This document shows positions 1 through 64,000 of a stretch of 64,000 nucleotides of DNA, piece by piece. The first letter of the stretch is position 1. The number at the start of each line of letters is the position of its first letter. The stretch is from Mesoterricola silvestris (lineage in GTDB: Bacteria > Acidobacteriota > Holophagae > Holophagales > Holophagaceae). The stretch is taken from the NCBI RefSeq assembly GCF_030295405.1, contig NZ_AP027080.1:4076001-4140000 (forward strand). Reading direction: 5' to 3'. The translations under genes and the position numbers were made by a program. The notes below the pieces were generated by a model. The model was given only the letters and a program-made list of their open reading frames with translations. It was not told the DNA's origin and ran no database searches.

Positions 1-507
1 GAAGGCAGGGCGGTGGAGGTGGCGCCGCCCCCGGGGCCCCGGTTCCGCACGCCCTCCGGGAAGGTGGAGCTCCTCAATCCCCGGGAGCCCCACCCCCTGC
101 CCCGTTTCCTGCCCACCCACGCCGGGGGCGAGGCCCCGCCCTTCGCCCTCATGACCGCGCCGTCCCTCTTCGGCCTGAACTCCTCCTTCTGCGAGCGGGA
201 CGAGCTGCGGGCGCGCCGCAAGGGCATGCGCATCCGCATGAACCCCGGCGACGCCGCCGCCCGGGGCCTGGCCGACGGGGACCCGGTGGAGGCCTTCAAC
301 GGCCTGGGGGAGGTGGCCTTCGCCCTGGAGGTGTCGTCCGACGTGCCCGCCGGGGTCCTGGTGGCGGAGGGGGTGTGGTGGCTGGAGTTCGCCCCGGGCA
401 CCCGCACCGTGAACGCCCTGACCTCCCAGCGGCTCACGGACCGCGGGGGCGGGAGCACCTTCTACGACAACCGGGTGGACATCCGCCTGCGCTCCCCGCG
501 GCCCTGA
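1..507 (+). CDS. Molybdopterin oxidoreductase, C-terminal fragment
   Basis: The reading frame is already open at base 1, so only the last ~168 residues of a larger enzyme are present. The visible part resembles the molybdopterin-dinucleotide-binding domain that closes the DMSO-reductase/formate-dehydrogenase superfamily: a TPSGKVEL-type entry, LMTAPSLFGLNSSF, a stretch reading MNPGDAAARGLADGDPVEAFN, and a C-terminal block with NALTSQRLTDRGGGSTFYDNRVD. The late region usually contacts the pterin cofactor. Substrate and subunit partners cannot be read from this piece because the iron-sulfur and Mo-ligand regions lie upstream of the window. The next gene starts 44 bp downstream on the same strand but looks unrelated. 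Confidence 0.85.
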   Translation, partial: EGRAVEVAPPPGPRFRTPSGKVELLNPREPHPLPRFLPTHAGGEAPPFALMTAPSLFGLNSSFCERDELRARRKGMRIRMNPGDAAARGLADGDPVEAFNGLGEVAFALEVSSDVPAGVLVAEGVWWLEFAPGTRTVNALTSQRLTDRGGGSTFYDNRVDIRLRSPRP

Positions 508-550
508 CGGAGCGACCCGGGCTACAATCGATTCCTTCTCCGAGGAACCC

Positions 551-1054
551 ATGCGAGCCCTCCTGCTATCCCTGGCCTTCAGCCTCTGCGCCCAGGCCCA
601 GAGCCTTCCCGCCGACCCCTTCGCCCCCGTGCGGTTCCTCGCGGGGGACTGGGTGGGGGAGGGTTCGGGCGATCCCGGAAAGGGATCGGGGGCGTTCTCC
701 TTCCGGTTCGAGCTGGACGGCAAGGCCCTGGTGCGCCGCAGCTCGGCGTCCTACCCCGCCCAGGGCGGCCGCCCCGCCCTGCGCCACGAGGACCTGATGA
801 CGATCTTCGCGGAAGGCGGGAAGCTCAAGGCCCTCTACCTGGACAACGAGGGCCATGTGATCCGGTACGACGCCACCCCCCTGCCCCAGGGCGAAGGGGT
901 CGCGTTCCGCAGCGAGCCCGGGCCCGGCCCGGGGTTCAGGCTCACCTACCGCGTCAGGACGGGCGGAACCGTCGCGGTGGAGTTCGCCATCGCGCCCCCC
1001 GGGAAGCCGGAGGCCTTCGCCCCCTACGTGGAGGGCACCAGCCGGCGGAAGTAG
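551..1054 (+). CDS. Small secreted protein, DUF1579/lipocalin-like (putative)
   Basis: A 167-residue protein with a clear Sec signal peptide (MRALLLSLAFSLCAQAQS, cleavage probably after AQA). The mature part opens with PFAPVRFLAGDWVGEGSGDPGKGSG. This FLAGxWxGEG pattern begins many DUF1579-like or nitrobindin-like beta-barrel proteins, and the remainder is beta-rich with alternating polar and apolar residues. No catalytic motif is visible, so it is most likely a small periplasmic ligand-binding barrel; the ligand is unknown. A GAGGA ribosome site precedes the ATG. It converges on the histidine kinase gene, whose stop lies 14 bp away. Confidence 0.7.
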   Translation: MRALLLSLAFSLCAQAQSLPADPFAPVRFLAGDWVGEGSGDPGKGSGAFSFRFELDGKALVRRSSASYPAQGGRPALRHEDLMTIFAEGGKLKALYLDNEGHVIRYDATPLPQGEGVAFRSEPGPGPGFRLTYRVRTGGTVAVEFAIAPPGKPEAFAPYVEGTSRRK

Positions 1055-1069
1055 AACGGCCTCCCGTTC
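1054..1069. terminator. Short hairpin between convergent genes
   Basis: GAACGG-CCTC-CCGTTC forms a perfect 6-bp stem with a 4-nt loop. It overlaps the last base of the upstream plus-strand gene and the stop of the minus-strand histidine kinase. There is no T-run on either side, so it may be only a weak bidirectional stop or chance. Confidence 0.3.
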
Positions 1070-2390
1070 AGGGCTCGCCGGCCGCCGCGGGGGGCATGGG
1101 GTCCAGGGGCAGCCTCAGGATGGCCCGGGCGCCGGGGCCGTCCTCGCGGTTGGCCAGGACGAGGCTTCCGCCGTGGGCCTCGGCGATCTGCCGGCTCAGC
1201 ACCAGGCCGATGCCGCTGCCGCCGGACTTGGTGGTGAAGAAGGGCACGAAGAGGTTCCCGCCCGAGGGCAGCCCCTGGCCGCGGTCCTCCACGCGGATCT
1301 CCACGGTGCCGGCCCCCTGGGACCACCGCACCTCCACGGGACCCTCCCCGGCGTCCACGGCGTTGCGCACCAGGTTGATGAGGGCCTGGGCGATCTGGTC
1401 GCCGTCGGCCAGGAGGGTCACGGGGGGCCCGGGCACGACGGCCACGGGCCGGCGCTGCTCCAGGCCCGCCACGCGCCGCGCCAGGGGTTCCAGGTCCACC
1501 CGGGCCAGGCGCGGCTCCGGGAGCCGGGCCAGGCGGGTGTAGCCCTCCATGAACCGGCCCAGGCCCTGGGCCCGGGAGGCGATGATGCCCAGGCCCTGGC
1601 GGGCGTCCTCCATCCAGTCCTCGTCCTGGCGCTCCAGGATGCGCAGCAGGCTTTCGGAAAGGGACTGGATGGGGGCCAGGGAATTGTTGATCTCGTGGCC
1701 CAGCACGCGGATGACCCGGTGCCAGACCCTGCGCTCCTCCTCGCGCAGGGGCCGGGTGAGATCGGAAAGCACCAGGAGCCGGTGGGCGCGGCCCCCCTGG
1801 CGGAAGGTGCCACGGCGCAGCTCGAAGCGCCCCGCCCGCCCCGGGAAGGCCATGTCGGCCAGCACGGAGGCCTCCCCCTCCAGGGCATCGCCCAGGCCCA
1901 GCTCGGAGGCGGGGCGCCCCAGGAGCCGCTCCTGGGCGCTGCCCAGCAGCACCGCCCCGGCCCGGTTCACCAGGCGCAGGAGGCCGTCCCCGTCGAAGGC
2001 GAAGACCGCCACGTCGATCTCCGCCATCACCGTCCTCAGGAGGGCCGTGGCCTCCATGGCCTTCATGCGCTGCTGCTGCAGGAGCTCGCTCAGGGTGTTG
2101 AGCTCGTGGTAGACCGAACCCAGGGCGTCGGCCAGCGCCGGCTCCCGGGCCCGGAAGGAGTAGTCCCCCTCCCGCATGGCGGCCAGGAGGTTGGAGAGGG
2201 TCTGGAGGGGCCGCTGCACCCGCCCGCGGATGCCCCGCGCCGCGAACCAGGCCGACGCGGCGACGGCGGCCAGGAGCAGGAGCCGCACCGTCCAGGGCCC
2301 GGAGGCCCGCGCCAGCAGGAGGCCCGCAAGGGCCACGGCGGGCAGCGCGCCCAGGAGGGCCTGGAGCTGCATGCGCCGGTCGTGATTCAT
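1068..2390 (-). CDS. NtrY-like membrane sensor histidine kinase
   Basis: A 440-residue kinase. Two hydrophobic segments (about residues 11-27 and 35-51) anchor a HAMP-like linker (about 52-108), followed by a PAS-like domain (about 112-210). The dimerisation helix carries LGHEINNSLAPIQSLSES with phospho-acceptor His232; the E-I-N-N context is typical of NtrB/NtrY-type kinases paired with σ54 activators. The HATPase domain shows the N-box LINLVRNAVDAG, VEDRGQGLP, a FVPFFTTK segment and GGSGIGL. The almost absent periplasmic loop suggests that it senses in the membrane or cytoplasm. Its ATG overlaps the regulator's stop by 4 nt, so the two are translationally coupled. It is the last gene of the adaptor-ATPase-permease operon, which implies that it monitors the need for that transporter. 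Confidence 0.9.
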   Translation of the reverse strand: MNHDRRMQLQALLGALPAVALAGLLLARASGPWTVRLLLLAAVAASAWFAARGIRGRVQRPLQTLSNLLAAMREGDYSFRAREPALADALGSVYHELNTLSELLQQQRMKAMEATALLRTVMAEIDVAVFAFDGDGLLRLVNRAGAVLLGSAQERLLGRPASELGLGDALEGEASVLADMAFPGRAGRFELRRGTFRQGGRAHRLLVLSDLTRPLREEERRVWHRVIRVLGHEINNSLAPIQSLSESLLRILERQDEDWMEDARQGLGIIASRAQGLGRFMEGYTRLARLPEPRLARVDLEPLARRVAGLEQRRPVAVVPGPPVTLLADGDQIAQALINLVRNAVDAGEGPVEVRWSQGAGTVEIRVEDRGQGLPSGGNLFVPFFTTKSGGSGIGLVLSRQIAEAHGGSLVLANREDGPGARAILRLPLDPMPPAAAGEP

Positions 2391-3748
2391 GGGGAGATGC
2401 CCAGCTTGGCCATGCGGCGGTACATGGCGCTGCGGGAGAGCCCCAGGGCCTCCGCGGCCGCGGTGGCCCCGCCGTGGCGGGCCAGGGCCTTGCGGATGAG
2501 CAGGGCCTCCATGTCCTCCAGGCCCAGGTCCTCCAGGGAGGTCGACGCGGTGCCCCGGGCCCCCAGGAGCAGGTCGGGGGCCGTGATCCAGGGGCCGGGG
2601 GCCATGAGCAGGGAGCGCTCCACGGCGTGGGACAGTTCGCGGACGTTGCCCCGCCAGGGGTGGGCCAGGAGGGCCTTCTGGGCCCCGGCGTCGAAGCCCG
2701 CGACCTCCTTTCGGTAGCGCCCGGCCTTCTCCTCCAGGAAGCGCATGGCAAGGGGCAGGATGTCCTCCGGGCGCTCCCGCAGGGGGGGCACGCGCAGCTC
2801 GATGGTGTCCAGGCGGAAGCGCAGGTCCTGCCGGAAGCGCCCCGCGGCCACCTCCGCGTCCAGGTCGGCGTTGGTGGCGCTGAGGATCCGCACGTCGGCG
2901 CGCAGGGTGCGGCTGGAGCCCACCCGCTCGAACTCGCCGGTTTCCAGCACGCGCAGGAGCTTGGCCTGCAGGGGCAGCGGGGCGTTGGCGATCTCGTCCA
3001 GGAAGAGGGTGCCGCCGTCGGCCAGTTCGAAGCGCCCGGCGCGTTCGGCCTTGGCGTCGGTGAAGGCCCCCTTCACGTGGCCGAACAGCTCGGATTCCAG
3101 CACGCCTTCGGAAAGGCCCCCGGCGTTGAGGGTGAGCAGGGGCTTGTCGGCCCGGGAACTGGCGGCGTGCAGGGCCTGGGCCAGGAGGCTCTTGCCGGTT
3201 CCGTTCTCGCCCGTGATGAGCACCGAGGCGTCCGAAGGCCCGATGCGCCGCACCATCTCCATCACCTGCACCATGGAGGGCGAGGTGGCCACGATGGCCG
3301 GCGCCCCCTCGCGCAGGATGCGGTTCTCCGCCTCCAGGCGCCGGCTGCGGCCCAGGGCGGCGGCCAGTTCCAGGTGGGTGCGCAGGGTGGCCAGAAGCCG
3401 GGCGTTCTCCCAGGGCTTCTGCACGAAATCCTTGGCGCCCCGGCGCATGGCCTCCACCGCCAGGTCGATGCTCCCCCAGGCGGTCATCACGATCACCGGC
3501 AGGGCCGGTTCCCGGGCCGCGAGGCGCTCCAGCAGGGCCAGGCCCTCCTGGCCCGAGGTGGTGTCCTGGCTGTAGTTCATATCCATGAGCACCAGGTCGG
3601 GCCGCCCCGCGTCCACGGCGGCCAGCGTGGCCTCGGGGGAGGCGGCGGTGTCCGTGCGGAAGCCTTCGGACTTCAGGAGGAGCCGGAGGCTCTCCCTCAC
3701 ATCGGGCTGGTCGTCGGTGATCAGGATGCGGGGGGCGTTCGAGGGCAT
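2387..3748 (-). CDS. NtrC-family σ54-dependent response regulator
   Basis: 453 residues in three parts. The receiver domain (1-125) has acidic DDQ at 12-14, phosphoacceptor Asp56 in LVLMDMN and Lys111 in QKPW. The AAA+ domain (about 155-385) has Walker A GENGTGKS at 180-187, the σ54-contacting loop GAFTDA at 227-232 (GAFTGA in the classical consensus) and Walker B GGTLFLDEI. A Fis-type helix-turn-helix closes the protein (AAEALGLSRSAMYRRMAKLGI). It should activate transcription from -24/-12 promoters when phosphorylated by the adjacent kinase. A σ54 promoter with twin upstream sites precedes the adaptor gene at the head of the operon, so autoregulation is likely. Confidence 0.93.
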   Translation of the reverse strand: MPSNAPRILITDDQPDVRESLRLLLKSEGFRTDTAASPEATLAAVDAGRPDLVLMDMNYSQDTTSGQEGLALLERLAAREPALPVIVMTAWGSIDLAVEAMRRGAKDFVQKPWENARLLATLRTHLELAAALGRSRRLEAENRILREGAPAIVATSPSMVQVMEMVRRIGPSDASVLITGENGTGKSLLAQALHAASSRADKPLLTLNAGGLSEGVLESELFGHVKGAFTDAKAERAGRFELADGGTLFLDEIANAPLPLQAKLLRVLETGEFERVGSSRTLRADVRILSATNADLDAEVAAGRFRQDLRFRLDTIELRVPPLRERPEDILPLAMRFLEEKAGRYRKEVAGFDAGAQKALLAHPWRGNVRELSHAVERSLLMAPGPWITAPDLLLGARGTASTSLEDLGLEDMEALLIRKALARHGGATAAAEALGLSRSAMYRRMAKLGISP

Positions 3749-3775
3749 GATCGGGTTCCGGACTCCGTTCCTATC

Positions 3776-6184
3776 CTACTCGTTCCGCAGGGCCACCATG
3801 GGGTCCACCCTGGCGGCCCTCAACGCGGGCAGGAGGCAGGCCGCGGCGCCCACCAGGGCCAGCAGGCCCGCCACCAGGGCGAAGGTGGCGGGATCCCAGG
3901 ACCTCACGCCCGCGATCTGGGCATCCAGGACCCGGCCCATGGCCAGGGAGATGACCACCCCCCCGGCGATGCCGGCCAGGGCCATGCGGAGCCCCTGCCC
4001 CACCACCAGCGTCAGCACGTCGCGCACCTGGGCGCCCATGGCCATGCGCACGCCGATCTCCCGGGTGCGCTGGGCGGTGAGGAAGGTGACCACCGCGTAG
4101 ATGCCCACCGCCGCCAGCAGCAGCGCAAGTCCGGCGAAGGACCCCAGCAGGATGCTCCGGGCCTGGGCCTCCTGGCGGTCCTGGTTCAGGACCGTCTCCA
4201 TGGTCCGGGGCCGGCCCAGGGGCAGATCGGGGTCCACCTCGTGGAGGACCCGCTTGAGCACGGGGATCATGCCTGCGGGGTCCGGCACGGTGCGCAGCAC
4301 CACCAGGAAGCTGGGGATGGGAAAGCCCTCCCCGGTCAGGCTGGCCATGGGGAAGTACATTTCAGGCCGGGCGCCCTGGGCCAGGCTGGAATGGCGCACG
4401 TCCCCCACCACCCCGACGATGGAAAGGAAGGGCTCCTCCCTGCGGTCCATGGATACCCGGCCCTCCAGGGCGTTGCCCCGGGGGAAGTGCTTGCGGGCGA
4501 AGGCCTCGTTCACGAGCATGGTCCCGGCCTCGTTGGGCGCGATATCCCGGCCCTGGAGGACGGGGATGCCCATGGCCTTGAAATAGCCGGGCGTGATGTG
4601 GTGGTTCAGGGCCTCCTGCCCGTCCACGGTCTCCTCGCCGCCCACGTCGTAGGAACTCGAGCTGGTGGAGCCCAGCAGCGGCGGCGTGTCGTTGATGCCC
4701 ACGGCCGCGATGCCCTGGGTGGCCTCCAGCTTGCGCTGCAGCTCGCCCATGAAGGCGTTGCGGACGTTGACGTCGGGGTACTTGTAGCGGGGGAGGGAGA
4801 TCCGGGCCACGAGGACGTGATCCGGGCGGAAGCCCGGGTCCACGCTCTGCAGGTGGATGAGGCTGCGGAGCATCAGCCCGGCGCCGATGAGCAGGGCGGT
4901 GGCCAGGGCCGTCTCGGAGGCCACCAGGAGGCCCCGGAGGCGCGGGTGGGAGGCCGTGCCGGTGCCCTTGCCCTCCTTGAGGGAATCCGCCAGGTGGAGC
5001 CGCTCCGCATTGAGCGCGGGCAGGAGCCCGAAGAGGAGCGAGGCCGCCAGGGAGAGCGCCAGGGTGAAGAGCAGCACCCGCGCATCCAGGGGCATGCGTT
5101 CGATGCCGATGCGGCTGGAGCCCAGCACCGCCACCAGGCCGTTCAGGGTCCAGCGGCCCAGGAAGAGTCCCGCGGCGCCGCCCATGAGGCCCAGCACGAG
5201 GCTCTCGGCCAGGGCGCTCCACACCAGCGCGCCGGGCCCGGCGCCCAGGGCGGCGCGGATGGCCATCTCCCGCTGCCTCCGGGCGCTGCGGGCCAGCATG
5301 AGGTTCATGAGGTTGGCGCAGGCGATGAGGAGCACGAAGGCCACCGCCCCCGTGAGCACCAGGAGGGTGCCCCTGGCGTTGACCACCATCTGCTCCTTGA
5401 GGGGCACCACCCGGGCGGTGAAGTTCCGGTTGGAGTCGGGGTAGGCCGAGGCCAGGCCCGCGGCGACCCGCTTGAGGTCCGCTTCGCAGGAGGCGGCGGA
5501 GGCGCCGGGCTTCAGGCGGCCCACGGCGCCCAGGAAGTGGCTTCCACGCTGATCGAGCTGTTCCCGGCTGAAGGCGATGGGCACCAGGATGCTGGTGCCG
5601 CCGATGCGGTGGGTGAAGCGGAACCCCTTGGGCATGATGCCCACGACCGTCGTGTCCAGCCCACTCAGGCGGATGGAGCGCCCCACGAGCCCCGGGTCGG
5701 CCCCGAAGCGCTTGGTCCAGAACTCGTGGGAGAGGATCACGGCCTTGGGGCCTTCGGCGCGGTCCTCCTCGGGGGTGAAGTCGCGGCCCAGGGCCGGGTG
5801 CACGCCCACGACCCGGAAGAAGTTCCAGGAGACCCGCGCCGTGGGGACGTCCTCGGGCTCCAGGTCCCCCGTGAGGTTCAGGGAATCGTTGGCCAGGGCC
5901 GCCATGCCCTCCAGCTGGCCCGCGTCCCGCTGCCAGTCCAGGAAATCGGGGGCGGAAAGGGGATTGTCGGAACGGTCCCGCACCGGAACGGCGCCCCACA
6001 CCGCCACGAGGCGGCCGGAATCCGGAAAGGGCAGCGGCTGCAGCAGCACCCGGTCCACGAGACTGAAGATGGCCGCGTTGGCCCCGATGCCCAGGGCCAG
6101 GATCAGCACGGCGATGGCGGTGAATCCGGGGGTCTGCAGCAGGGAGCGCAGGGCGCGGCGGAGGTCGTCGAGGATGGGGCGCAT
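3776..6184 (-). CDS. ADOP-family FtsX/MacB-like ABC permease
   Basis: An 802-residue inner-membrane permease with the duplicated architecture of the acidobacterial ADOP family. An N-terminal helix ([37 protein letters not shown]) leads into a MacB-type periplasmic core domain, then an FtsX block. The pattern repeats in the second half, starting at [26 protein letters not shown] and ending with an FtsX block ([18 protein letters not shown]). Family members couple cytoplasmic ATP hydrolysis to periplasmic work, usually export of peptides, macrolides or lipids. The ATPase ends 10 bp upstream and the adaptor precedes that, so a complete MacAB-like unit is encoded. The substrate is not visible. 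Confidence 0.92.
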
Positions 6185-6194
6185 GGGGGCTCCG

Positions 6195-6890
<696 letters not shown>

Positions 6891-6907
6891 GGGACCTCCA
6901 GGAAGGG

Positions 6908-8152
6908 TCACTTGATGCGGATGCGTTCGGAAGCGTCCCAGGCGCTGGTGTCCGAGAGGATCACCTGGTCGCCGGGCTTGAGGCCATCGAGCACCTCGAT
7001 GGTGGAGACCGATCCCCGCCCCAGCCGGACCTGCACGCGCTGGGCCTCGGAGCCGTCGGGGGCGAGGCGGTAGAGGCCGAGGGTCCCGTAGGCCTGGGCC
7101 TGCACGGGCCGGCCCACGAAGAGGCCGTCGGCGCTGCGGTCCAGTTCGATGATCCCCTCCACGCTCAGGTCGGGCCGGGCGCCCTTGGGCAGGGCGCCTT
7201 CCAGGGTGGCGTCCACCAGGACGGTGCCGTTGACCACGGCGGGATCGATGCGCGCCACCCGGCCCTGCACGAGCCCGTTGCGGGTATCCACGGAAACGGT
7301 CTGGCCGAGGACGAGGTCCTTGGCCTGGGTTTCGCTGATGCGCAGTTCGGCCTTGAGCCGGGAGGGTTCGGCCACCTTGGCCAGGGTGCTGCCCGGGGCC
7401 AGGCGCTGCCCCACCTGCACCGGCAGGAGCTGCAGGACCCCCTGGAGGCCCGCGCGCACCTTGAGGGCCTCCACCTGGCTGGCCTTGAGGAGCCACAGGG
7501 CCCTGGCCTGCTCCACCTTGGCGCTGCTGGCCGCGAGCTGGGCGGTGAGGGAGGCCTCCCCGATCTTCAGGCGTTCCTGCTCGATCTGGTACCGGGTGGT
7601 GAGCTCCTCGGCCCTGCCCCGGGCCTGCATGAGCACCTGGCGCGCCACGAGGCCCTCCTTCTCGAGCCGCTCGTTGGCGTCCAGGTCCATGCGGGCGCTG
7701 GCGTAGCTGGCCTTCACGGTGGCCAGGGTGGCGCGCTTGTCCAGGAGCGCCTCCTGGACCCGGGCCTTGGCGCTGATGAGTTCGCCCTCCGCGGCCTTGA
7801 ACTGCCACTGGGCGTCCAGGGCGGCCTGCTGCAGTTCGGGATTGGACAGCTCCAGGATGACCGTGTCGGCCTTCACCGGGGTGCCGGGGTACACCCGGAT
7901 CTTCTCCACCCGGCTGTCGAAGCCGGTGGTGATCCACCGCACGTCCACCGGCTGGAGGGTTCCCGTGCCCCGCACCTGGAAGACCATGGGTCCGCGCTTG
8001 ACGGTGTCCACGAGGATGCTCTGGCGCTCCACGGAGGGCACCGCGGGCTTCAGCCTCCCCAGGGCGAGGGTCAGGACCAGGATGCCAAGGCCCGCGCCTC
8101 CCCAGGCGTAGTACTTCCTGCGGCTGGGGGGCGTGGTGATGGCGATGTCCAT
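6908..8152 (-). CDS. Periplasmic adaptor (HlyD/MacA-like) of the ABC exporter
   Basis: 414 residues. A short cytoplasmic tail and one membrane anchor (YYAWGGAGLGILVLTLALG) are followed by the usual adaptor layout. This has a lipoyl-half segment (VEKIRVYPGTPVKADTVILELSNP), a long alpha-hairpin rich in Ala, Glu and Arg (about 105-230), the second lipoyl half and beta-barrel (LPVQVGQRLAPGSTLAKVAEPSRLKAEL), and a C-terminal membrane-proximal domain. It would link the ADOP permease to an outer-membrane channel encoded elsewhere. The start MDIAITTPP follows GGAG at 8-nt spacing and lies about 20 nt after the start site predicted from the σ54 promoter; a start 36 codons earlier would lie upstream of that promoter. 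Confidence 0.9.
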   Translation of the reverse strand: MDIAITTPPSRRKYYAWGGAGLGILVLTLALGRLKPAVPSVERQSILVDTVKRGPMVFQVRGTGTLQPVDVRWITTGFDSRVEKIRVYPGTPVKADTVILELSNPELQQAALDAQWQFKAAEGELISAKARVQEALLDKRATLATVKASYASARMDLDANERLEKEGLVARQVLMQARGRAEELTTRYQIEQERLKIGEASLTAQLAASSAKVEQARALWLLKASQVEALKVRAGLQGVLQLLPVQVGQRLAPGSTLAKVAEPSRLKAELRISETQAKDLVLGQTVSVDTRNGLVQGRVARIDPAVVNGTVLVDATLEGALPKGARPDLSVEGIIELDRSADGLFVGRPVQAQAYGTLGLYRLAPDGSEAQRVQVRLGRGSVSTIEVLDGLKPGDQVILSDTSAWDASERIRIK

Positions 8153-8184
8153 GAACGGCTCCGGAAGACCTGCCCCCGGAGGGA

Positions 8185-8200
8185 AGCCATTCGCATGCCG
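8185..8200 (-). promoter_or_regulatory. σ54 (-24/-12) promoter of the exporter/two-component operon
   Basis: Read on the minus strand the site is CGGCATGCGAATGGCT. The invariant GG and GC are exactly 10 nt apart, and the flanking bases (C-A-T-G after GG, T after GC) follow the TGGCAYR-N4-TTGCW consensus, with mismatches at position 1 and one of the two Ts. The predicted start site lies about 12 nt downstream, giving a ~20-nt leader to the adaptor ATG at 8152. The operon itself encodes a σ54 activator. Confidence 0.65.
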
Positions 8201-8249
8201 GTTTACAACATCAATCAAACCCACATTTAACTTTACGTCCCGCCCGGAA

Positions 8250-8282
8250 CCGTCCCACAAGCGGGACGGGACCGTCCCACAA
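8250..8282 (-). promoter_or_regulatory. Twin upstream activator-like sites
   Basis: On the minus strand TTGTGGGACGG occurs twice, at 8282-8272 and 8260-8250, with starts 22 bp apart, which is two helical turns. The first copy continues into a palindrome, GGGACGG-TC-CCGTCCC. The pair sits 50-97 bp upstream of the -24/-12 element, the usual place for enhancer sites of NtrC-type activators. It abuts the stop codon of the desaturase gene. The natural candidate protein is the NtrC-type regulator encoded in the same operon. Confidence 0.55.
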
Positions 8283-9446
8283 TCAGGCGAAGGCGAGCTT
8301 GCGGGCTTCCGTGCGGGCGGTCTTCCATTCCCAGTAGGCGACCCGCACCTCGGCCCGGCACTGGATCATGGCGCCCTTCCATTCGGCCTTCTTCAGTTCC
8401 CAGGCTTCCCGCTTCTGGGCGACCCGTTCGGCCTTGCGGGCCTCCCAGCCCTCCACGTGCTCCTGCATGCGGGCCAGGGCCTGGTCCAGGCGGGCCCGGG
8501 CCGCCACCAGGCGGTGGGCGGCGGGGGTGCTGGTGGCGAGGCTGGCCAGGAGGGTTTTCTCCTCCATGGCCAGACGCGCCCGGCGGATGGCGGCGTCGGG
8601 CACCCGGCGCAGCCCCCGGGCCAGGCCCACCAGGGCCAGGGACCAGATGAGCCACTTGGTGGGGTCGAACTGGTACCACTTCACCCCGTTGCGGTAGTCC
8701 CACTGGAACATGTGGTGGTAGTTGTGGTACCCCTCCCCGTAGGTGAAGGGGGCCAGGAAGGCGTTGTCCCGGGCGGTGTTGGTGTCGGTGTAGGGCCGCG
8801 TCCCGAAGAAGTGGGCGGCGCTGTTGATGAAGAAGGTGGTGTGGTGGGTGACCACGATGCGCAGGAGGACCCCGATGATGAGGTACCCGGCCAGTTCGCC
8901 CTTGAGCAGGCCCACGCCGGCGGGGATCAGGGCCACGAGGCCCCCGATGAGGAAGTGGTACTTGTGCTGCCAGCGCACCAGGGGATCCTTCTCCATGTCG
9001 GCCACCCCCTCGATGGGCGTGACCTCGGCCCGCATGACCCACAGCCAGTGGGCGTACCAGAAGCCCTTGGTGCTGTTGTAGGGGTCCCGGTCGTGGTCCA
9101 CGTGCCGGTGGTGGATGCGGTGGCTGCTGGACCACTGCAGGGCCGAATTCTGGAAGCTGGCCGCCGCCAGGCACAGGAGCACGAACCGCACGGGCCAGGA
9201 GGCCTGGTAGGCCCGGTGGCTGTACAGGCGGTGGTAGCCCGCCGTGACGCCCAGGCCGATGAGGAAGAACATCGTCCCGAACATCACCCATTCGCCCCAG
9301 TGGGCGAGGGAGTGCCGGAATTCCAGGGGCACCAGCACCAGGGCCAGGGAGAGCGTCCCCAGGAGGAAGGAGGTGTTAAGAAGATCCCAACGTCGTTTAT
9401 TTGGCACTTGATCCCCCGGCCCCCGGTCGCGGAGGCTCCCAATCAT
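8283..9446 (-). CDS. Acyl-CoA/acyl-lipid delta-9-type desaturase with helical tail
   Basis: 387 residues. The three histidine boxes of the membrane di-iron desaturases are all present: HRLYSH, HRIHHRHVDHDRD and YHNYHH, separated by hydrophobic pairs that should form four membrane helices. The enzyme would introduce a double bond into a saturated acyl chain, so it probably adjusts membrane fluidity. The last ~100 residues (after ARGLRRVPDA) are unusual: a highly charged, Ala/Glu/Arg/Lys/Trp-rich segment that looks like a long coiled coil. There is no good ribosome site before the ATG; a GTG 13 codons downstream (VPNKRRWD), preceded by GGGGGA, is an alternative start. Confidence 0.92.
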   Translation of the reverse strand: MIGSLRDRGPGDQVPNKRRWDLLNTSFLLGTLSLALVLVPLEFRHSLAHWGEWVMFGTMFFLIGLGVTAGYHRLYSHRAYQASWPVRFVLLCLAAASFQNSALQWSSSHRIHHRHVDHDRDPYNSTKGFWYAHWLWVMRAEVTPIEGVADMEKDPLVRWQHKYHFLIGGLVALIPAGVGLLKGELAGYLIIGVLLRIVVTHHTTFFINSAAHFFGTRPYTDTNTARDNAFLAPFTYGEGYHNYHHMFQWDYRNGVKWYQFDPTKWLIWSLALVGLARGLRRVPDAAIRRARLAMEEKTLLASLATSTPAAHRLVAARARLDQALARMQEHVEGWEARKAERVAQKREAWELKKAEWKGAMIQCRAEVRVAYWEWKTARTEARKLAFA

Positions 9447-9498
9447 CGTCCATATGGGCCCGTTTCACAACCGGCAAGTCATTACCGACCAGAAACGG

Positions 9499-11079
9499 CT
9501 AGTCCGCGGGGCTGACCCGGTTCCGTCCGTTCGCTTTGCTGATGTAGAGGCCCTCGTCCGCCCGGGATATGAACCAGGCCGGGGTCATCTCGGGCGCCAC
9601 CTGGGCCACCACGTAGCCCACGCTGAGGGTCACCACCTCGGCCACGGACGAGGCCGCGTGGGGGATGGCCAGGGATTCCACGGCCTTGCGGAGCATCTCG
9701 GCGGAGAAGGCCGCCTGCTCCGGGGTCGAGCCCGAGATGATCACGGCGAACTCCTCGCCGCCGTACCGGGCCGGAAGATCATCGGCGCGCCGGAACACCT
9801 CCCGCATGACCTTCGCCACGGACTTCAGGCATTCGTCCCCGGCCAGGTGGCCGTAGTGGTCGTTGTACTTCTTGAAGAAGTCCACGTCGCCCAGGAGCAG
9901 CGCGACCCAGCCTCCGCTGCGCTTGGCGCGGCGCACCTCCTGCTCGAGCACGGCGTCGAAGCGCCTGCGGTTGGCCAGGCCGGTGAGGCCGTCCTGGAGG
10001 GCCATTTCCTGGAGCCGCGCGTTGGCGCTCTCCAGTTCCGCGGTGCGTTCCTCCACGCGGCGCTCCAGTTCCTGGTTGGCCCTGCGCAGCTCTTCGGCCT
10101 GCTCCAGGTTCCGGGCATAGAGGCGCGCGTTGGTGATGGTCAGGGCGGCCCGGTCCGCGAGGCTCTGGAGGGTGGCCTCGTCCTCCATGGAATAGGCCCG
10201 GGAGGAACCGCCCTTGGCCAGGGTGATGGTGCCGATGGTGCTGCCCTCGGTGCGCATGGGCACGATCAGGAGGCTGTGCACCCGGAAGTGGTCGACGTAC
10301 CGGTGGAAGGCCTGGGGCAGGTGCTGCCGGATCCCTTCGGGCGTGGAGCGCTCCAGGCGGAGGCTCCCGCCCGTGCCGGCCACCTGGCCCGCCCCCATCG
10401 CCGATCCGGGCCCCAGGACCCCGGCGGCCGTCGGACTCAGGGTGTGCAGGGACGGGAGCAGGGGATCCCCGTCGATGTAGGGCTGGCACACCACCTCGGT
10501 GTGGAGGAGGCCGTCGGCCCCCATCAGGTCCAGGATGCACAGGTCCCCCACGGAGGAGGACATGTGCTGGGCGATGAGCTTGAGGGCGGTCCCGTAGTCG
10601 GGCCCGACGCCGGCCAGGGCCAGGGAGACCGCGTTCTGGGCCTCGGCCCGCTTGAGGCGGGCGGTGGCCTCCATTTCCAGGCGCTTGCGGTCCGTGATGT
10701 TGGTGGCGGTCACCAGGAGCCGGTCCACCCCGCCGATGGGGGTGCGGCGCAGGTTCAGCTCGAGCCACACCAGCTGGCCCGAGGGGTGCGGGCAGAGCCA
10801 GTCGAAGGTCTGGGGTTCGCCCTCGATGGCCTTGAGGGCCCAGTCGATGGCCACGTCCCGCGTGTAGGGCCAGATGCCCAGGCCCGTGTCGGCCAGGTCC
10901 ATGGTCAGCAGCCGCTGCTGGGAGAGGCCCAGGAATTCGCCCATGCGGCGGTTCACGTCCAGGGTGGCGCCGCTCTCCAGGTCCTGGATGAGGATCCCGT
11001 CGTTGACCGAATCATAGATGGCCTGGAAGCGCTGCTCGCTCAGGAAGAGCTCGTTGGGTTCGGAGGACGGCCCGGTCAT
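9499..11079 (-). CDS. PAS-GAF-GGDEF diguanylate cyclase
   Basis: 526 residues and soluble. An N-terminal PAS/PAC unit (FLSEQRFQAIYDSVNDGILIQD … VTATNITDRK) is followed by a GAF domain, a coiled coil (AEELRRANQELERRVEERTAEL) and a GGDEF domain. The active site reads RYGGEEF (GGEEF at 440-444). The inhibitory RxxD site (RADD) sits five residues before it, as in product-inhibited enzymes, so it should make cyclic di-GMP under feedback control. No EAL domain is attached. The ATG at 11079 has GGAG at 6-nt spacing; a GTG 15 codons earlier (11124) is possible but has a poorer ribosome site. It is flanked by the desaturase and RND genes, with no visible functional link. Confidence 0.93.
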   Translation of the reverse strand: MTGPSSEPNELFLSEQRFQAIYDSVNDGILIQDLESGATLDVNRRMGEFLGLSQQRLLTMDLADTGLGIWPYTRDVAIDWALKAIEGEPQTFDWLCPHPSGQLVWLELNLRRTPIGGVDRLLVTATNITDRKRLEMEATARLKRAEAQNAVSLALAGVGPDYGTALKLIAQHMSSSVGDLCILDLMGADGLLHTEVVCQPYIDGDPLLPSLHTLSPTAAGVLGPGSAMGAGQVAGTGGSLRLERSTPEGIRQHLPQAFHRYVDHFRVHSLLIVPMRTEGSTIGTITLAKGGSSRAYSMEDEATLQSLADRAALTITNARLYARNLEQAEELRRANQELERRVEERTAELESANARLQEMALQDGLTGLANRRRFDAVLEQEVRRAKRSGGWVALLLGDVDFFKKYNDHYGHLAGDECLKSVAKVMREVFRRADDLPARYGGEEFAVIISGSTPEQAAFSAEMLRKAVESLAIPHAASSVAEVVTLSVGYVVAQVAPEMTPAWFISRADEGLYISKANGRNRVSPAD

Positions 11080-11175
11080 CCCGCGCTCCGGGGATCGAGG
11101 TCCGCCACCGTCTGCATAAGGCACATCAGGAGATCCCGGGAATGATCCCCATCATGCCCCGTTCCCATGGCATTT

Positions 11176-14100
11176 TCAACTTTCCAGGGCCGGGGTCCCC
11201 CGCAGGCGTCCCAGGGCCCGCCCCCTGACCTCCACGAACCAGCGGCTGAACCGGGCCATGTAGATGTAGATGACCGGCGTGGTGTAGATCGTCAGCACCT
11301 GGCTGACGATGAGCCCGCCCACGATGGCGATGCCCAGGGGCCGTCTCAGCTCCGCGCCCGCGCCCCGGCCCAGGGCCAGGGGCAGGCCCCCCAGCAGGGC
11401 GGCCATGGTGGTCATGGTGATGGGGCGGAACCGCAGGAGGCAGGCCTGGAAGATGGCCTCCTCGGTGGTGAGGCCCTCCCGGCGCTCGGCCTCGATGGCG
11501 AAGTCGATCATCAGGATGGCGTTCTTCTTCACGATGCCGATGAGCAGGATGATGCCGATGAAGGCGATGAAGCTCAGTTCCGTGCCGCAGAGGAGCAGGG
11601 CCACCAGGGCCCCCACCCCCGCCGAGGGCAGGGTGGAGAGGATCGTCAGGGGGTGGATCAGGCTTTCGTACAGGATGCCCAGCAAGAGATATACCGCCAG
11701 GAACGCCGCCAGCACCAGGATGGGCTCGTTGGCCAGGGAGGCCTTGAAGGCCTGGGCGGTGCCCATGAAGTTGCCCCGGATGGTGGCCGGAAGCCGGATC
11801 TGCTCCTGGGCCTTCTCGATGGCCTTCACCGCGTCGCCGATGGCGACCCCGGGGGCCAGGTTGAAGGTGATGGTCACCGACGGCAGCTGGCCCTGGTGGG
11901 CCACCGCCAGGAGCGTCGTCTCCCGCTGGAACTTCGCGAAGGCCGACAGGGGCACCATGGCGCCGGTGCTGGCGTGCACGTAGATCTTGTCCAGGGAATC
12001 GGGGTTCTGCCAGTAGTCGGGGGCCACCTCCAGCACCACGTGGTACTGGATGAGGTCCGTGTACATGGTCGACACCGGCCGCTGCCCGAAGGCGTCGTAG
12101 AGGGTGTTGTCGATCATCTGGGAGGTCACGCCCAGGCGCGCCGCGGTGGGGCGGTCCACCACCACGCTGGCCTGGAGGCCCTGGTTCTGCTGGTCGGTGT
12201 TCACGTCGGCCAGTTCCTTGATGCCCCGCATCTTCTCGAAGACCCGGGGGGCCCACTGGAACAGCTCCCGGGATTCGTCCCCCTGGAGGGTGTACTGGAA
12301 CTGGGCGTTCCCGCCCCGCCCGCCGATGCGGATGTCCTGGACGGGCTGGAGGTAGAGATTGGCGCCGGCGACCTTGGAAAGCTTGCCCCGCAGGCGGTTG
12401 ATGATCTGGTCGGCGGTCACGTCGCGCTGGTCCATGGGCTTCAGGGCCACGAAGACCCGCCCGGTGTTGGTGGTGCCGCCCCCGCCCACGGAGCCCGACA
12501 CCGCGCTCACCGCCGGGTCGGCCTTGACGATGGTGACGAACTCCCGCAGCCGGCCCTTCATGGCCTGGAAGGAGATGGACTGGTCGGCCTGGATGGCGCC
12601 CATGATCCGGCCCGTGTCCTGCTGGGGGAAGAAGCCCTTGGGCACGAAGATGTAGAGCAGCACCGTGGAGGCCGCGGTGGCCAGGGCGGCGCCCATGGTC
12701 ACGCGCTTGTGGCGCAGGACCCAGCCCAGGCTCCGCTCGTAGGCGCCCAGGACGGCCTTGAACCACCGTTCGGAGGCATTGAAGAGCCTGCCGTGGTGGG
12801 CCTCGGAGGAGGGCCGCAGGAGCCGCGCGCACATCATGGGGGTCGTCGTCAGGCTCACGGCCATGGACATGAGGATGGCCACGGAGAGGGTGACGGCGAA
12901 TTCCCGGAAGAGCCGGCCCACGATGCCGCCCATGAGGAGGATGGGGATGAACACCGCGCAGAGGGAGATGCTGATGGAGAGCACCGTGAACCCGATCTCC
13001 CGGGCCCCCTCCATGGCCGCCTCGTAGGGGGCGAGGCCCCCCTCCAGGTGCCGGGTGATGTTCTCCACCACCACGATGGCGTCGTCCACCACGAAGCCCG
13101 TGGCCACGGTCAGCGCCATGAGGGAGAGGTTGTCCACGCTGTATCCCAGCAGGTACATCACCCCGAAGGTGCCCACCAGGGACACCGGCACCGCCACGCT
13201 GGGGATGAGGGTGGACCGCCAGTCCCTCAGGAAGATGAAGACCACCAGGATCACCAGTCCCACGGAGATCATGAGCGTGCGCTCCACGTCCTTCACAGAG
13301 GCCCGGATGGTCTGGGTGGCGTCCAGCACCTCGTCGAAGTTCACCGAGGGCGGCAGGGAGGCCTTGAGCTGGGGCTCCAGGGCACGCACCGCGTCCACGG
13401 TGTCGATGATGTTGGCCCCGGGCTGGCGGAAGACGGCCATGCTCACCGAGGGCCTGCCGTTGGTGAGGCCGTCGTTGCGCAGGTCCTCCACGGAGTCCGT
13501 CACCCGGGCCACGTCCTTGACCCGCAGGGCGGTGCCGCCCTTGAAGGCGATGACCAGCTCGCCGTAGTCCTTCGCCTTGAGCAGCTGGTCGGAGGTGTTG
13601 ATGATGAAGGTCTTGTCCCCATCCACCAGGGAGCCCTTGGGCTGGTTGACGTTGGCCTGCAGGAGCACCAGGCGCACGTCCTCCAGGCCCAGGCCCCGGG
13701 CGTGGAGGGCGTCGGGATCCACTTCCACCCGCACCGCGGGCAGGGCCCCGCCCCACACGAAGACCTGGCCCACCCCCGGCACCTGGGAGAGGCGCTGCTG
13801 GAGCACCTTGGAGGCGATGTCGTACATGTTCTGCCGCGGCACGATGTCCGAGGTGAGCGCGAAGAGCATCACCGGCGCGTCGGCGGGGTTGACCTTGCGG
13901 TAGCGGGGATTGTTGGGGAGGTTGGCGGGCAGCTGGCCCCGGGCCGCGTTGATGGCGGACTGCACGTCCCGGGCCGCGGCGTCGATGTTGCGGTTCAGGT
14001 CGAACTGCAGGGTGATGTTGGTGGACCCCAGGGAACTGTTGGAGGTCATCTCCGTGATGCCCGCGATGCGCCCGAACTGCCTCTCCAGGGGCGTGGCCAC

Positions 14101-14286
14101 GGAGGAGGCCATGGTCTCGGGGCTGGCCCCGGGCAGGCCCGCCGACACCTGGATGGTGGGGAATTCCACCTGGGGCAGCGGGGACACCGGCAGGAACTTG
14201 AACGCCAGGCTCCCGGCCAGGGCGATGGCGATGGTCAGGAGGGAGGTGGCGATGGGCCGCCGGATGAACGGGGCGGAGATGCTCAT
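11176..14286 (-). CDS. RND efflux permease, second subunit (MdtC-like)
   Basis: 1036 residues, the usual length of an AcrB/MdtB-class proton-driven exporter. It begins [20 protein letters not shown] and carries the family marks: the TM4 aspartate pair in [16 protein letters not shown], the early [22 protein letters not shown] segment, and the late [19 protein letters not shown] and [20 protein letters not shown] motifs. Its ATG overlaps the stop of the first permease by 4 nt, so the two are probably made together. Two different permeases behind one adaptor is the MdtABC/MuxABC arrangement, in which B and C form a mixed trimer that exports bile salts, novobiocin or similar amphiphiles. Confidence 0.93.
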
Positions 14287-17200
14287 GGGGCCTCGGCCGG
14301 GACGGGCGCCCTGCGCAGGCCCCGGAGCCGCCGCGCGATGCGGTCGAAGGCCAGGTAGATGACCGGCGTGGTGTAGAGGGTCAGCACCTGGCTGAAGATG
14401 AGGCCGCCGATGATGGAGATGCCCAGGGGCCGGCGCAGCTCGGCGCCCACGCCCGTGCCCATGGCCAGGGGGACCGCGCCCAGGAGGGCGGCCATGGTGG
14501 TCATCATGATGGGCCGGAACCGCAGGAGGCAGGCCTGGTAGATGGCCTCCTCCGGGGGCAGGCCCTCCTTGCGCTCGGCGTCGATGGCGAAGTCGATCAT
14601 CAGGATGGCGTTCTTCTTCACGATGCCGATGAGCAGGATGATGCCGATGAGGGCGATGACGCTGAAGTCCGTGCGGCAGATCATCAGCGAGAGCAGGGCG
14701 CCCACGCCCGCGGACGGCAGGGTGGAGAGGATGGTCACGGGGTGGATGTAGCTTTCGTACAGCACGCCCAGGAGGATGTACATGGTCACCAGGGCGGCCA
14801 GGATCAGGAAGGGCGTGTTCACCAGGGAGGCCCGGAAGGCCTGGGCCGTGCCCTTGAACTCCGACTGGAGGCTGCCGGGCATGTCCATGCGCTCCCGCAC
14901 CTTCTCGATCTCGCGCACGGCGTCGCCGATGGAGGCGCCCCGGGCCAGGTTGAACGACACGGTGGCCGCGGGGAACTGGCCCTGGTGGTTGATGGCCAGG
15001 GGGGCGAAGGTGTTCTCGATCCGCGTGATGGCCGTGATGGGCACGGCCCCGCCGGTGCTGGACTTGAGGAAGAGGTTGTCCAGGGCGTGGGGCCCTTCCC
15101 GGAACCCCTCCTTGGTCTCCAGCACGACCCGGGTCTGGTTCAGTTCGGTGAAGATGGTCGAGATCTGCCGCTGGCCGAAGGCGTCGTACAGGGCGTCGTC
15201 CAGCATCCGGGGGGTGATCCCCAGCCGCGCGGCCGATGCCCGGTCGATGATCAGGCGCGTCTGCAGGCCGTTGTCCTGGAGATCGCTGGCCACGTCCCGG
15301 AGGATGGGGATCTTGGAGATCTCCTCCACGAACTTCGGCACCCAGGTGCCCAGGACCTTGGAATCGGGGTCCTCCATGGAGTACTGGTACTGGGTGCGGC
15401 TCACCCGGTCCTCCACGGTGAGGTCCTGCACGGGCTGCATGTAGAGCTTGATGCCGTCGATGCGCTCCAGTTCGGGCTTGATGCGCCGGATGATGTCGCT
15501 GGCGCTGAGGTGGCGCTCCTCCAGGGGCTTGAGGTTGATCTGGATGCGCCCTGAATTGAGGGTGGAATTGGTGCCGTCCACCCCGATGAAGGAGGAGAGG
15601 CTCTCCACCGCCGGATCCTGGAGGATCACCTCGGCCAGTTCCTGCTGCTTGCGGGCCATGGCGTTGAAGGAGACCGTCTGGGGCGCTTCCGAGATGCCCA
15701 GGATCACGCCGGTGTCCTGCACCGGGAAGAAGCCCTTGGGGATCCCCACGTACAGCAGCACCGTGACGCCCAGGGTGCCCACGGCCACCCACAGCGTGGC
15801 GGTCTGGTGCTTGAGGACCCAGGTGAGGGTGCGCCCGTAGAAGGCGATGACCGCCTTGAAGACGCGCTCCGAGGACTGGTAGAACCGGCCCTTCTCGTGC
15901 TCGTGCTGGTTGCGCAGGAGCCGGGCGCACATCATGGGCGTGAGCGTCAGGGACACCACCGCCGAGACGATGATGGTCACGGCCAGGGTCACGGCGAATT
16001 CCCGGAAGAGCCGGCCCACGATGTCGCCCATGAAGAGCAGCGGGATCAGCACCGCGATGAGCGAGACCGTCAGGCTCACGATGGTGAAGCCGATCTGCTC
16101 CGAGCCGCGCAGGGCCGCCTCCATGGGCGGGACCCCCTCCTCGATGTACCGCATGATGTTCTCGATCATGACGATGGCGTCGTCCACCACGAAGCCGGTG
16201 GAGATGGTCAGGGCCATGAGCGTGAGGTTGTTCAGGCTGTAGCCCAGCACGTACATCACCGCGAAGGTGCCCACCAGGGACAGCGGCACGGCGAAGCTGG
16301 GGATGATGGTCGCCGCGAAGGTCCTCAGGAACAGGAAGATCACCAGGATGACCAGGGCGATGGTGAGCATCAGCTCGAATTCCACGTCCTCCACCGAGGC
16401 GCGGATGGTGGTGGTGCGGTCCGTGAGGATCTGCATCTTCACGGCGGCGGGGATGGACGCCTGGAGCTGCGGGAGGAGGGTCTTGATGCGGTCCACCACC
16501 GCGATGATGTTGGCCCCGGGCTGGCGCTGGATGTTGAGGATCACGGCCGGGGTGCGGTTCATCCAGGCCGCGAGCTTGGCGTTCTCGGTGCCGTCCACCA
16601 CCGTGGCGACGTCCTGGAGGGTGATGGGGTTGCCGTTCTTGTAGGCGATGATCAGGGGCTTGTACTGGGCGGAGGAGAGCAGCTGGTCGTTGGCTCCGAT
16701 GGCGTACGACTGCATCTTGCCGTCGAAGGCGCCCTTGGCCTGGTTGACGTTGGCAGCGCCCACGGCGGTGCGGATATCGGCCAGGGAGAGGCCGTACGAA
16801 GCCAGGGCGGCGGGGTTGACCTGCACGCGCACGGCGGGCTTCTGGCCGCCGCTGATGCTCACCAGCCCCACCCCGGGCAGCTGGGAGATCTTCTGGGCGA
16901 GGCGGGTGTCGGCGAACTCCTCCACCTTGGGCAGGGAAAGGGTGTCCGAGGACAGGGCCAGGGTGAGGATGGGCGCGTCGGCGGGGTTCGTCTTGGAGTA
17001 GATGGGCGGATTGGGGAGGTCGCTGGGCAGGTACGTGCCCGCGGCGTTCACCGCGGCCTGGACCTGCTGCTCGGCCACGTCGATGTTCAGGTCCAGCACG
17101 AACTGGAGGGTGACCAGGGAACTGCCCTCGGAGGAGCTGGAGGTCATCTGGTTCAGCCCGGGGAGCTGGCCGAACTGCCTCTCCAGGGGTGCGGTGATGG

Positions 17201-17384
17201 CGGTGGCCACCACGTCGGGGCTGGCCCCGGGGTAGAAGGTCTGCACCTGGATGGTGGGGTAGTCCACCTGGGGCAGGGCCGAGACCGGCAGCTGCTTGAA
17301 GCCCAGGATGCCCACCAGCATGATCCCGGCCATGAGCAGGGACGTGGCGATGGGCCGGAGGATGAACGGCCTGGATGGGTTCAT
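14283..17384 (-). CDS. RND efflux permease, first subunit (MdtB-like)
   Basis: 1033 residues. It has the same fold and motifs as the following gene (N-terminal [44 protein letters not shown]4 [19 protein letters not shown], and [19 protein letters not shown] near the C-terminus), but the sequence is clearly different, so this is an old duplication rather than a recent one. It overlaps the adaptor upstream and the second permease downstream by 4 nt each. Together they encode the inner-membrane pump of a tripartite multidrug exporter; the outer-membrane channel must be supplied from another locus. Confidence 0.93.
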
Positions 17385-18568
17385 TTGGCGGCCTTGGGGG
17401 CGCCCTGCCCTTCCTCGAGGACCTTGCTGCCGGGCCTCAGCTTGTCCAGGCCGCTGACCACCACCTTCTCACCGGCGTTGAGCCCCTTGCGCAGGGCGGT
17501 GACGTCGCCCTCCGTGGCCTGGGGTTCGACGATCCGCAGTTCCACGGTGGCGTCGGGCTTGATCACGTAGACGAAGGTGCCGTTGGGGCTGCGCTGCACG
17601 GCGGCCGCGGGGATCATGAGGGCCCCCTTCAGCGTGTCCACCAGGAGGCGGGCATTGACGAACTGGTTGGGGAAGAGGGCGCCGTCCTTGTTGGCGAACT
17701 GGGCCTTGATGCGCACCGTGCCCGTGGTGGCGTCCACCTGGTTGTCCACGGCCAGCAGGGTCCCCGAGGCCAGCTTCTTCGTCATGTCCCGGTCGAAGAC
17801 CTCCACCACGGGGACCTTGCCGCCCCTGCTGCTGTCCAGGACGTTCTGCACGTTGTCGGCGGGGACGGAGAAGAGCACGTTGATGGGGGAGACCGGGGTG
17901 AGGGTCACCAGCCCCGTGGTGTCCGAGGCCTTGACGGTGTTGCCCGTATCCACCAGGCGCAGGCCCACCTTGCCCGACACCGGGGCCGTGATGCGGCTGT
18001 AGGTGAGGTTCAGCTTGGCGTTCTCCACCGAACCGGTGTCGGCCTTCACCGCGGCCTCGCACTGGTCCACCAGGGCGCTCTGGGTGTCCAGCTGCTGCCG
18101 GGAGACGATCTTCTGGTCGAACAGGGACTGGATGCGGGCCAGGTCCATGCGGGCGTTGCGCAGCACGGACTGGTCCTTGGCCATCTGGCCTTCGGCCTGC
18201 AGGAGCTGCACCTGGTAGGGCCGGGGATCGATGGTGATGAGCAGATCGCCGGCATTCACCAGCTGCCCTTCCCGGAAATGGATCTTCATGATCTGCCCAT
18301 CCACCCGGGTCTTCACCGTCACCGCGTCCGTGGGCACCACCGTGCCCAGGCCCGAGAGATTCACGGGCATGTCCCCGATGCGCGCCACCCCCGTGGCCAC
18401 CGGAACGGCCCGCTGGGGCGGCGCCGGCTTGGCGCCTCCCGAGAGCCCCTTCACCGCCACGGTGGCCAGGACGGCCACCGCCACGGCGAGGCCCAGCCAC
18501 ACCTTCCAGCCCCTGCGGGGAGCGGCGGCTTCGACAGCGTTGTGGATAACCGATTCGTTTGCGTCCAT
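17381..18568 (-). CDS. RND periplasmic adaptor (MdtA-like)
   Basis: 395 residues. It has one N-terminal anchor ([21 protein letters not shown]) and no lipobox cysteine, so it is membrane-anchored rather than a lipoprotein. Next come the paired lipoyl halves ([34 protein letters not shown] and [27 protein letters not shown]), an alpha-hairpin between them, and the beta-barrel segment [17 protein letters not shown]. The VKTRVDGQI…FREGQ wording is typical of the MdtA/MexA group. It is the first gene of the three-gene efflux operon and overlaps the first permease by 4 nt. No local regulator gene sits beside the operon. Confidence 0.93.
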
Positions 18569-18983
18569 GGGGAGCCTAGGCCTGTAGGAAATGCCGACGG
18601 GTCAGCCCACCGGACGGAAGTTCGGGATACACATCGTTACCAGAGGTATTCTAGCAAAAAAAGGCAAACGGAGCGTCCATTCCTAAACCAGCGGGCGCCC
18701 ACTCACGTTGGACCCGATTGCACGCCAAGCGTTTACGCGGGAAAGCGACCCGGCGGAAGGCCGCAGGCTCATTCTAGTCCCACCCGGGGGATTTCCCATG
18801 TCCCAACGGTCGATTTCCCTCGCCTTGCCGGAAGTCCGAGCCCCTGTTCCACCGACCGCCCCGTCCCTGGGTTCAGCATGGGTCCGGAAACCCCGCCGTC
18901 GATGCAGGAACCGGATGGCAACCCCAGGCCGCGCCCTGCCCAGAGAGATGGTTCCGGAAGGACGGGCCGATTGGATTTCCGAA
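18569..18983. other. 415-bp gap before the efflux operon
   Basis: This stretch lies between the divergent promoter side of the RND adaptor and the 3' end of the secreted-protein gene. It contains an AT-rich patch around 18640-18670 that could hold the efflux promoter, but no convincing -35/-10 pair was found. A plus-strand frame stays open from 18708, but its codon use and product (Arg/Pro-rich, no motif) look like noise. Confidence 0.4.
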
Positions 18984-20246
18984 CTATTTTTTTCCTGGCG
19001 CCGCCTGGTCTGCGGCAGACCCTTCGCCCGTTTCGCGCGGGTGTTCCGGCATCTTCAACCCCATATTGCTCACGAGATCCATCCAGGAACCCGGAGAATG
19101 CATATGGACCTTGCCGGTTGGGCTGAACAGGAAGCGCAATTGGCCTTGCCGATCAAAGGGAATGTGTTCGGGGAATAGGCCAAGTCCTTTCAGATTTTCC
19201 TTGTTGCCGGTTTCGGGATCCAGGGCCCACCACTGGATATCGGTCATTTCCTTGATGATTTCCTTGAATCGCCTTTTATTTTCAACCGCCACCTCTTCCG
19301 GCGAGCCCGGCGGCGTATAAAGGGATTTCGCAAAAAGGAGGACATCCGCGGATCTCGTCGCAACAACCAGGCGATTTTCCCGGTCCGGGGTCGCGGCCAG
19401 GAGGAAATGATCCAGGTGGCCCAGCTTTTCCATATCGCCCACATCCAGGTGCCCAAGGTCGATCATTTTATGGAAGTCACCGTTCTTCAGACTCAAAAGC
19501 CAAATGACGCCCGCCTTGGACGAAGCCAATGCGAGGTGGTTTGGCAGAAGCGCCGGCAACCAAAGATCCGGCCGCAAACCCGAAGGCGAAATTATGCATT
19601 TTTGAATCTTGAGCGGCTCACGATTCGGGGACTCCCCGGGACGGAGAGGCGGCAAAGGATAGGTAACGGTCCCAACACTGGCGATGTTTTTTGATGTTCC
19701 GAACGGAAGACTTATCAGATTTTGGAATTCAAGTTTTTCTTTCCGAAGTTTGAATATCGCGACCAGAGAAGCCTGATCGTCCTTGACATAGCCATAAAAC
19801 GGGCTAATGCCAATAAAAAGGTCTTCTTTGTCAAGCGGCACCATATAATTTGTGACGCCATAGGCCGTATCGATTTGGCCCACCCTCTCCCACTGGACCG
19901 AATTTGTGTTTACGGATTGCCTGAACAGAAACGATTGACTTATTTCCTTATTATTCTCCTTGCGAATCAACCTTCTGATATCCCAAAAAAAGCCATTTCG
20001 GAATGAGCGGTAACCAAATTTCAAACCCTCATTCGGAAGGCGGACGTCGTGGCTTCCGGGTTCATCGTTCGTGATGACGAGAGGGTCCCCTTCCAGCGGT
20101 AGAAAAATCCATGCCCTTTCCGTAAAAATTGACTGATCCTGAAGTTTCAAAATTACCGGCATTGCCACTGATTGGGCTGGTTGCGCATAGGCACAATTCA
20201 CACCAAGGCAAAAACAAAACATGCTCGTAAAGATCTTATGAATCAT
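18984..20246 (-). CDS. Secreted protein of unknown function
   Basis: 420 residues with a Sec signal peptide (MIHKIFTSMFCFCLGVNCAYAQ). I recognise no family. The mature part is beta-rich, with repeated short patterns such as WLLSLKNGDFHKMIDLGHLD, HFLLAATPDRENRLVVATRS and WWALDPETGNKENLKGLG. These recall propeller blades that report a stored value, but the repeats are too irregular to call. Base composition is markedly more AT-rich than the surrounding operons and codon choice follows, which points to recent acquisition or weak selection. It shares orientation and secretion with the two small genes next to it. Confidence 0.7.
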   Translation of the reverse strand: MIHKIFTSMFCFCLGVNCAYAQPAQSVAMPVILKLQDQSIFTERAWIFLPLEGDPLVITNDEPGSHDVRLPNEGLKFGYRSFRNGFFWDIRRLIRKENNKEISQSFLFRQSVNTNSVQWERVGQIDTAYGVTNYMVPLDKEDLFIGISPFYGYVKDDQASLVAIFKLRKEKLEFQNLISLPFGTSKNIASVGTVTYPLPPLRPGESPNREPLKIQKCIISPSGLRPDLWLPALLPNHLALASSKAGVIWLLSLKNGDFHKMIDLGHLDVGDMEKLGHLDHFLLAATPDRENRLVVATRSADVLLFAKSLYTPPGSPEEVAVENKRRFKEIIKEMTDIQWWALDPETGNKENLKGLGLFPEHIPFDRQGQLRFLFSPTGKVHMHSPGSWMDLVSNMGLKMPEHPRETGEGSAADQAAPGKK

Positions 20247-20387
20247 AAAGTTAACTCCTATTGACTAATTATTAAACACCTCGTTGGAACGGACCTAAAA
20301 AATGAATATTGTGCAGCCCAGAAACCGCCGACCCTTGTGCATGACTGAAGACGTCAAGGCACCAGATTGCGGGATTCAAGCATCCGC

Positions 20388-20672
20388 TCAATACCCGTTA
20401 TTGCAAGCCGTGAACTGTATGTTGCAATTGGCCATATCCTCGTTGGACCCACCATTGGCGATTACATTGGCTTCGCAGGCCCGAAATGCCGCTAAACAAC
20501 GCGCGAGCCTTGCCTCAGCCGTTTCTGAACCACCCCCGCCGCCATGGTCATCATCGCTGCCCGTGAAGATCGGGTGCTCAGGCCCTGTTCCAGTCGGGCA
20601 AATGCTCCGCGCAGAAAGGCCTGTGCCTGCGCACAACACAACCATGGCAAAAAGACACATACGTAACCGCAT
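20388..20672 (-). CDS. Small secreted Cys-containing protein
   Basis: 94 residues. The signal peptide is MRLRMCLFAMVVLCAGTGLSA; the mature ~73 residues contain an acidic/Gly spacer (SDDDHGGGGGSE) and four cysteines (CPTG, ARCLAAFRACEAN, MANCNIQFTACNNG). The two CxxxxxxC pairs suggest two disulfides holding a helical hairpin. The ATG chosen has GGAGG at 6-nt spacing; an open extension 23 codons upstream covers that ribosome site and is unlikely. No family recognised. It could be a secreted effector, a structural peptide or a metal carrier; nothing in the context decides. Confidence 0.55.
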   Translation of the reverse strand: MRLRMCLFAMVVLCAGTGLSARSICPTGTGPEHPIFTGSDDDHGGGGGSETAEARLARCLAAFRACEANVIANGGSNEDMANCNIQFTACNNGY

Positions 20673-21081
20673 TTGGAGCCTCCAAAAAAAATTTGGGGTT
20701 GAAATCAAGGCTACTCTCCTAATCCCACCCCAAAAAGTCAATATCTATTTTCATAATGCTGAGCTACAAGCTGCGCAGCTTCGATGAATGCCATACCCCA
20801 AAACCCGCCGAGACTTCGTCCCGGGCAAAGTCCTGGTCGTCGTGGAGGAGGGCAAGGCCGCGGTCACCTACGTGCGGAAAACCTGGAACCCGAATTCCGA
20901 ACACTCCATCTGAAATCTGCTGTTTCAGGAAGTGCATGGATTGGGTGATGACCCCTCGGTGAGTTCGGTTCCTGCAACCGAGACACATTGAGCCAGGGCC
21001 ATCCTGCAGATGGCCGCCAATGGCCACGAAAGTCGCCGCCAAGGTAAGCCCTCAAATACGTAAATTCCGAACACAACAAAA
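20673..21081. other. 409-bp gap with a GC-rich patch and 12-bp direct repeats
   Basis: A GC-richer patch (about 20795-20910) sits in an AT-rich setting. On the plus strand a short open frame there reads VPGKVLVVVEEGKAAVTYVR, protein-like but with no start or ribosome site, and it ends at a stop near 20912. The 12-mer AATTCCGAACAC occurs at 20893-20904 and 21063-21074. The patch may be a decayed coding remnant or part of an insertion; no complete gene is supported. Confidence 0.35.
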
Positions 21082-21675
21082 TTAGTAGAATAAATTTCCA
21101 TGAAAATCAGGAATTTCCTTCCTCTTCAGACTGTTAGACCAATTCTCAAGTTGGACAGAGCCCATTGTCCAGAATTTGCGGCACTGGTCAATATACTCAA
21201 GCACCGCATCCCACTCGCCTGCTTCTAGCAAAGCCTTTGCAAGGCCCATATTTGGGCCAAATGTCCTCAGCCTTGGCGAACCCTGAACATTACCAGCCCT
21301 CATCAGCATTTCCTTGGCCTCATTCATATTCTTTTTCGAAAGAGCCACATGACCACGGGCTATATATATATCGTGGATTGAATCCCATGGGATGGATCCG
21401 TCCGATTGTTTGGCGGCAAGCATGGTAAATTCTTCGCAGTATTTACCGGCATCTTCCATATTTCCATTCATCGCCGCATATTTTGCAACTTCACTCAGCG
21501 CTAGAATGCGCTGATTTGCCGTTTTCGATTCCTCTAGTTTGTAAATTGCATCCCGAAAATTATTTTCCAAAAACTGCTGTTGAGAGCTCGCCGACTTGGT
21601 CGGTATTTGGCCCATCATCGGGCTTCCGCATAGCATTACTAGGGGTAAAAGTGATTTGAAGGCCTTAGCATCCAT
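21082..21675 (-). CDS. Secreted TPR-like protein of unknown function
   Basis: 197 residues with a probable signal peptide (MDAKAFKSLLPLVMLCGSPMMGQ). The rest is helical and looks like three to four tetratricopeptide-type hairpins: RILALSEVAKYAAMNGNMEDAGKYCEEFTMLA, DIYIARGHVALSKKNMNEAKEMLMRAG, and MGLAKALLEAGEWDAVLEYIDQCRKFW. Such proteins usually scaffold other proteins in the periplasm. Composition is AT-rich like its neighbours, consistent with one acquired block. It is transcribed away from the large Ig-repeat lipoprotein gene. Confidence 0.65.
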   Translation of the reverse strand: MDAKAFKSLLPLVMLCGSPMMGQIPTKSASSQQQFLENNFRDAIYKLEESKTANQRILALSEVAKYAAMNGNMEDAGKYCEEFTMLAAKQSDGSIPWDSIHDIYIARGHVALSKKNMNEAKEMLMRAGNVQGSPRLRTFGPNMGLAKALLEAGEWDAVLEYIDQCRKFWTMGSVQLENWSNSLKRKEIPDFHGNLFY

Positions 21676-22134
21676 ATACCCTCCGCATTGGATGCGGAAT
21701 TATATCGCTGGTGGTTTCCACAATCTACCTTTGGTGGCGTGATCACCTTCCTTTTGCCTATATCCTTGATGGTGCGAGATGCAGCGACTCTCGAAGAACA
21801 AACCCCTCAGTCCGAATTCAAACCTCGATTAGGTGGAACCACCACGAGAATCCGCCAAACTCGACCTCGTTTCACTCTGAGCCAGACGCCTGATCCCGCC
21901 CGCAATACACATTCCTTGTAATGATACAACTTAATAATGCCTCCAATCCCCCGAGGATTCGGGTTCCGGAATGGCGGGGGAGTTGACATCGTCAGTGCGT
22001 TGATGTTTTTTCCCAATGGCGGTCAGCCAATTCAACCGGTTTGCGCGGAGGATTCCGGACGGATACACTTCCCAGGCCAGACCCCAACCATACCTGCTTC
22101 ACGAACGACGCGCTCGGCGCTTGAGGAGCATCCC
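21676..22134. other. 459-bp divergent control region with a stem-loop
   Basis: This gap separates a minus-strand gene from the plus-strand lipoprotein gene. CAATCCCCCG (21944-21953) can pair with CGGGGGAGTTG (21975-21985) as a 10-bp stem with one bulge. A TTGACA hexamer at 21983-21988 overlaps its right arm but has no good -10 partner. No riboswitch family was recognised. GAGGAG at 7-nt spacing precedes the lipoprotein ATG. Confidence 0.35.
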
Positions 22135-25053
22135 ATGGCCAACCGGACGACGAACCTGGGCCTTGCCGTGACCGTCGGGTCGTTCCTTGGGTGTCTCCTG
22201 GGGTGCGCGGGGGGAGGGCCCAAGGCCCAGATCGCGGCGCCCATCCAGGTGAGCGTTTCGCCGGCCCAGACCCGCGTGGTGGCCGGGGGAACGGCAAGCC
22301 TCCAGGCCACCCTCACGGGAACGTCCAACCAGGGCCTCACCTGGAGCGTGGACGGGGTGGCGGGCGGGGACGCCACCACGGGCACCCTGAGCGGCTCCGG
22401 CACGACCGTGACCTATACGGCCCCCTCCACCGCCCGCAGCCACACGGTGACGGCCACCAGCGTGGCGGATCCGACGCGGAGCGGCAGTTCCACCGTGAGC
22501 GTGACGGAGGTTCCCGTCCCGGTGGAGGTGGCCCTGAGCCCGGGCGGTCCGGTGAGCGTCCCCGCCCTGGGCACCCAGACCTTCACGGCCACCGTCACCG
22601 GATCCAGCAATGGCGCGGTGGCCTGGACCATCGACGGGCTTTCCACCGGCACGTCCGCCACCGGGACCCTGGCGGTGTCCGGCGCCAGCGCGGTCTACAC
22701 AGCCCCCGCCGCCTCGGGGAGCCACACCCTCGCCGCCATCAGCGCGGCCGACGGCACCGCCAGGGCGTCGGTTGCGATCACCGTGACGGCCGCGCCGGTG
22801 GTGGCCATCAGCCTCAGCCCCGCGGGCACGGTCAACCTGGCCGCTTCCGGCACCCAGGCTTTCACGGCCACCGTGACGGGATCCAGCAATGGCGCGGTGG
22901 CCTGGACCATCGACGGGCTTTCCACCGGCACGTCCGCCACCGGGACCCTGGCGGTGTCCGGCGCCAGCGCGGTCTACACAGCCCCCGCCGCCTCGGGGAG
23001 CCACACCCTCGCCGCCATCAGCGCGGCCGACGGCACCGCCAGGGCGTCGGTGGCGATCACCGTGACGGCCGCGCCGGTGGTGGCCATCAGCCTCAGCCCC
23101 GCGGGCACGGTCAACCTGGCCGCTTCGGGCACCCAGGCCTTCACGGCCACGGTCACCGGATCCACCAACACGGCCGTGGGGTGGCTGGTGGACGGGGTGA
23201 GCAACGGCAACGCCACCGTGGGGACCCTGGTGGGGTCCGGTTCCACCGCCACCTACACGGCCCCGGCGGCGGCGGGCTCCCATGGGGTGACCGCCTTCGC
23301 CGCCGCCGATCCCGCCCGGACCGCGTCGGCCACCGTCGTCGTGGCGGCCCCCTCCGTCTCCCTCTCCCTGAGCCCATCGGGTACCACGGCGGTCTACGCC
23401 GGAGGCACCGTGGCCTTTTCGGCCAGCGTTTCGGGCACGGCCAACACCGCCGTGACCTGGGCGGTGGACGGCGTCCCGGGGGGCAGTTCCGCCGCGGGAA
23501 CCATCTCCGGCAGCGGCCTCAGCGCGGTGTACACCGCGCCCGGGGCCGCGGGTTCCCATGCCGTCACCGTCAGCAGCGCCGCCGATGCCACCCGGAGCGC
23601 GTCGGCCACCGTCACCGTCTCCACCGCCCCGGCCTCCTCGGTATCCCTGGCCACCGTGGGCAACGGCAGCACCGTGCCCTCGGGCTCCCTTCTCCTCACC
23701 GCCGCCGTCGCCAACGCCTCCAACCCGACGGTGACCTGGGCGGTGGACGGGATCCCGGGGGGCAACGCGGCCACCGGCACCGTATTCGCGCCGCCGGTGG
23801 GCGGCATCGCGGTCTACACCGCCCCCTCCGCCACCGGCAGCCACCGCATCACCGCCACCAGCGCGGCGGACCCTTCCCAGAGCGCCTCTCTCACCCTCCC
23901 GGTGAATGCCACCCTGGTGCAGGCCGCCAGCATCCCCATCGGCGCCAACGTGCGGAGCTCCCCCTACAACGCCGCCGGCGACGGCGTCCGGGACGACACC
24001 TCGGCCATCCAGGCCGCCATCAACGCGGTGGCGGGGACGGGCAAGGCCGTGTACCTTCCCGCCGGCACCTACCTCATCGACCCCACCGCGAACCAGACCG
24101 GGGGCCTGCGCATGGGCAGCAACATGACGCTGCTCCTGGACCCCAAGGCCGTCATCCAGGCCCGGTCCACCTCCACGCCCTCCTACGAGGTGATCACCGT
24201 CACCTCCTGCACCAACGTGAACATCACGGGCGGCACCCTCAACGGCAACAACCTCGACAACACGATCCCCACGCCCACCGCCACGGAGTCCGGCGACTGC
24301 ATCCACATCACCAAGTCCTCCAACGTGGTGGTGGAGGGGGTGGTGGTCCAGAACGCCTTCAACGACGGGGTGTACGTGGGCGCCAACTGCTCCAACATCA
24401 CGATCTGCCAGGTCACGAGCCAGTTCAACCGCCGCCACGGCATGGCGGTCACCTACGCCAGGGGCGTGGCCATCATGAACAGCACCTTCCACGGCAACAC
24501 CGGCTCCATCGAGACGGCGGGGGGCAGCTGGCTCAACGGCTGCGGAATCGACGTGGAGGCCAATTCCGGGGAAAGCATCGTCGGCGTCCTGGTGGCGAAC
24601 AACACGCTCTCCGACAACCGCCTGGCCGGCCTCGGCTGGGGCGTCCACGCGGCCACCGGCTCCACCACGTCCGATATCTTCGTCATCGGCAACAGGGCCT
24701 CCGGCAACTTCTCGGGCATGGACGGCGAGACCTCGAGCCGTTCCTGGGTCCTGGGCAACACCGTCACCTCCAATTCCGCCTACGGGATCTACATCCACAC
24801 GGGCATGGACACCACCCTGGTCCAGGGCAACACCGTCACCGGGACGGGCACCGCGGGCGACGGCTGCGGCATCGAGTGCTACTACGACACCGCCACCACG
24901 GTGGACGCCAACACCTGCACCGGCAACTCCAAGTACGGGATCCGGGTGGAGCTGAGCACGAACCCCACGGTCACCAACAACGTCCTCACCGGCAACGGCA
25001 TCGCGGGACTGCGCATCGAGAATTCCACGGGCGTCACCCAATCGGGGAACTAG
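22135..25053 (+). CDS. Lipoprotein with six Ig-like repeats and a pectate-lyase-like beta-helix
   Basis: 972 residues. The N-terminus (LGLAVTVGSFLGCLLGCAGGG) has a lipobox ending in Cys, so it should be lipid-anchored and surface- or periplasm-exposed. Six ~93-residue Ig-like (BIG-type) repeats follow, each with the pattern LSP-G-V…G-xx-F-ATVTG-S-N-x-AV-W-DG…YTAP…SH-x-A-x-S-A-D. After about residue 600 comes a right-handed beta-helix of the pectate-lyase-3 superfamily (GDGVRDDTSAIQAAINAVAGTG, AVYLPAGTYLIDP), then many N-x-T/N-N-T-V coils. This part would bind or cleave a polysaccharide; catalytic residues cannot be assigned. Repeats 2 and 3 are almost identical in DNA. The start is set by the lipobox and the ribosome site. 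Confidence 0.85.
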   Translation: MANRTTNLGLAVTVGSFLGCLLGCAGGGPKAQIAAPIQVSVSPAQTRVVAGGTASLQATLTGTSNQGLTWSVDGVAGGDATTGTLSGSGTTVTYTAPSTARSHTVTATSVADPTRSGSSTVSVTEVPVPVEVALSPGGPVSVPALGTQTFTATVTGSSNGAVAWTIDGLSTGTSATGTLAVSGASAVYTAPAASGSHTLAAISAADGTARASVAITVTAAPVVAISLSPAGTVNLAASGTQAFTATVTGSSNGAVAWTIDGLSTGTSATGTLAVSGASAVYTAPAASGSHTLAAISAADGTARASVAITVTAAPVVAISLSPAGTVNLAASGTQAFTATVTGSTNTAVGWLVDGVSNGNATVGTLVGSGSTATYTAPAAAGSHGVTAFAAADPARTASATVVVAAPSVSLSLSPSGTTAVYAGGTVAFSASVSGTANTAVTWAVDGVPGGSSAAGTISGSGLSAVYTAPGAAGSHAVTVSSAADATRSASATVTVSTAPASSVSLATVGNGSTVPSGSLLLTAAVANASNPTVTWAVDGIPGGNAATGTVFAPPVGGIAVYTAPSATGSHRITATSAADPSQSASLTLPVNATLVQAASIPIGANVRSSPYNAAGDGVRDDTSAIQAAINAVAGTGKAVYLPAGTYLIDPTANQTGGLRMGSNMTLLLDPKAVIQARSTSTPSYEVITVTSCTNVNITGGTLNGNNLDNTIPTPTATESGDCIHITKSSNVVVEGVVVQNAFNDGVYVGANCSNITICQVTSQFNRRHGMAVTYARGVAIMNSTFHGNTGSIETAGGSWLNGCGIDVEANSGESIVGVLVANNTLSDNRLAGLGWGVHAATGSTTSDIFVIGNRASGNFSGMDGETSSRSWVLGNTVTSNSAYGIYIHTGMDTTLVQGNTVTGTGTAGDGCGIECYYDTATTVDANTCTGNSKYGIRVELSTNPTVTNNVLTGNGIAGLRIENSTGVTQSGN
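22601..23158 (+). repeat. Two near-identical 279-bp tandem repeats
   Basis: Copy one (22601-22879) and copy two (22880-23158) encode Ig-like units 2 to 4 of the lipoprotein and differ at only a handful of bases, while the other units in the gene have diverged strongly. The period is exactly 93 codons. This indicates a recent duplication or gene-conversion event, so the repeat number may vary among strains. Confidence 0.85.
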
Positions 25054-25057
25054 CCTT

Positions 25058-25275
25058 GGAACCGTAATGAAGGGTCGCTTCCCATTTGAGCGAATCCCTT
25101 TTCATCCCATCAATCGACGTTCATCCCGGTTTTCGCAGGGCTGCCGCAGAGGTGGGTCGGAGTGCTTCTTACTCGACGTCCTTGACCCAACGTTGGCGAC
25201 AACTCCCAACGAAATTCAAACGGGGATAAACAGGATTCAGGGGAAAGAGCAGGATGAAGAACGGCAGGTCGACTA
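25058..25275 (+). repeat. Dispersed intergenic repeat, copy 1
   Basis: About 215 bp matching, in the same orientation, the segment at about 43854-44070. Shared blocks include CATCCCATCAATCG, CGTTCATCCCGGTTT, CGCAGGGCTG, CTCGACGTCC, GGCGACAACTCCCA and CAAACGGGGATAAA. The copies differ by scattered substitutions. It fills the space between the lipoprotein stop and the phosphofructokinase stop. No coding sense is visible. A palindromic relative of its left part lies near 56650-56800. Confidence 0.75.
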
Positions 25276-25297
25276 GGCCTGGGGTTGCCGCCACACC

Positions 25298-26407
25298 CTA
25301 ATCCCCCATGCAGATCCCCAGGTCCCGGGCGGTCTGGAGGGTGTCCCCGTCCAGGGGGACGCCCTTCATGCGGCCGGCCACTTCCGCCAGGGGGACGTAG
25401 TTCACGCCGTTCACGGCCAGGGCCACCATGACGCCGCTGAAGCCCTCGTCCAGGGCGCGCACGGCGGCCGCGCCGAAGCGGAGGGCGGCGAGGCGGTCGA
25501 AGGAGGTGGGGCTGCCGCCCCGAAGGAGGTGGCCCAGGACCACGCAGCGGGAATCCTTTCCGGTGCGCTCCTGGAGGGCCTTGGACACCAGCTCGCCCAT
25601 GCCGCCCAGGCGCTCGGCGTGGCCGGTCTCGGCGGCGGCGGTGATGAGGCGGGCGCCGTCCCGGGGCGCGGCGCCTTCGGCCACCATGACGAGGGAGTAC
25701 ATCCGGTTGTGGAAGTCCCGGGTGCGGATGGCCTCCACCACCTTGTCCAGGTCGAAGGGGATCTCGGGGATGAGGATGGCGTGGGCGCTGCCGGAGATGC
25801 CGGCGTGGAGGGCGATCCAGCCCGCGTAGCGGCCCATGACCTCCACGACCATCACCCGCTGGTGGCTCTCGGCGGTGCTGTGCAGGCGGTCCAGGCATTC
25901 CGTGGCGAAGGCCACGGCGGAATCGAAGCCGAAGGTGGTGAAGGTCTTGTCCAGGTCGTTGTCGATGGTCTTGGGGACGCCCACCACGCGCAGGCCCTTC
26001 TCGGCCAGGGCGTTGGCGATGGTGAGGGAGCCGTCGCCGCCCACGGAGATGAGCGCGTCCAGTTCGCGCTTGGCGAAGAATTCCAGGATCTCGTCGGTGC
26101 GGTCCACCTCGCGGATGGTACCGTCGGGCATCTTGAGGGGGAAGTGGCAGGGGTTGCCCTTGTTGGTGGTGCCCAGGAGCGTGCCGCCCAGGTGGGTGAT
26201 GCCCCGCACCCGGTCCCGGGTGAGGCGGAAGACGCCGCCGTCGGCGTAGCGCTCGGGGAAGAAGATCCCGTTGAAGCCCTCGCGGATGCCGTAGACCTCC
26301 CAGCCCCGGCGCTGGGCGGAGATGGTGGCGGCACGGATGACGGCGTTCAGGCCCGGGGCGTCGCCGCCTCCGGTGCAGATGGCCACGCGGCGGATGGGAC
26401 TGGTCAT
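25298..26407 (-). CDS. pfkA: 6-phosphofructokinase (group III, mixed signature)
   Basis: 369 residues. It phosphorylates fructose-6-phosphate in glycolysis. Visible marks: CTGGGDAPGLNAVIRA at the phosphate-donor loop, GGDGS at 123-127, and PKTIDNDLDKT at 145-155 with catalytic Asp149; MGRYAGW and a GGSPTSFDR segment complete the sugar site. The residue pair that separates donors is mixed: Gly126 in GGDGS is the ATP-type residue, while Lys146 before TIDND is the residue seen in pyrophosphate-dependent enzymes. This combination defines the actinobacterial-like group III, whose studied members use ATP. The start MTSPIRR is preferred; an upstream extension would run into the promoter of the divergent gene. 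Confidence 0.92.
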   Translation of the reverse strand: MTSPIRRVAICTGGGDAPGLNAVIRAATISAQRRGWEVYGIREGFNGIFFPERYADGGVFRLTRDRVRGITHLGGTLLGTTNKGNPCHFPLKMPDGTIREVDRTDEILEFFAKRELDALISVGGDGSLTIANALAEKGLRVVGVPKTIDNDLDKTFTTFGFDSAVAFATECLDRLHSTAESHQRVMVVEVMGRYAGWIALHAGISGSAHAILIPEIPFDLDKVVEAIRTRDFHNRMYSLVMVAEGAAPRDGARLITAAAETGHAERLGGMGELVSKALQERTGKDSRCVVLGHLLRGGSPTSFDRLAALRFGAAAVRALDEGFSGVMVALAVNGVNYVPLAEVAGRMKGVPLDGDTLQTARDLGICMGD

Positions 26408-26483
26408 GGGATTCTCGCGGCAGGAAAGGGTTGGTTTGCGTTCCCACCATTGTGGCACTATCAGGCGTTGACGGAGGGAAACC

Positions 26484-27674
26484 ATGTCCGGGGCCTACGC
26501 GAATTTCACCCACATGACCGACTACATGGGCCTGGAGGGCCTGCTGACGGACGAGGAGCGCATGGTGCGCGAAACGGCCCGGGAGTTCGTGAACCGGGAG
26601 GTCCTGCCCATCATCGAGGGCCACGCCCAGGCGGGCACCTTCCCGGCCCGCCTGGTCCCCATGATGGGCGAGCTGGGCTTCTTCGGCCCCACCCTGCCCG
26701 AGAAGTACGGATGCGCGGGGCTCTCCCAGACCGCCTACGGCCTCCTCATGTACGAGCTGGAACGGGGCGATTCCGGCCTGCGCTCCTTCGCGTCGGTGCA
26801 GGGCTCCCTGGTGATGTGGCCCATCCACGCCTACGGCAGCGAGGCCCAGAAGGACCACTGGCTCCCCCTCCTGGCCTCCGGCGCGAAGATCGGGTGCTTC
26901 GGCCTCACGGAACCGGATTTCGGCTCCAACCCCGGGGGCATGCTCACCCGGGCCGAGCGGCTCCCCGGGGGACGCTGGCGCCTCAACGGCACCAAGATGT
27001 GGATCACCAACGGCACCGTGGCCGACGTGGCCCTGGTGTGGGCCCGCACCGACGAGGGCATCCGCGGCTTCCTGGTGGAGAAGGGCACGAAGGGCTTTTC
27101 CGCCCCGGAGACCCACGGCAAGTGGAGCCTCCGCGCCTCGGTCACCTCCGAGCTGGTGCTGGAGGACGTGGAGGTGGACGGCGAAACCAGCCTCCTGCCC
27201 CTGGCCAAGGGCCTCAAGGCCCCCCTCTCCTGCCTCACCCAGGCCCGCTACGGCATCGCCTGGGGGGCGCTGGGAGCCGCCGACGCGTGCTACCAGTGCG
27301 CCCTGGACTACGCCCTGAGCCGCGTGCAGTTCGACAAGCCCATCGCCGCCACCCAGCTCCAGCAGGAGAAGCTGGCCTGGATGGTCACGGATCTCACCAA
27401 GGGCCAGCTCCTGGCCCTGCAGTTGGGGCGCCTCAAGGAGCAAGGCACGTGCACCCCCGCCCAGGTCTCCATGGCGAAGATGAACAACGTGAACGCCGCC
27501 CTGGAGATCTGCCGCCGGGCCCGCACCATCCTGGGCGCCAACGGCATCCTGGACGAGTTCCCCGTGATGCGCCACATGGCCAATCTGGAAAGCGTCTACA
27601 CCTACGAAGGCACCCACGACATGCACACCCTCATCGTCGGCGAGGAAGTGACGGGGCTCGCGGCGTACCGCTAG
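26484..27674 (+). CDS. Acyl-CoA dehydrogenase, glutaryl-CoA-dehydrogenase-like
   Basis: 396 residues. A flavoprotein that would oxidise an acyl-CoA at the alpha-beta bond and pass electrons to ETF. The flavin/substrate motif reads GLTEPDFGSNPGGM and the second domain mark WRLNGTKMWITNGTVADV. The C-terminal catalytic base lies in YEGTHDMHTLIVG (Glu375), the position used by glutaryl-CoA dehydrogenase rather than the short-chain type. ARYGIAWGALGAADACYQ also matches that branch. A GGAGGG ribosome site precedes the ATG. It is divergent from phosphofructokinase and overlaps the end of the next gene by 4 nt tail to tail. No lysine-degradation genes are nearby. Confidence 0.9.
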   Translation: MSGAYANFTHMTDYMGLEGLLTDEERMVRETAREFVNREVLPIIEGHAQAGTFPARLVPMMGELGFFGPTLPEKYGCAGLSQTAYGLLMYELERGDSGLRSFASVQGSLVMWPIHAYGSEAQKDHWLPLLASGAKIGCFGLTEPDFGSNPGGMLTRAERLPGGRWRLNGTKMWITNGTVADVALVWARTDEGIRGFLVEKGTKGFSAPETHGKWSLRASVTSELVLEDVEVDGETSLLPLAKGLKAPLSCLTQARYGIAWGALGAADACYQCALDYALSRVQFDKPIAATQLQQEKLAWMVTDLTKGQLLALQLGRLKEQGTCTPAQVSMAKMNNVNAALEICRRARTILGANGILDEFPVMRHMANLESVYTYEGTHDMHTLIVGEEVTGLAAYR

Positions 27675-28651
27675 GGTACGCAGACCGAACCGCTCTTGAG
27701 TCCGGCCACGGCGATGTCGGTGCCGTCGTCCAGGATGAGGAGGGCCCGGCCGTCCTCCATGCGCACGTCCACGATCATGCGATTGAGGTAGCGCGCGAAG
27801 GGGTCCCGGTGCCACACCACGCCGGTGGGCCAGGCGCGGCGGTAGGCCTCCACCACGGGGTCCACCACGGCCAGCACGGAGCGCAGGGCCTCCTGGAAGG
27901 CGGCGGCGAAGCCGGCGGGAACCTCGCGGCCCAGGCCGGCGGCCCACAGGAAGGCCTCGGGGCGCAGGGTGCCCCGGTAGTCCCGGCCATCCTCCGTCCA
28001 TTCGCCGCCCATCTCCCAGGGGCTCATCTTCAGGCCGCCGGTGGCCACCACCGTGGCCTTGGAAAGGATCACCCGCCGGCTCCGGGAGGCGCCCAGGTGC
28101 AGGTAGACGCCCAGGAGGGGCTCGTCCACGCCGGTGCCCACGAAATCCTCCCGGCGGGAGGGGTTGTCGTGGAAGACGGCGGCCCGCAGGGGCAGGCCCT
28201 CGAAACAGGCGGCCACCTGCCGGCCCGGGGCGTCCCGGCGCCCGAAAAGGCCCTTCACCCCCGCCTCCCAGGCCGCCTGGACGGAAGCCAGGCACACCAC
28301 CCCTTCGGGGATGCCCAGATCGTTGAAGGGCGGCGGTTCCTCGCGCCAGTTCCGGGCGAGGGGCGGGACAACCTGGCGGAACAGGATCAGGGCCGGGTCC
28401 AGGTCCCAGTGGACCTCGGGATCGTAGCCCAGCTCCCGGCACAGCTTGAACCAGGCCGCCGACGGCGAGGCCTGGCCCAGTTCGAAGACGGGGTGGCCGT
28501 CCAGGAAGATCCGCAGTTCCGGCGCGGCGGGGGCGTACTGGAGGAGGATCTCGTGGTCGCCCAGGGTGGCCAGGGCCGTCTCCAGGTACGGCTCGTCCAC
28601 GGAATCCAGGACGTTCAAGGGTTCGCGAAGGATCCAGGCGCCCTTTTGCAT
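27671..28651 (-). CDS. Hypothetical protein
   Basis: 326 residues. No signal peptide, no membrane helix and no known motif. It is rich in Trp, Pro and Asp, with a globular, beta-heavy pattern (HEILLQYAPAAPELRIFLDGHPVFELG; RYLNRMIVDVRMEDGRALLILDDGTDIAVAGLK). Codon use matches the highly expressed neighbours, so it is a real gene. The start MQKGAWILRE is chosen because the longer frame adds only nine residues. It shares a strand with the small hotdog protein upstream (34-bp gap) and could form a two-gene unit with it. Confidence 0.7.
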   Translation of the reverse strand: MQKGAWILREPLNVLDSVDEPYLETALATLGDHEILLQYAPAAPELRIFLDGHPVFELGQASPSAAWFKLCRELGYDPEVHWDLDPALILFRQVVPPLARNWREEPPPFNDLGIPEGVVCLASVQAAWEAGVKGLFGRRDAPGRQVAACFEGLPLRAAVFHDNPSRREDFVGTGVDEPLLGVYLHLGASRSRRVILSKATVVATGGLKMSPWEMGGEWTEDGRDYRGTLRPEAFLWAAGLGREVPAGFAAAFQEALRSVLAVVDPVVEAYRRAWPTGVVWHRDPFARYLNRMIVDVRMEDGRALLILDDGTDIAVAGLKSGSVCVP

Positions 28652-28685
28652 GGCGGCACCTCCAGGGGGACTCCCCAATATAGGT

Positions 28686-29177
28686 CTACAGCACGGCCCT
28701 TCCCGTCTTTTTCAGGGAGAGCTCCAGGGTGAACTCCGCCACCGTTTCGGTGCTGGTCCCGGTCCGCACGTCGGCGCGCACCCGCACCGGCCCGGTCTCC
28801 CGTTCCCCGGAGGCCAGGGCCCGCTCCACCAGCTCGCCGATGCGGGCGCCGTCCTCGCAGATGAAGCGCACGTCCGCCTCCGGCCGCTTCAGGAACCGGG
28901 CCTCGAAGGCCTTGAAGATGAGCGTCAGGCCCGCCTTCCGGGCCCGGATGCGCTCCACGGCCAGCAGGCCCCCCGCGCAATCCGCCCCGATGGCCAGGGC
29001 CCCGAAATACATGGAGCCCAGGTGGTTGCGCGTCCAGCGCCGGAGGGGGACCCGCACCACGCAGCGATCGGCGTCCAGTTCCTCGACGGTGGGCCGCACG
29101 GAGGCCAGGAGGGGGATCCGGGCCCAGCCCAGGAGCCGCAGGGCGAAGGTGCGGCGAAGGAGCGCGAAGGTCGTCAT
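28686..29177 (-). CDS. DUF4442-type hotdog-fold protein (putative thioesterase-like)
   Basis: 163 residues. The central stretch RRWTRNHLGSMYFGALAIGADCAGGLLAVERI matches the pattern of hotdog proteins of the DUF4442/PaaI-like group, where N-H-x-G-S/T-x-x-G-A-L forms the substrate helix, and the flanking segments are beta strands (RCVVRVPLR, LTLIFKAFEARFLKRPEADVRFICEDG). Members act on or bind acyl-CoA or acyl-ACP thioesters. The usual catalytic Asp/Glu is not obvious, so a binding role is possible. It is divergent from the aromatic leader; its 5' end shares the control region with that operon. Confidence 0.75.
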   Translation of the reverse strand: MTTFALLRRTFALRLLGWARIPLLASVRPTVEELDADRCVVRVPLRRWTRNHLGSMYFGALAIGADCAGGLLAVERIRARKAGLTLIFKAFEARFLKRPEADVRFICEDGARIGELVERALASGERETGPVRVRADVRTGTSTETVAEFTLELSLKKTGRAVL

Positions 29178-29229
29178 GGTCCAGCATAGGGTTTCCAGGG
29201 TCCCGGGCCATGGGGACCGGGAAAATCCC

Positions 29230-29258
29230 TTGGCACCCCCCCCGATTCATGATTCAAT
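29230..29258 (+). promoter_or_regulatory. σ70-type promoter of the aromatic operon
   Basis: TTGGCA (29230-29235) and TTCAAT (29253-29258) are separated by exactly 17 bp, matching 5 of 6 and 4 of 6 consensus bases. The start site would fall near 29265, about 15 nt before the leader-peptide ATG, as expected for an attenuator. Confidence 0.5.
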
Positions 29259-29279
29259 CCATCCCCATAGAGCAGGACC

Positions 29280-29381
29280 ATGACCGCCCATTCCGCGACC
29301 TTCACCTTTACCCCCGCCGCCCGCCGTTATTATTACGGCGGCGGCGGAGGACTGGTCGAGGCATGGAGCCCTAACAGCTAG
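29280..29381 (+). CDS. Aromatic leader peptide (33 aa)
   Basis: A 34-codon frame reads MTAHSATFTFTPAARRYYYG, then a glycine run and a tail with a single Trp, ending at TAG. It contains two Phe, three consecutive Tyr codons and one Trp, far more aromatic residues than chance in this GC-rich DNA. The Tyr codons (TAT TAT TAC) form the loop of a GC hairpin between CCGCC-type and GGCGG-type arms. The peptide ends 19 bp before a strong intrinsic terminator, which lies before a gene for aromatic synthesis. This is the layout of a translation-coupled attenuator. Ribosome stalling at the aromatic codons would favour read-through. Confidence 0.8.
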   Translation: MTAHSATFTFTPAARRYYYGGGGGLVEAWSPNS

Positions 29382-29400
29382 AAGCTCCCGCACCCCTTCG

Positions 29401-29436
29401 AACCCGTCCCCCAGATCCTGGCGGACGGGTTTTTTC
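29401..29436 (+). terminator. Attenuator terminator
   Basis: AACCCGTCC (29401-29409) pairs perfectly with GGACGGGTT (29423-29431); inside it CCAG-ATC-CTGG extends the stem after one C-C mismatch. A run of T follows (29430-29435). It stands between the leader peptide and the biosynthetic ATG at 29472, so transcription must pass it for the enzyme genes to be expressed. Confidence 0.88.
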
Positions 29437-29471
29437 GTTGCCGGGAAAGGCGGACCCTCCAGGAGAACCCC

Positions 29472-31493
29472 ATGGACCCCACGCAGGAAACCCTCGGCGC
29501 CGCCCGCAGGGAGATCGACGAGACCGACCGTGAACTCATCCGCCTCCTGGCGCGCCGCTTCGAGGCGGTGCGCCTGGTGGCGGAGGCCAAGGCCGGCGAC
29601 GGCGAAAGGCCCGTCATGGACAACGACCGGGAGCGGGACGTGCTCTCGGCCTGGATCAAGGACGCCGAGGACCTGGGGCTTTCGGCGCCCTTCGCCCGGC
29701 GGATCCTCAAGGAGATCCTCAGCCATTCCCGCAGGCTCCAGGAGCCCGTGGTGGAAGGCAGCCCCTCCCGGGCCCGCAAGGTGAAGGTGGGCTACCAGGG
29801 CGTGGCGGGCTCGTACAGCTCGGCGGCCGCGGCCCACCTCCTGTCCACCCGCAGCGCCCAGGGCGGGGAGCTCATCGGCCACCCCATGTTCCTGGACGTG
29901 GTGGAGGCCCTCCAGTGCGGGGCCATCGACTACGGGTTCCTGCCCATCGAGAACAGCATCGGCGGGGCCATCGCGGACGTGAACCGGCTCCTCATCGACA
30001 ACCTCCTGCACATCGTGGACGAGGAGGTGTGGGACGTGGACCACGTGCTGGCCGCCAAGCCCGGCGTGACCCTGGAGCAGATCCGCGTGGTGCGCAGCCA
30101 CCCCGCCGCCCTCACCCAGTGCGAGGGGTTCCTGCGGTCCATGGACGACGTGACCCGCCAGCCCTGGTTCGACACCGCCGGCGCCGCCGAATCCCTCCTG
30201 GAGGAGAGCGCCCGGGACGTGGGGGCCATCTGCTCCGAGGAGGCCGCCCGGGCCCGGGGCCTGGACGTGCTGGCCACCCGCATCGCCGACCAGGAGCACA
30301 ACGAGACCCGCTTCCTGCTCCTGGCCCGCGCCCCGGAGCCCCCCGATCCCCGGGTGCCCAGCAAGACCTCCATCGTCTTCCGCCTGAACCACCACGAAGG
30401 CACCCTCTCCAGGGCCCTGGGCATCTTCGCCCAGGCCGGGGCCAACCTCACCCGCATCGAGAGCCGGCCGCTGCCGGACACCCCCTGGGAGTACCTCTTC
30501 TTCGTGGACGTGGAGGGCCACCAGAACGCCCCGGCCCTGGCCCGGGCCCTCAAGGAGCTGCGGGGTTCCTGCAACCACCTGCGGGTGCTGGGCACCTACC
30601 CCCGGCGCACCCGGGGCCAGGAGGCCCACCTCGATGCCGCGGCCCCGGCCGCCGTGCCCGAGCCGGTGCTCTCCTGCGAGGCGAGGCCCGAACCCGCCCC
30701 CGCCGCCGGCCCCGCCCGCGCCGCCTTCAAGATCGGCAACGTCACCGTCGGCGAGGGCCAGTTCGTGCTCATGGCCGGCCCCTGCGCGGTGGAGAGCCGC
30801 CAGCAGATCCTGGAGGGGGCCCGCATGGTGCGCGCCGCGGGGGCCACCATCCTCCGGGGCGGCGCCTTCAAGCCCCGCACCTCGCCCTACGCCTTCCAGG
30901 GCCTGGGGCTGGAGGGCCTGCGCTACCTGGAGGAGGCGGGCCGCGAATGCGAGATGCCCATCGTCACGGAGATCCTCACCATCGAGGACATCTTCGCGGT
31001 CTCCGCCAAGGCCGACATGCTCCAGGTGGGCGCCCGCAACATGCACAACTTCGCCCTGCTCAAGGAGCTGGGCAAGCTGGACAAGCCCATCCTCCTCAAG
31101 CGCGGCATGAGCGCCACGGTGAAGGAGCTGCTGCTGGCCGCCGAGTACATCCTCCACGGCGGCAACCAGCGGGTGGTGCTCTGCGAGCGGGGCATCCGCA
31201 CCTTCGAGACCGCCACCCGGGCCACCCTGGACATCGCCGCGGTGCCCGTCCTCAAGGGGCTCACCCACCTGCCCGTCATCGTGGATCCCTCCCACGCCGC
31301 CGGGGTGCGCCACCTGGTGGTGCCCCTGGCCCTGGCCGCCGCGTCCGCGGGCGCCGACGGACTGATCGTGGAGGCCCACCCCAACCCCGCCGAGGCCCTC
31401 TGCGACAAGGACCAGGCCCTCACCCGCGAGGACATGGCCGCGCTGCATGCCGGCCTTCGGCCCATCGTGGACGCCCAGGGGAAGAAATGGTGA
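29472..31493 (+). CDS. Chorismate mutase-prephenate dehydratase-ACT-DAHP synthase fusion
   Basis: 673 residues with four units. Residues 1-95 are an AroQ-type chorismate mutase helix bundle ([22 protein letters not shown]). About 104-285 is prephenate dehydratase: [26 protein letters not shown] and the catalytic NETRFLLL near 276. About 300-385 is an ACT domain with IESRP, the phenylalanine-binding motif. About 415-673 is a type I DAHP synthase of the KDO8P-like branch: [37 protein letters not shown] and EAHPNP. One chain would thus carry the first step of the shikimate route and the two committed steps to phenylpyruvate, with Phe feedback through ACT. GGAG at 6-nt spacing precedes the ATG. 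Confidence 0.93.
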
Positions 31494-32641
31494 CCCTCAA
31501 TACCCGCGCCGGCAGCGCCGGCCTCTCCCCCACCATGGCCGGGGCCTCCGCCCCCTGCCTGCACCCCGACCCCGTGGACCTCACGGTGGGCGAGCCCGAA
31601 GGCCTGCCCCCGGTGGAGGTGCGCGAAGCCGCGGCCCGCGCCGCCCTGGAGGGCCGCACCCGCTACGGCCCGGCGCAGGGCCTGCCCGCCCTGCGCGAGC
31701 TCCTGGCCGCGGACCTGACCCGGCGGGACGGGATTTCCCGGTCGGCCGAATCCGTCCTCGTCACCGCCGGCGGCAAGCCCGCCATCCTCGACGCCCTGCG
31801 GTGCATCCTGGAGCCCGGGGACGAGGTGCTGATCTTCGCGCCCTACTGGCCCACCTTCAAGGACCAGGTGGCCTGGGCCGGGGGCACCCCCGTCATCGTG
31901 CCCCCGGGCCCCGATCTCCTCCCCGCCGAGGGCGCCCTGGACCGGGCCCTGGGCCCCCGCACCCGGGCCGTCATCCTCAACCAGCCCTCCAATCCCACCG
32001 GCCGGGTGTGGGACATCCCCCGGCTCCAGGACCTGGCCGACGTGATCCTGGAGCGCGACCTGTGGCTGGTGCTGGACCAGGTGTACGGCACCCTCACCCT
32101 GGACGGCCCCGAGGTGCCCTGTCTGCGCACCTGCCCCGACCTGGCCGACCGCACCCTCCTGGTGGAGAGCTTCTCCAAGCGCTTCGCCATGACCGGGTAC
32201 CGCCTGGGCGCCGCCGCGGGGCCTCCGGGCCTCATCCGCGCCATGACCGGACTGGGCTCCACCAGCGTCACCCACCCCAGCATGATCAGCCAGCACGCCG
32301 GCATCGCCGCGCTCCAGCTGGACGGCGCCTTCGAGCGGGAGATGGCCGAGGGCCTCCGGGTGCGCCGGGACCGGCTCCAGGCCGGCCTCAACGGCATCCG
32401 GGGCATCCGCTGCGGCCGCCCCGAAGGGGCCATCTACCTCTTCCCCCACGTGGGCGAATGGATGGAAGCCCACGGCGTCGCCTCGGACCCGGAGCTCGCC
32501 GCGCGCCTGCGGGACGAGGCCGGCGTGAAGGTGCTCCCCGGCTCCGCCTTCGGCGCCCCGGGCTACCTGCGCATCTCCATCGCCGCCTCCCTGGATGCGC
32601 TGGACAAGGCACTGGAGCGCATGAGGACCTTCCTGGCCTAG
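31487..32641 (+). CDS. Aspartate/aromatic-type aminotransferase (class I/II)
   Basis: 384 residues, fold-type I PLP enzyme. Marks: [31 protein letters not shown], the [12 protein letters not shown] loop, [11 protein letters not shown] and the Schiff-base lysine in [16 protein letters not shown] (Lys231). Its ATG lies inside the last codons of the fusion gene (7-nt overlap), so the two are coupled in translation. That setting suggests that it transaminates phenylpyruvate, 4-hydroxyphenylpyruvate or prephenate, although a general aspartate aminotransferase role cannot be excluded from sequence. The operon appears to end here. Confidence 0.9.
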
Positions 32642-32670
32642 AAAAAGGCCGGGCCCCAGGGGGCCCGGCC
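32642..32670 (-). terminator. Intrinsic terminator of metK
   Basis: GGCCGGGCCC (32647-32656) and GGGCCCGGCC (32661-32670) form a perfect 10-bp stem with a 4-nt loop. Read on the minus strand it is followed by five Ts (32646-32642), so it stops metK transcription. It begins right after the aminotransferase stop codon; on the plus strand the T-run is missing, so termination there would be weaker. Confidence 0.85.
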
Positions 32671-32687
32671 TCTGCTGTTCCGTTAAA

Positions 32688-33860
32688 TCAAACGCGGACT
32701 TCCTGCCTCCGGGCGGCCGCGGCCAGGGCCGCGGCCTTGTCGGTGCGCTCCCAGGGGAAGCCGTCGCGGCCGAAGTGGCCGTAGCTGGCGGTCTCCCGGT
32801 AGATGGGGCGCAGGAGATCCAGGGTGGTGATGATGCCCTTGGGGCTCAGGTCGAAATGCTCGGCCACGAGCCGCTCCAGCTGCTCGTCGGAGACGGTGCC
32901 GGTGCCGAAGGTGGTGACCATGACGCTCACGGGCCGGGCCACGCCGATGGCGTAGGCCACCTGCAGCTGGCACCGGGAGGCCAGGCCCGCGGCGACGATG
33001 TTCTTGGCCACGTACCGCGCGGCGTAGGCCGCGGAGCGGTCCACCTTGGAGGGGTCCTTGCCGGAGAAGGCGCCGCCGCCGTGGGGGGCGGAACCGCCGT
33101 AGGTGTCCACGATGATCTTGCGCCCCGTGAGGCCGCAATCGCCCTGGGGGCCGCCCACCACGAACTTGCCCGTGGGGTTGACCAGGTACTCGGTGCCCTT
33201 GAGCCAGGCGGCGGGCATCACGGGCTTGATGATCTCCTCGATCACCGCCTCCCGCAGGACCTCGTAGGGGATGTCCTCGGCGTGCTGGGTGGACACGACG
33301 ATGCTCTCGGCGCCCACGGGCCGTCCGTCCACGTAGCGCAGCGTCACCTGCGACTTGGCGTCGGGGCGGAGCCAGCCGAAGATGCCCTCCTTGCGGAGCC
33401 GGGCCTGGCGCTCCATGATCCGGTGGGCGTAGTGGATGGGCGCGGGCATGAACGCCTCGGTCTCGTCGCAGGCATAGCCGAACATGAGGCCCTGGTCGCC
33501 GGCGCCCTGCTCCTTGTGGAGGCCCTCCCCCTCGGTGACGCCCTGGCTGATGTTCTGGGACTGCTTGTCGTAGCAGACCATCACGGCGCAGCCCCGGTGA
33601 TCGATGCCGAAGTCGGTGTTGTCGTATCCGATGTCCTTGAGGACGCCCCGGGCGATCTGGATGTAGTCCACCACGGCGCTGGTGGTGATCTCCCCGGCCA
33701 TGACCACCAGGCCGGTGTTGCAGAGGGTCTCCGCCGCCACCCGGGACGCGGGGTCCTGGGCAAGGCAGGCGTCCAGCACCGCATCGGAAATCTGGTCGGA
33801 GACCTTGTCCGGGTGGCCTTCGGACACGGACTCCGAGGTGAATAGGTAGTTGCTCGACAT
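32688..33860 (-). CDS. metK: S-adenosylmethionine synthase
   Basis: 390 residues. It makes S-adenosylmethionine from methionine and ATP. Signature elements are all present: [25 protein letters not shown] at the N-terminus, [16 protein letters not shown], the P-loop-like [18 protein letters not shown] and DLRP-type C-terminal segments ([17 protein letters not shown]). Length is normal. Two ATGs are adjacent; the second is preferred because GGAG then stands 6 nt away rather than 3. A SAM-binding riboswitch fills its leader, so the gene is presumably shut down when SAM is plentiful. A strong terminator lies 18 bp after the stop. Confidence 0.97.
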
Positions 33861-33888
33861 CATGTTCTCCAGGGTTTCAGGTTGGAAT

Positions 33889-33970
33889 CCTGCGCATGGG
33901 ATCTTGGGATCCAGGGCACCGCAGCTTCCTGCTCGGTTGCCGACCCCTTTCGGGGCACTCTACATGCAGT
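33889..33970 (-). promoter_or_regulatory. SAM riboswitch, SAM-I/SAM-IV clan variant
   Basis: The minus-strand leader of metK shows P1 closed by GCATG (33967-33963) and CATGC (33898-33894), then GAGTGCC, a CCCC-GAAA-GGGG hairpin, the core CGGCAACC, a GCAG-GAAG-CTGC hairpin, the core GGTGCC, and a GGATC-CCAA-GATCC hairpin before P1 closes. GGCAACC and GGTGCC in this order, plus GAGTGCC, are the conserved core of the SAM-I/SAM-IV clan. The gene served makes SAM, so feedback control is expected. There is no terminator between it and the ATG, so the likely mechanism is translational, acting on the GGAG site at 33867-33870. Confidence 0.8.
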
Positions 33971-33973
33971 GCT

Positions 33974-34003
33974 ATTGTTGGGTCCGCCACGGCGTTTTGT
34001 CAA
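33974..34003 (-). promoter_or_regulatory. σ70-type promoter of metK
   Basis: On the minus strand a perfect TTGACA (34003-33998) is followed after 18 bp by AACAAT (33979-33974). The start site would be near 33967, so the riboswitch begins almost at the first transcribed base. Confidence 0.55.
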
Positions 34004-34028
34004 CCTGCCCGGGGAGTCCATCGATGTC

Positions 34029-34589
34029 TTATCGGCTGGCGGGCGGCACGATTCCGTTCATGCGGAGGTACACCACCACCTGTCCGTAGTGGTCCATGGT
34101 GTGGGCCAGCAGGATGTTCGCCAGGGTCACCCGGGACGTGTCCCCGGAACCGAAGGGGGACTTGATGGCCACGAGCGCGTTCTTGTCGTTGATGGAGTTC
34201 AGGGCCTTGTGGGCGTAAGCGTACGACGCCTTCAGGTAGGCCATCACCTCGGCCTTGCTCTTCAGGGCCTCGGGCCCGTCCCCCTTTCCCACCTCCGCCG
34301 GAGGCTTCTCGCCGAGGATGACCGAGCCCACCCAGTAGTTGATGGCGCCCACGTGCCTGGCCTGGGCCGCGACGTTGCGGACCCCCTTGAATTCCCCCGC
34401 GGTGGGCGCGAAGGCGAACCCGCCTTCGGGCATGGCCTCCAGGGCCGGCACGAACTGCTTCTCGGCCAGGGCCAGGGAGCCGTCCAGGGTCGCTCCCAGC
34501 GCCTTCACGACCTTCGGGGGCTCGCTGTTCTGGGCCAAAACCTGGGTGGCGGCGAGAAGGGCCGCGAGGATGGTGGCGTTCCTGAGCAT
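34029..34589 (-). CDS. Secreted DinB-like protein
   Basis: 186 residues with a signal peptide (MLRNATILAALLAATQVLAQ). The mature part looks like the DinB/YfiT four-helix bundle: a first helix with LAEKQFVPALEAMPEGGFAFAP, a middle VRNVAAQARHVGAINYWVGS with His, and a last helix LANILLAHTMDHYGQVVVYLRMNGIVPP. The spaced His residues (ARH, AH, DHYGQ) fit the metal triad of the family. Such proteins include thiol-dependent S-transferases; an exported version is known in soil bacteria but its substrate is unknown. It follows the symporter by 15 bp and probably belongs to the PIG-L operon. Confidence 0.82.
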   Translation of the reverse strand: MLRNATILAALLAATQVLAQNSEPPKVVKALGATLDGSLALAEKQFVPALEAMPEGGFAFAPTAGEFKGVRNVAAQARHVGAINYWVGSVILGEKPPAEVGKGDGPEALKSKAEVMAYLKASYAYAHKALNSINDKNALVAIKSPFGSGDTSRVTLANILLAHTMDHYGQVVVYLRMNGIVPPASR

Positions 34590-34604
34590 GACTTCCTCCT
34601 CAAG

Positions 34605-36320
34605 CTAGTGCGGGGACGGAGTGGCGCGGAGCGGGTCCGTCCCCCTGAGGACGCCGCCCAGCTTCTGGAACACCATCGAGAGGACCACCACCAGCACGCA
34701 GCCCACGACGTTGTACCAAAGGAATGAGATGCCGCTGAAGAGGAAACATGCCAGGACCGCCGCCTCGGCCACGAGCGCCGCCCAGAAGGCGCTGCCCCCC
34801 CTCACGCCCTTGAGGTAGAAGGCCACCAGGAAGATCCCGAGGATGGTCCCGTAGAAGAGCGAACCCAGGATGTTCACGGCCTCCACCAGGGAGCCCAGGC
34901 GGCTCGCGTACTCCGCGAAGGCGATGGCGAAGCACCCCCAGCCGAAGGTGGCCAGGCGCGACACCCACATCTCCCGCCGGGAGTCGGCCCCCCCCGCGTA
35001 GCGGCGCCACAGGTCCACCACCGTGGTGGCGCCCAGGGCGTTGATCTCGGCGGACATGGAGGACATGGAGGCCGAGAACACCGCGGCCAGCACCAGCCCC
35101 ACGAGGCCCGCGGGAAGGCTGTGGAGCACGTAGTAGAGGAAGACGTAGTTGGTGTCGCTGGGGTTCATGGACGGGTCCGCCCTGCGCAGCACGCCCACGG
35201 CGTCCTGGCGTCTGCGCGCCGCGGCGGCGTCGGCCTCGAGCAGGGCCTGGCGGGCCTCGGGCAGGGAGCCCTCCCCGTGGCGGGCCCGGATGAAGCCCTC
35301 CGCCCGGGCCGCCCGCTCCGCCAGGGCCTCCCCGTAGGCCGCCTGGGCCCGGCGGAATTCGGGGGCCGCCTCCCCGGCCAGCACCCGCTTCACGGGCGCC
35401 GGGTTGAAGAACACCGGGGGCGCCGTGAACTGGTAGGCCACGAAGACCATGGCCCCCACCAGGAGGATCAGGAACTGCATGGGCACCTTGAACAGGCCGT
35501 TGGCCAGGAGCCCCATGCGGCTCTGGGCCACGGAGCTGCCCGAAAGGTAGCGCTGCACCTGGGACTGGTCGGTGCCGAAATACGAAAGCGCCAGGAAGAA
35601 CCCGCCCACCAGGCCCGACCACAGGTTGTAGCGGTTGTTCAGGTCGAAGGAGAAATCGATGGCGTTGAGCCGGCCCAGGCTCCCGGCCACGTGCAGGGCG
35701 TCGCCGAAGGAGACCCCGGGCGGCAGCCGGTGCACGACCATCACCCCGGCGCCCACCATCCCGCAGGTGATGATGAGCATCTGCCAGCTCTGGGCCCAGG
35801 ACACCGCGCGGGTCCCCCCGGTGACGGTGTAGATCATCACCAGGGACCCCACCAGCACGAGGTTCACGTGGATGTTCCAGCCCAGCAGCACCGAGAGCAC
35901 CAGGGCCGGGGCATAGATGGTCAGGCCCACCGCCAGGCCCCGCTGCACCAGGAAGAGCATGGCCGCCAGGGTGCGGGTCCTGCCGTCGAAGCGCTCCTCC
36001 AGGAACTGGTAGGCCGTGAACACCTTCAGGCGGTGGAAGAGGGGCACCGCGGTGATGGAGAGCACCACCATGGCCAGGGGCAGCCCCAGGTAGAACTGCA
36101 CGAAGCGCATGCCGTCCACGTAGGCCTGGCCCGGGGTGGACAGGAAGGTGATGGCGCTGGCCTGGGTGGCCATGATGGATAGGCAGATGGTGAACCACCG
36201 CGCGTCCCGGTCCGCCAGCAGGTAGCCGGTGGAATCCTTGTGCCCCCGGCCCTTCCACAGGCCGAAGAGCACCACGAAGGCCAGGCACCCGGCCAGGACG
36301 GTCCAGTCCAGGGCGCTCAC
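34605..36320 (-). CDS. Sodium:solute symporter (SSS family)
   Basis: 571 residues with about 13 to 14 hydrophobic helices of the LeuT-fold SSS family. Recognisable pieces: ATQASAITFLSTPGQAYVDGMRF in the first helices, YTVTGGTRAVSWAQSWQMLI, YFGTDQSQVQRYLS, and VFSASMSSMSAEINALGATTVVDL at the sodium-2 site. A large hydrophilic insert (about 310-385, Ala/Arg/Glu-rich) lies between helices and is not typical. It should import a small organic solute with sodium. Its start overlaps the stop of the 37-residue peptide gene. Pairing with the PIG-L hydrolase suggests that the solute is a product of that enzyme. Confidence 0.92.
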   Translation of the reverse strand: MSALDWTVLAGCLAFVVLFGLWKGRGHKDSTGYLLADRDARWFTICLSIMATQASAITFLSTPGQAYVDGMRFVQFYLGLPLAMVVLSITAVPLFHRLKVFTAYQFLEERFDGRTRTLAAMLFLVQRGLAVGLTIYAPALVLSVLLGWNIHVNLVLVGSLVMIYTVTGGTRAVSWAQSWQMLIITCGMVGAGVMVVHRLPPGVSFGDALHVAGSLGRLNAIDFSFDLNNRYNLWSGLVGGFFLALSYFGTDQSQVQRYLSGSSVAQSRMGLLANGLFKVPMQFLILLVGAMVFVAYQFTAPPVFFNPAPVKRVLAGEAAPEFRRAQAAYGEALAERAARAEGFIRARHGEGSLPEARQALLEADAAAARRRQDAVGVLRRADPSMNPSDTNYVFLYYVLHSLPAGLVGLVLAAVFSASMSSMSAEINALGATTVVDLWRRYAGGADSRREMWVSRLATFGWGCFAIAFAEYASRLGSLVEAVNILGSLFYGTILGIFLVAFYLKGVRGGSAFWAALVAEAAVLACFLFSGISFLWYNVVGCVLVVVLSMVFQKLGGVLRGTDPLRATPSPH

Positions 36321-36430
36321 GAGAAGGCCTTCCCGAACAGCCGGAACAGCAGGATGCAGAGCGCCAGGTTCAGGAGCACCAGGCCGTAGAGGCGGGACCA
36401 GCGGCCCAGGACGGGGGGCGGCTCGTTCAT
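36317..36430 (-). CDS. 37-residue single-helix membrane peptide
   Basis: A short frame that starts in the last bases of the deacetylase gene and ends in the first bases of the symporter gene; both overlaps are the ATGA type. The product has a Pro-rich cytosolic start (MNEPPPVLGRWSRL) and one clear membrane helix (YGLVLLNLALCILLFRLFG). Exact double overlap makes chance unlikely and implies that it is made with both partners. It may be an accessory subunit of the symporter, in the manner of small helper peptides of other transporters; this is inference. Confidence 0.72.
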   Translation of the reverse strand: MNEPPPVLGRWSRLYGLVLLNLALCILLFRLFGKAFS

Positions 36431-38901
36431 GGCGCGGTCTTCAGGGCCAGGAGGTTCGCGAAGAGCCGGTAGGCCCCGGGCACCCCGTCGGGGAGCTGCC
36501 GGAAGAAGGCCAGCCCGGTGTAGACGAAGTGCCCCTTGCCGTGGCTCGCCACGAGCAGCCCCCCCGCCAGCGGCTCCGAGCCCGCGTCGGCGGAGGCCAG
36601 GACGGCCTGGTAGCGGGGGTCCCAGTCCCGGGCGTAGTACAGCCCCCGCTCCTGAACCCAGCCCTCGAAGTCCTCGGCGGTGATCCGGTTGGGCCAGTTC
36701 AGCACGGGGCTGGACGGAACCAGGAGCTTCACCGGCGCCGCCTCCTCCGTGACCCGGTCCCGGGAGACCTTGAAGGGGTAGGGTCCCAGCTCCAGGGTCA
36801 CCAGGCCCTGGTCCACCGCGTAGAGCACCACCTCGGTGCCGCCCCGGGCCACGTAGTCCAGGAGCCGGCCCTTGAGCTGGGCCAGGCGGGGCCGGGTGTT
36901 GAAGGCGCGGATGCCCACGACGATGGCGTCGAAGGCGTCCAGGTCGCCCCCCGCCAGGTCCTCGTCGGAAAGCAGGTCCACCTGGTAGCCCAGGGGCCTC
37001 AGGGTGCGGGGGATCTCGTCGCCCGAACCCATGACGTACCCGATGCGGGAGCCGCCGCGCTTGAGGTCCAGGCGCGCCAGGCGCGCGCGGGCGGCGGGAT
37101 AGTAGGTCTGGATGGGGATGTGCGGGTAGTCGATGCGCACCCGGGAAAGGGCCGGCTGGGTGGCGCCGTCCAGGGCCACGGCGATCTCCAGGGTCCCCGT
37201 GCCCGGCCCCGGGGGGGGCGTGAGGGTCGTGACCACCTTGCGCTCCTCCCCGGCCCGGGCCAGGGAGAAGGGGATCTCGGCGGGTTCGGCCTTCCAGCCC
37301 GGGGGGGGCTGGAGCAGCACCAACCCTGACACCGGGCCCCGGCCCGCCGCCACGTCGAGGGTGACGGCGCGGGGGGCGGCGTCCCCCAGGATCTGGACCG
37401 GGTCGGCGAGGTTCACCGTCACCGGGGGCGCCACGGTGAAGGCCTGGTACCGCTCGCCCAGGACCGGGTCCCGGAAGCGGTACTGCACCGGCACCCGCAG
37501 GTCGAAGGCCACCCCTTCGGCCTCCAGGCGGAAGGTGGCCTGGAAGGCCGCGGGGCCTTCGGGGAGCCCCGCCAGCGGGGAGGGCGGCGCGGCCCCGGCC
37601 CCCAGCCACGCGGGGCGGGACGGGGCCATTCCGCCGGGGATGCGCAGGGCCCGGGTCTCGGCCAGGGGCTCGTTGGGGGCCAGCCTGCGGTCCAGGTCCA
37701 GGGAGGTGCCGTCCAGGATCAGGCCCTTGATGGAAACGGCGCCGCTTCCCCGGGCCACGAGGGTGGCCGTCACGGGCACCGCCTCCCCGGGGCAGCCCAT
37801 GGGGCGCTCGGCGATGGCCTCGGCCCACAGCCCCGCCGCGCAGCGGATGGCCTCCACGATCTCGCCCCGCTTCACGTCCACCCAGGGATCGGCGGGCACC
37901 TTCTCCAGGGCCGCCTTGGCCTGGAGGAGCAGGCCCAGGATTCCGGAGGGGCGTTCGGGCCGGTACGCGGCGCGGGCCTGGGCCAGGAGCGCGCGCACCT
38001 CCTCCCCGCCCTTCACCCGGCCCCAGGTGAGGTCCACGCCCTCGAAGAAGTCCGCCTTGGCGGGCTCCCCGGCCAGGGGTTCGAAGTATTCCAGGCGGGA
38101 GCCCCGGCTGGGCACGGCGCCGAAGCCCTGGCTCCGGTGCATGCTCCGGCTCTCCGCCGCCAGTTCCGTGAAGGACTTGCCCAGCAAGGGGTCGTAGGCG
38201 CCCACGTCCAGGGTCAGCCAGGAGCCCGGCTTCATGGCGTCCCGTTCCGCCTGGGGGCGGAAGCTGTTCCAGAGGATGCGCCGGGCCTGCCAGACCCCCA
38301 CCCGTTCCAGCTGCTCGGGGAAGGCCCGGGGGTCCGCCGCGGCCCGGAAGGCCTCCAGCGCCAGCATCGCCGAAGCCGTGTGGTGGCCGTGGGTGGTGCC
38401 CAGGGTGGGGGAGAAGCGGGTGAGGATGACGTCGGGCCTGAGCTTGCGCACCACCCACACCACGTCCGCCAGGGCCGCGTCGTGGCCCCAGATGGAAAGG
38501 GTCTCCGCCGGAGTCTTGGAGAAGCCGAAATCCACGCAGCGGGTGAAGTACTGCTCGGCCCCGTCCAGGTGGCGCGCCGCCAGGAGCTCCTGGGTGCGGA
38601 TGAGGGCCAGCCCGTCTCCCAGTTCGGGCCCGATGAGGTTCTGTCCCCCCCCGCCCCGGGTCATGGAGAGGTAGGCCGCGCGGACCTTGGCCCCCTGGGA
38701 GAAGGCCGCCAGGGCCGCCGTGTTCTCGTCGTCCGGGTGGGCCGCCACGTACAGCACCGTCCCCAGCACCTGCAGCTTGTCCAGGAGCACCTGCAGCGCC
38801 GCCGCGTCCCGCACCGGTTCGGGCTGCGCGAAGGCCTGCGGGCCGCAGGCCGCCAGGATCGCCAAGGAACAGTGGGTCGCAGGGAAAAAGAGGCGGGTCA
38901 T
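36427..38901 (-). CDS. Exported PIG-L/LmbE-type deacetylase, long form
   Basis: 824 residues with a signal peptide (MTRLFFPATHCSLAILAACGPQAFAQ). The N-terminal third is a PIG-L domain: the metal motif AHPDDE at 54-59, MTRGGGGQNLIGPELGD, and the second metal motif HGHH after SPTLGTT. Such enzymes remove acetyl groups from N-acetylglucosamine-type sugars using zinc. The remaining ~550 residues are beta-rich (two or three Ig-like blocks) and end in a segment resembling a glutamine-amidotransferase-like fold (GYQVDLLSDEDLAGGDLDAFDAIVVGIRAFNTRP). The start after the 7-residue extension is chosen for the signal peptide. It heads an operon with a membrane peptide, a sodium symporter and a DinB protein. 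Confidence 0.88.
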   Translation of the reverse strand: MTRLFFPATHCSLAILAACGPQAFAQPEPVRDAAALQVLLDKLQVLGTVLYVAAHPDDENTAALAAFSQGAKVRAAYLSMTRGGGGQNLIGPELGDGLALIRTQELLAARHLDGAEQYFTRCVDFGFSKTPAETLSIWGHDAALADVVWVVRKLRPDVILTRFSPTLGTTHGHHTASAMLALEAFRAAADPRAFPEQLERVGVWQARRILWNSFRPQAERDAMKPGSWLTLDVGAYDPLLGKSFTELAAESRSMHRSQGFGAVPSRGSRLEYFEPLAGEPAKADFFEGVDLTWGRVKGGEEVRALLAQARAAYRPERPSGILGLLLQAKAALEKVPADPWVDVKRGEIVEAIRCAAGLWAEAIAERPMGCPGEAVPVTATLVARGSGAVSIKGLILDGTSLDLDRRLAPNEPLAETRALRIPGGMAPSRPAWLGAGAAPPSPLAGLPEGPAAFQATFRLEAEGVAFDLRVPVQYRFRDPVLGERYQAFTVAPPVTVNLADPVQILGDAAPRAVTLDVAAGRGPVSGLVLLQPPPGWKAEPAEIPFSLARAGEERKVVTTLTPPPGPGTGTLEIAVALDGATQPALSRVRIDYPHIPIQTYYPAARARLARLDLKRGGSRIGYVMGSGDEIPRTLRPLGYQVDLLSDEDLAGGDLDAFDAIVVGIRAFNTRPRLAQLKGRLLDYVARGGTEVVLYAVDQGLVTLELGPYPFKVSRDRVTEEAAPVKLLVPSSPVLNWPNRITAEDFEGWVQERGLYYARDWDPRYQAVLASADAGSEPLAGGLLVASHGKGHFVYTGLAFFRQLPDGVPGAYRLFANLLALKTAP

Positions 38902-38989
38902 GGGGCCGTCCTGGCTTATCAAATACGTTCCCGACCAGAATAGTCAAATTTCCTCCCCTAGGGCTGAAAAACCGTGGGGGGGGGTCGTA

Positions 38990-39185
38990 CGTGTCCCGGA
39001 CTTTCGCCACTGATTCGCTGACGCAGGCAAGCTGCGTCAGCGCAAAGCTCACGGGGGTAGGTTGGGGGGGAGTGTTGCCACGCTCCGGCTTCGTTGGGCC
39101 TTGCGTGAGTTTGGAAGGCGGAGGCTCCCCGGAGGGGCCTATGTCCCGGGGACAAGCTGCGAGTTTCCCGGGGTGGCTACCGGGT
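38990..39185 (+). repeat. Inverted repeat family A, left copy
   Basis: About 195 bp, repeated in inverted orientation at about 39280-39495. Shared blocks are AGGCAAGCTGCGTCAGCG, AGTGTTGCCAC, CTCCGGCTTCGTTGGGC, GCTCCCCGGAGGG and GCTGCGAGTTTCCCG. Near the outer end it has a perfect hairpin, CGCTGACGCAG-gcaag-CTGCGTCAGCG (39016-39042). Spacing of the blocks is kept between copies without indels over ~190 bp. Confidence 0.8.
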
Positions 39186-39279
39186 CGCGCCGACGTTGAT
39201 CAGCTGGGGCGGGAGCCGCATTGAATCGAGGTTGAGGACGGAGGGATCGGGGCGATTCCAGGGGATTGCGAATGGCGCG

Positions 39280-39495
39280 GACCGGTCAGCGTCGGCGCGA
39301 AACCGGTTTCCACCGCGGGAAACTCGCAGCGTGACGCATGGACATAGGTCCCTCCGGGGAGCTTCGGGCTGGCGGATGGCCCCATTGCCCAACGAAGCCG
39401 GAGTGTGGCAACACTCCCCCCTGACCTGAATCGGAGAGCTTTGCGCTGACGCAGCTTGCCTGTGTCGGCGAATCCGTGGCGCCGGTCCGGGACAC
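39280..39495 (-). repeat. Inverted repeat family A, right copy
   Basis: The minus-strand partner of the left copy. The outer hairpin is kept as CGCTGACGCAG-cttgc-CTGTGTCGGCG (39444-39470), where two changes in the right arm still allow G-T pairs. It ends about 10 bp before the stop codon of the MBL-fold gene. Confidence 0.8.
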
Positions 39496-39505
39496 GGGCG
39501 CCTGC

Positions 39506-40465
39506 CTAGTCGAATTGGAGGGGGAGGATCTCGCCCACGTCCAGGGGGCGGATGGAGCGCGCCCCGGCTCCCGCCAGCAGCCTGCGCAGGGGTTCGCCCC
39601 GGGGTTCGTCGGAGAGGTCGAAGGTGCCGTAGTGCATGGGGACGAGGGTTCCGGCAGCGAGGTCGTCGAAGGCCTGGAGGGCCTCCTCGGGGTTCAGGTG
39701 GCTGGGGCGCATGAGGCTGGGGGGGTCGTAGGCGCCGATGGGGAGGAGGGCGAGATCCACGGGGCCCACCTGCTCCCGGATCTCCCGGAAGTGGCCGTTG
39801 TAGCCGGTGTCGCCGGCGAAGTAGAGGGACCTGGAGCCCCACTGCACCAGGAAGCTTCCCCAGAGGGCGGCGTTGTGGTCGGTGAGGCCCCTGCGGTGCC
39901 AGTGCTGGGCGGGGAGGAGGGTGATCCGCAGGTCCGGCCCGGTCTCGAAGCGCTGGTACCACCCGGCCTCCTGCACCGCCATGGCCGGGTTGCCCTCCCG
40001 GGCCAGGGCCCCCAGGCGCAGGGGCACCAGGGCCGTGAGGCGGGGGCCCGAAAGGCTCCGCAGGGTCGGGAGGTCCAGGTGGTCGTAGTGGCCGTGGGAG
40101 ACCAGGACGTAGTCCACCTCCACCCCGGCCACGTCCAGGGGCACCGCGGCCAGGCGCTTCAGGAAGCGCGGGCCCTTGAGCACGGGGTCCAGGAGCAGGG
40201 TCCGGCCCGCGGCCCTCAGGAGGAAGGACGCGTGCCCCAGCCACACGAGGCAGTCCCCTTCGGGGACGGCGTCCAGGGGCCTCACGGCGAGCCGGAAATC
40301 GTCCTCGCGCTTCTCCCGGGCCTTGGGGTTCCGGGATAGCTTCCACGCGAGCACGGGCCAGAAGGAACGGCCCACGGTGGACATGTAGCGTTCCTGGAAC
40401 CGGCCCTGGCGGAAGGTGTTCCCGCAGTAGCCGTGGCGGATGGTGGGGAGATCGGGGTTCTTCAT
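39506..40465 (-). CDS. MBL-fold metal hydrolase (UlaG/NAPE-PLD-like)
   Basis: 319 residues. Metallo-beta-lactamase fold: LVWLGHASFLL at the first strand, metal motif SHGHYDHLD, further His in LPAQHWHRRG, the Asp in YFAGDTGYNG and the last His in PMHYGTFDL. The AQHW and GDTGY wording fits the UlaG/NAPE-phospholipase-D-like branch, which hydrolyses phosphodiesters or lactones. An N-terminal segment with FWPVLAWKLSRNPKAREKREDDFR resembles the membrane-facing tail of that branch. The frame stays open upstream; the ATG at 40465 is chosen since further upstream would overlap the divergent nuclease gene. Confidence 0.88.
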   Translation of the reverse strand: MKNPDLPTIRHGYCGNTFRQGRFQERYMSTVGRSFWPVLAWKLSRNPKAREKREDDFRLAVRPLDAVPEGDCLVWLGHASFLLRAAGRTLLLDPVLKGPRFLKRLAAVPLDVAGVEVDYVLVSHGHYDHLDLPTLRSLSGPRLTALVPLRLGALAREGNPAMAVQEAGWYQRFETGPDLRITLLPAQHWHRRGLTDHNAALWGSFLVQWGSRSLYFAGDTGYNGHFREIREQVGPVDLALLPIGAYDPPSLMRPSHLNPEEALQAFDDLAAGTLVPMHYGTFDLSDEPRGEPLRRLLAGAGARSIRPLDVGEILPLQFD

Positions 40466-40492
40466 CTCGGAACTTTCAGGGAGAATCGCTCC

Positions 40493-42118
40493 ATGGAGGA
40501 CCCCTACTATCTCGTGAATTTCCAGTGCGTGCTGGAGGATGTGCGTTCCCGGTGCGGGGACCTGCTCCTCCCGGAGGAAAGGGCGCGCCTGGAGGCCTTC
40601 CGGTCCCTGCCCGGGGACGCCCGGCGGCTCTACGTGCGCATGCTCACGCGCAAGGGCCCCTGGTTCCGCCCCGGCGCCCTGGCCTACCCGGAGATCGGCC
40701 CGGGCGCCCTGGAGGCCCTGGCCGCGGCGGGCTTCCTGGCGGGTCCGGAGGAGGCCACCGCCGCCGAACTGGCCGGCCTCCTGCGCAAACCCGAGCTCGA
40801 GGCCCTCCTGGAGGCCGCCGGCATCCCCTTCCGGCGCGCCGAGGGCCGGGAGGCGCTGGCGAGTCGCGTGCCGGAGGCCCTTCTGCGCGACGCGGCCGAC
40901 GCGGTGGCTCCCCGGGGCCGGGACTGGGCGCGGCTCCTGTTCCTGCTGTTCTTCGGCAACCTCGAGCAGGACCTCACGGACTTCGTCCTGGCCGAGCTGG
41001 GGCATGTGCGGTACGAGGCCTACGAGGTGGACCCCGCCTGCAGGGCCTTCGGGAGCCGGCAGGAGGTGGACCGCCTCCTCTCCCTGGACGGGCTTCGCAC
41101 CGCCCTGGAGGCCGGAGAGGATCTGGAGGGGATCACCGGCAGCCTCCTGGCCATGGAGCACTGCCCGGGCCTCCGGGTGCAGCGGCGCTACCACCGCCTC
41201 CTGGGCGACGTGGGGCGGGAATGGGAACGGCGGGGCTCGCCGGAGGAGGCCCTGGCCTGTCTCCGGCGCTGCGCCCTGCCCCCGGCCCGGGAGCGCATGG
41301 CCCGCATCCACCATGCCCGGGGCGAATCCGCCCTGGCGGCGGAAACGGCCCTGGCCATGGCCGAGGCCCCCCTGGACGTGGGCGAGGAGCGGTTCGCGCG
41401 GAGGTTCCTGGCCAGGCTCGCCCGGCACGATCCCCGCGCGGCGCTCTGGGCCGAGACCCACCCCCCCGACCCGCCCCTGCCGGAAGTGCGGCTCCGGGTC
41501 CCCCGGCACCCGTCGGGGTCCGTGGAGCAGGCCGCCCTGGAAGCCTCGGGGTGGGAGGGGTTCTGGACCGAGAACGCCCTCTGGACGGCCCTCTACGGCC
41601 TAGCCTTCTGGGACGTGATCTTCGCGCCGGTGCCCGGGGCCTTCCAGCACCGGTTCCAGCTGGGCCCCGCGGACCTGCGCACGCCGGGGTTCGCCCAGGC
41701 CCGGCGGGGGGCCATCGCCGCGCGCCTTGCCGAACTGGAGGCGCCCGGCGCCCCCCGGCGCCTGATCCTGGCCCGCGCGGCGGAAAAGCGGGGCGTGGCC
41801 AACGCCTTCGTGAACTGGAAGGCCCTGGCCCCGGGCCATCTGGAGGCGGCCCTGGACACCCTGCCCCAGGCCGCGCTCCTGGCCTTCCTGCGGGCCATGG
41901 CCCCCAACCCCGCGGCCTTCCGCAGCGGCTTCCCGGACCTCTTCCTGCACCGGGACGGCCGGTGCATGCTCTGGGAGGTCAAGGGCCCGGGGGATGCCCT
42001 CCGCCCCGAGCAGGAGCGCTGGCTGGCCCTCTTCAACCGCGCGGGCCTGGATGCCCGGGTCGCGTGGGTGAGCTACCTGGAGGAGGGCGCCCCCTCCTCC
42101 CCTGGAGGATCCCCATGA
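40493..42118 (+). CDS. FAN1-like VRR-NUC nuclease
   Basis: 541 residues. The C-terminus carries the VRR-NUC variant of the PD-(D/E)xK nuclease fold: GFPDLFLHRDGRCMLWEVKGPGD, where P-D and E-V-K are the metal and catalytic residues. The upstream part has the features of bacterial FAN1 proteins: an N-terminal helical region (YLVNFQCVLEDVRSRCGDLLLPEERARLEAF), a SAP-like DNA-binding piece (AELAGLLRKPELEALLEAAGIP) and TPR-type helices. FAN1 enzymes cut 5' flaps and help unhook interstrand crosslinks. AGGGAG precedes the ATG. The HD gene overlaps its end by 4 nt. Confidence 0.9.
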   Translation: MEDPYYLVNFQCVLEDVRSRCGDLLLPEERARLEAFRSLPGDARRLYVRMLTRKGPWFRPGALAYPEIGPGALEALAAAGFLAGPEEATAAELAGLLRKPELEALLEAAGIPFRRAEGREALASRVPEALLRDAADAVAPRGRDWARLLFLLFFGNLEQDLTDFVLAELGHVRYEAYEVDPACRAFGSRQEVDRLLSLDGLRTALEAGEDLEGITGSLLAMEHCPGLRVQRRYHRLLGDVGREWERRGSPEEALACLRRCALPPARERMARIHHARGESALAAETALAMAEAPLDVGEERFARRFLARLARHDPRAALWAETHPPDPPLPEVRLRVPRHPSGSVEQAALEASGWEGFWTENALWTALYGLAFWDVIFAPVPGAFQHRFQLGPADLRTPGFAQARRGAIAARLAELEAPGAPRRLILARAAEKRGVANAFVNWKALAPGHLEAALDTLPQAALLAFLRAMAPNPAAFRSGFPDLFLHRDGRCMLWEVKGPGDALRPEQERWLALFNRAGLDARVAWVSYLEEGAPSSPGGSP

Positions 42119-42762
42119 CCCACGAACTCACCGTTTGGCAGGAGCGCTTCGAGGCCTTCTGGGCCGCCCTCCCCGGCGGGGACGGAGCCCACGACGTGCA
42201 CCACCTGCGCCGGGTATGGCGTTCGGCCCGGAAGATCGCCGCGGCCGAGCCCGGCGCCGATCTGCTGGTGCTGCTGGCCGCGGCCTACCTCCACGACCTG
42301 GTGAACCCGCCCAAGGATTCGCCGCTGCGTTCCCAGGCCTCGCGCCTCTCGGCGGAAAAGGCCGTGCCCCTCCTGGAGGACCTGGGCTTCGATCCCGCCC
42401 GGACCCGGGCGGCGGCGCATGCCATCGAGGCCCACAGCTACTCCGCCGGCATCCCCCCCGCGACCCTGGAGGCCCGCATCCTGCAGGACGCCGACCGCCT
42501 CGAGGCCCTGGGGGCCATCGGCCTGGCCCGGTGCTTCTACACCGGCGGCAAGATGGGCACGGCCCTCTGGGAAGCCGGGGATCCCCTGGGCCGCTCCGGG
42601 CGGCCCCTGGACGACCGGCTCTATTCGGTGGATCACTTTCCCCTCAAGCTCATGCGCCTGCCGGACCTCATGACCACCGGCGAGGGCCGGCGCATGGCCC
42701 GCCGCAGGACAAGGGTGCTTGCCCTCTTCCTGGCACAATTGGAGCGGGAGCTCCTTGACTGA
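42115..42762 (+). CDS. HD-domain phosphohydrolase
   Basis: 215 residues of the HD superfamily: HDVHHLRRVWRSA gives the first His and Asp, AAYLHDLVNPPK the H-D doublet, and ILQDADRLEALGAIGLARCF the last Asp. This layout matches the YedJ/YpgQ-type nucleotide phosphohydrolases that act on (d)NTPs or small phosphate esters. Its start overlaps the nuclease gene by 4 nt, so it may serve in the same DNA-repair or nucleotide-cleaning context; that link is inference. Confidence 0.9.
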   Translation: MTHELTVWQERFEAFWAALPGGDGAHDVHHLRRVWRSARKIAAAEPGADLLVLLAAAYLHDLVNPPKDSPLRSQASRLSAEKAVPLLEDLGFDPARTRAAAHAIEAHSYSAGIPPATLEARILQDADRLEALGAIGLARCFYTGGKMGTALWEAGDPLGRSGRPLDDRLYSVDHFPLKLMRLPDLMTTGEGRRMARRRTRVLALFLAQLERELLD

Positions 42763-42810
42763 CCTGCCAGACTAGTTCGCAAACCCCCAGGTCCCCCATC
42801 CGGAGGCTCC

Positions 42811-43197
42811 ATGAACAAGGTGGTCGCCCACTTCCTGAACGGCACCGTGGCCAAGGGCCTCACCGTGGACTTCCTCCCCAACAAGGACCGGTTCCACCTG
42901 GTGGTGGAGGGGGCGCCGGCCCTGGAGGTCCTGATATCGGAACTGAAGGGGCTCTTCTTCGTGAAGGACCTGGAGGGCGACCTGGGCCACGCCAAGTCCA
43001 ACATCTTCCACCCCGGGGACATGAGCCCGGGGCGGCGGATCCGCGTGGAATTCAAGGATGGGGAGACCCTGATGGGCACCACCCAGGCCTACACCCCCGG
43101 ACGGACGGGCTTCTTCGTGGTGCCCGCGGACAAGAAGTCCAACACGGAGCGGGCCTTCATCATCACCTCGGCCACCAGCAGCATCAGCCTGTTGTAG
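42811..43197 (+). CDS. Small protein, PilZ-like or DUF6982-like (putative)
   Basis: 128 residues, beta-rich, no signal or membrane helix. It opens MNKVVAHFLNGTVAKGLTVDFLPNKDRFHLV and has a second similar unit, RRIRVEFKDGETLMGTTQAYTPGRTGFFVVPADKKSNTERAFI. Two copies of a V-x-F-x-(N/D)-G-x-x-x-x-G pattern suggest a small barrel duplication. The wording recalls short acidobacterial proteins often found near signalling genes. I am unsure of the family. GGAGG precedes the ATG. Confidence 0.65.
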   Translation: MNKVVAHFLNGTVAKGLTVDFLPNKDRFHLVVEGAPALEVLISELKGLFFVKDLEGDLGHAKSNIFHPGDMSPGRRIRVEFKDGETLMGTTQAYTPGRTGFFVVPADKKSNTERAFIITSATSSISLL

Positions 43198-43232
43198 CGT
43201 TCCGGCGCCCCGGCACAGTAGCCTGGAGGGCG

Positions 43233-43826
43233 ATGACCCCCCGTCCCCTCTTCTCGGTTCTCCATGATCTCCTGGATCATGACCGGGACGTGCGCCTGGG
43301 GGAACTCCTGGACGCCGCCGGGGAGCAGTCCTACGGCCTCCTGATCCTGCTGCTGGCCCTGCCCAGCCTGGTGCCGGCCCTCAACACCGGCCTGGCCCCC
43401 GTGGGGGGCGCGGCCGTGATGGCCATCGGCTACCAGCTGGGCAAAGGCGTCCCCCACCCCTGGGTGCCCCAGCGCATCCTCGCCCTGCCCATCCACAAGG
43501 GCGCCGTCAAGCACGCCCTGGCGCGGCTGGAGGGGCTGCTGCTGCGCTGGTCCAGCCGCACCGCGGAAAGGCACCCCCTGAGCCGCAGGTGGATGGGCGC
43601 CGCCCTGGTGTGGACGGGCTTCCTCCTGGCCCTGCCGGTGCCCCTGCCCTTCGCCAACATCATCCCCGCCGCCGTCCTCTGCCTCCTGGGGGCCGCGGTC
43701 ATGGAGCAGCGCCAGGACTGGGCCTGGGCCGCCACCTTCGCGAGCCTCGGCACCACCCTCTACTTCGCCCTGTCGGCCAACCTCGCCTTCCGCATCGCCA
43801 AGGCCATCCGGGGGTTGGTGAACTAG
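43233..43826 (+). CDS. ExoD-like membrane protein
   Basis: 197 residues with about four hydrophobic helices. The pattern LGELLDAAGEQSYGLLILLLALPSLVPALNTGLAPVGG near the N-terminus is typical of the ExoD family (exopolysaccharide synthesis, ExoD), as is the LPVPLPFANIIPAAVLCLLGAAVMEQRQDW block. Family members sit in the inner membrane and affect exopolysaccharide or alkaline tolerance; the molecular job is unknown. GGAGGG stands before the ATG. It follows the small protein by 35 bp. Confidence 0.88.
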   Translation: MTPRPLFSVLHDLLDHDRDVRLGELLDAAGEQSYGLLILLLALPSLVPALNTGLAPVGGAAVMAIGYQLGKGVPHPWVPQRILALPIHKGAVKHALARLEGLLLRWSSRTAERHPLSRRWMGAALVWTGFLLALPVPLPFANIIPAAVLCLLGAAVMEQRQDWAWAATFASLGTTLYFALSANLAFRIAKAIRGLVN

Positions 43827-44130
43827 CGCGTGTCGGCGAACCCTGGCTGCCTTGAATCCGTGATGAAGGGGCTGTTCCAGATTGAACGTATCCCATTTCA
43901 TCCCATCAATCGGCGTTCATCCCGGTTTCCGCAGGGCTGACGCAGAGGTGGGACGGAGCGCACGTCACTCGACGTCCTCGACCCAAAGGTGGCGACAACT
44001 CCCAGCAAAGTTCAAACGGGGATAAAAGGGATCCAGGGGAAAAGGCAGGATAAGGAAGGCCAGGTCAAAGCTGAAGGCAGATCATCGAAACCAGCCTAGC
44101 GATTCATGACCTCGGGTTTCCCGACACACC
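43827..44130. other. 304-bp gap holding dispersed repeat copy 2
   Basis: The gap lies between the convergent ExoD-like and HxlR genes. Nearly all of it is the repeat described next. A GTGTCGGCGAA string at 43833-43843 also occurs in repeat family A (39462-39472). No gene is supported. Confidence 0.6.
43854..44072 (+). repeat. Dispersed intergenic repeat, copy 2
   Basis: Matches the segment at 25058-25275 in the same orientation over ~215 bp, with substitutions but a kept block order (CATCCCATCAATCGGCGTTC, GCAGGGCTGACGCAGAGGTG, CTCGACGTCCTCGACCCAA, TGGCGACAACTCCCA, CAAACGGGGATAAA). As in copy 1, it lies just past a plus-strand stop codon and between convergent genes. Confidence 0.75.
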
Positions 44131-44535
44131 CTACGCCGAACGGGATTCCAGGACCTTGGCGCGCTGACGCTGGGAGGCCTTGCGGGCCTTCTCCACGTCG
44201 GGGAGGTGGACCATGGCCCACTGGCAGAGGGCTCCCAGGGGCTCCCTCAGGGTGGTGCCCAGTTCGGTGAGGGAGTACTCGGTGCGGGGGGGGACCTCGG
44301 GGTAGACGACGCGGCGCACCAGGCCGTCCTCCTCCAGCTTGCGCAGGGTCTGGGTGAGCATCTTCTGGCTGATGCCGCCCACCTCCCGCTGGAGTTCCCC
44401 GTACCGCCGCGTGCCCTTGGAGAGCAGGTAGATCACCAGCGTCGTCCACTTGTCGGCGATGAGGTCCAGCACCAGGCGGGTGGGGCACTGGGAGCTGAGG
44501 ACGTTGGGGGCCATGCCGCACGCATTACGAACCAT
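44131..44535 (-). CDS. HxlR-family winged-helix regulator
   Basis: 134 residues. It has the HxlR layout: a Cys before the fold (SSQCPTRLVLDLIADKWTTLVIYLLSKGTRRYGELQREV), a recognition helix (GISQKMLTQTLRKLEEDGLVRR) and a wing (VYPEVPPRTEYSLTELG). Members act as dimers and often sense electrophiles through the N-terminal cysteine, controlling a neighbouring reductase. Here the divergent gene is a nitroreductase-type enzyme, and a direct repeat stands between them, so it is probably the local repressor. Confidence 0.92.
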   Translation of the reverse strand: MVRNACGMAPNVLSSQCPTRLVLDLIADKWTTLVIYLLSKGTRRYGELQREVGGISQKMLTQTLRKLEEDGLVRRVVYPEVPPRTEYSLTELGTTLREPLGALCQWAMVHLPDVEKARKASQRQRAKVLESRSA

Positions 44536-44538
44536 GGG

Positions 44539-44570
44539 GTGCCTACCTTCCGAAATAGTGCCTACTTTCC
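44539..44570. promoter_or_regulatory. Direct-repeat operator between HxlR and nitroreductase genes
   Basis: GTGCCTACCTTCC (44539-44551) and GTGCCTACTTTCC (44558-44570) differ at one base and lie 19 bp apart start to start. The pair begins four bases upstream of the HxlR ATG and overlaps the likely promoter zone of the reductase. HxlR-type proteins commonly bind such repeats. Confidence 0.55.
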
Positions 44571-44642
44571 AATGGAGAGTGGCATGCTTAAGTTTGTGCT
44601 ACGGCCGTCCGGGCCGCAACCCCCGAATCCGAAGGAGCCCCC

Positions 44643-45302
44643 ATGACCACAGCCACCGTCCTCTCCCCCGAAGACCTCCTCAAGGTGCAGGAGTGGCGCT
44701 ACGCCACCAAGCAGTTCGACCCCAGCCGCAAGATCCCCGCCGCCGTGTGGTCGGCCCTGGAGAAGTCCCTGGTGCTCTCCCCCAGCTCCTTCGGCCTCCA
44801 GCCCTGGAAGTTCCTGGTCATCCAGGACCCCGCCCTGCGCGCCCGCCTGAAGGCGGTGTCCTGGGGCCAGGGGCAGGTGGAGGACGCGTCCCACCTGGTG
44901 GTCTTCCTGGCCAAGGAGACCCTCACCGAGGCCGATGTGGACCACTTCCTGGAGCGCGTCGCCGAGGTGCGCCACCAGACCCCCGAATCCCTGGCCGCCT
45001 ACCGCAGCATGATGGTGGGCAACCTCGTGTCCGGCCCCCGGGCCGCCACCATCGACGCCTGGGCCGCCCGGCAGGCGTACATCGCCCTGGGCAACTTCAT
45101 GACCAGCGCCGCCCTCCTGGGCGTGGACACCTGCCCCATGGAAGGCCTGGACGCCGCCCAGTACGACGAGATCCTGGGCCTGGCGGGCACCGGCTACCGC
45201 ACCATCGTTGCCTGCCCGGCTGGTTATCGGGCCGCCGGCGACAAGTACGCGGAACTGCCCAAGGTGCGCTTCCCCGAAGCCGAAGTGATCAACCACCGCT
45301 GA
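44643..45302 (+). CDS. NAD(P)H-dependent nitroreductase-family oxidoreductase
   Basis: 219 residues. FMN-dependent NfsB/nitroreductase fold: EWRYATKQFDPSRKIP at the FMN phosphate, SPSSFGLQPWKFLVI near the flavin, AWAARQAYIALGNFMTSAALLGVDTCPMEG at the dimer interface and GYRAAGDKYAELPKVRFP at the end. The KQFD and SSFGLQPW wording matches the YfkO/NfsB branch that reduces quinones and nitro compounds with NAD(P)H. AAGGAG precedes the ATG. It is divergent from an HxlR regulator, the usual pairing for an inducible electrophile-defence enzyme. Confidence 0.92.
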   Translation: MTTATVLSPEDLLKVQEWRYATKQFDPSRKIPAAVWSALEKSLVLSPSSFGLQPWKFLVIQDPALRARLKAVSWGQGQVEDASHLVVFLAKETLTEADVDHFLERVAEVRHQTPESLAAYRSMMVGNLVSGPRAATIDAWAARQAYIALGNFMTSAALLGVDTCPMEGLDAAQYDEILGLAGTGYRTIVACPAGYRAAGDKYAELPKVRFPEAEVINHR

Positions 45303-45376
45303 TCCGGGGCCGATTTCCCAAAGAAGCCCTAATGGTGTAGGGTGGCTGGTCCGAAACCTTCATTGGAGGTGGACCC

Positions 45377-47299
45377 ATGTCGATCTTCCACCAGTACCAG
45401 AGCCGCTACGAATCCGCAGTCGCCGAGGAGATGAGCCTCCAGGAATACCTGGATCTGTGCAGGAAGGATCCCTCGGCCTACGCCAGCGTCGCCGAACGGC
45501 TCCTGAGCGCCATCGGGGAGCCGGAGCTGGTGGATACCCGCTCCGTGGAGCGCCTCAGCCGCATCTTCGCCAACAAGGTGGTGCGGATCTACCCGGCCTT
45601 CAAGGAATTCTACGGAATGGAGGAGGTGATCGAGGGGATCGTCTCCTACTTCCGCCACGCCGCCCAGGGGCTGGAGGAGAAGAAGCAGATCCTCTACCTC
45701 CTCGGGCCCGTGGGGGGCGGCAAGTCCTCGCTGGCCGAGGAGCTCAAGGCCCTCATGGAGAAGGTCCCCTTCTACGCCATCAAGGGATCCCCGGTGCACG
45801 AATCCCCCCTGGGCCTGTTCAACCCCGGGGAGGACGGGCCCATCCTGGAGGGGGACTACGGGATCCCCCGGCGCTACCTCACGTCCATCATGAGCCCCTG
45901 GGCCGTGAAGCGCCTGCAGGAGTACGGCGGCGACATCACCCGGTTCCGGGTGGTCAAGCTGCGCCCCTCCGTGCTGAGCCAGATCGCCGTCTCCAAGACC
46001 GAGCCCGGCGACGAGAACAACCAGGACATCTCCTCCCTGGTGGGCAAGATCGATATCCGGAAGCTGGAGACCTACTCCCAGAACGATCCCGACGCCTACT
46101 CCTACTCCGGCGGCCTGTGCCTGGCCAACCGGGGCATGCTGGAGTTCGTGGAGATGTTCAAGGCCCCCATCAAGGTGCTCCACCCCCTCCTCACCGCCAC
46201 CCAGGAGGGCAACTACAAGGGCACCGAAGGCTTCGGGGCCATCCCCTTCGACGGCCTCATCCTGGCCCACTCCAACGAGGCGGAGTGGCTGACCTTCAAG
46301 AACAACCGGAACAACGAGGCCTTCCTGGACCGCATCTACATCGTGAAGGTGCCCTACACCCTCCGGGTCACGGACGAGATGCGCATCTACCAGAAGCTCC
46401 TGGACAACTCCTCCCTGGCCCACGCCCCCTGCGCCCCGGACACCCTGCGCATGCTGGCCCAGTTCTCGGTGCTCAGCCGCCTCAAGGAGCCGGAGAACTC
46501 CAGCATCTACTCCAAGATGCGGGTCTACGACGGGGAGAACCTCAAGGACACCGATCCCAAGGCCAAGAGCTACCAGGAGTACCGGGACTTCGCCGGGGTC
46601 GACGAAGGCATGACCGGGCTCTCCACCCGCTTCGCCTTCAAGATCCTCTCCAAGGTCTTCAACTTCGATCACCGGGAGGTGGCGGCCAACCCCGTCCACC
46701 TCATGTACGTGCTGGAGCAGCAGATCGAGCAGGAGCAGTACCCCGGGGCCGTGGAGGAGCAGTACCTGCGCACCCTCAAGGAGTTCATCTCCCCCCGGTA
46801 CGCCGAATTCATCGGCAAGGAGATCCAGACCGCCTACCTGGAGAGCTATTCGGAATACGGGCAGAACATCTTCGACCGGTACGTGAACTACGCGGACTTC
46901 TGGATCCAGGACCAGGAATTCCGGGACCCCAACACCGGAGAAATGCTCGACCGAGCAGCCCTCAACAACGAACTGGAAAAGATCGAGAAGCCCGCCGGGA
47001 TCTCCAATCCCAAGGATTTCCGCAACGAGGTGGTCAACTTCGTCCTGCGGGCCCGGGCCAAGCACGACGGCCGGAACCCGTCCTGGACCTCGTACGAGAA
47101 GCTGCGGGCCGTCATCGAGAAGAAGATGTTCTCCAACACGGAGGAACTGCTCCCGGTCATCTCCTTCAACACCAAGGCCAACACCGACGATCAGAAGAAG
47201 CACCGGGACTTCGTGGAGCGCATGGTCGCCAAGGGCTACACGGAAAAGCAGGTGCGGCTGCTCTGCGACTGGTACCTGCGCGTGCGGAAATCGTCATGA
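45377..47299 (+). CDS. PrkA-type serine protein kinase (YeaG family)
   Basis: 640 residues. The AAA-like domain has Walker A LGPVGGGKSSL and HSNEAEW; the C-terminal PrkA kinase-like domain follows (ISFNTKANTDDQKKHRDFVERMVAKGYTEKQVRLL). YIVKVPYTLRV and LANRGMLEFVEMFKAP are typical family blocks. In enterobacteria YeaG, with YeaH, helps adaptation to nitrogen starvation and stationary phase; in Bacillus PrkA affects sporulation. GGAGGT at 7-nt spacing precedes the ATG. It is the first of three genes with stop-start overlap or near contact, the classical prkA-yeaH-spoVR set. Confidence 0.95.
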   Translation: MSIFHQYQSRYESAVAEEMSLQEYLDLCRKDPSAYASVAERLLSAIGEPELVDTRSVERLSRIFANKVVRIYPAFKEFYGMEEVIEGIVSYFRHAAQGLEEKKQILYLLGPVGGGKSSLAEELKALMEKVPFYAIKGSPVHESPLGLFNPGEDGPILEGDYGIPRRYLTSIMSPWAVKRLQEYGGDITRFRVVKLRPSVLSQIAVSKTEPGDENNQDISSLVGKIDIRKLETYSQNDPDAYSYSGGLCLANRGMLEFVEMFKAPIKVLHPLLTATQEGNYKGTEGFGAIPFDGLILAHSNEAEWLTFKNNRNNEAFLDRIYIVKVPYTLRVTDEMRIYQKLLDNSSLAHAPCAPDTLRMLAQFSVLSRLKEPENSSIYSKMRVYDGENLKDTDPKAKSYQEYRDFAGVDEGMTGLSTRFAFKILSKVFNFDHREVAANPVHLMYVLEQQIEQEQYPGAVEEQYLRTLKEFISPRYAEFIGKEIQTAYLESYSEYGQNIFDRYVNYADFWIQDQEFRDPNTGEMLDRAALNNELEKIEKPAGISNPKDFRNEVVNFVLRARAKHDGRNPSWTSYEKLRAVIEKKMFSNTEELLPVISFNTKANTDDQKKHRDFVERMVAKGYTEKQVRLLCDWYLRVRKSS

Positions 47300-48558
47300 T
47301 CCAGATCATCGACCGCCGCTTCGACAGCAAGAACCGCAGCTCCGTGAACCGGACGCGGTTCCTGCGGCGGTTCCGCGGGCAGATCAAGCAGGCCGTGTCG
47401 GACATCCTGGACCACGGCGGGATCAAGGACATGGATTCCGGCAAGAAGATCCGCATCCCGGGCAGGGACATCGCCGAACCCCAGTTCGGCCACGGGCCCG
47501 GAGGCCGGCGGGAGCGGGTCCACGCAGGCAACGACCGCTTCGGCACCGGCGACGAGGTGGAGCGGCCCCCCGCGGGGGGCCAGGGCGGCCAGGGAGGGCG
47601 CGCGAGCCCCGACGGCGAGGGGGAGGATGCCTTCGAATTCGCCATCTCCCGGGACGAGTTCCTGGACTTCTTCTTCGAGGAGCTGGCCCTGCCCAACCTC
47701 GTCAAGCGCCACCTGGCCAGCCTCACGGAGTTCCGCAACGTGCGCGCCGGCCACACCCACACCGGCGTCCCCACCAACCTCAATCTGGTGCGCACCATGC
47801 GTGGCGCCACGGGCCGGCGCATCGCCACCCGCGGCCCCTTCGCGGACCGGCGGAGGGAACTGGAGGAGGCCCTGGCCGAGGCCCGGCGCCTCCACGGGGA
47901 GGACAGCCCCGAGGTCCGGGGGCTCCTGGCGGAACTGGACCGCCTGGGCCGCAGGCTCGCGGCGGTGCCCTTCATCGACACCTACGACCTGCGCTTCAAC
48001 AACCGCGTGCGGGTGGCCCAGCCCACCACCCAGGCCGTGATGTTCTGCCTCATGGACGTCTCCGGGTCCATGGACGAGGCCAAGAAGAACATCTCCAAGC
48101 GGTTCTTCACCCTGCTGTACCTCTTCCTGAAGCGGAACTACGAGCGCATCGAGGTGGTCTTCATCCGCCACCACACCTCCGCCGAGGAGGTCGACGAGGA
48201 GCGGTTCTTCCATTCCCGGGAGACCGGCGGCACCATCGTCTCCAGCGCCCTCCGGCTCATGCGGGACATCGCCGCCGAGCGCTTCCCCCCGGGCCTCTGG
48301 AACCTCTACGGCGCCCAGGCCTCGGACGGCGACAACTGGTCCGACGACTCCGAGCCCAGCCGCGATCTGCTGGCGGAATCCATCCTGCCCCAGGTCCAGC
48401 ATTTCGCCTACATCGAGATCGCCGACTCGCCCCAGGTGCTCTGGCGGGAGTACGAGACCCTCCTGCCCGGCCACCCCGAGACCTTCGCCATGCGCCGCAT
48501 CCGGGAGGTGACCGACATCTATCCCGTCTTCCACGACCTCTTCCGGAAGCGGGTGTAG
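47296..48558 (+). CDS. YeaH/YhbH family protein (DUF444, VWA-like)
   Basis: 420 residues. Starts MIQIIDRRFDSKNRSSVNRTRFLRRFRGQIKQAV, the family hallmark, with a Gly-rich linker (GGQGGQGG). The C-terminal half has a von Willebrand A-like fold: MFCLMDVSGSMDEAKK is a metal-dependent adhesion site (D-x-S-x-S). The DLRFNN and YGAQASDGDNW segments also match. Its ATG overlaps the kinase stop by 4 nt. It probably works as a partner of PrkA; the biochemical role is not known. Confidence 0.93.
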   Translation: MIQIIDRRFDSKNRSSVNRTRFLRRFRGQIKQAVSDILDHGGIKDMDSGKKIRIPGRDIAEPQFGHGPGGRRERVHAGNDRFGTGDEVERPPAGGQGGQGGRASPDGEGEDAFEFAISRDEFLDFFFEELALPNLVKRHLASLTEFRNVRAGHTHTGVPTNLNLVRTMRGATGRRIATRGPFADRRRELEEALAEARRLHGEDSPEVRGLLAELDRLGRRLAAVPFIDTYDLRFNNRVRVAQPTTQAVMFCLMDVSGSMDEAKKNISKRFFTLLYLFLKRNYERIEVVFIRHHTSAEEVDEERFFHSRETGGTIVSSALRLMRDIAAERFPPGLWNLYGAQASDGDNWSDDSEPSRDLLAESILPQVQHFAYIEIADSPQVLWREYETLLPGHPETFAMRRIREVTDIYPVFHDLFRKRV

Positions 48559-48560
48559 CC

Positions 48561-50060
48561 GTGCTCCCGGGCGGATCGGAGTGGACCTTCGAGTCCATCG
48601 CGGCCTACGACGACGCCATCGGCCGCCTCGCCCGGGGCTTCGGCCTGGAGACCTACCCCCACCAGCTGGAGATCATCAGCTCCCACCAGATGATGGACGC
48701 CTACGCCTCGGCGGGCATGCCCGTGAACTACCACCACTGGTCCTTCGGCAAGCACTTCCTGGCCACCGAGAACCGCTACCGGCGCGGCCAGATGGGCCTG
48801 GCCTACGAGATCGTCATCAACTCCGACCCGTGCATCGCCTACCTCATGGAGGAGAACACGCTGACCATGCAGGCCCTGGTCATCGCCCACGCCGCCTACG
48901 GCCACAACTCGTTCTTCAAGGGCAACCACCTGTTCCGCCAGTGGACCAGCGCCTCCACGATCATCGACTACCTGGTCTTCGCCCGGGACTACATCGCCCG
49001 GTGCGAGGAGCGCCACGGCCAGGACACCGTGGAGCGCCTGCTGGACGCGTGCCACGCCCTCATGAACCTGGGGGTGGACCGGTACCGGAGGTCCCCGAGG
49101 CTCTCCCTCACCAAGGAGCGGGTCCGGCAGAAGGAGCGCGAAGCCTACCTCCAGGCCCAGGTGAACGAGCTGTGGCGGACCCTCCCGCCCCGCCCCGCAA
49201 GGGAGAAGCCCGAGGAGGAGGAGCGCTTCCCCCGGGAGCCGGAGGAGAACCTCCTCTACTTCATCGAGAAGAACGCCCCGCTCCTGGAACCCTGGCAGCG
49301 GGAGATCGTGAGGATCGTGCGCAAGGTGGCCCAGTACTTCCACCCCCAGCGCCAGACCCAGCTCATGAACGAGGGGTGGGCCACCTTCTGGCACTTCACC
49401 CTCCTCAACGCGCTGTACGACGAGGGCAGCGTGGGGGACGGGTTCATGTTCGAGTTCCTCCACTCCCACACCAGCGTCATCCACCAGCCCCCCTACAACA
49501 GCTCCTGGTACTCGGGCGTGAACCCCTACGCCCTGGGCTTCGCCATGTGGCGGGACCTGCGCCGCATCTGCGAGGCCCCCACCCCGGAGGACCGCCGCTG
49601 GTTCCCGGACCTGGCGGGCTCGCCCTGGCGGGAGACCCTGCCCTTCGCCATGCACAACTTCAAGGACGAGAGCTTCATCGCCCAGTTCCTCTCCCCGCGG
49701 CTCATGCGGGAATTCCGGTTCTTCGCGGTGGTGGACGACGACAAGGCGGCCCGCCTCCGCATCGGCCCCATCCACGACGACACCGGCTACGAGGAGCTGC
49801 GCCGCTCCCTGGCGGACCAGTACAACCTGGGCAGCCGCGAACCCAACATCCAGGTGTGGAGCGTGGACCTGCGCGGCGACCGCACCCTCACCCTGAGCTA
49901 CGCCAACCCCCGGGGCCTGCCCCTGGCCCCGGATTTCGAGGCGGTGCTGGAGCACATGGCCTACCTGTGGGGCTTCACGGTGCGCCTGGAGGAACGGGAC
50001 GGCGCCGGCGAGACCCGGGTCCTGGGCATCAAGCTCGGGGAACGCAGGCGCAGGGATTGA
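48561..50060 (+). CDS. SpoVR family protein (YcgB-like)
   Basis: 499 residues. Recognised by HWSFGKHFLATENRYRRGQMGLAYEIVINSDPCIAYLMEENTLTMQALVIAHAAYGHNSFFKGN, and NEGWATFWHFTLLNALYDEG, with many conserved His and Glu that suggest a metal centre. It starts with GTG two bases after the YeaH stop codon, so it depends on coupling to the upstream genes. In Bacillus SpoVR affects spore cortex formation; in Gram-negatives the product is linked with YeaGH in stress survival. A weak hairpin with T5 follows the gene. Confidence 0.93.
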   Translation: MLPGGSEWTFESIAAYDDAIGRLARGFGLETYPHQLEIISSHQMMDAYASAGMPVNYHHWSFGKHFLATENRYRRGQMGLAYEIVINSDPCIAYLMEENTLTMQALVIAHAAYGHNSFFKGNHLFRQWTSASTIIDYLVFARDYIARCEERHGQDTVERLLDACHALMNLGVDRYRRSPRLSLTKERVRQKEREAYLQAQVNELWRTLPPRPAREKPEEEERFPREPEENLLYFIEKNAPLLEPWQREIVRIVRKVAQYFHPQRQTQLMNEGWATFWHFTLLNALYDEGSVGDGFMFEFLHSHTSVIHQPPYNSSWYSGVNPYALGFAMWRDLRRICEAPTPEDRRWFPDLAGSPWRETLPFAMHNFKDESFIAQFLSPRLMREFRFFAVVDDDKAARLRIGPIHDDTGYEELRRSLADQYNLGSREPNIQVWSVDLRGDRTLTLSYANPRGLPLAPDFEAVLEHMAYLWGFTVRLEERDGAGETRVLGIKLGERRRRD

Positions 50061-50067
50061 AACCCCC

Positions 50068-50086
50068 GGAAAGGTGTTTCCTTTTT
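50068..50086 (+). terminator. Weak intrinsic terminator after SpoVR
   Basis: GGAAA-GGTG-TTTCC followed by five Ts: a short 5-bp stem, eight bases after the spoVR-type stop codon. Confidence 0.45.
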
Positions 50087-50145
50087 CCCGAAAGGGTGGT
50101 TAGAGTCATGCAGTTCCCCAAACCCATCCCCTTCTGGAGGTTCCC

Positions 50146-50601
50146 ATGCGGTTCTCCCCGTTCATCGCGGCCGTCCTCCCCTGCCTCATGGCCTCCGCCC
50201 AGTCCCCCACCCCCGCCCAGGCGGAATCCCTGGTGAAACGGGCCGTCGGCTACGCCAAGACCCACGGCATCGAGAAGCTCATCCAGCAGACCAACCAGGG
50301 CAACGGGGTCTTCCACGTGGGCTCCGGCGGCGAGATGTACCTCTTCGTGTATGACCAGGCCGGCATCTGCAAGGCCATCGGCTTCAATTCCGTGGAACTG
50401 GTCGGCAAGAACCGCATCGGCCTGAAGGACCCCGACGGCAAGATGATCATCCAGGAGATGCTGTCCGTGGCCAAGAACAAGGGCAAGGGCTGGGTGGACT
50501 ACAAGTACCCCGACCCGGTCACCGGCAAGGTGCTGATGAAGACCTCGTACGTGGAACTCCACGAGGGCCTCATCTTCGGTTGCGGCATCTACAAGCGGTA
50601 G
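50146..50601 (+). CDS. Secreted single Cache-domain protein
   Basis: 151 residues with a signal peptide (MRFSPFIAAVLPCLMASAQ). The rest matches the sCache_2 fold: AESLVKRAVGYAKTHGIEKLIQQTNQ helix, GGEMYLFVYDQAGICKAIGFN, VGKNRIGLKDPDGKMIIQEMLSVAKNKGKGWVDYKYPDPVTGK, and YVELHEGLIFGCGIYK. Such stand-alone periplasmic domains bind small carboxylates or amines; ligand unknown. It overlaps the end of the glutamate synthase gene by 13 bp tail to tail. Confidence 0.86.
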   Translation: MRFSPFIAAVLPCLMASAQSPTPAQAESLVKRAVGYAKTHGIEKLIQQTNQGNGVFHVGSGGEMYLFVYDQAGICKAIGFNSVELVGKNRIGLKDPDGKMIIQEMLSVAKNKGKGWVDYKYPDPVTGKVLMKTSYVELHEGLIFGCGIYKR

Positions 50602-53600
50602 GGCACGAACTTCGCGAACCGCTCCCGGGTCCGGCCCCAGTCCTCCAGCAGCGCCAGGGCGGTGCGGCTCGAGGTGGTGCCCGCGTAGTCCTCCAGCAGC
50701 AGCCGGAATTCCAGGGCGTCGGCCTCGTCCAGGGCTTCGGCCCGCACGTAGTTGGCGTTCACGCAGGCCTCGTACTGGCGGTCCACGAAGATCTTCCCGC
50801 CCGTCATGCCGGCCCCCGCGTTGCCGGAGATGCGGCCCAGGAAGGCCACGGTGCCCCGGGTCATGTACTCGCAGGCGTGGAGCCCGGCCCCCTCGGCCAC
50901 GGCGGTGGCGCCGCTGTTGCGCACGGCGAAGCGGTCCCCGGCCAGGCCGTGCACGTGGAGGGTGCCTCCGGTGGCGCCGTAGAGCGCGCAGTTCCCGATG
51001 ATGGCGTTCTCCTCCGGGGCGAAGCTGGACCGGGCCCAGGGGCGCACCACGATGCGGCCCCCGCCCATGCCCTTGGCCACGGAGTCGTTGCCCTCGCCGA
51101 AGAGCACCGCCTCGATGCCGTCCACCAGGAAGACCCCGAAGCCCTGGCCCGCGCTGCCCTGGAAGGTGAAGCGGAAGGGCCCCAGGGGCGCCGAACCGGG
51201 CGTGGCCATGCGGCCGCTGAGGGTGGCCAGGACGGCCCGGTCCCGGGTGGAGATGGGGTAGGCGAGGGCTTCGCCTCCGCCCTTCAGGGCATCCTCCAGG
51301 ATGCGCCGGTTCAGGGGCGAGACCTCCTCCCCGCCGGCGCCGGCCCCCCGGGCCCGGAAGGGCGTGGGGGGCACCAGGAAGCGGTCCAGGTGGAGCTTGC
51401 GCTGGCTGAGCCACTCCGCATGGCGGGCGGAGGTGGCCAGGAGATCGGTGCGCCCGGCCAGCTCCCCCAGGGTCCGGGCGCCCATGGCCGCGAGCTGGGC
51501 GCGCACGTCCTCGGCCAGGTGCCGCAGGAGCCGCACCACCTGGTCCTTGGAGCCCCGGTACCGGGCCTTGTACTTGGGGTCGTGGGTGGCGATGCCCGCG
51601 GGGCATGTGTTCTTCTCGCACACCCGGGCCATGATGCAGCCCTCGGCCACCAGGAGGAGCTTGCCGAAATCGAAGCCCTCCGCCCCCAGGAGGGCGGCCA
51701 CCACGATGTCCCGGCCCGTGAGGAGCGCGCCGTCGGCGCGCAGCTCCACCTGGCCGCGCAGGCCGTTCTCCGCCAGGGCCCGGTGGGCCTCGGCCAGGCC
51801 GAACTCCACCGGAAGCCCGGCGTGCTTCATGGAGCCCAGGGTTGCCGCCCCCGTGCCGCCGTCGCCGCCGGCGATGTACAGGATATCGGCGCCCGCCTTG
51901 GCCACCCCCACGGCGATGGTGCCCAGGGCCACCCCCGACACCAGCTTCACGCTGATCAGCGCCCCGGGATGCACCTGCCGGAGCTCGTAGATGAGCTCCT
52001 TGAGATCCTCAATGCTGTAGATGTCGTGGAGGGGGGGCGGCGAGATGAGGTCCACGCCCGGCATGGAGAACCGGGCCCGGGCGATGGAGGCGTCGACCTT
52101 CACGGCCATGAGCTGGCCGCCTTCCCCGGGCTTGGCGCCCTGGGCCACCTTGATCTGCAGCTCCCGGCCCGTGACCAGGTACTCCGCGTTCACGCCGAAG
52201 CGCGCCGAGGCCACCTGCTTGGTGGTGGCGGTGATCCCGTCCGTGTAGTAGTAGGGGTTCTCCCCCCCCTCCCCGCTGTTGCTGCGGCCCCCCACCTCCC
52301 GCATGGCCAGGATGAGGTCCCGCTGGCTCTCGGCGCTCACCGCCCCGAAGGACATGGCCCCCGCGCCGAAGCGCGCGAGGATGGCCGGCGCGGGCTCCAC
52401 CTCCTCCAGGGCGATGGGCTCGCCCAGGGGCTTGAGGTCGAAGAGGTGGCGCACGCTGATGGGCGCGGAGGCCTCCCCCGCGGCCAGGTAGGCCCGCCAC
52501 GCCTCGGCGGCCCCGGGGCCCCCGTCCACCGCCTGGTGCACGAGGCGGGCCCGGGCGGTGGTCATGGCGTGCACCTCCCCCCCCTGGCCCCGGGGGTCCT
52601 CCCGGAACTGCCAGGTGTTGCCCAGGCGCCCCCCGGCCTCCCGGCACAGGGCCGTCTTCTGCAGCACATCCCCGGCCAGCTCCAGGTAGCCGATGCCCCC
52701 GATGGGGCTGGCGTTCCCGGGGAAGAACTTCTCCATGAGCTCGTCGCCCAGCCCGATGGCGGTGAAGAGCTTGGCGGAGATGTAGCTCTGGATGACGGAG
52801 ATGCCCGACTTGGCCAGGATCTTCAGGAGGCCCGACACCAGGGCCTTGACGAAATTGCGCTCCCGCTGGTCCGGGTCCAGGCCCTTCAGGAGCCGGTGCT
52901 CGTCGCCCCGGGCGATGCGCAGGGCCAGGGAAGGGCACACCGCCGACGCGCCGAAGCTGAGGAGGGCCGCCACGTGGTGCGGGGTCCGGGCCTCCCCGGT
53001 CTCCACCACGATGGAGGCGTCCAGGCGCAGCCCCGAGTGGTTGAGGGCGCTCACCACGGCCCGCAGGGCGATGAGGCCCGGGATGGGCGGATGATCGTAG
53101 TCCGCGTCCCGGTCGCTGAGCACGATGACGGTGCAGCGCTGCTCCACCGCCCTGAGCACGTCGGCCACAAGGCGCTCCACCGCGGGCCGGAACCCTTCGG
53201 GGCCCCCGGTCCGGGGGAAGGTCATGGGGAAGGTGCGGGGAATGATGTGGGACGTGGAGGGGGTGCGCCGGGCCAGGGATTCCAGGTACCGCATCTCGCC
53301 CAGGCTCAGCACGGGATAGGCGGCCTCCACCGCCGGCTCCAGGGGCAGCAGATCCTTGGGGAAGAAGATGTTCGGCTTGCGGCCCAGGAACACCCGCAGG
53401 TCCGTGACGTTCTCCTCCCGCAGGTAGTCCAGGGGCGGGTTCGTGACCTGGGCGAAGTTCTGGTAGAAGTAGTCGAAGAAGGGCCTGGGCTCCAGGGAGA
53501 AGACATTGGGCCGGGCCGTGTCGCCCATGGAGCCGATGGGCTCCCGCCCCTCCGCGGCCATGGGGTAGAGGAGCCGCTCCTGCTCCTCCTCGGTGAAGGA

Positions 53601-54920
53601 GAAGAGGATCCGCGTCTCCAGGTCCACCGGCGCGTCCTCGAAGGGCAGGGACTGCATGGGCAGGGTGCGGGCGTCGAAGTGCGCGTCCCGGTTCTCCCGG
53701 GAGAGGCTGGCGTCCCGGAAGTGCACGCGGCCCGTGTCCAGGTCCACCTTCACGCCCTTGCCGGCGTGGAGGGTCCCCTTGCGCTGGATGCGCTCCTCGT
53801 CCACGGCGAAGGCCCCGGCCTCGCTGCTGAGGTAGAAGGCCTCCTCGGTGAGGGCCCACCGGCTGGGGCGGAAGCCGTGGCGGTCCAGCCGCGCCCCCAC
53901 GGTGTTGCCGTCGGAGTAGAGGATGATGGCCGGGCCGTCCCAGGGCTCCATGGCCCGGCTCCAGAAGGTGTAGAACTCGCTCCGCGCGCCCGCGGGCGCC
54001 GGCGGCATCATGATGGCCAGGATATCCTCGATGTGGGGGATGGCGCTGCGGTACAGCAGGGCCTCCACCATCTCGTTGAGGCTGCCCGAGTCGCTGATGC
54101 CCGTGCGGGTGAGGATCTGGTCCCGGCGAAGGCCCATGTGCCGCTCGCGGCTGTGGGCCCAGGAGCGGTTGCCGGCGATGGTGTTGATCTCGCCGTTGTG
54201 GGCGATGCGCCGGAAGGGCTGGGCCTTGTCCCAGGAGGTGCGGGTGTTGGTGGAGAAGCGGCGGTGGAACAGCGCGAAGCGGGTGCGGTACCTCGGGTCC
54301 TTCAGGTCCAGGTAGAAGCGGTCCAGGGCGTCGGAGCGGGTGAGGGCCTTGTAGACGATGGTGCTGCCCGAGAGCGACGTGAAGAAGAACTCGTGGTTGA
54401 TGCCCTGGTCGGACTGCCGGGAGCGCACCTCCTGCTTGACGGTGTAGAGGAGCCGGTCGAAGGCCAGGTCCGTGCGGCAGTGGGCGGGGCGCTTGACGAT
54501 GGCGTGCACCATGGCCGGGCAGCAGCGCGCGGCCTCCTCCCCCAGCACCGTGGGATCCACCGGCACGTCCCGGAACGTGAGGATCTCCAGGCCGTGGTAC
54601 TCCATGGTGGAGGTGAAGACGTTCAGGCTCCGCACGCGGCGGGCGTAGTCCTGGGGCAGGAAGAGGCTGGCCACGGCCACTTCGCCCTTGCGGAACCCCA
54701 GGAGCTCCCAGGGGATGTCGGTCATGACCCCGGCCCCGTCGCCGGTGAGGGGATCGGCCCCACAGGCCCCCCGGTGCTCCATGCAGGCCAGGGCCCCCAG
54801 GGCCTCCTCCAGCAGCCCGTGGGTGGCCGTCCCCGTCCGGGAGGCCACGAACCCCACCCCGCAGGCGTCCCGTTCCGCCCGTGCCGGTCGTCCGAACAAT
54901 CCCTGGTCAGGGTCCTCCAT
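50589..54920 (-). CDS. gltB: Glutamate synthase, large subunit
   Basis: 1443 residues. It combines ammonia from glutamine with 2-oxoglutarate to yield glutamate. The N-terminal amidotransferase nucleophile is Cys20 in ERDACGVGF, so a ~19-residue propeptide would be removed. Central and FMN domains carry SAKLFTAIGLGDELMEKFFPG, MREVGGRSNSGEGGENPYYY and GGDGGTGAATLGSMKHAG. The 3Fe-4S cluster ligands are CIMARVCEKNTC. The C-terminal GXGXG beta-helix is present (GGGRIVVRP, GATGGTLHV). GGAGG precedes the ATG. No small subunit (gltD) lies in the window, so the electron donor is encoded elsewhere. Confidence 0.96.
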   Translation of the reverse strand: MEDPDQGLFGRPARAERDACGVGFVASRTGTATHGLLEEALGALACMEHRGACGADPLTGDGAGVMTDIPWELLGFRKGEVAVASLFLPQDYARRVRSLNVFTSTMEYHGLEILTFRDVPVDPTVLGEEAARCCPAMVHAIVKRPAHCRTDLAFDRLLYTVKQEVRSRQSDQGINHEFFFTSLSGSTIVYKALTRSDALDRFYLDLKDPRYRTRFALFHRRFSTNTRTSWDKAQPFRRIAHNGEINTIAGNRSWAHSRERHMGLRRDQILTRTGISDSGSLNEMVEALLYRSAIPHIEDILAIMMPPAPAGARSEFYTFWSRAMEPWDGPAIILYSDGNTVGARLDRHGFRPSRWALTEEAFYLSSEAGAFAVDEERIQRKGTLHAGKGVKVDLDTGRVHFRDASLSRENRDAHFDARTLPMQSLPFEDAPVDLETRILFSFTEEEQERLLYPMAAEGREPIGSMGDTARPNVFSLEPRPFFDYFYQNFAQVTNPPLDYLREENVTDLRVFLGRKPNIFFPKDLLPLEPAVEAAYPVLSLGEMRYLESLARRTPSTSHIIPRTFPMTFPRTGGPEGFRPAVERLVADVLRAVEQRCTVIVLSDRDADYDHPPIPGLIALRAVVSALNHSGLRLDASIVVETGEARTPHHVAALLSFGASAVCPSLALRIARGDEHRLLKGLDPDQRERNFVKALVSGLLKILAKSGISVIQSYISAKLFTAIGLGDELMEKFFPGNASPIGGIGYLELAGDVLQKTALCREAGGRLGNTWQFREDPRGQGGEVHAMTTARARLVHQAVDGGPGAAEAWRAYLAAGEASAPISVRHLFDLKPLGEPIALEEVEPAPAILARFGAGAMSFGAVSAESQRDLILAMREVGGRSNSGEGGENPYYYTDGITATTKQVASARFGVNAEYLVTGRELQIKVAQGAKPGEGGQLMAVKVDASIARARFSMPGVDLISPPPLHDIYSIEDLKELIYELRQVHPGALISVKLVSGVALGTIAVGVAKAGADILYIAGGDGGTGAATLGSMKHAGLPVEFGLAEAHRALAENGLRGQVELRADGALLTGRDIVVAALLGAEGFDFGKLLLVAEGCIMARVCEKNTCPAGIATHDPKYKARYRGSKDQVVRLLRHLAEDVRAQLAAMGARTLGELAGRTDLLATSARHAEWLSQRKLHLDRFLVPPTPFRARGAGAGGEEVSPLNRRILEDALKGGGEALAYPISTRDRAVLATLSGRMATPGSAPLGPFRFTFQGSAGQGFGVFLVDGIEAVLFGEGNDSVAKGMGGGRIVVRPWARSSFAPEENAIIGNCALYGATGGTLHVHGLAGDRFAVRNSGATAVAEGAGLHACEYMTRGTVAFLGRISGNAGAGMTGGKIFVDRQYEACVNANYVRAEALDEADALEFRLLLEDYAGTTSSRTALALLEDWGRTRERFAKFVPYRL

Positions 54921-54936
54921 GGCTGCCTCCTTCGAG

Positions 54937-54952
54937 CGCAATCCCGAAGCCC
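54937..54952 (-). promoter_or_regulatory. Candidate σ54 promoter before gltB
   Basis: On the minus strand GGGCTTCGGGATTGCG has GG and GC 10 nt apart and an intact TTGC, but the -24 half is poor. The start it predicts would fall inside the ribosome site, leaving an unusually short leader, which argues against it. A dyad that could be an activator site lies 52-107 bp upstream. Confidence 0.3.
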
Positions 54953-55003
54953 CATGGTCCTCGCCCGGGGGCGAATCCACCTATTCGATTTTCAAATGCG
55001 ATA

Positions 55004-55043
55004 ACAAAAATGTCCGACGCTGTTTTATCTATGACATTTTTGT
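55004..55043. promoter_or_regulatory. Perfect 11-bp dyad between gltB and the NifA-like gene
   Basis: ACAAAAATGTC (55004-55014) and GACATTTTTGT (55033-55043) are exact inverted copies separated by 18 bp. The right arm ends three bases before the activator ATG, the left is 84 bp from the gltB ATG. The core CATTTTTGT recurs upstream of amtB. The likely protein is the NifA-like activator. Confidence 0.65.
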
Positions 55044-55046
55044 AGC

Positions 55047-56576
55047 ATGGCCCGCCCCCTGGACACCGACCCCTTCGCTTCCCTCCTGGAGATCAGCGCC
55101 GCCCTGGCCGCCGTGGACACCCGCCAGGCCCTGGCCCGGGTGCTGGAGATCCTCCGGGAGGCCCTGGGGGCCGCCAGCGGCGCCATCACCCTGGCCGACG
55201 GGGAGACCGGGGCCCTGCGCATCGAGGCCTCCTTCGGCTTCACCTCCGCCGCGGAGGGCATCCAGTACCGCCCCGGCGAGGGCCTCACGGGCATGGTGTA
55301 CCAAAGCGGCAAGGCCATCGTGGTGCCCAAGATCAGCGAGGAGCCCCTCTTCCTGAACCGCAGCCGGGTGCAGGGCCGCAGGGCCCGGGGCGAGCTGTCC
55401 TTCTTCTGCCTCCCCATCTTCCTGGACGGCAAACCGGCGGGCACCCTGGCCCTGGCGGTGCCCTACCGCCAGGACCGCGCCTTCCAGCGGGAGACCGCCA
55501 TCCTCCACCTGGCCGCCGCCATGACCGGCCTGGCCGTGAAGGTGGCCCGCCTCACCGCCGCGGACCGCCAGCGGCTGCTGGAGGAGAACCGCACCCTGCG
55601 CAACGAGCTGCAGGAGCGCTACGAGATCCGCAACCTCATCGGCAACAGCCACGTGATGCGCCAGGTCTATGAACAGGTGGCCCAGGCCTCCCCGGCCAGC
55701 ACCACGGTGCTCATCCGGGGCGAATCCGGCACCGGCAAGGAACTGGTGGCCCGGGCCATCCACTATGCGTCGCCCCGGTCCGAAAAGCCCTTCGTGAAGG
55801 TCAGCTGCGGCGCCCTGCCCGAGACCCTCATCGAATCCGAGCTCTTCGGGGTGGAGCCCGGCGCCTTCACCGACGCCCGCAGCAGGCGCCCCGGGCGCTT
55901 CGAGCTGGCCCACGGCGGCACCCTCTTCCTGGACGAGATCGGCGAACTGTCCCCCAGCACCCAGGTGAAGCTCCTGAGGGTCCTGCAGGAACGGGAATTC
56001 GAGCGCCTGGGGGGCGTGACGGCGGTGAAGGTGGATGTGCGCGTGGTGGCCGCCACCCACCGGAACCTGGAGGCCGCCATCCAGGACGGCACCTTCCGGG
56101 AGGATCTCTACTACCGCCTCAACGTCTTCGACGTGTTCCTGCCGCCCCTGCGGGACCGCTCCACCGACATCCTCCTCCTGGCCGACCACTTCGTGGAGAA
56201 GTTCTCCGTGGCCCAGGGCAAGGACGTGCGCCGCATTTCCAATTCCGCCATCGATATGCTCATGGCCTACCACTGGCCCGGCAACGTGCGGGAGCTGGAG
56301 AACTGCATCGAGCGCGCCGTGCTGGTGTGCGAGGGCGGCGTCATCCACGCCCACCACCTGCCCCCCACCCTCCAGACCGCCGAAGCCTCCGGGACCTTCC
56401 TGGGCTCCTCCCTGGAGGAGGCCGTGGGCAGCTTCGAGCGGGACCTCATCCAGGACGCCCTCAAGAGCGCCCGGGGCAACCGTGCCCGCGCCGCGCGGCT
56501 CCTGCAGACCACGGAACGGATCCTGAACTATAAGACCCGGAAGTACGGGATCGCGCCGGAGAGATTCAAGGCGTAG
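55047..56576 (+). CDS. NifA-like σ54-dependent activator (GAF-AAA-Fis)
   Basis: 509 residues. GAF domain (about 15-170: FGFTSAAEGIQYRPGEGLTGMVYQSGKAIVVPKIS), a coiled linker, then a σ54 AAA+ domain with Walker A GESGTGKE, GAFTDA loop (GAFTGA in the classical consensus) and Walker B GGTLFLDEIGE. The C-terminal helix-turn-helix (NRARAARLLQTTERILNYKTRKYGI) closely follows the NifA pattern. No receiver domain is present, so activity would be set by the GAF ligand or PII. It is divergent from gltB and followed by amtB-PII, so its likely job is ammonium assimilation rather than nitrogen fixation; no nif genes are seen. There is no clear ribosome site before the ATG; the operator arm takes that place. 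Confidence 0.9.
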   Translation: MARPLDTDPFASLLEISAALAAVDTRQALARVLEILREALGAASGAITLADGETGALRIEASFGFTSAAEGIQYRPGEGLTGMVYQSGKAIVVPKISEEPLFLNRSRVQGRRARGELSFFCLPIFLDGKPAGTLALAVPYRQDRAFQRETAILHLAAAMTGLAVKVARLTAADRQRLLEENRTLRNELQERYEIRNLIGNSHVMRQVYEQVAQASPASTTVLIRGESGTGKELVARAIHYASPRSEKPFVKVSCGALPETLIESELFGVEPGAFTDARSRRPGRFELAHGGTLFLDEIGELSPSTQVKLLRVLQEREFERLGGVTAVKVDVRVVAATHRNLEAAIQDGTFREDLYYRLNVFDVFLPPLRDRSTDILLLADHFVEKFSVAQGKDVRRISNSAIDMLMAYHWPGNVRELENCIERAVLVCEGGVIHAHHLPPTLQTAEASGTFLGSSLEEAVGSFERDLIQDALKSARGNRARAARLLQTTERILNYKTRKYGIAPERFKA

Positions 56577-56654
56577 GGCCAACACGGTCGGTGCAACCCA
56601 ATCCGGAAGCCGGGATTCCGCAAGGACTGCCATCGAGGGTTCAGTTTCATCCCC

Positions 56655-56800
56655 TTCATCCCTTGCATCGGCGTTCATCCCTGTTCCGCAGGGCCAGCCT
56701 TGGGATGGGTCGGAGTGCTGTTACCCATGGAGCGACCCACTCCTGGGCTGGCCCTGCGGAACAGGGATGAACGCCGATGGAAGGGATGAAGGGGAGGATG
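56655..56800. repeat. Large palindromic repeat related to dispersed family B
   Basis: The left arm (CATCCCTTGCATCGGCGTTC … CTGTTCCGCAGGGCCAGCC) is mirrored by the right arm (GGCTGGCCCTGCGGAACAGG … GAACGCCGATGGAAGGGATG), almost 50 bp each, about 45 bp apart. The arm sequence CGGCGTTCATCCC-GTTCCGCAGGGC and the TGGGTCGGAGTGCT piece inside match the left third of the repeats at 25.06 and 43.86 kb. As RNA it would fold into one long stem. Confidence 0.8.
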
Positions 56801-56831
56801 GGGTCCAGCCTTCCATTGGGAGAACTTGATT

Positions 56832-56870
56832 CATTTTTGTCGTTCTTATTAAGAATAATTACATTTCTGT
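56832..56870 (+). promoter_or_regulatory. Twin CATTTTTGT boxes upstream of amtB
   Basis: CATTTTTGT (56832-56840) and CATTTCTGT (56862-56870), both followed by CG, lie 30 bp apart start to start, close to the 31-bp offset of the two arms of the gltB/activator dyad. They sit 83-121 bp upstream of the σ54 promoter, a normal enhancer distance. Confidence 0.55.
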
Positions 56871-56952
56871 CGAATCGTCTTCAAGAGAGTTTTGCCACTA
56901 TTTGTTGTTTTTATTTAATTTAACACATCACAAATCCGAAATACAGGTACCT

Positions 56953-56968
56953 TGGCATGGGGCATGCT
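56953..56968 (+). promoter_or_regulatory. σ54 (-24/-12) promoter of amtB-PII
   Basis: TGGCATGGGGCATGCT matches the TGGCAYR-N4-TTGCW consensus at every defined base but one, with GG and GC 10 nt apart. The start site would be near 56979, about 30 nt before the amtB ATG. Confidence 0.8.
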
Positions 56969-57009
56969 CCCTGGAGTGCACGGGGCCAAACCCCGGCGCG
57001 AGGGGAATC

Positions 57010-58665
57010 ATGAAACCAACCTTCTTTGACGATCCCATTTCGGGCTTCTGGGGCAGTGTCACGCCGCGGAACCTGGGGCGCGCCGGCCTGCTCCTCCTGG
57101 CCATCCTCCTCCTGGCTCCGGCGGCCTTCGCGGGGGACCCCGGCGGAGGGGCCACGGGGGGGATCCAGAACGTGCCGGCCCAGGTGCAGGGGAAGCCCAC
57201 GCTTCAGGAGGTGGGGGCGGCGCTGGGGCAGACCCGGGTGGCGCTCAACTTCGTGTGGGTGCTGGTGGCGGGCTTCCTGGTGATGTTCATGCAGGCCGGC
57301 TTCGCCCTGGCGGAGACCGGCTTCACCCGCGCCAAGAACGCCTCCCACACCATGATGATGAACCTCATGGTGTACGCGGTGGGCATCCTGGGCTTCTGGG
57401 TCTGCGGCTTCGCCCTCCAGATGGGGGGATCGGGCGCGGCCGCGGGGGCCGTGCTGTCGGCGCCGGAGAGCATGGGGCACCTGGCGGGGCCGGTGATCCA
57501 CGGCAACGTGTGGGGGCTCTTCGGCACCCGGGGGTTCCTCCTCACGGGGCAGACCTACGACGTGTCGGCCTTCGCCATGTTCCTCTTCCAGATGGTCTTC
57601 ATGGACACGGCCCTCACCATTCCCACGGGCGCCATGGCCGAGCGATGGAAGCTGAGCACGTTCATGATCTATGGTCTCGTGGGCTCGACCCTCATCTACC
57701 CGGTGTACGCCTGCTGGGCCTGGGGGGGCGGCTGGCTTTCCCAGCTGGGCCGGACCCTGAACCTGGGGCACGGCTACGTGGACTTCGCGGGTTCCGGCGT
57801 GGTGCACCTCACCGGGGGCGTCATGGCCTTCACGGGCGCCCTGATCCTCGGGCCCCGGCTGGGCAAGTTCGTCAAGGGCAAGGCCCAGGCCCTGCCGGGC
57901 CACAACCTGCCCATGGCCTTCCTGGGGTGCTTCATCCTCGCCTTCGGGTGGTTCGGGTTCAACGCCGGCTCCACCCTGGCCGGCACCGATCTGCGCATCG
58001 CCGTGGTGGCGGTGAACACCATGCTGGCCTCCGCCGCGGGCGCCACCTCGGCCTACCTCTACACCTGGATCCGCTACGGCAGCCCCGACCCCTCCATGAG
58101 CGCCAACGGCCTCCTGGCGGGACTGGTGGCCGTCACCGCCCCCTGCGCCTTCATCGGCGCGCCCGCGGCCATCCTCGTGGGCCTCGTGGCCGGGGTGCTG
58201 GTGGTCGTGGCCGCGCTCTTCGTTGAGAACACGCTGAAGATCGACGACCCCGTGGGGGCCATCGCGGTGCACGGCGCCAACGGCATCTGGGGCCTCCTGG
58301 CCCTGGGCCTCTTCGCCGACGGCACCTACGGCCAGGGCCTCAACAACGGCCCCGCCGGGGGCGTCACCGGCCTCCTCTACGGGGACCCCCGGCAGCTCCT
58401 GGCCCAGGTGGCGGGTATCGCCGCCAACCTCGTCTACGTGGGCGCCGCCAGCTTCGTGCTCTTCAAGGTGCTCGACAAGGTCATCGGCCTGCGCGTGGCG
58501 CCGGAGGTGGAGCTCCAGGGCCTGGACTTCCACGAGGTCTCCGCCCCCGCCTACCCCGGCGAGGGCCAGCTCATCGGCTCCTCGGTGCTGGTCTTCGAGA
58601 AGCACCCCCCCAGGCCCGCCGCCCCCGCCCTGTCCACCGCCGCCGTCCAGGAGGCCCGGTCATGA
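57010..58665 (+). CDS. amtB: Ammonium transporter
   Basis: 551 residues. A signal-like first helix (GLLLLAILLLAPAAFAG) and a ~35-residue periplasmic spacer precede the eleven-helix Amt core, which makes the protein longer than typical AmtB. Core marks: FMQAGFALAETGFTRAKNA, FLFQMVFMDTALTIPTGAMAER, the pore histidines in GSGVVHLTGG and AVHGANGIWG, and GFNAGSTLAG. The channel conducts ammonium into the cell and is gated by PII. The ATG at 57010 follows GAGGGG and lies downstream of the σ54 promoter. The PII gene overlaps its last codon by 4 nt. Confidence 0.95.
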   Translation: MKPTFFDDPISGFWGSVTPRNLGRAGLLLLAILLLAPAAFAGDPGGGATGGIQNVPAQVQGKPTLQEVGAALGQTRVALNFVWVLVAGFLVMFMQAGFALAETGFTRAKNASHTMMMNLMVYAVGILGFWVCGFALQMGGSGAAAGAVLSAPESMGHLAGPVIHGNVWGLFGTRGFLLTGQTYDVSAFAMFLFQMVFMDTALTIPTGAMAERWKLSTFMIYGLVGSTLIYPVYACWAWGGGWLSQLGRTLNLGHGYVDFAGSGVVHLTGGVMAFTGALILGPRLGKFVKGKAQALPGHNLPMAFLGCFILAFGWFGFNAGSTLAGTDLRIAVVAVNTMLASAAGATSAYLYTWIRYGSPDPSMSANGLLAGLVAVTAPCAFIGAPAAILVGLVAGVLVVVAALFVENTLKIDDPVGAIAVHGANGIWGLLALGLFADGTYGQGLNNGPAGGVTGLLYGDPRQLLAQVAGIAANLVYVGAASFVLFKVLDKVIGLRVAPEVELQGLDFHEVSAPAYPGEGQLIGSSVLVFEKHPPRPAAPALSTAAVQEARS

Positions 58666-59021
58666 AGCTCATCACCGCCATCGTCCGCCCCGAGAAGCTC
58701 GACGACGTGAAGACCGCCCTCTTTGCCGTGGAAGTCACCGGCATGACCATCCTCAAAGTCGCCGGCCACGGCGGCGAGCGCGTCGCCTTCGAGTCCTACC
58801 GCGGCGCCCCCCTGGTCTACGAGTTCCACGAAAAGATCCAGCTGGACATCGCCGTATCCGAACCCTTCGTCGACATCACCATCGACGCCATCGTCAAGGC
58901 CGCCCGCACCGGCGAGGTGGGCGACGGCAAGATCTTCGTCCGCCCCCTCGAGCGCGTCGTACGCATCCGCACCAACGAAACCGACACCGATGCCCTCACC
59001 CCCGACCCGATGCGGTTCTGA
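58662..59021 (+). CDS. PII-family signal protein with altered T-loop
   Basis: 119 residues and aligns without gaps to enterobacterial GlnB. Kept: the KLITAIVRPEKLDDVKTAL strand, TGMTI, Tyr46-Arg-Gly-Ala, Lys58 and the GDGKIFVRPLERVVRIRTNETD-type B/C-loop. Changed: position 51, the uridylylated tyrosine of GlnB, is Leu; Gln39, the 2-oxoglutarate ligand, is Glu; Arg38 is Gly. It is therefore probably not uridylylated and may sense differently. Coupling to amtB by a 4-nt overlap indicates a GlnK-like role in gating the channel, and perhaps in controlling the NifA-like activator. Confidence 0.92.
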   Translation: MKLITAIVRPEKLDDVKTALFAVEVTGMTILKVAGHGGERVAFESYRGAPLVYEFHEKIQLDIAVSEPFVDITIDAIVKAARTGEVGDGKIFVRPLERVVRIRTNETDTDALTPDPMRF

Positions 59022-59057
59022 GAGACGTGACGCTGGGGGATCGGGAGTACGGACCTA

Positions 59058-59196
59058 TCGGCCCGTTCCATCCGCCCCCGCCGGGGGCCGCGGGTTGAAG
59101 GGGTAGGGTTCCCCCCAAGGCCCCGACCCAACCGGGTTCCATCCGATCCCGCCGACCCACCGTGAGCGCTCGCAGGCAGTCTGCCTGCGAGCGCTC
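59058..59196 (+). repeat. Inverted repeat family C, left copy with terminal hairpin
   Basis: About 105 bp of shared sequence (CCCCGCCGGGGGCCGC, GGTTGAAGGGG, GGTTCCCCCCAAGGCC, GACCCA) followed by a perfect hairpin with 16-bp arms around one T: GAGCGCTCGCAGGCAG (59164-59179) against CTGCCTGCGAGCGCTC (59181-59196). It lies just downstream of the PII stop codon. Confidence 0.8.
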
Positions 59197-59287
59197 TCCC
59201 GTATCCAGGCGAGGACCAGGATGGGTCCAGGCCCAGGGTCCGGGAGCCTCCCACTTCCCCATTACCCATCGCCATTGGACAACGGCA

Positions 59288-59422
59288 AGCGTGAGCAGCA
59301 GCTTGCTGCTCACGCTACCGATGGGTCGGGGCCTCCGATCGGAACCCCGCTGGGTCGTGGCCTTGGGGGGAACCGCCCCCCTTCAACCTGCGGCCCCCGG
59401 CGGGGACGATGGACCGGGCCGG
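59288..59422 (-). repeat. Inverted repeat family C, right copy with terminal hairpin
   Basis: The minus-strand copy of the left element, about 85% alike by eye in the shared block. It also ends in a perfect hairpin, but of different sequence: AGCGTGAGCAGCA (59288-59300) against TGCTGCTCACGCT (59304-59316). It begins about six bases past the aminotransferase stop, so both convergent genes carry the same module in their 3' regions. Confidence 0.8.
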
Positions 59423-59427
59423 AATGC

Positions 59428-60579
59428 CTACCGGACCGAGGCCCCCTCCCGCAGCCCGACCTCCTTGAGCGCCGCCGCGAGGTACCCCACGGTGCGGTCG
59501 ATGTTGTGGAGTTTCTCCAGACCGAAGAGGCCGATGCGGAAGGTCATGAAATCGGCCGGCTCGTCGCACTGGAGGGGGACGCCGGAGGCCACCTGGAGGC
59601 CGGCGGCGAGGAACTTCTTGCCGGACTGGACGTCGGGGTCGGTGGTGTAGCTCACCACGACGCCGGGGGCCTTGTAGCCTTCGGCGGCGACGCTGGGGAG
59701 GCCGCAGCTTTCCAGGAGCTGGCGGGCCTTGGCGCCCAGCTCGGCCTGCTCGGCGCGCAGCTTCTCGAAGCCGTAGGCCTCCATCTCCTGCATGACGGCG
59801 CAGTCCTTGGCCAGGGCGTCGGTGGGCATGGTGGCGTGGTAGGCGTGGCCGCCCTTGAGGAAGGCGTCCATGATCGCCGACCACTTCTTCAGGTCGCAGG
59901 AGAAGCTGGAACCGGTGGTCTCGGCCATGACGGCCTTGGCCCTGTCGCTGAGCATGACCATGGCGGCGCAGGGGCTGCCGCTCCAGCCCTTCTGGGGGGC
60001 GCTCACCAGGACGTCGACGCCCAGGGCCTCCATGTCCACCCACATGCAGCCGGAGGCGATGCAGTCCAGGACGAAGATCCCGCCGGCGGCGTGGGTGGCG
60101 GCGGCCACGGTCTTGATGTAGTCGTCGGGCAGGATGATGCCGGCGGCCGTTTCCACGTGGGGGGCGATGACCACCGCGGGCTTCTCGGCGGCGATGGCGG
60201 CCACCACCTCGGCGGCGGGGGTGGGGATCCAGGGGGCCTGCTTGCCGGCGCCCACCTGGCGGGCCTTGAGCACCACGTGGGAGGAGGGGATGGCGCCCAT
60301 GTCGAAGATCTGGGTCCAGCGGAAGCTGAAGAAGCCGTCGCGAATGACCAGGGCCTTCTTGCCCGCGCAGAACTGGCGGGCCACGGCCTCCATGCCGTAG
60401 GTGCCGCCGCCGGGGACCAGGGCGACGCCCTTGGCGTTGTAGACCAGCTTGAGGATGCGGTCCATCTCGCGCATGACGAGCTGGAACTTCTTGGACATGT
60501 GGTTCAGGGCGCGGTCGGTGTAGACCACGGAGAATTCCATCAGTCCATCGGGATCGATGTTGGGAAGCAGGGCGGGCAT
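59428..60579 (-). CDS. Class V aminotransferase (alanine-glyoxylate / serine-pyruvate type)
   Basis: 383 residues. PLP enzyme with VPGGGTYGMEAVARQF, APHVETAAGIILPDDYIK, the Asp motif FVLDCIASG and the Schiff-base lysine in VSAPQKGWSG. The length and QKGWSG site fit the alanine-glyoxylate/serine-pyruvate group that transfers an amino group to glyoxylate or pyruvate. It is the third gene of an operon with a lactate permease and a cupin, which supports a role in two- and three-carbon acid metabolism. GAGGAG lies before the ATG. Confidence 0.9.
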   Translation of the reverse strand: MPALLPNIDPDGLMEFSVVYTDRALNHMSKKFQLVMREMDRILKLVYNAKGVALVPGGGTYGMEAVARQFCAGKKALVIRDGFFSFRWTQIFDMGAIPSSHVVLKARQVGAGKQAPWIPTPAAEVVAAIAAEKPAVVIAPHVETAAGIILPDDYIKTVAAATHAAGGIFVLDCIASGCMWVDMEALGVDVLVSAPQKGWSGSPCAAMVMLSDRAKAVMAETTGSSFSCDLKKWSAIMDAFLKGGHAYHATMPTDALAKDCAVMQEMEAYGFEKLRAEQAELGAKARQLLESCGLPSVAAEGYKAPGVVVSYTTDPDVQSGKKFLAAGLQVASGVPLQCDEPADFMTFRIGLFGLEKLHNIDRTVGYLAAALKEVGLREGASVR

Positions 60580-60595
60580 GGGTTCTCCTCGGGGA

Positions 60596-61009
60596 TTAGA
60601 GCCAGTTGATGTCGGTGCCGGCGGGAAGGTGGGGGGTGAAGATGGAGAGGTACTGGAGGTTCTCCTCCAGGGCGCGGGTGTCGTGGACGATGCCCCGGGG
60701 GCAGACGTGGACGTCGCCCATCTTCACGGGCTTCCACTCGCCGTTCACGAGGATCTCGCCCTTGCCGCCCACCACGATCACGTACTCGTCGCACACGGTG
60801 TGGAAGTGGGTGCCCACCTGGGTGCCCTTGACGGCGGTGCGCACCATCAGCTGGGTGCGGGGGCAGTCGAAGGCCACCACGCTGTCCACGCCCTTCTCGG
60901 GCAGGGTGCGCTTGGCATACTCGTCGCGCAGGTGCAGCAGGATGGATTCGGCCGGGGTGGAATCCACCAGGCCTTTCAGGGTTCCGGGTTCATAGCCGGT
61001 GAGGGGCAT
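60596..61009 (-). CDS. Cupin-domain protein
   Basis: 137 residues. A single cupin barrel: GTQVGTHFHTVCDEYVIVVGGKGEILVNG gives motif 1 with His-x-His and Glu; GDVHVCPRGIVHDTRAL gives motif 2 with the last His. The metal site looks complete. It starts 16 bp upstream of the aminotransferase start and follows the permease by 39 bp. Small cupins of this sort bind or isomerise organic acids; function here unknown. Confidence 0.87.
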   Translation of the reverse strand: MPLTGYEPGTLKGLVDSTPAESILLHLRDEYAKRTLPEKGVDSVVAFDCPRTQLMVRTAVKGTQVGTHFHTVCDEYVIVVGGKGEILVNGEWKPVKMGDVHVCPRGIVHDTRALEENLQYLSIFTPHLPAGTDINWL

Positions 61010-61048
61010 GGGGGGCTCTCCTATGCTGGGGCGGTTCGATTCTACCGC

Positions 61049-62713
61049 CTAAAGGGCGGCGGGCGCGGTGGGGAGGACGGCGGGGATGACGAAGGCCTGG
61101 AGCAGCACCAGGACGATCACCATGCAGAGGAGGATCATGGAATATTTGAGCGTCTTGCGGAAAATGTCGGTCTCCTTGCCCACCAGGCCCACGGCGGCGC
61201 AGGCCACGGCGATGCTCTGGGGGGAGATGAGCTTGCCCATGACGCCTCCGAAGAGGTTGGCGCTGGTGGTGAGGACGGGATTCATTCCCAGGTGCATGGC
61301 GGTCACCTGCTGGAGCTTGCCGAACAGGGCGGCCGAGGAGGTGACGGATCCGGTGAGGAACACGCCCACGAGGCCGATGATGGGCGAGAAGATGGGGAAG
61401 GCCATGCCCGTGAGCTGCGCGAAGGCCAGGCCCAGGGTGAAGGACATGCCCGAGTAGTTGGCGAGGAAGCCCAGGCCGATGACCGAGGCCAGGGTGACGA
61501 GGGCGAAGCGCAGCTGCCTGAAGGTCTTGAGGAAGACCCGGGTGCCCGTGGCGGGGCCGATGCCCAGGACCGCCATGGAGATGAGGGAGGAGATGAACAT
61601 GGCCGTGCCGGGCGCGATGAGCCAGTCCCAGCGGTAGTTGGCGCCGTACAAGGCGGGCTTGGCGACGATGGGGGCGGACTTGAAGACCACGCCGTTGAGC
61701 CAGGGCCAGCTGGGGACCATGACGAACCAGTGGTGGGCCTTGGTGCAGTAGGCCTTGAAGGCGGGGGTGCCCCAGATGCCCATGACCACCATGAGGATGA
61801 GGAAGGGGGACCAGGCCTTGAAGATCTGGCCGGCAGAATAGGTGCCCGAGGCCGCGGCGTGGCTGGCGGCGGTGTCCTCCGGGAAGGTCCAGGTGACCGA
61901 GGGCTGCCAGAAGCGCAGGAAGATCACGAGGCAGAGCAGGGACACCACGGAGGCCACGATGGCGGGCAGTTCGGGGCCGAACCACGTGGAGATCGCGAAG
62001 GAGGCGGCGGCGTAGCTCACGCCGGCCACGAGGCAGGCCGGGATCACTTCCTTGGCGCGCCGGAAACCCACCATGACCACCACCAGGAAGAAGGGGATGA
62101 TCAGGGCCATGAAGGCCATGTCGATGCCCACGGCCCGGGCCATGGTGGTCGCGGGGATGCCGGTGACCGTGGACATCATCATGGTCGGCACGCCCACGGG
62201 CCCGAAGGGCACGGGCGGGGTGTTGGCCACCAGGCAGATGACGGCCGCCGGCAGGGCCGGGAAGCCCAGACCGATGAGCATGGCCGCGGCCACCGCCACG
62301 GGCGCGCCCTGCCCCGCCACGCCTTCCATGAAGGCTGAGAAGGAGAACGCGATGAGCAGCGCCTGGATGCGCCGGTCGGGGGACAGCGAGGAGATGGAGC
62401 TCTTGATGATCTCGAACTGCCCGCTCTCCACGGTGAGGTTGAAGAGGAACACCGCCGTGAGGATGATCCAGCCGATGGGGAAGAGCCCGGTCACCATGCC
62501 CAGGGCCGAGGCCGACAGGGCCGCGCTCACGGGCATGCGGTACACCAGGACGCTGATGGCGACGGTGATCAGGAGCGTCACCGGACCGGCCACGTGGCCC
62601 TTCATGCGCTTGACCGCCAAGGCCCAGAAGAGGAAGAAGATGGGGATGGCCACCACCAGGGCCGTCAGGAGCAGGCTCCCGTTCAGGGCGGAATAGTTCT
62701 GGTTCCACTGCAT
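61049..62713 (-). CDS. L-lactate permease (LctP family)
   Basis: 554 residues, about fourteen membrane helices. Family marks: FLFWALAVKRMKGHVAG, FPIGWIILTAVFLFNLTVESGQFEIIKSSI, FSFSAFMEGVAGQGAPVAVAAAMLIGLGF, NTPPVPFGPVGVP, and FLTGSVTSSAALFGKLQ. It should take up lactate or glycolate with protons. First gene of the operon. A strong σ70 promoter lies ~145 bp upstream, giving a ~135-nt leader in which no known element was recognised. Confidence 0.95.
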   Translation of the reverse strand: MQWNQNYSALNGSLLLTALVVAIPIFFLFWALAVKRMKGHVAGPVTLLITVAISVLVYRMPVSAALSASALGMVTGLFPIGWIILTAVFLFNLTVESGQFEIIKSSISSLSPDRRIQALLIAFSFSAFMEGVAGQGAPVAVAAAMLIGLGFPALPAAVICLVANTPPVPFGPVGVPTMMMSTVTGIPATTMARAVGIDMAFMALIIPFFLVVVMVGFRRAKEVIPACLVAGVSYAAASFAISTWFGPELPAIVASVVSLLCLVIFLRFWQPSVTWTFPEDTAASHAAASGTYSAGQIFKAWSPFLILMVVMGIWGTPAFKAYCTKAHHWFVMVPSWPWLNGVVFKSAPIVAKPALYGANYRWDWLIAPGTAMFISSLISMAVLGIGPATGTRVFLKTFRQLRFALVTLASVIGLGFLANYSGMSFTLGLAFAQLTGMAFPIFSPIIGLVGVFLTGSVTSSAALFGKLQQVTAMHLGMNPVLTTSANLFGGVMGKLISPQSIAVACAAVGLVGKETDIFRKTLKYSMILLCMVIVLVLLQAFVIPAVLPTAPAAL

Positions 62714-62854
62714 GGTGCGGTCCTTTCACTCACGGGGTTTGGACGGTCCGGTACCCGCCCCGGGGTCGGGGTCGGAACCGGAGGTTCGACGAAGGGTCAC
62801 GGGGCCTCGCTGGCGCGCGTATCACGAGGTGAGGCAATGGCTGGGGATGCGAGA

Positions 62855-62883
62855 ATTAGAGAGCCGAGGGTCTTTTGTGTCAA
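62855..62883 (-). promoter_or_regulatory. Near-consensus σ70 promoter of the lactate operon
   Basis: On the minus strand TTGACA (62883-62878) and TCTAAT (62860-62855) are exactly 17 bp apart, 6 of 6 and 5 of 6 matches. The start site would be near 62848. Confidence 0.75.
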
Positions 62884-62893
62884 GTTGTTATAT

Positions 62894-62907
62894 TTATAAA
62901 TTTATAA
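62894..62907. promoter_or_regulatory. AT palindrome upstream of the -35 box
   Basis: TTATAAATTTATAA is a perfect 14-bp palindrome 10 bp upstream of the lctP -35 element, in strongly GC-rich surroundings. It could be an operator or an UP-like element. Confidence 0.45.
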
Positions 62908-63011
62908 GCCGAGCGGCGGATGCAGGACCCGCCTTGCGGATCTATTAAAATACCGGCCACCCGGTTTGCCCCCGCCCGGGCCCGGCCCCCGGGTCCGGTA
63001 TGCTCGAAGGG

Positions 63012-64000
63012 ATGTCCATTGCCGCCACCCGTCCCCACAGCTTCCGCACCACCGCCATCATCATCGCCTGCGCCCTGTTCATGGAGCAGCTGGACTCCAC
63101 CGTCCTGGCCACGGCCCTGCCCACCATGGCCCGGAGCTTCGGCGTCTCCCCCCTGCACATGAGCGCGGCCCTGACGGCCTACCTCCTGGGCCTGGCCATC
63201 TTCATCCCGGCCAGCGGCTACTTCGCGGACCGGTTCGGGGCGCGGCGCATCTTCCGCCTGGCGATCCTGGTGTTCACTGCGGGGTCGGTGCTGTGCGGCC
63301 AATGCGGCAGCCTCCTCTTCCTGGTGGGGGCCCGGTTCCTGCAAGGCATGGGCGGCGCCATGATGGTGCCCGTGGGCCGGCTGGTGCTGCTGCGCACCGT
63401 GGCCCGCAAAGACATGGTCTCGGCCATGTCCTGGTTCACGGTCCCCGCCCTCCTGGGGCCCGTGGTGGGGCCGCCCATGGGGGGCTTTCTCGTGACGTAC
63501 CTCTCCTGGCGCTGGATCTTCTACATCAACGTGCCCATCGGGATCCTCGGCATCTGGCTGGCCACCCTCTACATCGAGGACATCAAGGAGGAGGACCCGG
63601 GGAGGTTCGACCTGCCGGGCTTCGTCCTCTCCTGCACCTCGCTGTCCTGCCTCATGTACGGCCTGGAGATGGGCAGCCGCGGCGGGGGCATCTCCCTGGG
63701 CACGACCCTCCTGGTCATCGGCATCGGCCTGGCGGCGGGCGTCGCCTACCTCCTGCACGCCCGCGGCGCCTCCCATCCGATCCTGGACTTCTCCATGATG
63801 CGCATCCCCACCTTCGGGATCTCGGTCATCGGCGGATCCCTGACCCGCATCACCGCGGGGGCCCTGCCCTTCCTGCTGCCCATGATGATGCAGCTGGGCT
63901 TCGGCATGTCGGCGGCCCGCAGCGGCCTCATCACCTTCAGCACCGCCGCGGGCTCCTTCCTCATGAAGATCGCCGCCCCGCCCATCCTGCGCCGCTTCGG
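63012..64000 (+). CDS. MFS exporter, DHA2 (EmrB/QacA) type, 5' part
   Basis: The frame runs off the right edge after ~330 residues. The first helix reads FRTTAIIIACALFMEQLDSTVLATALPTMARSFGVS, with the D-S-T-V-L-x-T-A-L-P motif of 14-helix drug exporters; the A-like loop is GYFADRFGARRIFRLAI and motif C appears in WFTVPALLGPVVGPPMGGFLVTY followed by LSWRWIFYINVPIG, also diagnostic. It should expel drugs or organic compounds with protons. The ATG at 63012 has GAAGG just before it; an in-frame ATG at 63000 is an alternative start. Confidence 0.9.
   Translation, partial: MSIAATRPHSFRTTAIIIACALFMEQLDSTVLATALPTMARSFGVSPLHMSAALTAYLLGLAIFIPASGYFADRFGARRIFRLAILVFTAGSVLCGQCGSLLFLVGARFLQGMGGAMMVPVGRLVLLRTVARKDMVSAMSWFTVPALLGPVVGPPMGGFLVTYLSWRWIFYINVPIGILGIWLATLYIEDIKEEDPGRFDLPGFVLSCTSLSCLMYGLEMGSRGGGISLGTTLLVIGIGLAAGVAYLLHARGASHPILDFSMMRIPTFGISVIGGSLTRITAGALPFLLPMMMQLGFGMSAARSGLITFSTAAGSFLMKIAAPPILRRF

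Follow-up and report, generated by a model that had tools for sequence, protein, structure and literature searches.

A predicted phenylalanine- and tyrosine-sensing transcription attenuator upstream of a chorismate mutase-prephenate dehydratase-DAHP synthase fusion gene in Holophagaceae

Classic ribosome-mediated attenuation is represented by the pheL-pheA and trpL-trpE systems of Escherichia coli (PMC11802643). By signal, the closest known system to the one described here is the aroR leader, which precedes the aroF (DAHP synthase) operon of Corynebacterium glutamicum and, in the account of Neshat et al. 2014 as reported in PMC11802643, carries Phe-Tyr-Phe in a row and reacts to a shortage of Phe. 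Other candidates upstream of aroF include the uORFC-13-1 motif, for which one or more Phe residues are described (PMC8632094), and Tyr attenuators that were proposed in Shewanella and E. coli according to PMC2659441, citing Camakaris 1980. According to a 2010 survey, hardly any of the attenuators predicted in acidobacteria were associated with a function (PMC2965389), and our search of the literature on attenuators or leader peptides in Geothrix or Acidobacteria, the coverage of which was incomplete, returned no report for Holophagaceae.

The locus described here lies in a stretch of 64,000 nucleotides from Mesoterricola silvestris (hereafter the window), to which all coordinates refer unless a contig or locus is named. 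It resembles E. coli pheL-pheA and trpL-trpE in combining end-product codons in a short leader, mutually exclusive hairpins and an intrinsic terminator ahead of a biosynthetic gene; furthermore, E. coli pheA also encodes chorismate mutase-prephenate dehydratase (CM-PDT), as does the Holophagaceae fusion gene. Unlike in pheL and trpL, the signal is Phe plus Tyr, and the target is fused to DAHP synthase. In the E. coli trp system, moreover, the untranslated leader terminates, whereas the predicted ribosome-free state of the Holophagaceae leader is no clear terminator. With C. glutamicum aroR, the Holophagaceae system shares Phe and Tyr codons in one leader before a DAHP synthase and transcription attenuation by ribosome stalling; the two differ in that the Holophagaceae leader has a Phe-x-Phe element apart from its Tyr cluster, its downstream gene also carries CM-PDT and it belongs to another phylum. 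The proposed uORFC-13-1 and Shewanella and E. coli aroF cases likewise place a uORF or tRNA-sensing attenuator before a DAHP synthase, albeit in other lineages, and the likeness drawn here is at the level of description. Rfam leader families (Trp, Phe, His, Leu, Thr and others) gave no match at the gathering threshold, and a permissive search returned unrelated sub-threshold matches; no Rfam T-box or riboswitch matched the fusion leader. The principle of attenuation is already known, and the points of interest are the Holophagaceae leader set and the merged Phe/Tyr signal. Given that the leader is conserved with its aromatic codons, as are the hairpins and the terminator, we propose that the locus is very probably a ribosome-mediated transcription attenuator, which would sense the charging of Phe-tRNA and Tyr-tRNA and control the fusion gene together with an overlapping aminotransferase gene; the response to charging in the cell is what these sequence features predict.

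The gene concerned encodes a chorismate mutase-prephenate dehydratase-ACT-DAHP synthase fusion of 673 aa (29472..31493, + strand; Pfam PF01817, PF00800, PF01842 and PF00793), the DAHP synthase part of which corresponds to the NCBIfam DAHP_synth_Bsub domain. Its stop codon is overlapped (ATGGTGA) by the start of a class I/II aminotransferase gene (31487..32641, + strand; PF00155, E 1.4e-63), the presumed second gene of the operon. The aminotransferase gene adjoins the fusion in 5/6 of the family orthologs checked, and was looked for but not found beside fusions outside Holophagaceae. With these two genes the presumed operon would span the entry into the shikimate pathway, the branch to Phe and, probably, the final transamination; aminotransferases of class I/II often act on both Phe and Tyr. 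The aminotransferase gene converges with metK (32688-33863, - strand), and a GC-rich hairpin between the two (32647-32671) is possibly a shared terminator. Directly upstream of metK lies a SAM-I-IV riboswitch (RF01725, 48.9 bits, 33862-33972, - strand), the sole Rfam match in the window.

A first-pass annotation, made from the sequence alone, had pointed to promoter-like boxes, a 33-codon frame with TTC/TTT, a Tyr triplet and a Trp codon, a GC hairpin and a strong terminator before the enzyme ATG. All of these were recovered on the + strand, and only the statement that the hairpin loop is exactly the Tyr codons needs adjustment. The promoter-like pair (29230..29258) consists of a -35 box TTGGCA (29230-29235) and a -10 box TTCAAT (29253-29258) separated by a 17-nt spacer; it matches 9/12 consensus bases, a score reached by 0/300 shuffles. 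It is followed by a likely ribosome-binding site AGCAGGA (29271..29277), which is retained as GAGCAGGA in three orthologs (L086, L006 and L090). The leader ORF of 33 codons, MTAHSATFTFTPAARRYYYGGGGGLVEAWSPNS, extends from the ATG at 29280 to the TAG at 29381 (29280..29381). Its most conserved control codons, in near-invariant columns, are Phe codons 8 (TTC) and 10 (TTT) at 29301..29309. Three consecutive Tyr codons, 17-19, follow at 29328..29336, where relatives have Tyr/Phe (or Arg/Gln-Phe), and the single Trp is at codon 29. The Tyr codons are enclosed by the 1:2 hairpin (29316..29345; arms 29316-29327 and 29335-29345), whose loop UAUUAUU is closed by a U-A pair and therefore covers them to within one base. 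Region 2, the predicted antiterminator strand GGAGGACTGGTCGAGG (29346..29361), lies inside the leader ORF and comprises Gly codons and the codons just after them. Region 3, CCTTCGAACCCGTCCCCC (29395..29412), comprises the 5' arm of the terminator and the preceding CCTTCG, and is the alternative partner of regions 2 and 4. The intrinsic terminator, or 3:4 hairpin (29401..29435), has a stem of about 10+4 pairs (29401-29413/29419-29431; dG -22.5 kcal/mol for the 34-nt core) and a U-tract with six U reaching 29435; the next ATG after it is the start of the fusion gene. An automatic promoter and terminator scan listed neither the promoter-like pair nor the terminator, the latter probably because of the 8-nt loop limit of the scan and the internal mismatch of the stem. 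As a whole, the 202-nt leader region is predicted to fold into a far more stable structure than its dinucleotide shuffles (z -5.0; 0/200).

We compared nine distinct fusion orthologs, window included, all from Holophagaceae, where the full fusion is found in only 9/77 genomes. The leader-hairpin-terminator layout is present upstream of the fusion in 9/9 genomes, down to 65-68% protein identity; the frame, the codon motif and the hairpins are kept, and the sequence further upstream of the leader differs. The leaders, which range in length from 23 to 34 aa and are intact in all nine, begin MTAHSATFTFTPAARRYYYGGGGG, MTAHSATFTFTPAARRNYYGG, MTTSSATFTFTPAARRYYYGG, MTSPTSTFTFTLAARRYYYGG, MRMFYAFTCAAGRFYFGFGG, MTTTTFSFTYAYRYFIGGG, MHSCLITFAFTYAYRRYFGGG, MFTATFAFTRAFRRFTRRG and MRPSSFFAFTCAFRQFTWRG. 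The motif F-x-F-T-x-A-x-R-(Y/F) is kept in every one of them, with Phe columns 8 and 10 nearly invariant; in these putatively translated ORFs Phe codons are conserved in 9/9 and Tyr codons in 7/9, the remaining residues drift, and nonsynonymous changes exceed synonymous ones. A TTGRCA/C-type promoter matching 9-10 of 12 bases lies just 5' of the leader in 7/9 orthologs. The GC stem of the terminator is found in all nine and is directly adjoined by a well-formed U-run in seven, the U-tract being almost absent in L008 and broken in L088. A leader model built from the same nine orthologs recovers 9/9 of them in whole genomes at E 1.2e-25 or better; weaker matches (L113-L130) were discarded, as those inspected look like chance and many fall within coding regions. 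No leader was found upstream of six fusions outside Holophagaceae (from Planctomycetota, Deltaproteobacteria and one other bacterium). The same predicted arrangement before the same gene in nine distinct genomes is the decisive evidence that it goes beyond chance. The attenuator layout recognized by the first-pass annotation hence survives the comparison of upstream regions: the relatives retain the frame with its aromatic codons as well as the stem of the terminator, the hairpins show compensatory changes, and none of the Holophagaceae fusion orthologs lacks both the frame and the terminator.

Two metagenome assemblies show irregularities. In G004, with 8% contamination, an orphan copy of the leader and terminator (L131, MPTFTFTYAYAYRWFTGGGGVMGGALS; G004:C267:3292-3435) has a promoter-like site and no fusion downstream, and the fusion leader of that genome sits on another contig; the orphan may be an assembly or second-strain effect, possibly a chimeric contig. 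In G056 the match to the fusion is split in two, residues 1-171 and 292-673 (L016/L100), which indicates that the gene is frameshifted, truncated or mis-assembled there.

Across the nine orthologs 88.9% of the cells of the 1:2 hairpin are paired, with 5/11 pairs changed on both sides; the corresponding figures for the terminator are 92.3% and 3 pairs. Taken together, the two hairpins have 90.7% of their cells paired, as against 85.2% in column shuffles and 31-58% in slid registers, and 8 double-sided pair changes as against 3.3 in shuffles. Pairing between regions 2 and 3 holds for 87.5% of cells in 7/9 orthologs, versus 35-59% when slid, a value that 1/1000 column shuffles reached; these seven include close relatives and are not seven independent tests. 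Over all nine the figure is 80%, which is not clearly above column shuffles (10% reach it), and the two orthologs from genus g4 (L098 and L016) have a weak antiterminator register. The energies of single-sequence 2:3 duplexes did not differ significantly from mononucleotide shuffles for most orthologs in this GC-rich DNA, and we turned instead to folding with the ribosome at successive positions, tested against dinucleotide shuffles. As the antiterminator is the less stable of the two alternatives in the window and in most orthologs, the switch would depend on the order of folding.

For these calculations the folded transcript ended with region 3 made and region 4 absent, and the front edge of the ribosome was set 11 nt past each A-site codon. 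In the window, region 3 is paired at about 0.77 when the ribosome sits on the middle Tyr codon and at 0.08 when it sits on the stop codon. Across seven orthologs the pairing probability is 0.76-0.98 for a ribosome on the last Tyr codons and drops to 0.01-0.17 for one on the stop. The difference between stall and stop in 7/9 orthologs was matched by at most 2% of dinucleotide shuffles, and for L098 and L016 the simulation did no better than the shuffles; an antiterminator dependent on ribosome position is thus computed for seven orthologs, including the window, and unsupported for the two from genus g4. The simulated switch point coincides with the end of the Tyr cluster, and this drop would explain the place of the Tyr codons in the hairpin loop. 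Region 2 is also left free by a simulated stall slightly upstream, at the Phe codons. With no ribosome on the pre-terminator transcript, region 3 is paired at 0.25-0.99, i.e. tied up in most orthologs, and this state is not clearly terminating in the calculation; the 1:2 hairpin with its covariation is nevertheless present.

Under the proposed mechanism, RNA polymerase would start about 14 nt 5' of the leader ATG and a ribosome would begin to translate the leader. With ample charged tRNA it would pass the Phe and Tyr codons and region 2 and reach the stop codon; in the computed folds region 3 would then be free to pair with region 4, and transcription would terminate. Under a shortage of Phe or Tyr it would instead stall within the Tyr-codon hairpin or just 5' of it at the Phe codons. 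The exposed region 2 would then pair with region 3 ahead of the synthesis of region 4; no terminator would form and the fusion would be transcribed, as computed for 7/9 orthologs.

The first-pass annotation had placed the DAHP synthase step under overall aromatic supply, which would imply that Trp is sensed as well and that Trp29, near the end of the leader, also stalls the ribosome. Trp29 is indeed found in the window, L086 and L006, and stand-alone DAHP synthase leaders of genus g3 carry Tyr, Trp and Phe. However, the residue is replaced by Arg in L090 (G003) and absent in L088, L007, L008 and L098 (genomes G001, G004, G068 and G057), with L016 and the orphan copy L131 having one Trp each at another position; as Trp29 is not conserved, the claim for all three aromatics is not supported. 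Furthermore, region 3 is already free once the simulated ribosome has reached codon 29. A stall at this codon would therefore promote termination, which is evidence against an inducing role of Trp. The fusion leader would thus have no conserved Trp signal; in the window's genus the supply of Trp is apparently left to another leader, a Trp leader that precedes trpE and has a second DAHP synthase nearby. Taken together, we consider the sensing of Trp by the fusion leader improbable. The link to the DAHP synthase step itself stands, supported by the family-wide comparison in which the leaders of CM-PDT are dominated by Phe, those of stand-alone DAHP synthase are of the Tyr-Tyr-Trp type and that of the fusion has Phe and Tyr.

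A further alternative would place control at translation or with Rho, the ribosome-binding site of the fusion being unmasked or masked by the stalled ribosome. It could draw on the poor U-tracts of L008 and L088 and on the position of that site only about 30 nt 3' of the terminator stem. Yet an immediate U-run follows the GC stem in the other seven orthologs and the alternative pairing takes the terminator arm rather than the ribosome-binding site, making this reading distinctly unlikely. The leader ORF could also encode a small protein functional in its own right, as its conservation and likely ribosome-binding site would allow; its variable length and the drift outside the aromatic/Arg motif, with the excess of nonsynonymous changes, are instead what is expected of a leader in which codons and RNA matter rather than the protein, and we regard a functional product as very improbable. 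That the region is an ordinary short UTR with the terminator of an upstream transcript, its aromatic frame having arisen by chance, might be entertained given the GC-richness and the mostly non-significant single-sequence duplex tests against plain shuffles. The retention of frame, control codons and hairpins in nine divergent orthologs despite differing sequence further upstream, their recovery by the leader model built from them and the promoter directly 5' of the leader render it exceedingly unlikely. We accordingly retain attenuation of transcription in response to Phe and Tyr as the preferred reading.

Other amino-acid leaders, each type with terminators of its own, were detected in Holophagaceae. 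Unfused CM-PDT genes are preceded, by pattern, by a Phe leader in 35/38 upstream regions, typically SRRFFAFSFRTSGARVGGV; an alignment of 26 copies shows no variation at Phe10, Phe12 and Arg13, and drift at many other positions. This leader (MxxSRRFFAFSFRTSGARVGGV) shares with that of the fusion its aromatic character, a GC-rich terminator, the CM-PDT activities and the family, but has Phe with little Tyr, is about 22 aa long, possesses a different terminator stem (CCCCCGAG..CTCGGGGG) and is mostly undetected by the fusion model. Upstream of stand-alone DAHP synthase genes a Tyr/Trp/Phe leader was found in 15/29 cases, for example MTPRFHRYYWFPRTDRAWHGEGPA with Tyr-Tyr-Trp; L203, L213, L216 and others combine a MTPRFHRYYWFPRTDRAWHGEGPA-type leader with a CCCCGATCC..GGATCGGGG terminator. 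The version in genus g3, which is probably Geothrix, is a probable three-aromatic attenuator. Leaders with at least two Trp codons precede trpE in 12/12 genomes checked (MNNSTWNWCWWPQGSG in the genome of the window, where L229, C1:2936336-2936755, has the Trp leader MNNSTWNWCWWPQGSGVCVGSLRT followed by the terminator CGGCCCACCTTCACGGTGGGCTTTTT). In the three one-contig genomes of the window's genus, trpE has a second DAHP synthase gene on its own strand at a distance of about 2 kb; the genus-g3 genomes that were checked have none near trpE. These positions suggest a division of labour, with Trp control exerted via the trpE cluster, in which the linked DAHP synthase may be co-transcribed, and Phe/Tyr control via the fusion. 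Neither of the other two close paralogs of DAHP synthase in the window's genome was found to have its own attenuator, and no Tyr leader with a terminator precedes tyrA in five genomes. Outside aromatic synthesis, a Leu-rich leader MRTNLSLNLLLALPLSGAGED with a terminator precedes a LeuA-like 2-isopropylmalate synthase gene (L112 1501-1630, G051) and is a probable Leu attenuator; the leuA-like gene of the window's genome (L230) has no convincing leader.

This matched set of leaders indicates that leader codons track the enzymes encoded downstream. It also raises the possibility, which we regard as plausible though short of probable, that upon fusion of CM-PDT with DAHP synthase the leader merged the Phe and Tyr signals, the Trp signal staying with the trpE-linked DAHP synthase, such that control codons record the enzyme activities that they govern. 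A whole set of aromatic attenuators, whose specificity follows enzyme content, appears in one acidobacterial family, so that the retuning of leader codons upon the merger of enzymes can be addressed. Short ORFs that gene callers have probably missed thereby acquire a likely function, and entry into the shikimate pathway is predicted to be under Phe/Tyr control in Holophagaceae.
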